Part shown: one piece after another, positions 1 through 39,633 of the stretch
Layout: each line of letters begins with the position of its first letter
How positions within the stretch are numbered: position 1 is the stretch's first letter
NCBI GenBank assembly: GCA_001804805.1
Contig: MHBH01000011.1
Span: 1 to 39,633 of the forward strand
Reading direction: 5' to 3'
Length of the DNA stretch: 39,633 nt
Source: Lentisphaerae bacterium GWF2_49_21
Lineage (GTDB): Bacteria > Verrucomicrobiota > Lentisphaeria > Victivallales > GWF2-50-93
Translations under genes and position numbers: made by a program
The notes under the pieces: model-generated
What the model was told of the DNA's origin: nothing
Seen by the model: only the letters and a program-made list of their open reading frames with translations
The model's database searches: none

Positions 1-95
1 ATTGAATTTCTTTGAATGATGGAATATAATGTAAATCCTTAAGGAGGGGTATTCACTACTACCCACTCATTTTAAGAAAGAACCGAAAATAACTG

Positions 96-2156
96 ATGCA
101 ATTTGGAAATACCATATTCCTATGGGGGCTTCTTGCGCTCCCGATCCCGATTATAATCCATCTGTATTTCAGGAGGAACAGGGTCCGTGTAAAATTTTCA
201 ACGACGCAGTTCTTCAGGAAGAGCGAAAAGTTCCTCGCATTCCGGAGAAGACTGAGGGATCTCCTCCTGCTGCTGCTGAGGACTCTTGCCATACTTTTCC
301 TGGTCTTTGCGCTTTCGTGCCCATCTATCGGAGGATTCAAATATCTCTCCGGAGGAAACGCCGATGCGGTGATAATTATTGACGATACCCTTTCAATGTG
401 CAGGAAAAATTCGTCCGGCGAGACCGCCTTCTCCTGCGCCCGCAGGAAGGCTCAGGAGATAATCGGTGCGCTTGGAACAGGGGATTCGGCCGCAGTGATA
501 TTCCTGTCCGGCAGGAAAGGAGTCTCCCTGACTCAGAGCATCAGGAAGGCCGATGAAGCCGTCAGGAACAGCGTCCTTTCGGGCTGCACAGGATCCTATT
601 CGGCGGGATTCAAGAAGGCATCGGAATATATAAGGTCATCCCAGAGTCCCAACCATGAGATCTACCTCATCTCGGATTTCCAGTCCAGCCAGGCGCCGTC
701 GCAGCCATACAGGGATTACGAGCTGAAGGACTCCAGGATATATTTCGTGGCGGTTTCGGGGACGCAGGAGAATCTTTCAGTGACGCGCGTATCCACCGGA
801 TTCAAGCCCAAGACGGTCAACAGGACCATGAGGGTGGAATATGATGTCGAGAATTCCGGCAGGTCCGAAAGCAAGACCGAACTGAATTTCGAAGTCAACG
901 GCAAGACGCTTGAAACGCGAGATCTGACCATTGCAGGCGGAGAGAAGAAGTCCGGAGAATTCTCCTTCGTCCCTCTTTCCGAAGGAGTCATCTCCGGTTC
1001 CGTCGGTGTGAAGGATGATCCCTACAGCATGGACAACAGGAGATATTTTGCCGTTTCCGTATCGAAGAATGTCAAGGTGCTTGCGGTCTATGAGGATGAA
1101 TTCGTTAAGACCGATCCGTATTTCTTCATCAGGCATGCCCTTGATCCGGACGGCACCGCCTCCAACGGCGTAAGCATACAGACTACGACCGTGAAGGAGA
1201 TTACACCCGAACTGCTTTCAGGAGTTCATGTCCTGCTGCTGGCCGATGTCGACGTGGTACCTGAAAAATATGCGTCGCGGATTTCGGACTATCTCAAAAA
1301 AGGCGGCACGGTGATTTCAATGCCCGGAACCAGGACGAAGGCGACAAGCATGTCCGGGATCATGGATGTTCTCAGGAAGGACGGCGTTTCCGCGGTAAAC
1401 GTCTACGGCCCCAGAGTTCCGCTGAAGAAGAACGGGATGACATTCAACGAGGATCTTTCGATAATGAACGAACTCCTGCAGCTGGACTACCTCTCATGGA
1501 AATACATGCAGGAGATCAATGCGGATCCTTCGGCAAAAGTCATGGCGTCCGCCGGCGGAAAAAATGTGATCGTCGAACGCAGGATCGGAAACGGCCGCTG
1601 GATCACGCTGGCATTTTCCGCGCGCAACGACTACTGCAACTGGCCGGAGCTGAAATCTTTTCCTGTAATCATGGTCCATCTGATCGACCATGCCGCGAAT
1701 GGGATGTCCGACATCAAGAATATAATCTGCGGGAACAAGATCATGCTGCTGCCGTCATCCGGTTCGGTCGATGTCTCGGAATCGTCCGGTACATCCAGGA
1801 TCAGTACCGTCAGAGGCAGGGCGTTTCCTTTCGAGGACACGTGGGTCCCGGGAGTAATCACATTCGACGGCGCCGACATAAGGGCGGCCGTTCTGGGAGG
1901 AGACGCGGAAGAGAGCAAGCCCGAAATTTTGCCGCGCGAAAAGCTGTCGACGTCGATCGTCGATCATGAGGTGAATTTCATCTCTCCGGATTCCACCGTC
2001 ATGGAACAGGTCGAATCCAGCAGGCAGGGAAGCAGTCTTGCAGGACTCTTCTTCGTCCTGCTGTTCTTTGCGGCTCTCATGGAATTCCTGATCGCCGACA
2101 GGCATCTGAAGTATTTCAATCCTGCACCGTCCGCAGTGAAGGGAGGGAAGTCCTGA
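96..2156 (+). CDS. BatA-like membrane protein with vWA domain
   Basis: This 686-residue protein has the aerotolerance-regulator (BatA) N-terminus: a first membrane helix at about residues 6-25, a basic stretch rich in arginine, and a second helix at 57-75. A von Willebrand A domain follows, with the metal-site motif D96-x-T98-x-S100, a DxTxS variant of the usual DxSxS. A middle region of beta-rich repeats precedes a C-terminal helix near 654-675. In other bacteria such proteins work with MoxR ATPases and DUF58 proteins in envelope stress; no MoxR is visible here, so it may lie upstream of the window. The gene ends in TGATG, overlapping the next start by one base, which indicates translational coupling. 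All three forward frames are closed just upstream, so no upstream gene reaches this start. The family call is good; the cellular role is inferred from the family. Confidence 0.85.
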   Translation: MQFGNTIFLWGLLALPIPIIIHLYFRRNRVRVKFSTTQFFRKSEKFLAFRRRLRDLLLLLLRTLAILFLVFALSCPSIGGFKYLSGGNADAVIIIDDTLSMCRKNSSGETAFSCARRKAQEIIGALGTGDSAAVIFLSGRKGVSLTQSIRKADEAVRNSVLSGCTGSYSAGFKKASEYIRSSQSPNHEIYLISDFQSSQAPSQPYRDYELKDSRIYFVAVSGTQENLSVTRVSTGFKPKTVNRTMRVEYDVENSGRSESKTELNFEVNGKTLETRDLTIAGGEKKSGEFSFVPLSEGVISGSVGVKDDPYSMDNRRYFAVSVSKNVKVLAVYEDEFVKTDPYFFIRHALDPDGTASNGVSIQTTTVKEITPELLSGVHVLLLADVDVVPEKYASRISDYLKKGGTVISMPGTRTKATSMSGIMDVLRKDGVSAVNVYGPRVPLKKNGMTFNEDLSIMNELLQLDYLSWKYMQEINADPSAKVMASAGGKNVIVERRIGNGRWITLAFSARNDYCNWPELKSFPVIMVHLIDHAANGMSDIKNIICGNKIMLLPSSGSVDVSESSGTSRISTVRGRAFPFEDTWVPGVITFDGADIRAAVLGGDAEESKPEILPREKLSTSIVDHEVNFISPDSTVMEQVESSRQGSSLAGLFFVLLFFAALMEFLIADRHLKYFNPAPSAVKGGKS

Positions 2157-4315
2157 TGCTTTATTTCTTCCCATTGGTCCCGGTGTGGCTTGTCTGCGTG
2201 ATAGTTATCGTCTCAATCATCGCGATCATCCTTTCACTGCGTTCCGGAAGCGGACATCTGCTGTCGTCAGGAAGAAAAAGGATGCTCATAGTACTGAGGT
2301 CGGCCTCGTTCCTTTGCCTGATAATCATGATCCTTTCACCGGTCTTGAACAAGATGGAGGAGAACAAGAAGACAGCCAACATCGTATTCCTGGTGGATTC
2401 TTCACTGTCTATGGGATGCGCCGATGAAAAAGGCGGGAAGACAAGATACGAAGCAGCAGTCAACTTCCTGAAGGACAGGAAATTTGCGAAGATCGCAGAA
2501 TATCCCGTCAGCTTCTATTCATTCAATGATGTCGCGGTCAAGAAGGATGGGACTGCGGAACTTGAAAAGATGAAAGCTTCAGGAGGCACGAATTTTGCGA
2601 CGGCGGTGAAGCAGGTCGACAAGGACATCGGGCTTTCAGAGACTGCCGCCATTGTCTTCGTCTCCGACGGAAGTGATTATTCAGGATTCAGGGGAGGAGA
2701 CATACAGGTTCCCGTCTACTGCGTGAGGACCGGCACCGATCTCGGAGGAAGCAAGGATCTCGGGATCGACTCCTTCAAATGTCCTGACAAGGCGCGTGTG
2801 AACGAGGAGGTTGAGCTGAGGGTGCCAATCACCATGCATGGGTTCGGCAAGGATCGCCCCATGGAGCTAGGCATATCCGAGGACGGGGTGATCAAGGAGC
2901 AGCGGAGGTTGAAACTCAATGAGGGAACGTTGACGGAGACGGTGAAGCATGTTTTCAAGACTGAAGGAGTGCATGTCCTGAAACTGCAGGTGGACAAGCT
3001 TCCCGGCGAAATCACATACCTGAACAATTCCCGCGAGATTGCGTTTGAAGTCGTAAAGGACGATTCCGAGACCGTCGTCTACTTCCCTGAACTCTCGAAC
3101 AGCTACAGGCCGATGATACGCTTCCTCGAGCAGAGCCAGGAGAAATTTACGGCGGTATACAAGGTCGCCGACGGAAAATATTCGCTCCGCGGCATCGATC
3201 CGGACCAGGCGTTCAAGAACGGCCTGCCCAGCTCTCCAGACAAGATGTCCCATGTGGGAACTTTCATCCTTGGTTCGCATAACAGGCCGGCGCTGACGGA
3301 CGCCGAGGAGAATCTCCTGGAAAAATATGTGAGCGCAGGAGGAAGCCTGATCCTGCTCGGAGGGAAGGAGGCCTTTGGCGTTCTTCCGGAAAGTTCCCCT
3401 GTCAGGAGGCTGTCGCCATTCGTGCATGCCGACGATTCCTTCATCTCCGGGAACTTCAAGGTTTCGGTGAACGATACGGAGTCGGACAGTTTCTCGGACA
3501 GGATCCGGGAGATAATCGCCCGGAACGCCAATGATCCTGAATTCGTCCTTAAATCCGTCAACTCGGTGAAGCTTGTCAAAAGCAGCGCCAAGGTCATCCT
3601 CTGGGCGGACTCGCAGGGCGGAAGACTGCCGCTTGTCGCAGTGCAGCATTTCGGGAAAGGCGTCGTGATAGGCGTGCTTTCAAATTCGTTCCCGCTGTGG
3701 GGGAATACGTCGTCGAGGACTGAAAACTTCAACGATTTCTGGAAGCAGCTCCTGAATTATTCGCAGTCCGGAAACGAGAGCGACATCCTAAAGATATCGG
3801 TGAACAAGACCGAGCTTGTGCCGGGCGACAGCCTGGAGGTGAATGCGATAGTCAGCATCCCTGAAGACAAGGACACCGGCATTAAAGTCAATGCTGATCT
3901 CTACAATACTGCGACCCGTGCAGTGTATCTTTCTCTTCCGATGGAGAGGAGGGGCGGATTCTACAAGTGCACCTTCAATTCCATCAAGCCCGGCAGATAT
4001 ATGCTGAAGGTCTCATGTGCCGGCAAGGACAAGATACTGCGCCAGAGGTTCAAGCTGATACTTTCCGGCGAGAGCATAAGGGAGAGCCAGGATGTCAGGT
4101 CTGAGATGTCCCGTTTCCTTGAATATTCCACTGCAAAGCATATTTATAGTACTGATGAGCGTAGCAGGCTGGAGAGCGACATCTACGAGAGCATGTCGAA
4201 GAACAAGGTCGAGAGGGAGGAAAGGCTTGTCTTCGAGACGCCATGGTTCTTCATGGTGCTGCTGACGCTTCTCGTGGCGGAATGGATCCTCAGGAGGAAA
4301 TTCAACCTGACATGA
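2156..4315 (+). CDS. Membrane vWA protein with class I glutamine-amidotransferase-like domain
   Basis: This 719-residue protein starts with two membrane helices (about 8-28 and 42-62). A vWA domain with a perfect DSSLS metal site (D81, S83, S85) follows. The middle (roughly 305-505) reads like the GATase-1-like fold seen in the large vWA proteins of Planctomycetes/Lentisphaerae Bat-type operons, with a glycine-rich AGGSLILLGG strand-turn. I see no catalytic Cys-His-Glu triad, so this part is probably structural. A C-terminal helix close to the end anchors the protein again. The start codon overlaps the upstream stop (TGATG), so the two vWA proteins are made together and likely form a membrane complex. 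The next in-frame member of the set may be displaced by the insert that begins right behind this gene. Confidence 0.82.
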   Translation: MLYFFPLVPVWLVCVIVIVSIIAIILSLRSGSGHLLSSGRKRMLIVLRSASFLCLIIMILSPVLNKMEENKKTANIVFLVDSSLSMGCADEKGGKTRYEAAVNFLKDRKFAKIAEYPVSFYSFNDVAVKKDGTAELEKMKASGGTNFATAVKQVDKDIGLSETAAIVFVSDGSDYSGFRGGDIQVPVYCVRTGTDLGGSKDLGIDSFKCPDKARVNEEVELRVPITMHGFGKDRPMELGISEDGVIKEQRRLKLNEGTLTETVKHVFKTEGVHVLKLQVDKLPGEITYLNNSREIAFEVVKDDSETVVYFPELSNSYRPMIRFLEQSQEKFTAVYKVADGKYSLRGIDPDQAFKNGLPSSPDKMSHVGTFILGSHNRPALTDAEENLLEKYVSAGGSLILLGGKEAFGVLPESSPVRRLSPFVHADDSFISGNFKVSVNDTESDSFSDRIREIIARNANDPEFVLKSVNSVKLVKSSAKVILWADSQGGRLPLVAVQHFGKGVVIGVLSNSFPLWGNTSSRTENFNDFWKQLLNYSQSGNESDILKISVNKTELVPGDSLEVNAIVSIPEDKDTGIKVNADLYNTATRAVYLSLPMERRGGFYKCTFNSIKPGRYMLKVSCAGKDKILRQRFKLILSGESIRESQDVRSEMSRFLEYSTAKHIYSTDERSRLESDIYESMSKNKVEREERLVFETPWFFMVLLTLLVAEWILRRKFNLT

Positions 4316-4532
4316 AAAGGAGATTCGGCCACAGACTTGCACAGACCTTAGCAGACCGCGATTACCAAATACATCATAATTTATTGGCGCATTTGTTTGG
4401 TAATACAGGCTTGACTATGTTACCATACATTATGATGAATAATCATATTAGTATAGTAAGTCGCTTGAACCGGTTACCATACAGTATATCTTACAGCGGA
4501 CAATGTATGGTAACCTTGAATGGGGAGGTAAA
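4316..4532 (+). promoter_or_regulatory. Intergenic region with phased CAGAC repeats and GTTACCATACA operator-like sites
   Basis: Three CAGAC words start at 4332, 4342 and 4352, exactly one helical turn apart. Further on, the 11-mer GTTACCATACA occurs at 4419-4429 and 4473-4483 and in inverse orientation at 4504-4514. The last two extend to a perfect 12-bp inverted repeat (4472-4483 with 4504-4515, 20-base spacer). A partial inverse site, TTTGGTAATA, lies at 4396. TTGAAC at 4465 could be a -35 box with TATCTT at 4487 as -10. The region leads straight into the small basic gene, so these are probably its operators. Regulator and promoter are not proven. Confidence 0.5.
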
Positions 4533-4847
4533 ATGGCAATCAAGGGCATATTGAGGGAGGAGCTTGAAAACTCCTTGAAGATGAAGGCCGACTACGAAAG
4601 GGAGCTTGCAAAGCTTCCACGGGGAAGTCTGGCGAAAAGGAAGATCAAGGGGAAGCATTATTATTATCTGATATATCGTGAACACGGCAAGGTAAGGTCT
4701 GACTACAAGGGTAAGGTGAAGGAGAAGATAATACGTGAATATGCAGAGGCAAAGAAATACAGGGCCAAATATCGGCATCTCCTCTCCAGGGTCAAGAAGG
4801 AAATAAGATTTCTAAAGGGGGCGCTCCGTGGAAAAGAAGACGTATGA
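4533..4847 (+). CDS. Small basic protein of an uncharacterised accessory family
   Basis: This 104-residue protein is highly charged and lysine-rich, with a KGKHYYYLIYREHGKV segment that looks like a small beta-hairpin, flanked by helices that may form a coiled coil. I recognise the pattern from small proteins of accessory regions (possibly the DUF6788 type, number not certain) that often sit beside nucleotidyltransferase or other toxin-like genes; none is intact here. The start at 4533 is chosen over an upstream ATG at 4503 because GGGGAGG lies just ahead of it and family members begin near MAIKG. The upstream ATG would sit inside the inverted repeat. The gene shares an ATGA overlap with the following 39-codon ORF. 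A nucleic-acid-binding role is a guess from the charge. Confidence 0.6.
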   Translation: MAIKGILREELENSLKMKADYERELAKLPRGSLAKRKIKGKHYYYLIYREHGKVRSDYKGKVKEKIIREYAEAKKYRAKYRHLLSRVKKEIRFLKGALRGKEDV

Positions 4848-4963
4848 AAAAGGAAGATTCCATAAGTAAGATGTTCGGCAAGATGCACAAGAAATGGCAG
4901 ACAACTGTCATTAAAAACCTCAAGTCGGCAGGGAAAGATGAAATTGTGGAGATCCTTAATTAA
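4844..4963 (+). CDS. 39-residue coupled small protein
   Basis: This ORF starts in an ATGA overlap with the stop of the preceding gene and encodes 39 residues, basic and amphipathic (MKKEDSISKMFGKMHKK...VEILN). I do not recognise a family. The exact ATGA junction and ordinary codon use argue for translation. It may be a genuine microprotein partner or the surviving N-terminus of a longer second gene, since related small basic genes are often followed by a full-size partner. The sequence after the stop shows no in-frame continuation that looks coding. Confidence 0.4.
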   Translation: MKKEDSISKMFGKMHKKWQTTVIKNLKSAGKDEIVEILN

Positions 4964-5085
4964 TGCGTAATGGATTCTCGGGAGGAGAGTCGACCTGATA
5001 TGAAAGAACCACTATTCAATTTTATAGCTTGGCTCAATGCTCGGATATTCAATTCCAGCAAATGTCTTCAGGATTGCTTCAAAAA

Positions 5086-5847
5086 TTACCAAGGCATGAA
5101 TTCTGAATGATACGTTGTTTGATTTTGGGAAACAATCTTTTTAGTTAACGATAGGTTGGCAATTGGATTAAATGTAGTTGTCATTTTGGGTAAATTTGTC
5201 AAATTACTAACGACCACCAAGCTATATTCATCTTTATATTCTTGGGCTTTCATATATTCATTTTCAGTAAGCCTGATACTCCCGGAAGACTCTCTAATAC
5301 CTTTTATTTCAGCCAAAAAATATTTTCCAGACATCTGAACTTGAAAATCATAGCCATCCCCAAGCAATCTAGCATCATCCAGTATGCCAGTAGAAAAAGA
5401 ATCTATGGTCTGATAGTTATTCATAAAGTAAAGTTCGGCTTCTTTCCCAGTTTCTTGAAGTTGCTTAAAACGACTTTTCGTCACAGGGCTGACAGCTGTT
5501 GGTTTTAATATTACCCCAAATTTGCCTTCAATGTAGATTTTGACAATTCCAGAGTATTGCACGGCATCGAGATTTCCAAACAATGAATCAATAAGAATTT
5601 TCCTGTGAATATATGCATTGCCTTTTTGCCACCAGCCTTTTCTGCCGCTGTCAAAAAATGGGTCAAAAAGGTCTTGACGGTTTTTTACAGTACCAGGTGT
5701 TTCTGCAATTTTTAATTCTACAATATACTGATAGAAGGCTTTTTTTGTTCTAACCCCAAACTCTTTAAAAAAACACATACCGAACTTTGCCAATCCGTAG
5801 CCTATTAAATTCAGTATTTCGTAGTTTTCATGTTTGCCGTTATTCAT
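5086..5847 (-). CDS. DUF3883 (NO VEIN C-terminal)-like nuclease-fold protein
   Basis: This 253-residue protein has a C-terminal half that fits the DUF3883 domain: helix with GKEAELYF (near 134-141), then LLGDGYDFQV (161-170), YFLAEIKG (176-183), SGSIRLTENEY and a YSLVVVSNL strand. D167, E180 and K182 line up as a PD-(D/E)xK catalytic set, so a DNase role is plausible. The N-terminal 130 residues are unfamiliar and could recognise DNA or a partner. DUF3883 domains are frequent in restriction and defence proteins. The gene is visibly AT-rich against the surrounding chromosome, suggesting transfer. It runs opposite to the small basic gene and has no obvious methyltransferase partner nearby. No strong ribosome site precedes the ATG. 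Confidence 0.65.
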   Translation of the reverse strand: MNNGKHENYEILNLIGYGLAKFGMCFFKEFGVRTKKAFYQYIVELKIAETPGTVKNRQDLFDPFFDSGRKGWWQKGNAYIHRKILIDSLFGNLDAVQYSGIVKIYIEGKFGVILKPTAVSPVTKSRFKQLQETGKEAELYFMNNYQTIDSFSTGILDDARLLGDGYDFQVQMSGKYFLAEIKGIRESSGSIRLTENEYMKAQEYKDEYSLVVVSNLTNLPKMTTTFNPIANLSLTKKIVSQNQTTYHSEFMPW

Positions 5848-5942
5848 TTTAAGACTTCTTGTGTCTAAATCAGTTTTGACTTCAATTACTGGAAATATTG
5901 CTATTTATCCACTCTGACAAACAATAAAAAGGTTTAAGGAAA

Positions 5943-6344
5943 TTACGAAATCCAATCAATTTTCAACTCCTTTTCAAGCTCCCTGAATTCCGGATCGCCG
6001 GTTAGAAGTTCGGCTTTCTTTGCCTTTGCCAATGCGGCGGCAAAGGCGTCGGCCAGGGAGATCTTATACTTGTATTTGAAGTCGGATGCGATATTCGCAA
6101 GTTCGAGATCAGCCGGAACAATCTCAATGGGGAGGCGTGTCAGAGAGAAAGATGCCAGAATCCATTCCTGAGGACCACTTTTCCTCTTGGATATATAGGC
6201 AACTTCGGCCCAATTTACAGAGGACATGTAGATTTCCGCACGGTCTTGGATGGCAAGATGGAGGATCTGCTTCACCTTTTCCGCTCCAGATTCGTTGTAC
6301 AGGTAGGAAAGGACGGCAAAGCTGTCAAGAACATGTCTTTTCAT
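5943..6344 (-). CDS. vapC: VapC-type PIN-domain ribonuclease toxin
   Basis: This 133-residue PIN-domain protein has the full acidic tetrad: D7 (VLDSFAVLSYL), E47 (NWAEV), D99 (SLADAFAAALA) and D117 (TGDPEF). VapC toxins are metal-dependent endoribonucleases that cut tRNA or rRNA and are silenced by their antitoxin. The start is set at MKRHVLDS because PIN toxins begin only a few residues before the first aspartate, and because it then lies one base after the stop of the AbrB-type antitoxin gene. A longer reading would run into that gene. The pair is a standard two-gene toxin-antitoxin operon inserted in the Bat-like region. Confidence 0.9.
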   Translation of the reverse strand: MKRHVLDSFAVLSYLYNESGAEKVKQILHLAIQDRAEIYMSSVNWAEVAYISKRKSGPQEWILASFSLTRLPIEIVPADLELANIASDFKYKYKISLADAFAAALAKAKKAELLTGDPEFRELEKELKIDWIS

Positions 6345-6345
6345 G

Positions 6346-6588
6346 TCATTTGTCCTTCGCGAGTTCTTCTTTGCGTTCTTTCCGGAGTTCCTCGGTAGCG
6401 GATACGCCATCCTTGGACTTCAGCATCCCACAGAGGGAATTGACGAACTCGCCTGTCACCGGCTGAATAGTTATCTTGCCGTCATGGTCATCAAACACTA
6501 TCTTTGTCCCCTCTCCTATGGAGTATTTTCTCCGAAGGAGTGACGGAATGACAAGCTGTCCTTTTGTCGTTACCTGTGCCACCATCAT
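6346..6588 (-). CDS. vapB: AbrB/MazE-family antitoxin (VapB-like)
   Basis: This 80-residue protein begins with the swapped-hairpin AbrB DNA-binding domain: VAQVTTKGQLVIPSLLRRKYSIGEGTKIVF, about residues 3-32. A KITIQPV strand and a charged C-terminal tail, which should wrap the VapC toxin, follow. The ATG at 6588 is chosen because AGAGGTG lies immediately upstream; the longer reading from 6618 would start inside the predicted promoter. The antitoxin gene comes first and the toxin follows after a single base, so translation is tightly linked. The complex is expected to repress its own promoter. Confidence 0.88.
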   Translation of the reverse strand: MMVAQVTTKGQLVIPSLLRRKYSIGEGTKIVFDDHDGKITIQPVTGEFVNSLCGMLKSKDGVSATEELRKERKEELAKDK

Positions 6589-6609
6589 GGTATCACCTCT
6601 TTTTATAAT

Positions 6610-6637
6610 ATCATACACTGATCATAATGAAAGTCAA
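6610..6637 (-). promoter_or_regulatory. Predicted sigma70 promoter of the vapBC operon
   Basis: On the minus strand TTGACT (6632-6637) and TATGAT (6610-6615) are separated by 16 bases and precede the antitoxin ATG by about 20 bases. The placement supports the shorter antitoxin start. Confidence 0.65.
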
Positions 6638-6733
6638 GATGTAAATGTAAGAAATAATAAATATGTAAGAAAAATGGCGACTATCACAGGCTATATATGA
6701 AAAAATGATACGTTCTGTAGGGACGGAAAATAT

Positions 6734-6820
6734 TTCGCCCCTTCAGGGCGAATCAAATTATTGGATTCGACCCCCTATGGTTGAAACCATAGGCTGTGTT
6801 ATTCAACGCATTTCATGCGT
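6734..6820. repeat. Array of three consecutive perfect hairpins
   Basis: Three perfect stems follow each other within 87 bases. TTCGCCC pairs with GGGCGAA (6734-6740/6746-6752, 5-base loop). CCTATGGTT pairs with AACCATAGG (6774-6782/6785-6793, 2-base centre). ACGCAT pairs with ATGCGT (6806-6811/6815-6820, 3-base loop). The array lies between the vapBC promoter and the next forward gene. It resembles dispersed extragenic repeats, but no second copy is in the window, so that remains a suggestion. Confidence 0.55.
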
Positions 6821-6938
6821 AAAGATAAATACTAAAATCACAGGGAAAACCTCATCTTTTCCGTTGGCTGGTAGGGTTTCGGATGAAAAAGAGTGTAAAT
6901 TAATGAGCCTGATAGCGTATTATATGCAGGGAAAAAGA

Positions 6939-8117
6939 ATGAATTACTTTTCAACAAAGTCGCTGTTCCGGACTAAACCGCTCCGCTTTGGGATTACAAG
7001 GCTTGCGGGTCTGCTGCTGCTTGTTTCGGTTTTTCCAGTGTCCGGAGTGGACAAGGATCCTATTAGCGCAGAGGCGATCGTCACGATGAACGATGGAACA
7101 GTCCTTTCCGGGATACTGACCATGATAGGCGCCAATCCCCTGACGATGACTCCCTTGAAGGAGGGCCGTCAGAAGCAGTTCCGCCTTGAGGACATCCTTT
7201 CCATCGAGCACAAGGTTGAGACTGCGGACATGAAGAAGCCCTGGGTCTACAAGGAAGCTGGCAGCATTGAGAAAGTCTATTATGACGAGAAGGAATATCC
7301 GTTCATAAATTTCATCACGAAGATCACGCTTGTCGATGGTACGAGCGTCAGCGGTCATATCGTTTCAGCGGCGTTCTACCTGAAGGACAACACAGGAAAG
7401 CACAAGGTGTTCCTACAGCGCCAGCTCAAGGGGGATAAGGGGCAGACCATGGCTGAAGTCTCCTATCCGGTCGCGCTGCAGTTCCCCGGAAACAAGGCGG
7501 TGAACGCATTGCCGTTCAAAGGAACCGTCGAAGGGCTTGGCAAGCTGGAGAAGGTTTCGGCGTTCGACGTTGAACGGGAGACTTTATTGGCCGCGAAAGT
7601 TTCAGAGGGAAGCAAGTTTGATTTCGGAAATCTGCTTCCTGGAACATATGATGTGTTCATTCTCACGGACACATATGCCCTTGCGGGATTGTCGGGGGAC
7701 ATCCCGTCCAATATCAAGAAGAATCCTCTGCAGGACGGCGATCTGGAGGCGATAAGGAAAGTACTCCCGCGCACAGACGACTTTTTCAAGGAAAAATGGG
7801 TATTGAAGCTGGAAGGATCCAGGGATTATGCAAAGACACTGGCATACAAGCAGAGGTCGGACTTCCTGGACGGTATGGGCAATCCAGTCCGTGGCGTCCG
7901 CATCTGGCATCTGGAGATGATGACCTGGCATCTGCCTGAAACCGAATGGCAGCTCGATAACAGGTTCGTGCTGATAAGGCACAAGCATCAGGAGACGGAG
8001 AAGGTGAGGAGGCTTTTCGCCGTACCTTCTATTGGCGCGGTGAGGCCGGGAACGGAACTGAAGATAAACAAGGAGATCATTGATGGCGACAGGGGATTTA
8101 TACAGGACCTTAAATAG
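6939..8117 (+). CDS. Secreted protein with Sm-like beta-barrel repeats, Bat-operon context
   Basis: This 392-residue protein starts with a Sec signal: a basic start, then LAGLLLLVSVFPVSG, with cleavage probably near residue 36. Two stretches, MNDGTVLSGILTMIG and LVDGTSVSGHIVSA, look like the first strands of small Sm/LSm-like barrels that often occur in periplasmic proteins of this group. A carboxypeptidase-regulatory-like segment (LLPGTYDVFILTD) follows. The reading frame stays open 78 codons further upstream, but that stretch contains the hairpin array. I therefore start at 6939, where a signal peptide begins and a weak AGGG lies ahead. The 3' end overlaps the next gene by 35 bases, so the two are expressed together. 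Function is unknown. Confidence 0.7.
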   Translation: MNYFSTKSLFRTKPLRFGITRLAGLLLLVSVFPVSGVDKDPISAEAIVTMNDGTVLSGILTMIGANPLTMTPLKEGRQKQFRLEDILSIEHKVETADMKKPWVYKEAGSIEKVYYDEKEYPFINFITKITLVDGTSVSGHIVSAAFYLKDNTGKHKVFLQRQLKGDKGQTMAEVSYPVALQFPGNKAVNALPFKGTVEGLGKLEKVSAFDVERETLLAAKVSEGSKFDFGNLLPGTYDVFILTDTYALAGLSGDIPSNIKKNPLQDGDLEAIRKVLPRTDDFFKEKWVLKLEGSRDYAKTLAYKQRSDFLDGMGNPVRGVRIWHLEMMTWHLPETEWQLDNRFVLIRHKHQETEKVRRLFAVPSIGAVRPGTELKINKEIIDGDRGFIQDLK

Positions 8118-11100
8118 ATATGAGATCGTCGGAAAGGTCAGGCAGGCCGCCGTAGCGGTCCTTGCTGCGCTGTCGGCGGACATCCTCCTGCTTTTCTGTC
8201 TTTTCTCATTGGACAACATCCTGAACTTCAATTCCTGGACGAGGATATTCTTTGTATTTGTGATTGTGATCCTCAATTTGTCACTGATAGGCTGGCTGGT
8301 CTGGATGTTCGCATACAGGAAGGAAGGCTACAGGAAGCTGGCGACCGGTTTTGAAAAGGAGAACGGGATCAGGGACAATGCCATGATAAATGCGGTCTGT
8401 TTCAGCGAGGACGGGGAACTTTCAGCCTCTCTTAAAAATCATTTCGTCTCCCAGGCGGTGGAGAATTGCAGGAGGATCAGGCTCCGTTTCTCATCGGTGC
8501 TGAAGACAAGGAATTTCAAGATGGCGTCAAGGGTGTTCCTGCTCGCGATAATCCTGTTCGGGATTTATTCCGCCGTCTTCCACAGGCACGCCCGCAATGC
8601 GCTGTTCCGGTTCATCAATCCTTATTCCCAGCTTGCATCGCTCAACTACACGCAGTTCAATGTCACGCCGGGCGACATTGAGATCATCGAAGGGGATTCA
8701 TGCAGGATCATTTCGAACGCGACCAGGGGAGGCGAGGCGGCAAGCGAGCTTTCACTCGTTGTCAAGAACCAGGATTCAATCGACTCCTATGAAATGCAGA
8801 AGGGCGACAAGGGATTCTCTATGGAGATCAAGAACATAAGTTCGCCGGTGGTCTATTCCGTGAGGAACAGGCATGAAGCAAGCAGATGGTTCAATATCGG
8901 AATCGTCAGGAAACCGCGCTTCGAAAATGTGTCGGTGATGGTGAAGCCTCCTGAATATACCGGAGAGAAGGAATATCCACTGACGCAGCTGAAAAGGAAC
9001 AATGAACTGCTGAAGGATTCGCTGGTGAAGGTGTCTTCAGTCCTGCCATCCGGATATAAGGCCGTCTTCTTCGCGAACGGACGGAATATTTCCGATACCA
9101 CGGGATTTGAATACAGGATTTCATCCAACACGGTTTTCACTGCGAATGTCAAAAACGGGAAAGGGCTGGAGAACAAGGACGCCTGGACTGCGGAATTCGC
9201 AGCTGTCGAGGATCGCGTCCCTGAAATAAGATTCCTCAATACGAGCACCAACATCGAGATGCTACTCGGGGAGAAGATTCCGATCCAGCTTCTTGCCGAA
9301 GATGATATCGCCGTGAAGTCCGTCGACATATTCATTGAAGCTTCGCCGGACGAGAAGATCCTGAAGTCGTTCAAGTACGAGCAGAACAGGAAGAGCCTGC
9401 GGGAGGTCTGGATACTCACCGCCGACAAGTCTATTTTTGCGCAGAACGCCTCATACAGGATATGGGCCAGGGTTTCCGACAACTTCCCCGGAGGGCATGC
9501 CGGCCTGACACAGGTTCCTATCACGGTGCATATCGCTGACAATTCGAAGATCCTGGCGGAGATAGGGAGGAACGACGCGGAAGGCAAGCTCTATTCATTC
9601 CTCATCAAGGCGCTTGAAAAACAGAAGGCGGTGCAGAACATGCTTGGCGGACGGATGAAGAACATCAGGATAAAAAATGAATTGAACGAAATTGATTCGG
9701 GCCAGAACGAAGTCCATAGGCTTATCGTTTCTGCTTCGGATACTGCGGCAGAGCTCAGGAAAAGCAACAGGATAACCGAGCCGATGAAGACGGGGATCGA
9801 TCAGGTGAAGAGCGGCATATCCACGGAAATCCTCGGCGAGTTCAAGGACGCGTTCAATGAAAAGAAGAAGGTTGATGTCAAGATCACCCTGAACAAGATA
9901 ATCCTCATGCAGGGACAGCTCATAGCCAGGCTCGAGGAACTGCTCAACCTCCTCGCTCTTGGGAAAAAGGAGATGGAGGCGAAGAAGGAGGAGGCCAAGG
10001 AGGAACTTCAGGACCTGGCGCTTCTCGACAAGTTCAAGGCCCTGAAGAAGGATCTGGAGAAGTTCAAGGAGGATCAGAAGAAGGTCATGGAGAAGACCGA
10101 GGAGCTCGACAAGAAGAATCCCGAGGACTGGACCAAGGGAGATGAGGATTTGCTCGGTAACCTAGCCGCGAGGGAAATGGACATGTCAAAGATCTTCAAG
10201 GCCGACTTCAACGACCTCTCCAAGCTTGGCAGGCAGGATTTCTCGAATTCCAAGATGGCAGAGGAGCTTGTCGCGATGTACGAGGAGCTTCAGAAGGCCG
10301 GAGAGGCCCTGAAGAAAAAGGAGAATATCGAGATTGCAACCTTGAACGAGGAGGCCGCTGCAGGACTGGCCGAGACCATCGAGCAGAACCTTGAACGCTG
10401 GCTTGCCGACACGCCTGACAATATCAAATGGAATGCGGAGCAGGGTGAGGGTTCGCCGGACGTGCAGTTGACCGATCTGCCGAATGAGCTGACAGACATA
10501 ATCGGGGATCTCATCGAATCCGAGAGCGATATGAGCGAGGACAGCCAGGATTCGACCAATTCAACAGCCTGGGACAAGGATGAGGGACTAGGCTGGGGTG
10601 TCAGCGACGGAAACATCAACAGCATGCAGGCGAAGGGAATCACAGGCAACGTGCTTCCGAACAACAACGAGGTCGCAGGACGTTCGGGAGAAGGACGCAC
10701 CGGGAAATCCTCCGGACAGTTTGTCGGGGATACGGCTGTAGGAAAAGGCGGCAGGGAAACGCCGACGCGCCTTACGCAGTCTCCGTTCGAGGAAGGAACG
10801 ATCAAGGATCTCACCAAGGAACCTCAGGGCGGTGCGACCGGCGGCGGCAAGCAATCGGGAATAGGTCATGAAGGCCTCCGTGGAAAGACTCCTGACAACA
10901 ACAGGGATCTCGATCAGCGTCTTGGGGGCCAGGTCGAACTCAAGCAGAAGGCTGAAGCCCTGCTGCGCAAGCTGACTGTACAGAATCTTCCCACCGGAGA
11001 TCTGGAGGAGGCGATATCCAAGATGGATTTGATCTCAAAATCCAATACGAAGGGGAAGGGGCTTGAACTGCGGCAGGTGAAGGATGACGTCCTTTCATCG

Positions 11101-11271
11101 CTGATTGACGCGAAGACGGCGATCAACGAGGCCGTGAAGTCAGATACTGAAAAGAACATCGCCAAGAGGAAGAAGGACAATTTCTTCAAGTACAACGGAA
11201 ATGAAAGCACCCCGTCGGGATACGAGGACACTGTAGAGGCATATTTCAAATCCCTGGCGCAAGGTGAATAA
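8083..11271 (+). CDS. Very long membrane/coiled-coil protein, DUF4175-like
   Basis: This 1062-residue protein has two N-terminal membrane helices (about 22-43 and 54-78) and a third near 147-167. A large beta-sandwich-rich periplasmic part follows (about 170-480), then long lysine/glutamate-rich coiled coils (about 500-780). A glycine/asparagine-rich linker leads to a helical tail. This layout matches the DUF4175-like proteins that accompany MoxR/DUF58/vWA genes in Planctomycetes and relatives, where they are thought to be structural envelope components. ATG 8083 is preferred to a TTG three bases earlier because AGGAG at 8071-8075 is well spaced. It overlaps the previous gene by 35 bases. The chemical function is unknown. 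Confidence 0.72.
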   Translation: MATGDLYRTLNRYEIVGKVRQAAVAVLAALSADILLLFCLFSLDNILNFNSWTRIFFVFVIVILNLSLIGWLVWMFAYRKEGYRKLATGFEKENGIRDNAMINAVCFSEDGELSASLKNHFVSQAVENCRRIRLRFSSVLKTRNFKMASRVFLLAIILFGIYSAVFHRHARNALFRFINPYSQLASLNYTQFNVTPGDIEIIEGDSCRIISNATRGGEAASELSLVVKNQDSIDSYEMQKGDKGFSMEIKNISSPVVYSVRNRHEASRWFNIGIVRKPRFENVSVMVKPPEYTGEKEYPLTQLKRNNELLKDSLVKVSSVLPSGYKAVFFANGRNISDTTGFEYRISSNTVFTANVKNGKGLENKDAWTAEFAAVEDRVPEIRFLNTSTNIEMLLGEKIPIQLLAEDDIAVKSVDIFIEASPDEKILKSFKYEQNRKSLREVWILTADKSIFAQNASYRIWARVSDNFPGGHAGLTQVPITVHIADNSKILAEIGRNDAEGKLYSFLIKALEKQKAVQNMLGGRMKNIRIKNELNEIDSGQNEVHRLIVSASDTAAELRKSNRITEPMKTGIDQVKSGISTEILGEFKDAFNEKKKVDVKITLNKIILMQGQLIARLEELLNLLALGKKEMEAKKEEAKEELQDLALLDKFKALKKDLEKFKEDQKKVMEKTEELDKKNPEDWTKGDEDLLGNLAAREMDMSKIFKADFNDLSKLGRQDFSNSKMAEELVAMYEELQKAGEALKKKENIEIATLNEEAAAGLAETIEQNLERWLADTPDNIKWNAEQGEGSPDVQLTDLPNELTDIIGDLIESESDMSEDSQDSTNSTAWDKDEGLGWGVSDGNINSMQAKGITGNVLPNNNEVAGRSGEGRTGKSSGQFVGDTAVGKGGRETPTRLTQSPFEEGTIKDLTKEPQGGATGGGKQSGIGHEGLRGKTPDNNRDLDQRLGGQVELKQKAEALLRKLTVQNLPTGDLEEAISKMDLISKSNTKGKGLELRQVKDDVLSSLIDAKTAINEAVKSDTEKNIAKRKKDNFFKYNGNESTPSGYEDTVEAYFKSLAQGE

Positions 11272-11310
11272 ATGTTTTCACAATGTCCGACGGCATCGTG
11301 AAAACATTTA
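11269..11310 (+). terminator. Perfect 13-bp stem-loop at the 3' end of the long DUF4175-like gene
   Basis: TAAATGTTTTCAC (11269-11281, including the stop codon) pairs perfectly with GTGAAAACATTTA (11298-11310) around a 16-base loop. No T-run follows, so it may be a stabilising or Rho-associated 3' hairpin rather than a classic terminator. Between here and the next gene lie a small GCCC/GGGC hairpin near 11332 and an imperfect CCTCC/GGAGG inverted repeat. Confidence 0.5.
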
Positions 11311-11498
11311 TGACAGGAGAAAAAGAACAGCCCTTGCGGGCTTGATCCTCCTTCGCAAAGATAGCTACGGAGGACAGGCTACGAGCAAATTACTAATAGG
11401 TTATATAATTGGTTTGAAGCATGTCGCGCCATAGCTTCCCAGCGACGGCGGATCAATGTCGCAAGACATGTTCTTTAATTTTCAGGAGCGTCAGACAT

Positions 11499-12221
11499 AT
11501 GAAAAATTCATTTTACATATTTAACAACACCTTGCTTTTTGCGGCACTTTTTCTTTTAATGTCCGCTGCTTTCGCCGCTGAGCATGAGAACCTCATTGTG
11601 AACGGATCGTTCGACAAGGGGGAGAAGACGCCGGACAACTGGGAGGCGGCCAACGGGCTCACTTCCTTCTATATCAACGAGGAGGGAAGGGGCCGGATCG
11701 TGAAGATGGATTCGCGGGTGGACCGGATGCAGTCTTTGGCATGGATGAAGAAGTTCAAGGAGGATCCGACTGCGGCTCCGCCGGAACCCGTGTATTCCAA
11801 GGATAAATATGCCTGCATTGGAGGCAACGAGGGCGTCTGGGTGGATTCCGGCCTGATAGATGTGAAACCTGGACAGAACTACAAGCTCACAGTGGACTAC
11901 AAGGGGCCGTCATCCCCAATTGTCTGGATCAAGGGTTTCTTGTTCCATCCTGTGAGGAAGGATTATGCCGACGCATATCAGACAAGGCTGGTACCGGACA
12001 ATCCCGACAAGGAGAAATGGAAGACATATTCGATCGGCTTCAATCCGACGGACAGGACTCCGAAGGTCGAGAAGATGAAGGTGCGGATCTACGCCTACTG
12101 GCCGGCGGGGATATATTATTTCGACAATGTAAAAGTCGAGGAGATCACCCCCGAGGAGATGGTTGAGCTTCAGAAAAAGAGGGAAGAGGTCCCGGAAAAA
12201 GAAAAAGACAAGAAGAAATAA
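11499..12221 (+). CDS. Secreted carbohydrate-binding-module-like protein
   Basis: This 240-residue protein has a signal peptide ending near AFAA (about residue 24) followed directly by ENLIVNGSFDKG, the characteristic opening of CBM4/9-type jelly-roll domains. The closing strand IYYFDNVKVEEI is also typical of that fold. No catalytic domain is attached, so it probably binds a glycan or wall polymer in the periplasm or outside the cell. The C-terminus is a lysine/glutamate tail. ATG 11499 is chosen over an in-frame ATG 26 codons upstream because AGGAG precedes it and the signal peptide begins here. It converges on the minus-strand nucleotidyltransferase gene with only 20 bases between them. 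Confidence 0.7.
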   Translation: MKNSFYIFNNTLLFAALFLLMSAAFAAEHENLIVNGSFDKGEKTPDNWEAANGLTSFYINEEGRGRIVKMDSRVDRMQSLAWMKKFKEDPTAAPPEPVYSKDKYACIGGNEGVWVDSGLIDVKPGQNYKLTVDYKGPSSPIVWIKGFLFHPVRKDYADAYQTRLVPDNPDKEKWKTYSIGFNPTDRTPKVEKMKVRIYAYWPAGIYYFDNVKVEEITPEEMVELQKKREEVPEKEKDKKK

Positions 12222-12241
12222 AATTTTCAACTTCCCTCGCA

Positions 12242-12988
12242 TTATTCCGGTAAAACCCTCTCCAGGCGTTTTGTCATAAAAGAGAGTAGCTTGGAAGATT
12301 TCGCCGGCTTGATTTCAGAAAACATCGACCGGCTGTTTAGATTCAGGACTTTTAGGATCCTACGGGCTTTTTGGGAGTTAACGATGGTCAGCAGATTTTC
12401 CAGAAGGTTGAGCATGTCCCTTTCTTTGATTCGACCGTCTGTGACTGTGGCATGGACATCCAGGAGATAAGCCGGCATCAACCGTGATAGAATACGGACA
12501 TGTCGTTCGTCCTGTCGACCTGTCTGGGACAAATCAGCAACATTGGCGATCTTGGCTTTTAACAAGGCGATAGGTCCTGGCACACGCACCAGCACTCCGC
12601 CATCGCCAATACCGATGGTATATTCGGGATGATGAAGGTCTTTGTTGCTAATCCCGTGCAGATGGCTAAGTACCTCGACTGGCAACGGTTGACCATCGGT
12701 ATTTATGGCTATGATAGCGCCTACCTCATTAGTGGGCGGACGCATGGGGAAAAACTGAGGTTTGACGCCCGCTATCCTGGCTATCCGGCTGACTGTCTCC
12801 CTGTTACCGAGCACATCGACGTCCCGTGAAACGAATGGCGACAGGTCGGAGGTACGTTCATAGTAGTAAAGAGCCCAAAGGTTCACCGCCTGTCCTCCTA
12901 CAAGAAACAGCGGTTCATCGGCTTCCAGGACAGCTGCAAAATCCCCGGGAGGCCGTGCAATAAAATCAGATGGTTTGCGATTTTGCAT
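12242..12988 (-). CDS. Nucleotidyltransferase-fold toxin candidate (AbiEii-like)
   Basis: This 248-residue protein carries the polymerase-beta-type signature: GGQAVNLWALYYY from residue 31, then SRDVDVL with D56 and D58 as likely metal ligands. The middle segment PLPVEVLSHLHG supplies a possible third acid. It resembles nucleotidyltransferases of the AbiEii/MNT kind, which modify tRNA or a partner protein and act as toxins in type IV or VII systems. Its start overlaps the end of the upstream antitoxin-like gene by 23 bases, the usual arrangement for a regulated pair. A weak GGAAAGAAG precedes the ATG. Which subgroup it belongs to is not settled from sequence alone. Confidence 0.68.
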   Translation of the reverse strand: MQNRKPSDFIARPPGDFAAVLEADEPLFLVGGQAVNLWALYYYERTSDLSPFVSRDVDVLGNRETVSRIARIAGVKPQFFPMRPPTNEVGAIIAINTDGQPLPVEVLSHLHGISNKDLHHPEYTIGIGDGGVLVRVPGPIALLKAKIANVADLSQTGRQDERHVRILSRLMPAYLLDVHATVTDGRIKERDMLNLLENLLTIVNSQKARRILKVLNLNSRSMFSEIKPAKSSKLLSFMTKRLERVLPE

Positions 12989-13370
12989 GGCTTCTTTCCA
13001 GCTCTAAAACGCGTATCTTGCTATGGGCGGGGACGATGGAATTCCGGGTTTCTATCCCGTTGTGGCTGGCCAGGTGCAGATCAAGAAGGACCTGATCAAA
13101 TTCGCGCTGATTGCGTTTGAACCGGGACAGTTGCGCGGCCGTGGCAAAGCGCTTCGGCGGTTTTGGAGAGAATTGCATGACAATTGGAAGCAGTCGCTTG
13201 GCCTGTGAAGAATTTTCAGTGCGTTTTTTAACCGTTTCACGCACTGCCTGGCGCATGAGCGCCATCGCAGTCGTGCCCTCATGCCGTGCGATCTCTTCCA
13301 AGGCGCTTAGGACTGCCTCGTGTTCCGTCAGGCTTTTGCGGCTTTTTGTGCTTGCAATCTGGTTCGGCAT
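12966..13370 (-). CDS. Probable antitoxin/repressor paired with the nucleotidyltransferase
   Basis: This 134-residue, mostly helical and basic protein has an N-terminal part (about 15-50: EHEAVLSALEEIARHEG, then TTAMALMRQAVRETVKKR) that reads like a ribbon-helix-helix or related DNA-binding module. The C-terminal half would bind the toxin. ATG 13370 is used rather than a TTG five codons earlier because GGGAG lies eight bases ahead. The perfect palindrome directly upstream is a natural operator for it. It overlaps the nucleotidyltransferase gene by 23 bases. Identity as an antitoxin comes from context; the fold call is tentative. Confidence 0.55.
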   Translation of the reverse strand: MPNQIASTKSRKSLTEHEAVLSALEEIARHEGTTAMALMRQAVRETVKKRTENSSQAKRLLPIVMQFSPKPPKRFATAAQLSRFKRNQREFDQVLLDLHLASHNGIETRNSIVPAHSKIRVLELERSHAKSQTI

Positions 13371-13383
13371 TGAAAATTCTCCC

Positions 13384-13435
13384 AAAAGGTTGATTCAACC
13401 TTTTATACAGTACTGCCTCCCTATTGTGCTGTCAA
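13384..13435 (-). promoter_or_regulatory. Promoter with perfect palindromic operator for the antitoxin/nucleotidyltransferase pair
   Basis: On the minus strand TTGACA (13430-13435) and TACTGT (13407-13412) are spaced by 17 bases. Directly downstream of the -10 lies a perfect palindrome of two 10-base arms around one base, AAAAGGTTGA / TCAACCTTTT (13384-13404). A repressor bound there would block initiation, as in self-regulated toxin-antitoxin operons. Confidence 0.6.
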
Positions 13436-13578
13436 GCAGTCGTGAAAATGATACGTGGAAAATATTTTGTGTTTCATATCAAGAGATGGTTATGGAAGGT
13501 CAGCCTTCTTAGTGAAACTCTTGTAAAGGCTCCACTTCGCGAAATAAGAAAATTCCTCATGCTTCGGTCTGTGAGTCG

Positions 13579-14709
13579 TCAGACGCCCAGGATGCCGGAC
13601 ATGGTGGTAAAGGGAAGGACGCGCGTCTTGAATTCGGCGATTTCATAGTCCCTTTCCCCCATGTGAACCTGATAGAAGAGGGGTATGTTGGTCCGTTGGG
13701 CAAAATAGGATATGTTGGGGCTAATCAGCCGTTCGCCCATCTTGCATTCCACGGAAAACTCTGGTTTGTTGTTGCGTACGACTACGAAGTCCAATTCCCG
13801 TCCCTGGGAGTCACGTATAAAACGCAGTTCCATGCGATCTCCCTCGCGGTCTTCAATCATATGGCAGTACTTCAGGAGATTTGAGGCTACCAGGTTTTCA
13901 AACCGTGCAGGCGGCGTGGCGCAGACAGACCAGTCCCACATGTATAGTTTTCGTTCCTTGGTTGCCGCTCTCAGTTTCGGGAGACCGTGTGGCTGTATCC
14001 GAAAACAAAAGTATAGATTTTCCAGGATGGTGATCCAGTGGTCAATTGTCTCAAAAGCAACCGAAAGATCCTGCCGCAGGTTGTTGATGGACAGAGGCGA
14101 TCCGATCCGTTCCGGAAGTACCTGCGCAAGGAGATCCAGCTGTGACACCTCCTTGACATGTTCCAAACTGACCAGATCCTCATGTATGACCCTGCTCTGG
14201 TGTTCCCGTTGCCAACGCTTCCAATGACGTGTGTTTCCCTTGAGAAAAGGCTCTGGAAATCCTCCAAACTGCAGGAGGTGATCGAGGTCGGACAAGCTTG
14301 GCTTCCTGGAGATTTCATAAAGAGACAATGGATGAAGGCGATGGTAGTGGTATCGTCCCTGCAGTGAATCCCCCCCTCTGCGATAATGATCCAGGCGGGC
14401 GGAGCCCGTTATCAAGAATTGCCGGCTCGATTTGTGCGTGTCGTAGAAGCCCTTTACAAGGTTTCTCCACCCCTTATACTTGTGGATTTCGTCAAGGATG
14501 ACAAGCCGTTCTCCGGCCGGCAGAGCTCCTTGGAGGAGCATTTTTCTCGAAACCGGATTGTCCCAATTCAAGTAGGCAGGATGTGTTTCATTCCCTCCTG
14601 TCAGCAAGCCCAGGGCCAGTGTAGTTTTTCCGACCTGCCTTGGGCCTCCCAGGAATACCATTTTCTCCCCAAGATCTTCTGATATGGCCGCCTTGAGATA
14701 ACGTTCCAT
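13579..14709 (-). CDS. AAA+ ATPase with DUF4143 domain
   Basis: This 376-residue protein has the AAA_14/DUF4143 layout. Walker A is GGPRQVGKTT (21-30), Walker B is ILDEIH (71-76), and a sensor-like FLITGSARLD falls at 97-106. A helical region and a C-terminal nuclease-like DUF4143 domain follow, in which the FSVECKMGE strand resembles an (E)xK motif. Such genes are widespread, vary between strains, and their function is poorly understood; a link to mobile or defence regions is often seen. Length is normal for the family. It stands alone, with its own inverted-repeat promoter region and ACAGGAG ahead of the ATG, between the toxin-antitoxin pair and recQ. Confidence 0.85.
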   Translation of the reverse strand: MERYLKAAISEDLGEKMVFLGGPRQVGKTTLALGLLTGGNETHPAYLNWDNPVSRKMLLQGALPAGERLVILDEIHKYKGWRNLVKGFYDTHKSSRQFLITGSARLDHYRRGGDSLQGRYHYHRLHPLSLYEISRKPSLSDLDHLLQFGGFPEPFLKGNTRHWKRWQREHQSRVIHEDLVSLEHVKEVSQLDLLAQVLPERIGSPLSINNLRQDLSVAFETIDHWITILENLYFCFRIQPHGLPKLRAATKERKLYMWDWSVCATPPARFENLVASNLLKYCHMIEDREGDRMELRFIRDSQGRELDFVVVRNNKPEFSVECKMGERLISPNISYFAQRTNIPLFYQVHMGERDYEIAEFKTRVLPFTTMSGILGV

Positions 14710-14738
14710 GTTTTACTCCTGTGTATAAATTCATGTGC

Positions 14739-14794
14739 ACTCTAATATATACATGCATAAATTAGAGTATAGTCTAATTTATGCAAGTTCACAA
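14739..14794 (-). promoter_or_regulatory. Promoter and inverted-repeat operator of the AAA+/DUF4143 gene
   Basis: TGCATAAATTAGA (14754-14766) and TCTAATTTATGCA (14773-14785) form a perfect 13-bp inverted repeat with a 6-base centre. A further half-site ACTCTAAT (14739-14746) pairs with ATTAGAGT (14761-14768). On the minus strand TTGTGA (14789-14794) and TATACT (14766-14771) are 17 bases apart, so the -10 box sits in the centre of the repeat. Repression is therefore likely. The regulator is unknown. Confidence 0.58.
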
Positions 14795-14852
14795 GTGCTG
14801 TATCTGCAAGAAATTTATAAGTGTGATTTTGCAGAATGATCTTCCACGCGTA

Positions 14853-17177
14853 TCAAGCCTGTGCCTGCTTCCATTTCCGGATTGCTTCGATGAACGGGGG
14901 CATTATTTTCTTCAGTTTCGCGGGGCCGACACCTTTTATTGTTGACGCATCGTCGAGGGTTGACGGTGCGGATTTCGCAAGTTCGACCAGCACGGAATCG
15001 TGAAACACGCAGTATGCCGGTACATTTGTTTCTTCAGCGATGTCCTTGCGCAGAAGCCTGAGCGTCTCGAACAGATCGCCGTTCTCAACGTCCGTCCTAA
15101 TGACCTTTGACTTTTTCCTCTTCGGGATCGCCGCAGGGATTTCGGGAAAATCAAGATTGACTGTCTTTTCCCCGTTCAGGACTTCAAGGCCGAGAGGCGT
15201 GATCTGGATGCACTGGTATTCTCCCCTGTCAGTCCTGCCGATGCATCCGAAATTCTCCAGGGTCTTCATGAACATCAGGATATTGTTCTGCTTCAGTTTC
15301 CTGAGCGCACCGAAGCAGCTCCTGCGGTTGAGTCCGCATTTGACAATCTCGACGCTGCTTGAACCAGCCAGGAGCTGGCTTATCTTTCCGCGCCCGAACC
15401 GTCCGTTGAACTCCTTTGCCGCAGAAAGTATAATTTTGACGATCTCAGTTTCATCATCGCTCGGGACGCGCAGCGAGGTGTGGATGGAGACGCCGCAGAT
15501 ATCGCAGTTCTTGCATTTCCAGCCGTCGGTCTCCTCTCCGAAATATGATATGATGAAGCTCTGCCTGCATTCGGATGAGCGTGCGTAGCGGATCACCTCC
15601 TGCATCCGCGACATTTCAAAATCCTTCTTCTGTCTCAGCACGCTGAAATCAATGTCCAGTTCCCGGCTCCCCCTGCGTATGAGCTTTGTCGTCCTGCCCG
15701 CAAATGGAGGAACCCATATCAGGCAGTCGTCGTTAAGGGCGTGCAGGACCCGCTTGACCTGCTCACGGTTAAGACCGGAGATATCTGCGAGATCATCGCA
15801 TGAGCATGTGATGCCACCCGATGCCCTGACACCAAAATGTTTGAGGGCGCGTGCAATGAAGCGCGAGCGCTGCGTGGACTGCGACGCATGAGTTCCGGCA
15901 AGGGCGGTCAAATCGCCTTTGAATCTCAAATGGCCCGTGTTGTTTCCTGAGTATCCACGCTCCACATATCCGTAACGTTCAAGCACGCGCATGGCGCCGC
16001 TCAGGTGGTTCTCCGATTTTGCATCCGATACGCGGGCCTCCAGGCTTGACAGCGTCAGCTCCAGAGTGTCGCTTTTGCAATCGTCCGCGGACTTGAGAAG
16101 CGCGGCGTAAAGCTCTCGCAGAAGCGTTTCAGACGGATTGCCCATCTCTATGAAAAATTCCTGGACGAAGCGGTCCGCTTCGGAAAAAAGCAGCACGCAG
16201 TCGGCGGGTTCGCCGTCCCTGCCTGCGCGTCCTGCCTCCTGATAATATGCTTCAAGGGAGCCGGTCATGTTGTAATGTATGACGCGTCCCACGTCGGGAC
16301 GGTCGATGCCCATGCCGAATGCGTTCGTGGCGGCAAGCGTGGGACTGGGCGTGTTCATGAATTTGTCCTGGATGAGTGTCCTGTCCTCGTCGCTCTTGCC
16401 GGCGTGATATGACATGCAATTCAAGTGTCCTGCGATTTCGTCCACGTTTTTCCTTGTTGAAGCGTAGATGATAGTGGGGCACTGTGTCCTGAAAAGTTTT
16501 TCGAGCGCGGCCCTTTTGCTGTAAGCGGTGTCGCATTTCATGACGGAGAAGGAGAGGTTGGGTCTTTTGAAACCGGCCACGCGCAGATGCATGTTGGGGC
16601 GCTTAAGCTGTTTCCTGATGTCATCGCGGACGATTGAAGTGGCTGTTGCGGTGAAACCGCAGACCTGGGGGATTGAATGTTTCTGGATCGCATCTCCGAG
16701 CATCAGGTACGAGGGACGGAAATCATGGCCCCATTGGCTGATGCAGTGGGCCTCGTCCACGATCAGGGCCGAAGGCGGCTTATGTCCAAGAAGGTCCTGG
16801 AATCCCTGCATATGGAAACGTTCCGGCGCCACGTACAGGAGCTTGACACCGCCCTCTGCGGTCCTGCGCAAAATGTTCTGCTGTTCGGAGAGCGGGACGG
16901 AACTGTTGACGAACTCCGCCTGGACTCCCCTTTCGCGCAGGGCGTCGACCTGGTCCTTCATGAGGGAGATAAGCGGTGACACTATGAGCCCGTATCCGGG
17001 GCGCATCAGCAGCGGAAGCTGGTAGCACAGGGATTTTCCAGCGCCTGTGGGCATGACGACGCAGAGGTCCTCGCCGCCGAGTATCTGGCGGACGATATCC
17101 TCCTGGTTGTCCAAAAAGCCTTCGAATCCGAAATATTTCTTCAGGGCTGAAAGGGGATCGTAATGATTTGAATGCAT
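14853..17177 (-). CDS. recQ: ATP-dependent DNA helicase RecQ
   Basis: This 774-residue protein is a complete RecQ. Motif I is PTGAGKS (43-49) and motif II is DEAH (141-144), followed by the aromatic-rich loop CISQWGHDFRPSY. GFTATAT is motif III. The second helicase domain ends with QEAGRAGRDG. A zinc-binding RecQ-Ct region has four spaced cysteines around SSECRQ and KCKNCDICG. A winged-helix region follows, and a C-terminal HRDC domain (about 695-765) contains GVGPAKLKK. RecQ unwinds DNA 3' to 5' in recombination and fork repair. It is about 150 residues longer than E. coli RecQ, with the extra length between the zinc region and HRDC. The ATG lies close to the repeat element that separates it from the divergent lipase gene. 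Confidence 0.95.
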   Translation of the reverse strand: MHSNHYDPLSALKKYFGFEGFLDNQEDIVRQILGGEDLCVVMPTGAGKSLCYQLPLLMRPGYGLIVSPLISLMKDQVDALRERGVQAEFVNSSVPLSEQQNILRRTAEGGVKLLYVAPERFHMQGFQDLLGHKPPSALIVDEAHCISQWGHDFRPSYLMLGDAIQKHSIPQVCGFTATATSIVRDDIRKQLKRPNMHLRVAGFKRPNLSFSVMKCDTAYSKRAALEKLFRTQCPTIIYASTRKNVDEIAGHLNCMSYHAGKSDEDRTLIQDKFMNTPSPTLAATNAFGMGIDRPDVGRVIHYNMTGSLEAYYQEAGRAGRDGEPADCVLLFSEADRFVQEFFIEMGNPSETLLRELYAALLKSADDCKSDTLELTLSSLEARVSDAKSENHLSGAMRVLERYGYVERGYSGNNTGHLRFKGDLTALAGTHASQSTQRSRFIARALKHFGVRASGGITCSCDDLADISGLNREQVKRVLHALNDDCLIWVPPFAGRTTKLIRRGSRELDIDFSVLRQKKDFEMSRMQEVIRYARSSECRQSFIISYFGEETDGWKCKNCDICGVSIHTSLRVPSDDETEIVKIILSAAKEFNGRFGRGKISQLLAGSSSVEIVKCGLNRRSCFGALRKLKQNNILMFMKTLENFGCIGRTDRGEYQCIQITPLGLEVLNGEKTVNLDFPEIPAAIPKRKKSKVIRTDVENGDLFETLRLLRKDIAEETNVPAYCVFHDSVLVELAKSAPSTLDDASTIKGVGPAKLKKIMPPFIEAIRKWKQAQA

Positions 17178-17193
17178 GAAGTATCCATATAGC

Positions 17194-17373
17194 TGATTTC
17201 AAAAATACAATAAAACGGTTGTCGCGGAAATATATCCGTTGGAGTCCAAACTTTAGTTTGTCTTAGTATTTCCCGACGCCCGTTTGGGCCGGGATCTTCG
17301 ACAACAGGTCATGCAAGCTGAAGCTTGTACTCCAACGAAAGCAATCAGCTCAATAGAGGCAATTCTGAAATTG
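17194..17373 (+). repeat. Dispersed foldable repeat, copy A
   Basis: This 180-base stretch matches copy B near 26.9 kb almost base for base at both ends (TGATTTCAAAAATACAAT... and ...AATAGAGGCAATTNTGAAATTG). Inside are arms GTTGGAGTCCAA (17238-17249) and TTGTACTCCAAC (17325-17336), inverted with one mismatch. They enclose a GC-rich hairpin built on CCCGACGCCC and a second hairpin CAAGCT/AGCTTG that copy B lacks. It encodes nothing visible and looks like a MITE- or REP-type element. It fills most of the gap between recQ and the lipase gene. Confidence 0.75.
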
Positions 17374-17560
17374 TCCCAAAACCAATCTTGTCAATCTATC
17401 ATCATATTCATATTTTATCACGCCTTATGCCAAAAGATCGGGAACATTGCCTGTCTTTGCCAGGGAGCAGGTATTTTGTTTTATGCATTGAAAAACCGTC
17501 CTGAAAGATTAAATTCATTGTTCTATCTCACCCTGTATAAATAACTAAGGATAATCAGAT

Positions 17561-20500
17561 ATGGCTAAATGTAGTATCACTGTGCCCGTATTTTTCAGGA
17601 TGGTCTTTGCGGCCATACTCGTCTCGATAGTTGCCGGATGCGCCAGCACATATTCGTTCAGGAACATCGAATCGGTATATACTTTCCAGAAGTTCAATGA
17701 GAGCAGGCTGGTGTCGGATTTGATAAGCCCGGACACCATACAGTATCTCCGCCTGAACTTCCTGGAGGGGGAATATGCTGAGAATCCGGAAGCAGTCATA
17801 GAGGCACTGGTCGGGAAGTTCGACAATTCCCGTGAAACTTCGGTGATAATGCCTATCTGCGAGCTTTCATACAGCCAGGGATTCAAATTTGAGCGGAAGG
17901 ATCCTCTGAAGGCGGCCTCCTATTATGCGCTCTGCGCGTCATTCAGCTACGATTACCTGCACAGGGGGATATTCCAGAGGACGAACTACATGGAAATTTC
18001 GTCCAAGCTCCTTCTTGCCGCCGGACTCTACAACAGTTCTATCTCAAGGGGGGTCATGCTGTGGCAGAAGACGGATACAACCTGGGACAAGGGGCTGGAT
18101 CTGGACCTTGGATACAGGAAATATTCGATTACAGTCAGGACCGACGATGACCATCTGTTCAATCCCGATTTCTTCAACGTGATACGGTCAGCCTACGACT
18201 ATGATGTGCAGGGATTCACAAATTCCTTCCGTTCTAACGGACTCGGCGCCTCGCTGTTCGGCGTCCATGAAAAAAGGGAGGAGATAGACGACGAGCATTA
18301 TCCGAAGCATTTCTTCCTGCCAATGACGGCTGTCCTCGAATTCAAGCCGATGCCTGTCGACATGAAACAGCCGAGGAAGGCTGACCTCAGGTTCTACAAT
18401 GCGCTGAGGACCGACAAGATGGATCTCGGAGGAGCGCCCTTCCGTATTGACGCCGACTTTACCATTCCGCTTGCGGTTTTCCTTGCAGACAACGATCCGT
18501 CGAGATTCAGCTTCATGGGGCTGAAGAATCCAAGCAAGCTCAGGGAGATGAGCAACATTTTCATGATGGAGCCATATGATCCTGGCAAGATCCCGCTGCT
18601 TCTCGTGCACGGCCTCTATTCAAGCCCGGCCACCTTCCTGGAGATGTACAACGATTTCCTGGGAATTCCGGAAATAAGGCTCCGATACCAGATATGGTTC
18701 TTCTATTATCCGACCGGCCTGCCCATAACCGACTCCAGCAGCATTCTCAGGAGGAACCTGAAAGGGATACACGACAAGTACAATTCCGATGGCAAGAATC
18801 CGAATTTCAACAACATGCTCGTGGTCGGACACAGCATGGGCGGAATACTTACGGACCTCATGACCAAGGACAGCGGCACCAAATTCTATGATTCCGTATT
18901 CAATGTTCCCCTGGACAGCGGAGATTTCACGCCCCAGGAGAAGGAACTCCTCAAGCAAAACATGTTCTTCGCTCATTTTCCGTTCATTAAAAGATGCGTC
19001 TTCATAGCGACGCCTCATCGCGGAAGCGATATTGCGATAGCCTGGTGGGCCCGCATTCTTTCAAGGACGATCAGCCTTCCGGCGGATTTTGTCAATGCCA
19101 CGTCGGATGTCATCATCAAGAAGAAGAGATTGCTGAAGGAGATGCCTCCGGAGTACCAGGACGTGATACCGACTTCCGTCCAGCAGCTTGCGCCCAAGGC
19201 CAGGATCATCCAGGTCAATTCCGAACTGCCATATTATAGCGGCCTGAAATATCATTCCATTATCGGAATACGCGATGCCGACAAGGGGTCGGGCAGCAGC
19301 GACGGGATAGTCCCGTATGAAAGCTCCCATCTCGACGGTGCATTGTCGGAATATCTGGTAAAAGACTCCCACACCTGCGTTAGCAACCCATATACAATTG
19401 CCGAGGTCAAGAGGATCGCCCTTTTGCACCTCAAGGAGATCGATGATCAGAAAGCTGAGTTAAAGGAGAAGGAGACTGACAGCGGCACGGACTACGTAAA
19501 ATTTTCAAAGGTGATGCTTGCTCTTTCGAACAACCAGGAATTCATGGAAAGGCTGATGAACGGGATCGGGCGCGATCCCGACGCGGGCGGAGTGCTCGGG
19601 CCGGAAGAGCTCCAGCTCCTGAAGAAACTGATCTTCAGCAAGGATTTCGCCCTATTCGACTTCTTTCCCGGATTTACAGTCAGGGGAATGGGACTGGCCT
19701 ACGAACTGGCCGGAAACGCGGTCAAGAAGCGCCAGGAGAATAATCCTGACGCTGCTGTAAAGGCGGACGAGTATCCGGAACTTAAGGCGGACGTGGTCGA
19801 GGAGCTTGGAATTCCCGTCAAGGGAAAAGTGAATCCTCCGGCCATCGATTCCCTTCTCAGGGATATCGGCCCCGGGCTCAAGATGGGGGAACTGTACGAT
19901 CCAGAAGCAATAAAGATGAGGCCTGACAACCTGCGCATGGCGGAAGTCCTCAACAGGCTCTCGCTGAATCCGGCGGAGAAAGGGAAGCCCAAATACGTGA
20001 TCAGAATGGGGGAGGATCTGGTTGACACTCCTCAGGCGCTGATTGAGAAGCTGATCAATTCCAACTGCAAGGTGGAGGTCAGGGATGCGCGGTATTTTGC
20101 AAATTTCGGGAAGCTCTTCTACAATGGGCAGGAAGTGCTTACGGCATACTGGATCAACACGGAATTCCCCATACCGGGAACAGATAAGACCCTTCTGGTG
20201 CCAGTAGGGCATTCGCAGCACGAACTCAATATTGAGGGGTCTGATTTCAAGATGCGGCTCATCTACTACTTCGGCAGCGACGGGAAGCTCGAATTCCGCT
20301 CGTTTGACACTGTCGACCAGACCTGGATTGGCGGAAGAGTTGCGAAGATCTACGATGGCAAACAGGCGATAGAGGTGGTAAGGATCGCAGGGGAGTCCAT
20401 CAGGACGTATAAGAGGATCCAGAAGGAGAATCCAGATCTTCCGTTCGGGGGGTATTACAAGCTGGGCGTCTGCCTCGACGCGAACGCGATCATTGAATTC

Positions 20501-20758
20501 CACATGACAGGCCGGACTACTCAATTTCCGCTGACGCATGACGTGAAATATTTCAAGGGCGACAGCGAGGTGGAGAAGATCATGAGAAAGCTCCCATGCG
20601 ACGGAGGGGATGTCCCGCCCGATCCCCAGAGGATAGTCGGCTCCATGCCTGCGGATGACATTTCAAAGCTTACGATTCCGGAGCTCCGCGAACAGCTGAA
20701 GTTGATCAAAGATGCCAGAATGGCCGAGAAATACCAGCCGATCCAGCAGGGGAAATGA
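17561..20758 (+). CDS. Very large lipase-like alpha/beta-hydrolase lipoprotein
   Basis: This 1065-residue protein starts with a lipoprotein signal ending in VAGC (C27). The alpha/beta-hydrolase core begins around residue 345 with LLLVHGLYSSPATF (oxyanion loop). It continues with the nucleophile elbow GHSMGG (S425) and a FIATPHRGSDIA segment typical of PGAP1/LCAT-like lipases. D581 (SSDGIVP) and H604 (DSHTC) complete a plausible triad. The N-terminal 330 residues and the last 350 residues, including FYNGQEV and LLVPVGHSQHEL, match nothing I recognise. It is likely anchored to the outer membrane or periplasmic face and hydrolyses an ester or lipid. AAGGA precedes the ATG. Fold and catalytic residues are well supported; the substrate is unknown. 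Confidence 0.75.
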   Translation: MAKCSITVPVFFRMVFAAILVSIVAGCASTYSFRNIESVYTFQKFNESRLVSDLISPDTIQYLRLNFLEGEYAENPEAVIEALVGKFDNSRETSVIMPICELSYSQGFKFERKDPLKAASYYALCASFSYDYLHRGIFQRTNYMEISSKLLLAAGLYNSSISRGVMLWQKTDTTWDKGLDLDLGYRKYSITVRTDDDHLFNPDFFNVIRSAYDYDVQGFTNSFRSNGLGASLFGVHEKREEIDDEHYPKHFFLPMTAVLEFKPMPVDMKQPRKADLRFYNALRTDKMDLGGAPFRIDADFTIPLAVFLADNDPSRFSFMGLKNPSKLREMSNIFMMEPYDPGKIPLLLVHGLYSSPATFLEMYNDFLGIPEIRLRYQIWFFYYPTGLPITDSSSILRRNLKGIHDKYNSDGKNPNFNNMLVVGHSMGGILTDLMTKDSGTKFYDSVFNVPLDSGDFTPQEKELLKQNMFFAHFPFIKRCVFIATPHRGSDIAIAWWARILSRTISLPADFVNATSDVIIKKKRLLKEMPPEYQDVIPTSVQQLAPKARIIQVNSELPYYSGLKYHSIIGIRDADKGSGSSDGIVPYESSHLDGALSEYLVKDSHTCVSNPYTIAEVKRIALLHLKEIDDQKAELKEKETDSGTDYVKFSKVMLALSNNQEFMERLMNGIGRDPDAGGVLGPEELQLLKKLIFSKDFALFDFFPGFTVRGMGLAYELAGNAVKKRQENNPDAAVKADEYPELKADVVEELGIPVKGKVNPPAIDSLLRDIGPGLKMGELYDPEAIKMRPDNLRMAEVLNRLSLNPAEKGKPKYVIRMGEDLVDTPQALIEKLINSNCKVEVRDARYFANFGKLFYNGQEVLTAYWINTEFPIPGTDKTLLVPVGHSQHELNIEGSDFKMRLIYYFGSDGKLEFRSFDTVDQTWIGGRVAKIYDGKQAIEVVRIAGESIRTYKRIQKENPDLPFGGYYKLGVCLDANAIIEFHMTGRTTQFPLTHDVKYFKGDSEVEKIMRKLPCDGGDVPPDPQRIVGSMPADDISKLTIPELREQLKLIKDARMAEKYQPIQQGK

Positions 20759-20782
20759 TTTTCTCGCGCCCGCTTCGCTCAA

Positions 20783-20856
20783 GCCACCAAGGCACAAAGA
20801 TAGAGATATTCCTTTGATTTGCCATGTAGGATTTTCCGTCTTTGTGGCTCTGTGGC
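20783..20856. terminator. Imperfect inverted repeat between convergent genes
   Basis: GCCACCAAGGCACAAAG (20783-20799) pairs with CTTTGTGGCTCTGTGGC (20840-20856) at 14 of 17 positions around a 40-base loop. It sits between two genes that end towards each other, so it may act as a terminator on both strands. CACAAAG/CTTTGTG words of this kind also occur as dispersed repeats in many genomes. Confidence 0.45.
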
Positions 20857-20875
20857 TTTGTGCGAGCAAATAAAA

Positions 20876-22642
20876 TTATTTTATCTTGCGTATCAGCTCG
20901 AAGTTTGCGATCCTCGCAATAACGACTCCTTCTTTGTCCTTCTCCAGCTGGCCGTCGGCATTTTCCGAAAGTATGAAATCGTTTCTTGCCAGGCATGAGC
21001 CGTCGTACCCGTACGCCAGCATCCTGCTCTTCAATTCCGCAATGACATCTTCAACCTGCTCGGCCGGAAGACGTCCGATAGAGATGGCTGTTTCAGCATC
21101 GACCGGTTTCAGGAGCGGTCCGCTTTCCTGCTCAGCCACCCATTCGTCAAGCCCGTTGTAGTATCCGCGCAATGTAATGTAGTCGCGATCCTCCCTCAGC
21201 AACGGTTCGCCGACCGGGGTCTTCAGATGATTCAACTGGAGATAATGCCGATTGTCCAGATCTGGAGTCAGGCCGCGGCCCCTCGTCATGTAGACCGCAC
21301 GGACATAGACGGCCGGCAGGCCGTGATCTGCCAGTTCACGTGCGATCGCGAACTCCTCGAAAGGACTGTTATACCCGTATTTAAGGACTGCATCAGACAC
21401 CGATACATCGCTGGAATCTCCGGCCCGCTCCCCCATTTTCGAGGTTTTCCAGACAAGATGGACATGGTCCTTTGTAAGAGTGTAGAACACTTCGCTGCGC
21501 TGGGACAGCCGCCAGAAAGGTTCACGGCGCCAACGCTCCGGCAGAAAGTAGTCGAAGAGATGTCCGTTCCGTCCAACCACCCACAATTCTCCGCCAGTGC
21601 TTTCAACGCGTCCGTATACATATGGCACACCCAGGATTTCCATCTGCATAAGATGCTGGGGCAGGTGGGTCGGCTTGAAACGGTCCCTCTGGTCGTCGAG
21701 GTAGCGATGGCGTCTTGCCCTGGCAACTTCCTTTTCATATTTAGGCGTGCGCAAGACCAGCTCGTAGTCCACAACCGAATAGCGTCCTTTCTCCAGGAGC
21801 TCCCGCAGGTTCGCCGCCTGTGCACGAATACGTTCCTCGTCTGACACACCTGTGCATTCGAAGACTCCGGCCTCGTCGTCTGCACGCACAATCAGGTGGA
21901 CCGGTTTCATGTCCGCCATCACAAATCCCTTCTGTTCCAGATCCCGGATCGCATGTTTAGTCAAGGGTTCGAGATGTGTCTGCAGGTCCGCGCCGGCAAT
22001 TCCGACCTTTTCCAGTATCTCCACGATGTTCTGGCCGGGTATCCAGGCGTAGATCAGCTTATATTGGCGGAGGATGTCCAGCTCGATGCCGGGATGACGT
22101 GCGTGGATCCGGTTGATCTTCTCCAGGGAGCGGCCGCTCTGCCAGACCTGCATCCGTTCGGGGGGGACATAGATGGCCAGAGGTTCCTGGGTCCGTACAT
22201 TCCGGTCCTGCGGTCCGTATTTTCCCTCCCTCATCTCCATCACCAGCGAGAATTCCTCCCACGGACTGTTGAACTCAGCATTGATGAATTCCATAAGCGT
22301 GTGCGTCTCCAGCGGAACGTCTTCGCCGACACGGCTGTTCTTCACGACCAGGTCCAGATGGCAGCCATCCACCGTCTTTGTAGGCACCCGGTAGACGGCG
22401 CTCGTGCCTTCGAGCTTTTCCCTGTATGTCTCGAACCAATCCCTGGCGTACCAGTTTTCCACGTCGAGCAGCTTCGCATGGGCCAGGCCGAACTGGGTGA
22501 GGTAGATATCTCCGCCGTCCGAAGTCTTGCGGTGCACGTAGACCACTCCGAGCACGGTCACAAGTTCGGAAGCTGAAACCGTTGCGAGTGAAGTTATCTC
22601 TCCTATGAAGTTTTCCTGCTGGGGATTCTGTTTATTGCACAT
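20876..22642 (-). CDS. Protein of two tandem kinase-like halves, uncharacterised
   Basis: This 588-residue soluble protein has an apparent internal duplication. The first half has LGVVYVH...GGDIYLTQFG (31-52), a beta3-like lysine in HLDLVVKNSRVGED (K101), glutamates in FNSPWEEFSLVMEMRE (E129/E130) and a hinge-like LIYAWIPG. A catalytic-loop-like MADMKPVHLIV (D244) and a DFG-like VVDYELV (D292) follow. The second half repeats LGVPYVYG...GGELWVVGRNG, HVHLVWKTSKMGER, YNSPFEEFAIARELAD and ends with IANFELIRK. Its catalytic-loop aspartate is less clear (CLARNDFILS). I read this as two protein- or small-molecule-kinase-like folds, the second probably degenerate. No signal peptide is seen. It runs opposite to the giant genes on both sides. 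No named family is recognised. Confidence 0.6.
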   Translation of the reverse strand: MCNKQNPQQENFIGEITSLATVSASELVTVLGVVYVHRKTSDGGDIYLTQFGLAHAKLLDVENWYARDWFETYREKLEGTSAVYRVPTKTVDGCHLDLVVKNSRVGEDVPLETHTLMEFINAEFNSPWEEFSLVMEMREGKYGPQDRNVRTQEPLAIYVPPERMQVWQSGRSLEKINRIHARHPGIELDILRQYKLIYAWIPGQNIVEILEKVGIAGADLQTHLEPLTKHAIRDLEQKGFVMADMKPVHLIVRADDEAGVFECTGVSDEERIRAQAANLRELLEKGRYSVVDYELVLRTPKYEKEVARARRHRYLDDQRDRFKPTHLPQHLMQMEILGVPYVYGRVESTGGELWVVGRNGHLFDYFLPERWRREPFWRLSQRSEVFYTLTKDHVHLVWKTSKMGERAGDSSDVSVSDAVLKYGYNSPFEEFAIARELADHGLPAVYVRAVYMTRGRGLTPDLDNRHYLQLNHLKTPVGEPLLREDRDYITLRGYYNGLDEWVAEQESGPLLKPVDAETAISIGRLPAEQVEDVIAELKSRMLAYGYDGSCLARNDFILSENADGQLEKDKEGVVIARIANFELIRKIK

Positions 22643-22949
22643 ATGGATGTCCGGCTGTCGGTCTTTGTATAATGATTAGGGGTTCCGTTAGAATATGATC
22701 CAGCTAATCTATACCGGTTAAATAATGATTCAAGACCGGGGAATCTCACTGTGGCAAATTGAAACATGTTTCTTGGGAAACTATACTATCAGGTTTTTCT
22801 TCCCAATAGATTATGATACAAGCTATAATATGAGTTGGAGACATGAGGGCTTTGATGAATTATTCCTGCGTTTGTATGGATGAGAACTTCCATGGAATAC
22901 TGGAGCTTGTCAAGTCAAAATGCCAGGGGAGGGGATTGAAAGGAATATG
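22643..22949. other. Divergent intergenic region before the giant TPR gene
   Basis: This 300-base gap separates the divergent kinase-like and TPR genes. It is AT-rich and holds a TATAAT at 22824-22829 without a good -35 box, another TATAAT near 22670, and the short ORF described separately. No repeat, RNA gene or strong terminator is visible. Confidence 0.4.
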
Positions 22950-22950
22950 A
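22843..22950 (+). CDS. Possible 35-residue upstream leader ORF
   Basis: An ATG after TTGGAG opens 35 codons containing three cysteines (SCVCMDE..., SKCQG). The stop TGA overlaps both candidate starts of the TPR gene (ATGATG). That geometry would allow translational coupling or leader control. The ribosome-site spacing is short and no family is recognised, so it may be chance. Confidence 0.22.
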   Translation: MRALMNYSCVCMDENFHGILELVKSKCQGRGLKGI

Positions 22951-25900
22951 TGAAAAACTACAAGATGATATCCTGGGTGTCTGCCGCTGTCTTCATTTTG
23001 ACATGCATTGTCCAGCCGGGTATCTGCCAGGTTTTTGCTGCGGATGGGGAGGATAAGGAAAAAACTGCGCGTGCGCCTGAGATGAAGACCGACAATCCGG
23101 AGGCATATCTCAGGAGAGGCGGCGCATATCTTAAAAAAGGCGAATATGATCTGGCGGTCCAGGATTTCAACAAAGCCATCAGCCTGGATTCCAAAAATTC
23201 AATTGCATACACCGGCAGGGCATCTGCTTATTACAAGAAGGAACTCTATGAAAAGGCGATTGCCGACTGCAACCGCTCATTGGAGATATACTCCGGCAGC
23301 CCTGAGACATACGCTGTCAGGGGTGACGCCTACCGCGGAATGAGCGAGTATGATCTTTCAATAAAGGATTTCAACAAGGCCATCGAAATTGATCCCGGGG
23401 AGGCGAAATATTATCTGGGACGCAGTCGTGCATTGAAGGCAAAGGGACAGATCCAGGCGGCGGGCAAGGATATGAAGAAGGTTTTGGAACTGGATCCCGG
23501 CAATGCCAAAGCCGGGCAGGAACTGGGAGTGCTGGAGGAAAAAACTGATTTTGAGACGGGGATAATACCGAAGGAAGAACCTGTAGTCAGAGTGCCTGTG
23601 CAGGAAAAAGCTGTACAGCCCAGGACTGGGCCGGTTGCTGTTCCGAAGGTTGAAAAGACAGTATCACCCAGGACCAATGTTGCCGCAGCGCCGGAGTCGG
23701 ATGTGATTGAAGAGACCGAGGTTGAAAAGAAGGAGATATCTGCGGCTGCTACGGAAAAAACTGCTGTTGCGCCTCCGGGGAATTTTTCCGGTCAGGATGA
23801 TGTGGCGCCCTGTATTCTTCCCATATCGGGAAAGGAGCCTGTGGATTCCGGGGCGGACTGGGCGCTTGGGATTGGAAGCAAGCCTGGGCAGTTGCTGGAT
23901 TCCTTGGAAGGGGGACGTTCAGGTGGCGATGTCACGGCAATGATGGTGCTGCTGCGACAGGCCGGAGGACCTCTCAGCGAGGATGAGGACAAGGCGATGA
24001 ACAGGAAATGGGCTCCTTATGCTGCCTCCAAATCCCCCAGGGCGCACAAGGCGATCCGGAAACAGAGTGAACTTCTCCTGCAGTCCATGGTGAACCGCCA
24101 GATAATGGTCCAGTCCGCATGGGAATATGATTTCGCCATCGTGCAGAGGCAGATGGCAATACTTATGAAGGACAATGAGGCGGCGGCAGCGGCGGAGATG
24201 ATGGCCGAACTCCAGCAGCAGGTTGCGGAGAATGCAAAAAAGAAACTTGATGTCCTGGCCGAGGAAGTCGACAAGGCTCCCGGGATCCCGACACCTGAGG
24301 AGCTCAAGGCGGAAGAGGACGCTGAACGGAAGAATGCCGAGGATGCGCTCGAACTTGGAAAAGGAGCACAGGAAGCCAGCCCGTCAAACAAGGTTCAGCT
24401 TGGTATGATGAAATTTGACAAGACTTTTGTGAGTGTGATGCCACCGTCTCCGACCTTCGGGGCAAAAGTTACAAAAACATGTGAAGTCAAGGACAACTCG
24501 GTAAGCTACCTTCATTCCGATAAATCCTATCTTGTCAAATACACATGCAGCTGGAAGCCACCAGATATCATACCTGTAATCGACGAAGGGGCATATAACA
24601 AGTTTGGATACTGGCAGACAACCCGGAAAGCAGGGACATATCCCATGTTTCCATTTAATATCAAGCTTGGCGATATGGGAAACAAGAAGACAGACATAAG
24701 AATCGGTATCTGTTATTCAGCTGACGGACCAGATGATCCATCCGGTAAGAGCATGATCATGTATGACACGTTATTGCGTCCGATGAAAATGGTCAACAAC
24801 ACGCAGGTTTATGAGGAAGGGCAGAATTTTGAGATAAAGGAACTGGGATATGGAAGGGAAGGCCTTCCCGTGTATAAGCGCGATACAAAATATGTTTACA
24901 TATGTATTCAGTCATATCTCCAATGGACCGCATATGTCCGTTATAAATGGGAGCCTTTTGCACAGCCTAAAATAGTAGAAGCAACGAAGCAGGATCCTGG
25001 ATTGAGCGCGGACAAGAATGATCAGATCGCGGAGCACGAGGCCAACATCGCCGCCGCAAAAAAGGCGATAGAAGGCATACGCAAGGAAATGGGTTCCGAG
25101 ACAAATCAGAAACGGCGAGAGGAGATGCGGCTCCAGATACTGCATCTTGATCAGGACATTCATGACAGCAAGGATCTCATCGAGTCCATCAAGACAGGTT
25201 CGCTTGTCAAGACCCGCGGTCCCTGGGATGAACATGCTACTGCGGTGATGGCCAGGACGACGATGGAATTGGTCGAGGACTGCAAGAGGGCCCAGCAGAT
25301 GCAGGCTTCCTATGTCCGTCTTGCTAAACTGATGGAGAAATACAAGCCGGACGAGGCGCGCAAGATATATGAAAGCTTTCGATCCCAGATGGTGCAGGGA
25401 ATTTACGAGCCGGGAGGGATGGAGAAGGCCAGGAAGTCTTTGGATGCGCTCTATGGAAGCACGACTGCGGAGATAAAGGAGTCGCAGAAGCAGAACTATG
25501 CGGATCTCGATGTGAAGAAGGCGCAGCTGGAACGGGCTGAATGGAATCTTGCCGTCGCTGAAGGTGTCAAGAAGAACTGCGACCGTGCGATATTCGCCGG
25601 AAGCATGCTCACCGGCATGGCTCCGGGACTTGCCCTCAGCATGGTTTATGAGGGAGCGTGCACTTCAGTGGAAAAGGGGCCCAGGGAGGCTCTGAAAAAC
25701 GCTGTTGTCCAAGGCGGGATCATGCTTGTAAGCATGGGCACTGTGAAGGCCGGTGGATGGGCCATTGGAAAATTCCTCAATCCCAAGGTCGCCCAGAGCG
25801 AAGTCAACACATTCAAGAAGATTCTGGATTCCAACCGCTACCAGCAGGAGATGGAGTGGAACCAGGCACTGGTGAACAGGCTCAAGGAGAAGGCGACCGC

Positions 25901-26837
25901 CATGGAGAATTTCAAGCCTTCGAGAACGGGAGAGTATTTCAAGGTCAGCAGCGAATTGAATGATGCCGTCGCCGCCGCGAACAGCAGTTCGCTTGCTAAG
26001 AATATAATGAAGAACGAATTGATTGCCGCCGAGAAGGGCCTGGTTGATAAAGGAAGCAAGGAGGCGGCAGCGGCGTTCAACGAGATCAAGGCATATCAGG
26101 ATGTTTTAAACAAGCGCCTCCAGACAAATATTTATCCGCAGACGGACAACCAGATGCTGATAAAACTCCGGCAGCAGGGATACAACGTCGAGGCCAGCTG
26201 GTTCCGCGAATTCCGCAACGCCACCAGCAGGGGCGTCAACCGCGACCGCGATCTCGGCCTGCTCGCACAGATGGAGGGGAAGCTGATGAAAAATGGAAAG
26301 ACTGTTCCCCTCAACGAGTTCATGAGTGATGGGCAGAAGGCTTACAATACAGCCTATAAGCAGGTGACAGGACGCAGCGCGGCCCTGGCGGATCAGAGCA
26401 TCACCACGACCGCCCACAGCGAAGCCTTCCCGTTGAAATGGCTTGAGCAGAAGATTGGCGATGCCGGAGATCCGCGTGATTATGAGAAGGCTGGTACTGC
26501 CATATATAACAAGGTCAGGAATGCAATGGCAGGTCCCGATCCGGCATTTGTGAACCTGAAGAAGGCCTGTGGAAGCCTGGGCAAGGATCTCAAGACGAAA
26601 GTGCTGCCGCGCCTGGAGAAACCTGTTTCCGGAAGCGCGGTCAGCGAGACCTCGCGCAAGGCTGCGACGGAACACTGGAGCGAAGTACAGAAGGTCATGG
26701 ATAATTTCGCCTCGGACAAGATTGATCCGTTGACGGCAATGAGGGAACTGCAGAGGCTGACCGGTTCAACGAGCATCACCCAGAGTGCAGCGGAGGTCAG
26801 GCGTCTGATGAACCGTCTTGGCGGTGCCGGGAAGTGA
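22950..26837 (+). CDS. Giant exported TPR / coiled-coil protein
   Basis: This 1295-residue protein begins with a Sec signal (ISWVSAAVFILTCIVQPGICQVFA). Four consecutive 34-residue tetratricopeptide repeats follow at about 49-184, each with an AYxxRGxAY...YDLAIxDFNKAI pattern. A proline/valine/glutamate-rich linker (about 195-300), an alanine-rich coiled coil (about 385-470) and a beta-rich section with aromatic residues (about 490-680) come next. A second coiled coil (about 690-850) leads to a hydrophobic stretch (LTGMAPGLALSMVYEGAC and VQGGIMLVSMGTV) near 885-935. The last 300 residues are unfamiliar and include SRGVNRDRDLGLL near 1090 and a histidine in TTTAHSEAF. Start 22950 or the adjacent 22947 fits AAGGA. 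The architecture suggests a periplasmic or surface scaffold; function unknown. Confidence 0.7.
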   Translation: MKNYKMISWVSAAVFILTCIVQPGICQVFAADGEDKEKTARAPEMKTDNPEAYLRRGGAYLKKGEYDLAVQDFNKAISLDSKNSIAYTGRASAYYKKELYEKAIADCNRSLEIYSGSPETYAVRGDAYRGMSEYDLSIKDFNKAIEIDPGEAKYYLGRSRALKAKGQIQAAGKDMKKVLELDPGNAKAGQELGVLEEKTDFETGIIPKEEPVVRVPVQEKAVQPRTGPVAVPKVEKTVSPRTNVAAAPESDVIEETEVEKKEISAAATEKTAVAPPGNFSGQDDVAPCILPISGKEPVDSGADWALGIGSKPGQLLDSLEGGRSGGDVTAMMVLLRQAGGPLSEDEDKAMNRKWAPYAASKSPRAHKAIRKQSELLLQSMVNRQIMVQSAWEYDFAIVQRQMAILMKDNEAAAAAEMMAELQQQVAENAKKKLDVLAEEVDKAPGIPTPEELKAEEDAERKNAEDALELGKGAQEASPSNKVQLGMMKFDKTFVSVMPPSPTFGAKVTKTCEVKDNSVSYLHSDKSYLVKYTCSWKPPDIIPVIDEGAYNKFGYWQTTRKAGTYPMFPFNIKLGDMGNKKTDIRIGICYSADGPDDPSGKSMIMYDTLLRPMKMVNNTQVYEEGQNFEIKELGYGREGLPVYKRDTKYVYICIQSYLQWTAYVRYKWEPFAQPKIVEATKQDPGLSADKNDQIAEHEANIAAAKKAIEGIRKEMGSETNQKRREEMRLQILHLDQDIHDSKDLIESIKTGSLVKTRGPWDEHATAVMARTTMELVEDCKRAQQMQASYVRLAKLMEKYKPDEARKIYESFRSQMVQGIYEPGGMEKARKSLDALYGSTTAEIKESQKQNYADLDVKKAQLERAEWNLAVAEGVKKNCDRAIFAGSMLTGMAPGLALSMVYEGACTSVEKGPREALKNAVVQGGIMLVSMGTVKAGGWAIGKFLNPKVAQSEVNTFKKILDSNRYQQEMEWNQALVNRLKEKATAMENFKPSRTGEYFKVSSELNDAVAAANSSSLAKNIMKNELIAAEKGLVDKGSKEAAAAFNEIKAYQDVLNKRLQTNIYPQTDNQMLIKLRQQGYNVEASWFREFRNATSRGVNRDRDLGLLAQMEGKLMKNGKTVPLNEFMSDGQKAYNTAYKQVTGRSAALADQSITTTAHSEAFPLKWLEQKIGDAGDPRDYEKAGTAIYNKVRNAMAGPDPAFVNLKKACGSLGKDLKTKVLPRLEKPVSGSAVSETSRKAATEHWSEVQKVMDNFASDKIDPLTAMRELQRLTGSTSITQSAAEVRRLMNRLGGAGK

Positions 26838-26849
26838 AAGAATTAAAAA

Positions 26850-26866
26850 AATTCCCGTTGGGAATT
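26850..26866. terminator. Short hairpin after the TPR gene
   Basis: AATTCCC and GGGAATT form a perfect 7-bp stem around GTT, 12 bases past the TPR stop codon. The A-tract lies before it, so a T-run follows only on the minus strand. It could protect the 3' end of the TPR message. Confidence 0.4.
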
Positions 26867-26909
26867 GGAACATTTGTTCATGAAACTATATTCAAGCTGA
26901 TATTTGAGA

Positions 26910-27061
26910 TGATTTCAAAAATACAATAAAACGGTTGTCGCGGAAATATGCCCGTTGGAGTCCAAACTTTAGTTTGTCTTAGTATTTCCCGACACCCGTA
27001 GGGCGTCGGGACTTGTACTCCAACGAAAGCAATCAGCTCAATAGAGGCAATTTTGAAATTG
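26910..27061 (+). repeat. Dispersed foldable repeat, copy B
   Basis: This 152-base copy has the same orientation as the element at 17.2 kb, with near-identical ends. The inverted arms GTTGGAGTCCAA (26954-26965) and TTGTACTCCAAC (27013-27024) enclose a hairpin CCCGACACCC / GGGCGTCGGG (26988-26997/27001-27010, one mismatch). It lacks the CAAGCT/AGCTTG hairpin of copy A. It ends 34 bases before the DUF3313-like lipoprotein start. Confidence 0.75.
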
Positions 27062-27095
27062 CCTCATTTATTGAAAACAAATAAGGATAAAGAAA

Positions 27096-27887
27096 ATGAA
27101 ACAATTCAAAAATGCATGCTGTGTATGTGCTCTTTCTTGCCTTGTGTCCGTCTTTGCCGGATGCGAGGCTGAGCCTGTCAAGCCTGCGGGCTTCGCTCAG
27201 AACGCCGGAATGATGAAGCACTGCGACCTGGTCCCTCTTGACAAGGTCTGGAAGGATCCGAGTTTCAATTCCAAAAACTACAATTCGATAATGGTCGTAC
27301 CCGTCTTTACAAAGGCCCAGCTCGACAAGTCCTGGATGGAGGATGCGAATATCAGGACATGGATGGATGAGGAGAAGCAGGATGTCAAGGATTTTGCGCT
27401 TTATACCGAGAAAGCCTTCAGAAAGGCTGTTCAGAACAGCAAGAACTACAAGCTTGCCGAGAAGCCTGGTCCGAACACATTGATATTCGAACTCGCCCTA
27501 GTGAAGGTCGTCCCTGAAAAACCAGTTATCGGCACCGCGAAAAACCTGGCCACGCCTATTATTGCACCCTTCAGGCTGATGGCCCTTGCCGTGGCTCCGG
27601 CCCGTACCGCCGTTTCATCACAGACCGACAGCCCCATGCAGGCCTCGGTAGCCATCGAGGGGAACATCAGGGACAGCATGACGAAGAAGGTCGTTGCGAG
27701 TTTCGCAGACCGTGAGAAGCAGACGTCGGCCATTTTCAACTTCGAGGATTTCAGAGCCTATGGGAATCTCGAGCAGATCGTGGATGAATGGGCGAGGCAG
27801 TTCATGGAGATCATGGACAAGCGCCCCCTGCAGACAGGGGTGAAGGTCGAGGATCAGCGTCCTAACATGACGATCATAAATCCATGA
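27096..27887 (+). CDS. DUF3313-like lipoprotein
   Basis: This 263-residue protein has a lipobox FAGC (C23). The mature part has LVPLDKVWKDPSFNSKNYNSIMVVPV, a TWMDEEKQDVKDFALYTEKAFRKAV helix and a QIVDEWARQFMEIMD helix near the C-terminus. All of these fit the DUF3313 lipoproteins found in Gram-negative envelopes, whose role is undefined. AAGGATAAAG precedes the ATG. It sits directly downstream of repeat copy B and upstream of the first RND operon, but with about 200 bases and another repeat before the adaptor gene, so shared transcription is uncertain. Confidence 0.72.
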   Translation: MKQFKNACCVCALSCLVSVFAGCEAEPVKPAGFAQNAGMMKHCDLVPLDKVWKDPSFNSKNYNSIMVVPVFTKAQLDKSWMEDANIRTWMDEEKQDVKDFALYTEKAFRKAVQNSKNYKLAEKPGPNTLIFELALVKVVPEKPVIGTAKNLATPIIAPFRLMALAVAPARTAVSSQTDSPMQASVAIEGNIRDSMTKKVVASFADREKQTSAIFNFEDFRAYGNLEQIVDEWARQFMEIMDKRPLQTGVKVEDQRPNMTIINP

Positions 27888-27952
27888 ACGCAACGAATCA
27901 GATTTTTATAATATGGGGTTAGGATTGTAAGCGGCTGTCCTAGAAAAATACA

Positions 27953-28020
27953 CAAGCTGAAGATTGGACTCCAACGATTATAACATTCTCTTGTTGGAGT
28001 ACAAACTTTAGTTTGTCTTA
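27953..28020 (+). repeat. Partial copy of the dispersed repeat (copy C)
   Basis: Two 23-base arms (27953-27975 and 27993-28015) form a hairpin with five mismatches around a 17-base loop. The right arm contains GTTGGAGTACAAAC and the ...TTTAGTTTGTCTTA word of copies A and B. The left arm contains CAAGCTGAAG and ends in ACTCCAAC, as in the right part of copy A. It therefore looks like the same element folded back or rearranged, placed just before the first efflux operon. Confidence 0.6.
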
Positions 28021-28092
28021 TCTTAAGGGTGTACAGCGTCAGAATAATTCCTGCTCTGGGGAAACCGTAAAAATATTTTACAGGATGATGCC

Positions 28093-29235
28093 ATGAAAAA
28101 AACTTTATTGATGCTTTTTGCAGCCGCTCTTCTTTTGCAGGGTTGTGGAAAAAAAGAGAAGGCCGAGGCGCCGCCGCCGGCAGTCACCGTGGTCAAGGTT
28201 GCAAGTGGGAATGTAACTTCGGCAATGGAGATCATCGGCCAGTTGAAGGCGTATGACGAGGTCGATCTCGTGGCACGTGTCCAGGGATTCCTCAGGAAGA
28301 TATCGTTCAAGGAAGGGTCCGTTGTCAGCAAGGATCAGCCTCTCTTTGAAATTGAGCAGGAACAGTATAAGGCGCAGGTCGAGGCGGCGACGGCGGCCCT
28401 GATGAAGGTGCAGGCGACGTACGGAAATGCAGAGACGACCTATAACCGCCAGAAGAAACTTTTAGAAAGCGATGCGACCGCCAAGAAGAACTATGATGAC
28501 GCTGCTGCGGCATTCATGGAGGCCAAGGCCGCGGTCATGCAGGCGGAGGCCACGCTTGCGACCGCAAAGCTCGACTTGAGCTATACGGATATAAAAGCGC
28601 CGTTCGACGGCAGGATCGGCTTCTACACCTACAGCGAAGGCAACCTTGTCGGCCCTTCCAGCAAGCGTCTTGCAAATGTCGTCAAGCTTGATCCGATGAG
28701 GGTCCAGTTCAACATCAACGAGATTGATCTTGTGAACCTGCAGATGGACCGCGCCAAGGACAACGCTCCTAAGAAAGGCACGATGATCGTGCTGGTACAG
28801 TTCCAGGATGGAAAGACCTATAAGGAGGAAGGCCGGATAAGTTTCGCCGACAACAAGGTCAACAGCTCAACCGGAACGATATTGGTCGAGGCGCTCTTTC
28901 CCAATCCCGACCAGATCCTCGTCCCGGGAATGTATGTAAAGGTGATATTGAAGGACAAGGAGCAGAAGGCCGCCCTGCTGATCCCGCAGTCGTCAATCCA
29001 GGAAAGCCTGCAAGGGAAGTTCGTGCTTGTGGTCGGAACGGACAAGAAGGTCGGCCAGCGCGATATAAAGACCGGAATCAAGAGCGGACCTTCGATAGAG
29101 GTCACGGATGGTCTCAAGGAAGGGGAGATGGTCATTGTGGAAGGCCTGCAGAAGGTCAAACTTGAATCGGCGGTGAAGCCGACTGTTGACGAGACCTACA
29201 CGTTCAACAAGCTTGAAACGCAGGACAAGAAATGA
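28093..29235 (+). CDS. RND efflux periplasmic adaptor lipoprotein (AcrA/MexA family), first set
   Basis: This 380-residue membrane fusion protein has a lipobox LLQGC (C18). Order of parts: beta-barrel strand, lipoyl half-motif (LVARVQGFLRKISFKEGSVV), alpha-hairpin rich in alanine and lysine, second lipoyl half (DLSYTDIKAPFDGRIG), beta-barrel, and membrane-proximal domain ending in TDGLKEGEMVIVEGL. It links the inner-membrane pump to a TolC-type outer membrane channel; no such channel is in the window. ACAGGA lies ahead of the ATG. Its stop overlaps the permease start (ATGA), so both are made at a fixed ratio. Confidence 0.92.
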   Translation: MKKTLLMLFAAALLLQGCGKKEKAEAPPPAVTVVKVASGNVTSAMEIIGQLKAYDEVDLVARVQGFLRKISFKEGSVVSKDQPLFEIEQEQYKAQVEAATAALMKVQATYGNAETTYNRQKKLLESDATAKKNYDDAAAAFMEAKAAVMQAEATLATAKLDLSYTDIKAPFDGRIGFYTYSEGNLVGPSSKRLANVVKLDPMRVQFNINEIDLVNLQMDRAKDNAPKKGTMIVLVQFQDGKTYKEEGRISFADNKVNSSTGTILVEALFPNPDQILVPGMYVKVILKDKEQKAALLIPQSSIQESLQGKFVLVVGTDKKVGQRDIKTGIKSGPSIEVTDGLKEGEMVIVEGLQKVKLESAVKPTVDETYTFNKLETQDKK

Positions 29236-32200
29236 TCAGCAAGTTCTTCATAGACCGTCCCCGTTTTGCGATAGTGATCGCCATAGTGATAACCATTGCC
29301 GGTCTGATTTCCATCTTCGCCCTGCCTGTTGCGCAGTATCCCAACATCACGCCATCGCAGGTGCAGATAACAGCAATGTTCCCCGGTGCCGACGCCGATA
29401 CCGTACTCAAGACCGTCGTCGAACCGATCGAGGCGCAGGTGAACGGCGTCAAGGGCATGATGTACATATCTTCTACGAGTTCCGACGACGGGACCGCGAT
29501 AATCACGGTGACTTTTCCCGCAGGAACAGGTGGTGACATAAATACTGTGAACGTCCAGAACAAGGTCAGCATTGCCGAGCCCAAGCTTCCGACGGAGGTG
29601 AAGGCACAGGGCCTCATTGTCAAGGAAAAATCAAGCAACATCCTGCTTGTCATAAGCCTCTATTCCCCGAAAGGCACACGCGATCCGATCTTCCTGAGCA
29701 ACTATGTCAACATCTTCATCCGCGACGAGATCATGAGGATAAACGGGGTGGGCGACAGCACGACGCTTGGTGCGGCCGTCTATTCGATGCGTCTCTGGCT
29801 GAATCCCGACAGGATGTCCAGCCTGGGACTGACAGCATCCGACGTGATCAACACTATCAAGCAGCAGAACGTCCAGGTGTCCGCAGGTGCGATCGGCGAA
29901 GCTCCTTGTGCGTCAGACCAGCCGTTCCGCTTCACGATACAGACACAGGGACGTCTTGACTCGGAGAAACAGTTCGAGGAGATAGTGGTGAAGGCGATGC
30001 CGGACGGAAACAATGTCAAGGTCAAGGACATCGGCCGCGTCGAACTCGGTGCCGAGAACTACAATTCCGAAAGCTCTCTCAATGGAAAACCTGCTTCACT
30101 GCTTGCGGTGTACCAGCTGCCCGAGGCGAACGGCATCCAGATAGCTCAGGCGTGCAGGAAACGTCTCGATGAACTCAAGGAGAAATTTCCTGAAGATCTG
30201 GATTACGGCATCCAGTACGACACCACCAAATTCATCAAGGCGTCGATAGAAGAAGTCGTAAAGACTCTTTATGAGGCGGTGTTCCTGGTGATCCTTGTGA
30301 ACTTCCTCTTCCTGCAGTGCTGGCGCTCCACGCTCATACCGACAATTGCGGTTCCAGTTTCCCTCATCGGCACGTTCGCGGTGCTTCTGGCCCTCGGATA
30401 TTCCATCAACCTCATAACTCTTTTCGGTCTGATACTTGCGATCGGAATCGTGGTCGATGACGCAATCCTGGTGATAGAAAACGTGAACCATCTCATGAGC
30501 TCCGAGAATCTTTCGCCGCGCGATGCCGCCAGGAAGACAATGGATCAGGTGACTGGCCCGATCATTGCGACAACACTCGTCCTCCTCGCCATGTTCATCC
30601 CAGTCTGCTTCATGCCCGGGATCACCGGAGAGATGTACCGCCAGTTCGGAGTGACCATCTCTGTCTCCGTGCTGATATCGGCCATAAACGCGCTCACGCT
30701 GAGCCCTGCGCTCTGCGCCACGCTGCTGAAACCTGAAGTGAAGGGCAAGAAGCTTTTCTTCGTCTTCAGATGGTTCAATTCGATTTTTGATGTGACTACG
30801 AAAGGTTATCTGAGGATTGCCGGGCTGGTGATCCGCAAGGCCTTCATCGTCATGATCATCTATGGCGGACTCATATTTGCGTGCTGGAAGATCTACGGAA
30901 TGCTTCCTACTGGTTTCATCCCCGACGAGGACCAGGGACTGTTCATGGTGAACGTCCAGCTTCCAGAGGCCTCTTCGCTTCCGCGCACCACGAGAATCAC
31001 AAACCAGGCCACCGAGGCGATGCTGAGCGTTCCGGGCATGACAGATTCCCTTGCGACGACCGGATACAGCATCATCACCTCGACCTCTGCGTCAAACAAC
31101 GCGTTCATAATCGGAGTCCTCGACGACTGGGCCAAGCGCAAGGATCCGGAGCTAAGCCAGGAATCGGTAATGCGCAAGATACTCGCCAAGTTCATGGCGA
31201 TCCCCGGGGCCATGATAATGCCTTTCAATATCCCGGCGATCCCCGGTCTTGGAACTTCCGGAGGATTTTCATTTGTCATACAGGATACCACAAGCTCTGA
31301 TCCGCAGAATCTCTTTCAGGCGATGAGCCAGGTCGTGCTGGAGGCGAACCAGCGTCCAGAGATCACTGGCGCGTTTTCGACTTTCCGTGCCAGCGTCCCA
31401 AGGATATTCCTCAAGTTCGACCGTGAGAAGGCGCTGAAGCTGGGAGTCTCCATAGACGAGATTAACACTGTGCTCAAAGGTCTGGCCGGATATACCTATA
31501 TCAATGACTTCAACAAGTTCGGAAAGACATACAAGGTCGAGATGCAGGCTGATTCCAAGTATCGTGCCGAACTCGACAACGTCATGGGGCTGCACGTCAG
31601 GAACAACAAGGGTGAAATGGTTCCGATCAATACGCTGGTAATTCCCGAGACGCGTTTCGCCCCGCAGTATATGAACCGCTACAACCTGTACCCGTCGGTC
31701 ACGATAAACGGGAATTCCGCAGCCGGATACAGTTCCGGACAGGCCATGAAGGCGATGGAGGAGATTGCAGCGAAAAATCTTCCCGAGGGCATGAAATACG
31801 AATGGACGGATATGTCATACCAGGAGAAGCTTGCCGGAAACAAGGCCGCGATAATCTTCGGACTCGCCCTGTTCTTCATTTATCTTTTTCTAGTTGCGCA
31901 ATACGAAAGCTGGATGATCCCGCTGGCGGTGTTGCTGTCAGTGCCGATCGCCTTCTTCGGCTCGCTTCTCTTCCTCCTGTTCTGCGGGCTGGACAACAAT
32001 ATCTACACACAGGTCGGATTCGTGCTCCTGTTCGGCATCGCCTGCAAGACAGCCATTCTCATCGTCGAGTTCGCCAAGGAAAGCCATGAGAAGGGCATGA
32101 GCATAACGGAAGCGGCAGCCCATGCCGCGAAGCTCAGGTTCAGGGCGGTGATGATGACGGCCATTGCGTTTGTCCTGGGAGTTACGCCTCTTGTCCTGGC

Positions 32201-32351
32201 TTTCGGTGCTGGTGCCGTCAGCCGCCGTTCGCTCGGAACAGTCGTCTTCGGCGGAATGCTCGTCTCATGTGTTTTCGGGACAATCCTGATACCAGTATTC
32301 TACGTGGTGGTCCAGAAGATGATCAACGCCTTCTCGAGCAAGTCAAAATGA
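29232..32351 (+). CDS. RND multidrug efflux permease (AcrB/HAE1 family), first set
   Basis: This 1039-residue proton-driven inner-membrane pump has the family start MISKFFIDRPRFAIVIAIV and 12 predicted membrane helices. The transmembrane relay is conserved: D409 and D410 in GIVVDDAILVIENV (AcrB D407/D408) and K939 in ACKTAILIVEFAKE (AcrB K940). Two large periplasmic loops and the GFIPDEDQG porter motif are present, so it looks complete and functional. It is coupled to its adaptor by ATGA. Its own stop overlaps, again by ATGA, the start of a fragment of a restriction enzyme, which is odd. Substrates cannot be told from sequence. Confidence 0.95.
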   Translation: MISKFFIDRPRFAIVIAIVITIAGLISIFALPVAQYPNITPSQVQITAMFPGADADTVLKTVVEPIEAQVNGVKGMMYISSTSSDDGTAIITVTFPAGTGGDINTVNVQNKVSIAEPKLPTEVKAQGLIVKEKSSNILLVISLYSPKGTRDPIFLSNYVNIFIRDEIMRINGVGDSTTLGAAVYSMRLWLNPDRMSSLGLTASDVINTIKQQNVQVSAGAIGEAPCASDQPFRFTIQTQGRLDSEKQFEEIVVKAMPDGNNVKVKDIGRVELGAENYNSESSLNGKPASLLAVYQLPEANGIQIAQACRKRLDELKEKFPEDLDYGIQYDTTKFIKASIEEVVKTLYEAVFLVILVNFLFLQCWRSTLIPTIAVPVSLIGTFAVLLALGYSINLITLFGLILAIGIVVDDAILVIENVNHLMSSENLSPRDAARKTMDQVTGPIIATTLVLLAMFIPVCFMPGITGEMYRQFGVTISVSVLISAINALTLSPALCATLLKPEVKGKKLFFVFRWFNSIFDVTTKGYLRIAGLVIRKAFIVMIIYGGLIFACWKIYGMLPTGFIPDEDQGLFMVNVQLPEASSLPRTTRITNQATEAMLSVPGMTDSLATTGYSIITSTSASNNAFIIGVLDDWAKRKDPELSQESVMRKILAKFMAIPGAMIMPFNIPAIPGLGTSGGFSFVIQDTTSSDPQNLFQAMSQVVLEANQRPEITGAFSTFRASVPRIFLKFDREKALKLGVSIDEINTVLKGLAGYTYINDFNKFGKTYKVEMQADSKYRAELDNVMGLHVRNNKGEMVPINTLVIPETRFAPQYMNRYNLYPSVTINGNSAAGYSSGQAMKAMEEIAAKNLPEGMKYEWTDMSYQEKLAGNKAAIIFGLALFFIYLFLVAQYESWMIPLAVLLSVPIAFFGSLLFLLFCGLDNNIYTQVGFVLLFGIACKTAILIVEFAKESHEKGMSITEAAAHAAKLRFRAVMMTAIAFVLGVTPLVLAFGAGAVSRRSLGTVVFGGMLVSCVFGTILIPVFYVVVQKMINAFSSKSK

Positions 32352-32581
32352 AATCTAACAAGATTAAAAACTGGCACAAGGAAGTGTGGGATTACACAAT
32401 TGGCGGATATCAGGTGCTCAAGAAATGGCTTTCCTACCGTGAGAAAAAGCTCCTTGGCCATGGATTGATTATAGACGAGGTACGTTATGTCACCGAAATG
32501 TCCCGCCGCATATATTCCCTTGTCCAACTCGAGTCCAACCTCGACGCTAACTACCGTAAGGTGGTGAAGGAAACTTATTAA
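32348..32581 (+). pseudogene. C-terminal remnant of a type ISP restriction-modification enzyme
   Basis: The 77 codons VWDYTIGGYQVLKKWLSYREKKLLG...VRYVTEMSRRIYSLVQLE...LDANYRKV closely match, from memory, the extreme C-terminus of type ISP (LLaBIII-like) single-chain restriction-methylation enzymes, which are about 1000-1600 residues long. Helicase, nuclease and methyltransferase parts are all missing. The piece begins in an ATGA overlap with the RND permease stop, so it might still be translated as a stray peptide. It marks a deletion or a recombination junction at the left edge of the toxin-antitoxin insert. The family match is strong; pseudogene status is inferred from length. Confidence 0.75.
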
Positions 32582-32655
32582 ACTACGCATAGTGGAATTC
32601 GCGGCGGGAGGAGTGAAAAAACTCAGTCCGATATAAAAACGGAAAAGAAAATAAA

Positions 32656-32707
32656 TTCCCTTTTTGGGAACATATGTATTGACATTAAAATTGGGAACAT
32701 GTATAAT
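32656..32707 (+). promoter_or_regulatory. Consensus sigma70 promoter with direct repeats, higBA operon
   Basis: TTGACA (32679-32684) and TATAAT (32702-32707) are both perfect consensus boxes with the ideal 17-base spacer. The 10-mer TTGGGAACAT occurs at 32664-32673 and 32691-32700 (27 bases apart), flanking the -35 box, and is a likely binding site for HigA. A small hairpin TTCCC/GGGAA (32656-32670) precedes them. The -10 box directly touches the higB ATG. Confidence 0.75.
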
Positions 32708-33001
32708 ATGCGAGTAATCAAAAGGAAAACCCTTCGGGAGTTCTATTCGAAGCATCCGACAGCAAAGGTTCCGCTTGAATGCTGGTTTGCCGAGGCAAAG
32801 ATGGCGAAATGGGCCAAGCCCAGCGATATCAAGGGAAAATATCGGAGCGCCGACTTCTTGAAGGGCAACAGGGTGGTGTTCGACATCAAGGGAAACGATT
32901 ACCGGCTTGTCGTAAAAATAGCCTATAAACCGGGAATAATCTTCATCAGATTCGTGGGAACCCACAAGGAATATGACAGAATAAACGCGGAGACAATATG
33001 A
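32708..33001 (+). CDS. higB: HigB-type mRNA interferase toxin
   Basis: This 97-residue RelE-superfamily toxin of the HigB_toxin type (PF09907) has the family landmarks MRVIKRKTLREFYSKHP, KYRSADFLKGNRVVFDIKGNDYRLVV and FIRFVGTHKEYDRI. Such toxins cut mRNA at the ribosome. ATG 32708 is preferred over 32699 because the family starts at MRVI. No Shine-Dalgarno sequence is visible, since the -10 box occupies that space. The stop overlaps the higA start (ATGA). The toxin-first order is typical for hig systems. Confidence 0.9.
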   Translation: MRVIKRKTLREFYSKHPTAKVPLECWFAEAKMAKWAKPSDIKGKYRSADFLKGNRVVFDIKGNDYRLVVKIAYKPGIIFIRFVGTHKEYDRINAETI

Positions 33002-34203
33002 ATATGTTCAAGATAATAAAGAATGAGCCCGATTACGATGAATACCTGAAGCGCATCGAGGCCCTGATGGAAAAGGAGTCTCTTTCTACGGATGAGGAGG
33101 ATGAAATCGAACTACTCGCCAAGCTTGTCGAAGACTACGAGGAATGCAAATTCCCAATGGATCTTCCTGATCCTGTCGAGGCGATAAAATTCCGCATGGA
33201 GCAGGAGGATCTCAAGCCGAAGGATTTGATCCCCTGCATGGGGAGCAGAAGCAAGGTGTCTGAAGTCTTGTCCGGGAAGCGCAGTCTCAGCCTCAAAATG
33301 ATCCGCAATCTCAGTTCCAAGCTCGGTATACCGGCCGAAGTCCTGCTCAAGGAGAAGGGGCGTGGATTTTCATCTGAAGACTGTATTGACTGGCTCAGGT
33401 TTCCTATTACCGAAATGCTGAAACGCGGCTGGTTCGAGGGCTTTAAGGGAACGCTTTCCCAGGCGAAAGAACAAGCGGAGGAGTTGATAACCTGCTTTGC
33501 AGCCCCCGGCGGACAGAATTTTCTTTCTCCCGCATTGTACAGGCGATCATTCAGGCAGGGAAAGAGGATGGATGAGTATTCTCTCGCCGCATGGCGCATA
33601 CGCGTATGCGGGCTTGCCAAGGAAGAGACGAATTTGCCGGCCTACAGGAAAAACCGCATCGACAGGAAATTCATGACCGGCTTGGCAGGATTAAGTTATA
33701 TGAGCGACGGTCCATTGCTTGCCAAGGAGTTTTTAAACAAGAACGGCATCCACCTGATATTGGAACGGCATCTGCAAAGAACCTATTTGGATGGCGCGGC
33801 AATGCTGATGCCGGACGGTTCACCCATTGTAGCCTTGACCATAAGGCATGACCGTCTTGACAACTTCTGGTTTACGCTCTGCCACGAACTGGCGCATATA
33901 GCGACACATCTCGACAAAGACGGCGAAGAGTCTTTCTTCGACGATCTCGAAACAAGGGCTGATTCCGCAAAGGAAGATGAAGCCAACAAGTGGGCAATGG
34001 AGATGCTTATTCCGAACAGCTTGTGGGATAAATCCGGATTGAACGCAAAATCGTCGTTGTCAGAAGTAAAACATTTCGCTGACGAAATAAAAATCAGCCC
34101 TGCAATTCCGGCGGGAAGAATCAGGCGCGAGTCTGGCAACTACTCGCTATTTCCCAGCCTGATCGGCAGCAAAAAGCTCAAACCTATGTTCAAGCTGGTA
34201 TGA
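32998..34203 (+). CDS. higA: HigA antitoxin fused to an ImmA/IrrE metallopeptidase domain
   Basis: This 401-residue protein has a first 118 residues equivalent to a full HigA antitoxin: a helical start, PDPVEAIKFRMEQEDLKPKDL, and an XRE helix-turn-helix ending in LSGKRSLSLKMIRNLSSKLGIP. The remainder is an ImmA/IrrE (M78) domain with H296-E297-x-x-H300 (CHELAHIATH) and the downstream acidic/helical EDEANKWAMEMLIP expected to give the third zinc ligand. M78 proteases cleave repressors in response to stress or DNA damage, so the antitoxin may carry its own release switch. It overlaps higB by 4 bases and is followed after 3 bases by the next gene. Confidence 0.85.
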   Translation: MNMFKIIKNEPDYDEYLKRIEALMEKESLSTDEEDEIELLAKLVEDYEECKFPMDLPDPVEAIKFRMEQEDLKPKDLIPCMGSRSKVSEVLSGKRSLSLKMIRNLSSKLGIPAEVLLKEKGRGFSSEDCIDWLRFPITEMLKRGWFEGFKGTLSQAKEQAEELITCFAAPGGQNFLSPALYRRSFRQGKRMDEYSLAAWRIRVCGLAKEETNLPAYRKNRIDRKFMTGLAGLSYMSDGPLLAKEFLNKNGIHLILERHLQRTYLDGAAMLMPDGSPIVALTIRHDRLDNFWFTLCHELAHIATHLDKDGEESFFDDLETRADSAKEDEANKWAMEMLIPNSLWDKSGLNAKSSLSEVKHFADEIKISPAIPAGRIRRESGNYSLFPSLIGSKKLKPMFKLV

Positions 34204-34206
34204 CAG

Positions 34207-34911
34207 ATGAATAAAACCAAAGCAAAAGAAATTATAAAACAACAAATTGATCAGATCAAATGTGTGGCGGCTGAGAAAAGGTATCGTTATGCATTCGAGA
34301 AATGGTTTAGAGACACACGGGCTGATCTTGAACACGTTTTTCCTGCTAAAAGGCATAGCGTTGATTTTTCCAAAATAAGATTTAGTCCAAGGCGAAAAGT
34401 TGATTTGACTGAAAATGAAAGGCAAGAGGCGTACGAATACGGATTAGAGCGCAGTAAAGCGCTATTGGATTCCTGTATCAATGAAATAGAGAAGTTTTGG
34501 GACGAGGAAGACTTTGATTTTTTGGAAAAATATATTTCTGACGAGAAGATTGAGCAGTTGAAGGAAATAGAAACAGGATTTGATCTTTCCAAGCTGCTTG
34601 AACTATGTCGTGAACTTAACATCAACTATTCCACCAGAAATTATTACGCAGTAATCATGCTTGTCCGGACTATCATAGACCATGTTCCGCCAATTATGGA
34701 TTGCAAAAGTTTTGGACAATATGCCAACGAAGTTAAAGGGAACACATTAAAGAAAATGATGTTGAGATTGGAGGATCAATCGAGAAAAGTGGCTGATATT
34801 CTTCTCCACGAACAAATCGGGAAAAAACACCCCGTACCAACAAAACAGCAGGTTGATTTCCGCTCAGAAATCGGTTTTCTGTTGGACGAAGTAATAAAAA
34901 GAATTTCATAG
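34207..34911 (+). CDS. AT-rich uncharacterised defence-associated-like protein, third gene of the higBA operon
   Basis: This 234-residue, mostly helical and charged protein has a C-terminal half (CRELNINYSTRNYYAVIMLVRTIIDHVPP, then SRKVADILLHEQIGKKH and PTKQQVDFRSEIGFLLDEVI) that resembles a domain I associate with uncharacterised proteins of defence islands. I cannot name the family. It is clearly AT-richer than higBA and lies only 3 bases behind higA, so it should be co-transcribed with it. It may be a third component or an unrelated passenger. The stop is TAG, and the same frame stays open for 33 more codons. Confidence 0.55.
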   Translation: MNKTKAKEIIKQQIDQIKCVAAEKRYRYAFEKWFRDTRADLEHVFPAKRHSVDFSKIRFSPRRKVDLTENERQEAYEYGLERSKALLDSCINEIEKFWDEEDFDFLEKYISDEKIEQLKEIETGFDLSKLLELCRELNINYSTRNYYAVIMLVRTIIDHVPPIMDCKSFGQYANEVKGNTLKKMMLRLEDQSRKVADILLHEQIGKKHPVPTKQQVDFRSEIGFLLDEVIKRIS

Positions 34912-35013
34912 ATCTGTTTTGCCGCAAGCAATCCATCGCCAGCAGCTCAGAAAGTGGCAATGCAAATTGCCAATGATATTCTTAAGAAAGCCGACCTCTA
35001 TCCGAGTTTGTAA
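34912..35013 (+). pseudogene. Possible C-terminal coding scrap in frame after the TAG stop
   Basis: Directly after the TAG, the same frame reads NPSPAAQKVAMQIANDILKKADLYPSL before TAA. It has ordinary protein composition and better GC content than the gene before it. It has no start codon of its own with a ribosome site. It is probably the tail of a lost gene at the right edge of the insert; readthrough of the TAG cannot be excluded. Confidence 0.3.
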
Positions 35014-35069
35014 ACATCAGTTCCCAAAGGTATATTTTTATTTAATTTTAATCCGGAGAAATTTTACAC

Positions 35070-36245
35070 ATGCGTCACTGTAAATATATGCTTCTTGCGT
35101 GTGTCCTGCTGCTTGCCTCGTGCAATAAAAAACCAGTTGCACCTCCACCGCCCCCGCCGGGCGTGGTGTGCGCTCCGGCTGTGAAGCAGGATGTCGCCAC
35201 GACACATGGATATATTGGACAGATCGTCGCCGAGGACTGGGTGGATCTTGTTGCACGTGTCGAAGGTTTCCTTGTCATGAAGAACTTCGAGGAAGGAAGC
35301 TTTGTCAAGAAGGACGATCTCGTCTTCGAAATAGATCCCCGCCCATATGAGGCGCAGGTGAAGGAGGCGGAAGGTCAGCTTGTACATGCGCAGGCCTCAT
35401 TGACATATGCCAACATCCAGGTCGAACGCTACAAGACACTGGTAAAACAGGATGCCGCCTCGCAGAAGGATCTCGATTCGGCAGTCATGACCCAGGGCGT
35501 CTCCACAGGTGAAGTCCTGGTCGCGCAGGGCCAGCTTGAGGTAGCGAAGATAAACCTCGGATACACGAAGATCTCCGCCCCGTTCGACGGCAAGCTCGGG
35601 GTATGCCCGATCAGCGTTGGAAATCTCGTCGGACCGACCATCAACAACAACCTCTGTAAGCTCGTAAGGATGGATCCGGTAAAGGTGGAATTCAACGTTC
35701 CGGAACCGATTGTCGTAAGCATTACACAGAGGGATGGCAACATTGAAAGGATTGCATCGGAGGTGACTCCGAGGCTGGTACTTGCCAACGGTACTGAATA
35801 TCCCCTGGACGGGAAGATCTATTTTGCGGACAATACCATCAATACATCCACCGGAACCCTCCTTATCCGCGCCCGGTTCGATAATCCGAAAGGCATTCTT
35901 ACTGCCGGTGAATATGTCAGGCTCAGGATTGAAAGGAAGGAAAAAACACCGTCAATACTCATTCCGGCACTCGCCATCCAGAGGGATCAGACAGGTGAGC
36001 TTGTCTATGTCGTCGACAAGGATTCCAAGGTGCAGAGCCGCAAAGTCACGACGGGCCAGATTTCCGGACTCAACATAGTCATCACAACAGGTCTCTCCGA
36101 AGGCGAGAATGTGATTGTCCAGGGCATATTGAAGGCCCGGCCGGGAATGACTGTCAATATGACAATGGCTGGTTCGACAAAAGCAGAATTGAATACCCAG
36201 CCGCCAGTTCCGGATGCAAAATCAAAACCGCCTTCCGGCAAATAA
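35070..36245 (+). CDS. RND efflux periplasmic adaptor lipoprotein, second set
   Basis: This 391-residue membrane fusion protein of the same family as the one at 28.1 kb has lipobox LLASC (C18) followed by a proline-rich linker. Lipoyl halves LVARVEGFLVMKNFEEGSFV and NLGYTKISAPFDGKLG bracket a short alpha-hairpin. The beta-barrel and membrane-proximal domains are complete (TTGLSEGENVIVQGI). A GGAG precedes the ATG. It is 20 bases from its permease rather than overlapping it. Similarity to the first adaptor is evident but far from identity, so any duplication is old. Confidence 0.92.
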   Translation: MRHCKYMLLACVLLLASCNKKPVAPPPPPPGVVCAPAVKQDVATTHGYIGQIVAEDWVDLVARVEGFLVMKNFEEGSFVKKDDLVFEIDPRPYEAQVKEAEGQLVHAQASLTYANIQVERYKTLVKQDAASQKDLDSAVMTQGVSTGEVLVAQGQLEVAKINLGYTKISAPFDGKLGVCPISVGNLVGPTINNNLCKLVRMDPVKVEFNVPEPIVVSITQRDGNIERIASEVTPRLVLANGTEYPLDGKIYFADNTINTSTGTLLIRARFDNPKGILTAGEYVRLRIERKEKTPSILIPALAIQRDQTGELVYVVDKDSKVQSRKVTTGQISGLNIVITTGLSEGENVIVQGILKARPGMTVNMTMAGSTKAELNTQPPVPDAKSKPPSGK

Positions 36246-36265
36246 AACTGCAAGAGGCGCTTTAG

Positions 36266-39200
36266 ATGATAAGTAAAATCTTCATTCACAGGCCAAGGCT
36301 GGCATTCGTCATTTCCATAGTGCTGGTCATTGCAGGGCTCATCTCCATCTTCAGCCTGCCTGTCTCACAGTTTCCCAATATCACACCTCCGCAGGTGCAG
36401 GTCTCATCCACATATACCGGAGCCAGCGCAAGCGTCGTGACGAACACCGTGGTGACGCCTCTGGAAAACCAGATAAACGGTGTCGAGGACATGATCTACA
36501 TGTCGTCCACCGGCGGAAACGACGGTTCCCAGAACACGATGATATCCTTCTATCCGGGCACGAGCGGCGACATGAATACTGTCAACACGCAGAACCGCGT
36601 GAGTTTGGCGACCCCCCAGCTTCCCGACAGCGTCAAACGGCAGGGGATCACCGTCAAGCAGAAGTCCACCAACATGCTGCTGATCATCAATCTCTACTCT
36701 CCGAAGAACACATACGATTCGGTCTTCCTCAGCAATTACGCCCTAATAAACATCCAGAATGAAATGCTCCGCATCAGGGGAGTTGCCGACGCGAAGATCC
36801 TCGGGGAACTCGACTATTCGATGCGCATCTGGCTCGATTCCGACAAGATGGCAAGCCTTAACATGTCGCCGCAGGAGGTGACAAATGCCATACAGGCGCA
36901 GAACGTACAGGCCGCCGCCGGGCAGATAGGAATGCCTCCAACTCCGTCGGGACAGGCCAACCAGCTGATGATCCAGATCAAGGGCAGATTGGAAGACAAG
37001 GATGAGTTTTCCGAAATTGTCGTCCGCGCATTGCCGGACGGCTCGCAGATCAAGATCAAGGACATAGCGAATGTCGAACTGGGCGCCTTCAGCTACCAGT
37101 CGTTCGGCGAGCGTGACAACATGCCCGGGCTGAACCTTGCCATTTACCAGCTGCCTTCGGCGAACGGACTCCAGATCGCCGACACCGTCTACAAGAAGAT
37201 GAAGGATCTGGAACAGTATTTTCCCGAGGATCTCAAGTATTCGATAAATTATGACACCACGCAGTTCGTGCGCCGTTCGATCAAGGAGGTCGTATTCACC
37301 CTTTTCATTGCGGTGGCGCTTGTCATCGGCGTCGTATTCCTCTTCCTGCAGGACTGGCGCGCCGTCATCGTTCCGATGCTCGCGGTACCCGTCTCCCTGA
37401 TCGGCACATTCGCCGCGCTTCTTGCGATGGGCTACTCCATAAATCTCGTCTCCCTCTTCGGCCTGATACTTGCCATAGGAATAGTCGTGGACGACGCGAT
37501 TGTCGTTGTGGAGAATTGCAAGCGCCTCATGGCGGAGGAGGGGCTCGATCCGGTAAGGGCCACCGAGAAGACCATGGAGCAGGTCACAAACCCCATCATC
37601 GCCACCACCTTCGTCCTCATGGCCATGTTCATCCCCGTCTGCTTCCTTCCCGGGATCTCCGGTTCGCTCTACAGGCAGTTCGCGATCACCATATCATGCT
37701 CCGTCTTCATCTCCGCGATAAACGCCATGACGCTGAGCCCCGCGCTCTGCGCCACCTTCATCAGGCCGGAAACAAAGGAGCCCATACTGCCGTTCCGCAT
37801 GTTCAACAAGTTCTTCGAATGGGTCACCCTCGGATTCGCCTCTGTATCTACAATGTTCGCACGCCGCGCCTTCCTATGCGTGATTTTCCTCGCCGCATGC
37901 CTCTGGGGCTGCAACTGGCTCTATCAGAGAATTCCTACGGGATTCATACCCGACGAGGACATGGGAATATTCTTCGTGAACGTCCAGCTTCCTGAGGCCG
38001 CATCGGTCGAACGCACACATGCCGTCGTAAAGAAGGCCACCGACAAGATACTGAAGATCGAAGGCGTCGACCATGTCCTGGCGGTCACCGGCTTCAACAT
38101 GATGGACCAGGTGAGCAATCCCAACAACGCATTGCTCATCGTGACTCTCAAGGACTGGGACCAGCGCAAGGTTCCAAGCCTCTTCCAGAAATCGATAATG
38201 CACAGACTCAATGGCGAACTGAACGTCATACCCGACGCCGCATTCTTCTGTTTCCCTCTGCCTGCGATTCCAGGACTCGGCACGGCGGGAGGACTCTCGT
38301 TCATCGTCGAGGATCTGCGCGGCGTCGATCCGCAGGTGCTCTCGCAGATTCTCATGGCGTTCATCATGGAGTCGAAGAAATATCCCGAGATCGGAAGCGC
38401 CTACAGCACCTACAGCGCGACAGTGCCGCAGATCTACCTCGAGATAGACCGCGAGAAGGTGATGAAGCTCGAACTCAGCCTGTCTGACGTATTCAACGCC
38501 CTCCAGTCATATCTGGGATCATATTATGTGAACGACTTCAACAAGTACGGCCAGGTATTCAAGGTCATGATCCAGGCGCAGGGACAGTTCCGAAAGGACG
38601 TGGACGACATCATGGGCATATATGTTACCAACAAGAAAGGCAAGATGGTGCCGATTGGAACTTTCGCCAATGCGAAGATAGTGTTCGGTCCTCAGACAGT
38701 CTTCAGATATAACATGTACCAGGCCGTCAGGATAAACGGATCAGCTGCGCCGGGCGCAAGTTCAGGCCAGGCAATGGGAGCATTCGAGAACATCGCAAAG
38801 ACTGTTCTTCCTGAAGGCTTCAAGTATGAGTGGACCGACATGTCATATCAGGAACTCCAGGCGGCAGGCAAGGCCGGATTCATTTTTGCGCTTGCCCTGC
38901 TTTTCATCTACCTCTTTCTTGTGGGACAGTATGAAAGCTGGATGATACCGATCGCGATCATGCTCTCCGTTCCTGTCGCTCTGCTCGGTTCACTTGCATT
39001 CCTGTATATGCTCGGTGTCGAGAACGACATCTACACGCAGATAGGATTCGTGCTCCTCTTCGGCATGACGTGCAAGACCGAGATCCTTATTGTCGAATTT
39101 GCCGTGCACATGCGAGAACGAGGAATGGGAATAGTGGAATCCGCGATCGAGGCGCGAAAGACGCGTTTCCGCGCAGTGGTCATGACCGGTACCGCTTTCA

Positions 39201-39421
39201 TCCTCGGCGTATTTCCGCTGGTGATCGCCATCGGAGCAGGAGCCGCGTGCCGCCGCTCTCTCGGAACTGCGGTATTCGGAGGAATGATAGTCGGTGAAGT
39301 CCTCGGAACAATCATGACACCCATGTTCTACGTCGCCATCCAGTGGCTCCGCGAAAAAGTCGGCGGCTGGAAACCTCCGGTATTGCCAGAAACGCCAGAA
39401 TCCCAAAAGGCAGTGAAATGA
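36266..39421 (+). CDS. RND multidrug efflux permease (AcrB/HAE1 family), second set
   Basis: This 1051-residue permease is collinear with the first one. It starts MISKIFIHRPRLAFVISIV and keeps D409/D410 in GIVVDDAIVVVENC at exactly the same positions, with K937 in helix 10. The residues after that lysine read T-E (KTEILIVEFAVH), placing an extra acid (E939) where AcrB and the first permease have alanine; this could tune proton coupling. The C-terminus adds a proline-rich tail. AGAGG lies eight bases before the ATG. It pairs with the adaptor just upstream. Complete, probably functional, substrate unknown. Confidence 0.95.
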   Translation: MISKIFIHRPRLAFVISIVLVIAGLISIFSLPVSQFPNITPPQVQVSSTYTGASASVVTNTVVTPLENQINGVEDMIYMSSTGGNDGSQNTMISFYPGTSGDMNTVNTQNRVSLATPQLPDSVKRQGITVKQKSTNMLLIINLYSPKNTYDSVFLSNYALINIQNEMLRIRGVADAKILGELDYSMRIWLDSDKMASLNMSPQEVTNAIQAQNVQAAAGQIGMPPTPSGQANQLMIQIKGRLEDKDEFSEIVVRALPDGSQIKIKDIANVELGAFSYQSFGERDNMPGLNLAIYQLPSANGLQIADTVYKKMKDLEQYFPEDLKYSINYDTTQFVRRSIKEVVFTLFIAVALVIGVVFLFLQDWRAVIVPMLAVPVSLIGTFAALLAMGYSINLVSLFGLILAIGIVVDDAIVVVENCKRLMAEEGLDPVRATEKTMEQVTNPIIATTFVLMAMFIPVCFLPGISGSLYRQFAITISCSVFISAINAMTLSPALCATFIRPETKEPILPFRMFNKFFEWVTLGFASVSTMFARRAFLCVIFLAACLWGCNWLYQRIPTGFIPDEDMGIFFVNVQLPEAASVERTHAVVKKATDKILKIEGVDHVLAVTGFNMMDQVSNPNNALLIVTLKDWDQRKVPSLFQKSIMHRLNGELNVIPDAAFFCFPLPAIPGLGTAGGLSFIVEDLRGVDPQVLSQILMAFIMESKKYPEIGSAYSTYSATVPQIYLEIDREKVMKLELSLSDVFNALQSYLGSYYVNDFNKYGQVFKVMIQAQGQFRKDVDDIMGIYVTNKKGKMVPIGTFANAKIVFGPQTVFRYNMYQAVRINGSAAPGASSGQAMGAFENIAKTVLPEGFKYEWTDMSYQELQAAGKAGFIFALALLFIYLFLVGQYESWMIPIAIMLSVPVALLGSLAFLYMLGVENDIYTQIGFVLLFGMTCKTEILIVEFAVHMRERGMGIVESAIEARKTRFRAVVMTGTAFILGVFPLVIAIGAGAACRRSLGTAVFGGMIVGEVLGTIMTPMFYVAIQWLREKVGGWKPPVLPETPESQKAVK

Positions 39422-39633
39422 TGTCGCCACCCTGAGGGGACTTTCTATTTTTCTTACTCCCCATTTTCCCCAAGGCTTTCGCCTTATCTACTATACGCAT
39501 ATCTCAGCACTTGTCTTTTTCATTTTTACGTCAGGCGCTTTGGCCTGATAGACATATAAGGTTCCAGACTTTTCTGAAGTTATATTACAATTAGCTTCGA
39601 AAAGTAAAACAACTAGAAAGAAAGGAACCTTAC
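39422..39633. other. Terminal intergenic region with nested inverted repeats
   Basis: Hairpins AAGGC/GCCTT (39472-39485) and TCAGGC/GCCTGA (39531-39548) follow the efflux operon and may end its transcript. Beyond them TAAGGTTCC (39557-39565) pairs perfectly with GGAACCTTA (39624-39632). Inside that, ACTTTTCTGAAG (39568-39579) pairs with CTTCGAAAAGT (39595-39605) with one bulge. No gene is visible up to the window end; the structure could belong to an element or gene starting beyond it. Confidence 0.45.

Follow-up and report, generated by a model that had tools for sequence, protein, structure and literature searches.

The gene for a 588-aa protein in the window, by which we mean the whole 39,633-nucleotide stretch of Lentisphaerae bacterium GWF2_49_21 DNA analysed in this work, probably specifies a tandem kinase-pseudokinase belonging to an unnamed bacterial family within the protein-kinase-like (PKL) superfamily, whose N-terminal half would be the active kinase and whose C-terminal half would regulate or complete it. 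The features on which this assignment rests are collected in Table 1.

Domain duplication and kinase-like fold

The computational comparisons showed that the 588-aa protein arose by duplication of one kinase-like domain. When the chain was cut at residue 318, the two halves matched each other in BLASTP with an E value of 8e-6 over 118 residues, and their Smith-Waterman score of 83 exceeded by far the scores of shuffled sequences (mean 34.2, sd 4.9, maximum 53, n=500; z = 10). Alignment of an N-half with a C-half profile by hhalign, with 19 family members per side, gave a probability of 99.7% and an E value of 7e-27 over 235 aligned columns. The 235 columns span both domains, thus the repeat comprises whole domains and is more than the set of motifs from which a sequence-only reading had proposed it. 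All of those motifs are present in the shared order and conserved across the relatives, far beyond chance. The simplest account is a single duplication, with loss of the catalytic residues from the C-terminal copy preceding the spread of the two-domain family.

The AlphaFold2 model of the whole protein, built from a 45-row family alignment (pLDDT 88.6, pTM 0.88), is kinase-like in both halves, as the same reading had anticipated, and in this model the bilobed fold of the PKL superfamily is present with an incomplete C-lobe. Prediction from the single sequence was useless (pLDDT 32.8), and the structural comparisons use the 45-row model alone. Foldseek against the PDB, run on the whole chain so that its TM-scores understate single-domain similarity, returned protein kinases (FIKK13, MAPK, PknB, CDKs) with E values of ~4e-4 to 3e-3 and probabilities near 1. 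With VIA-align 2, the C half reached Z 9.4 (DAPK1, residues 363-588) and the N half Z 9.0 (WaaP, residues 44-306); further rows included NIK, CK1, Pim1, APH (Z 8.1) and Rv3197/MABP-1, whose Z of 7.9 is tied with that of many other kinases. These scores are modest (Foldseek E ~4e-4, Z 8-9, rmsd 4-5 A), and because several families are tied, they identify the superfamily clearly and no subfamily.

In the genomes searched, the N-half profile also picked up proteins assigned to Pkinase by Pfam with E values of 1e-34 to 1e-41. The alignment is in register through the 'YEWIKG' hinge, helix alphaE and the catalytic loop (GFrvlDvKPehvIV against GFahrDlKPanvlV), which identifies D244 as the HRD Asp and K246 as the Lys of the HRD motif, and places H249 at the Asn position. 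The 588-aa protein itself had no Pfam or NCBIfam match over the cut-off, in agreement with the earlier remark that it belongs to no named family, and searches of PDB sequences gave chance matches only. Matches to PF00069 were found in 2 of 19 members (best E 0.097) and fell short of the gathering score (L033, 11.3 bits vs 31.7). The ABC1 family, PF03109, was matched weakly by 8 of the 19 (best E 2.7e-4), where shown from the hinge to the DFG motif, and L012 fell short of the gathering score (12.8 bits vs 22.9); the window protein had no PF03109 match. Since genuine Ser/Thr kinases also match ABC1, we regard this similarity as superfamily-wide. A Paratox match in Pfam (E 0.026), below the cut-off, was taken as chance.

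Table 1. Features of the probable tandem kinase-pseudokinase gene (positions in the window)
Feature	Position	Strand	Basis
Two-domain protein gene, 588 aa	20876..22642	-	ORF list and family alignments
N-terminal active-type kinase half, ~residues 24-316	21695..22573	-	hhalign/HMM limits; fold matches over model residues 22-309
Beta hairpin specific to the family (residues 27-48), upstream of the kinase core and distinct from the glycine loop	22499..22564	-	DSSP; starts of CK1/Pim1 alignments
K101, beta3 lysine, invariant	22340..22342	-	48/48 two-domain, 11/11 single-domain or split N forms
E130, helix alphaC glutamate, invariant	22253..22255	-	48/48 two-domain, 11/11 single-domain or split N forms
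Catalytic loop D244-M-K246-P-V-H249	21896..21913	-	Profile aligned in register with genuine Pkinase proteins; invariance
DFG-like motif D292-Y-E294	21761..21769	-	D and E invariant, 48/48
Linker helix, residues 300-319, directly after the DFG-like motif, without activation segment	21686..21745	-	Alignments and model
C-terminal pseudokinase half, ~residues 327-587	20882..21664	-	hhalign; structural matches inside 323-588 (Z up to 9.4)
K399, beta3-lysine equivalent	21446..21448	-	Kept in 41/48 (R in 5)
E430, alphaC glutamate equivalent	21353..21355	-	Kept in 46/48
Degenerate catalytic loop, residues 545-558	20969..21010	-	Asp position (550) variable
N580-F-E582, Asn in place of the DFG-like Asp	20897..20905	-	Asn in 46/48

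Catalytic residues and extent of the lower lobe

Eight residues of the N half (K101, E129, E130, D244, K246, H249, D292 and E294) are invariant in the 48 two-domain proteins, and all but E129 are so in the 11 single-domain or split N forms as well. Of the key PKL residues, K72, E91, D166 and D184 (PKA numbering) thus have their equivalents in K101, E130, D244 and D292, whereas the position of N171, the Asn of HRDxxxxN, is occupied by histidine in 48/48 two-domain proteins and 11/11 single-domain or split forms. The sequence-only reading had correctly placed four of these elements, namely the lysine of beta3, helix C, the catalytic loop and the DFG-like site. Its glycine-rich strand (LGVxYV...GG) is a real and repeated element, but secondary structure and structural alignments put it upstream of the kinase core: CK1 and Pim1 align only from about residue 57-61 onwards, after the LGV...GGD hairpin. 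The equivalent of the glycine loop is most likely formed by residues 77-87 (LEGTSAVYRVP), as suggested by secondary structure and conservation; G79 is invariant in 19 of 19 two-domain proteins and present in at least 90% of the 45 alignment rows. On the strength of its conserved residues, the N half is predicted to be an active kinase with phosphotransferase activity.

The C half has kept only K and E of the K/E/D/D key residues. It is without the catalytic Asp, a position filled by Asp in only 2 of the 48 two-domain proteins, and the Asp of its DFG motif is replaced by Asn; with at least one canonical residue lost, it falls under the definition of a pseudokinase. These losses are what a recent, functionless duplicate in decay would show, but we consider such an origin highly improbable. 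All of the C halves fall into a single, long-stemmed clade, separate from the N-half clade, and have N580 and many other invariant residues in common. Across phyla their conservation comes close to that of the N halves (mean pairwise identity 0.52 vs 0.57), and the pairwise distances of the two sets correlate at 0.91. Near-equal conservation and separate clades indicate that the pair has been maintained together under selection; by these sequence measures, the C half is a conserved, inherited pseudokinase and not a decaying copy. The earlier suggestions that a convincing catalytic-loop aspartate is confined to the first half, and that the chain is a tandem of active kinase and pseudokinase, are both borne out, the activity of the N half being a prediction.

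Both halves end early. In single-domain members, 8-34 residues separate the DFG-like Asp from the chain end (8 in L026), and 8-33 residues are left after the corresponding position of the C half in almost every two-domain member (one row stems from a truncated contig). Structural alignments stop a few residues past the DFG motifs of the kinases, e.g. at DAPK1 7-169 and Pim1 33-198, where we take the DFG positions to lie just before the ends of the alignments. The short tails together with the alignment ends indicate that the activation segment and helices alphaF-alphaI are apparently absent, and by the same observations no equivalent of D220, at the start of helix alphaF, is present. D220 is among the ten key PKL residues, and DFG is followed by a divergent region of ~100 aa (PMC1821047). 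Almost every key residue has been replaced in at least one PKL family (PMC1821047), so His at the N171 position does not by itself exclude membership. The combination of His for Asn with the lack of an alphaF/D220 equivalent does mean that catalysis is not guaranteed, and a SteC construct ending soon after its DFG-like motif was inactive (PMC13395416). The linker helix (in which R311, Y314 and Q318 are conserved) and the family-specific N-terminal hairpin and helices (residues 27-73) may substitute for the missing lobe. It is quite possible, if short of probable, that these proteins represent a kinase family not described before, in which the catalytic domain by nature ends shortly past the DFG-like motif, without activation segment or alphaF-alphaI and with His for the metal-binding Asn, and is in most members paired within the same chain with an inherited pseudokinase copy that provides regulation or the missing substrate platform.

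Distribution and genomic context

The family is patchy, occurs in at least two phyla and comprises two-domain, single-domain and split forms. In whole-genome searches, matches turned up in 26 of 387 genomes from the window's phylum, in 41 of 338 of the class of G174 and in ~13 of 167 of the phylum of the Fibrobacteres MAG that carries L031; in the window's own class, 3 of 197 genomes had clear matches, the window counted, and the other genomes of its genus and family (G001-G007) had no relative. Full-length relatives are ~39-59% identical to the window protein, which lies inside a fully supported, mostly Fibrobacterota clade together with proteins of G625 (own class) and G409 (same phylum). 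By contrast, rpoB of the window genome is 48% identical to that of L031's genome and ~60% to those of phylum mates. Transfer between phyla would be the simplest reading of the protein tree set against rpoB. No relative was found in plasmid, phage and viral-contig collections, which gives no support to an origin from a phage or plasmid. The 16S probe-site variant ACTCCTACGGGAGGCTGC in relatives of the window genome presumably indicates the Lentisphaerae/Kiritimatiellae side of the PVC group.

Most members have two domains. In G226 the halves are encoded separately by adjacent genes (L019/L038); G304 has two overlapping ORFs (L020/L042), which could reflect fission or a frameshift. Nine single-domain proteins, with the active residues kept, group next to the N halves in a tree without a fixed root, and this form may be either ancestral or reduced. 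The ORFs of a few relatives (e.g. L102, 1187 aa; L003, 780 aa) are much extended at the N terminus; these extensions contain no Pfam domain and were treated as unproven starts. At 8162-11751 of L127 (G677), two complete two-domain copies stand in tandem and are followed by a PfkB-family sugar kinase, a relative of which also adjoins the L128 copy.

The window gene is alone on the minus strand, convergent with a gene ending at 20758 and divergent from a TPR gene starting at 22920, 277 bp from its own start; its GC content (0.557) is similar to that of the neighbours (0.52-0.55). The convergent gene (17561-20758), which ends facing the kinase-gene stop, encodes a lipoprotein-like protein of 1065 aa that bears a lipase-type GHSMGG motif and has no match in Pfam. 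In the intergenic region just 3' of the kinase gene (20783-20856), TTTGTGnCTTnGTGGC-like words form an inverted pair, none being expected by chance in the window; the exact word TTTGTGnCTTnGTGGC occurs once in the source genome and three times in G004. Elsewhere in the window there are two gene pairs (28093-32351 and 35070-39421), each for an HlyD-type membrane-fusion protein and a protein of ~1040-1050 aa, which are mutually alike in BLASTP and look like two RND efflux pumps, as well as a gene (5086-5847) for a possibly defence-related protein of 253 aa that carries a NO VEIN C-terminal domain (NOV_C).

No conserved neighbours or operon partners of the two-domain genes were seen. The single-domain form is located directly upstream of argJ in all five genomes of the bacterial family f28 that hold it (L039, L040, L041, L046, L096), and the two genes overlap by 4 bases in L039, L046 and L096. 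This arrangement suggests that the two are co-translated and that, in the f28 lineage only, the kinase-like protein may be linked to arginine biosynthesis. PADLOC gave weak matches (best 8e-4), several of them to models that are presumably kinase-bearing (PD-T4-6, PglW). No conserved neighbourhood of a defence-like kind was seen, and a defence role was therefore not adopted.

Possible function and relation to known kinases

According to the tandem kinase-pseudokinase model, the N half would bind Mg-ATP and transfer phosphate, with D244 as the catalytic base and K101, E130, D292 and H249 holding nucleotide and metal. The non-catalytic C half would regulate the N half in cis or present the substrate, by analogy with JAK JH2 and plant tandem kinase-pseudokinases, and may replace the missing substrate-binding lobe. 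Single-domain relatives indicate that the C half is dispensable in some lineages, which counts against this model.

The kind of substrate could distinguish a variant of this model, in which the N half is a small-molecule kinase resembling APH, choline kinase or lipopolysaccharide kinases and the C half forms part of the acceptor site. The lack of an activation loop, the position of argJ directly downstream of the single-domain form in the five holding genomes of one family, and the motif DFE instead of DFG, a feature shared with choline kinases, in which G186 has become E (PMC1821047), are compatible with this variant. WaaP and APH do appear among the structural rows, but they are tied in Z with protein kinases, the sequence alignment is to Pkinase-type proteins and no acceptor-site homology was found; we regard the variant as possible though rather doubtful. 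Another proposal is that both halves have the kinase fold without phosphorylating, as ATP sensors, scaffolds or enzymes of other chemistry (AMPylation or glutamylation, as SelO and SidJ), the N half binding nucleotide without phosphate transfer to a hydroxyl. Replacement of the metal-binding Asn by His in all members and the missing activation segment and alphaF-alphaI would fit it, and bacterial pseudokinases with other chemistry are known (PMC6858067). Nevertheless, the K/E/D/K/D set is invariant in all two-domain proteins and all single or split forms, and the catalytic loop is in register with that of active-type Ser/Thr kinases, therefore we consider this proposal unlikely.

The family shares with bacterial eukaryotic-like Ser/Thr kinases (PF00069, PknB-type) the fold, the K/E/D/K/D set and the in-register hinge, alphaE and catalytic loop. 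It differs from them by the lack of activation segment and alphaF-alphaI, by His for the Asn of HRDxxxxN, by DFE for DFG, by the extra N-terminal hairpin, by a conserved insert with the motif WQxGR that separates beta4 from beta5, and by the absence of any Pfam match over the cut-off. The ABC1/UbiB (ADCK) atypical kinases, e.g. Rv3197, share the weak Pfam matches described above, and Rv3197 is among the fold rows at a Z tied with many other kinases, but the window protein itself has no ABC1 match and the family is without the full C-lobe. A reduced C-lobe is also found in the minimal effector kinases OspG and SteC; SteC, likened here through the paper describing it and not by sequence, still needs alphaF (active minimum 210-429, PMC13395416), whereas chains of this family can end 8 residues past the DFG-like Asp. 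Kinase and pseudokinase are joined in one chain in the JAK family and in plant tandem kinase-pseudokinases (WTK1/Yr15, PMC6170490); the likeness is one of architecture within the superfamily, and the JAK order, in eukaryotes, is pseudokinase followed by kinase, in contrast to the bacterial order described here. The bacterial pseudokinase families ActPs1-3, GLW, CP1, DYD and DLHK, compared by description, are likewise conserved with lost catalytic motifs (PMC12599244).

The text of that 2025 review of bacterial pseudokinases (PMC12599244) does not contain 'tandem', 'two kinase', 'verrucomicrob' or 'fibrobacter'. In the open-access papers searched, the tandem kinase-pseudokinases were mainly plant proteins, and an earlier description is possible. 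None of the tested libraries names the family, which would be a new one within an established superfamily, unusual in how its domains are arranged and truncated. Pairing of a kinase with a pseudokinase is familiar chiefly from eukaryotes, where it serves regulation (JAKs, plant tandem kinases). A compact counterpart in prokaryotes, occurring in nature in fused, split and single-domain forms, would permit a direct test of what the pseudokinase copy contributes, and a kinase without the lower C-lobe tests the minimal fold needed for phosphotransfer.
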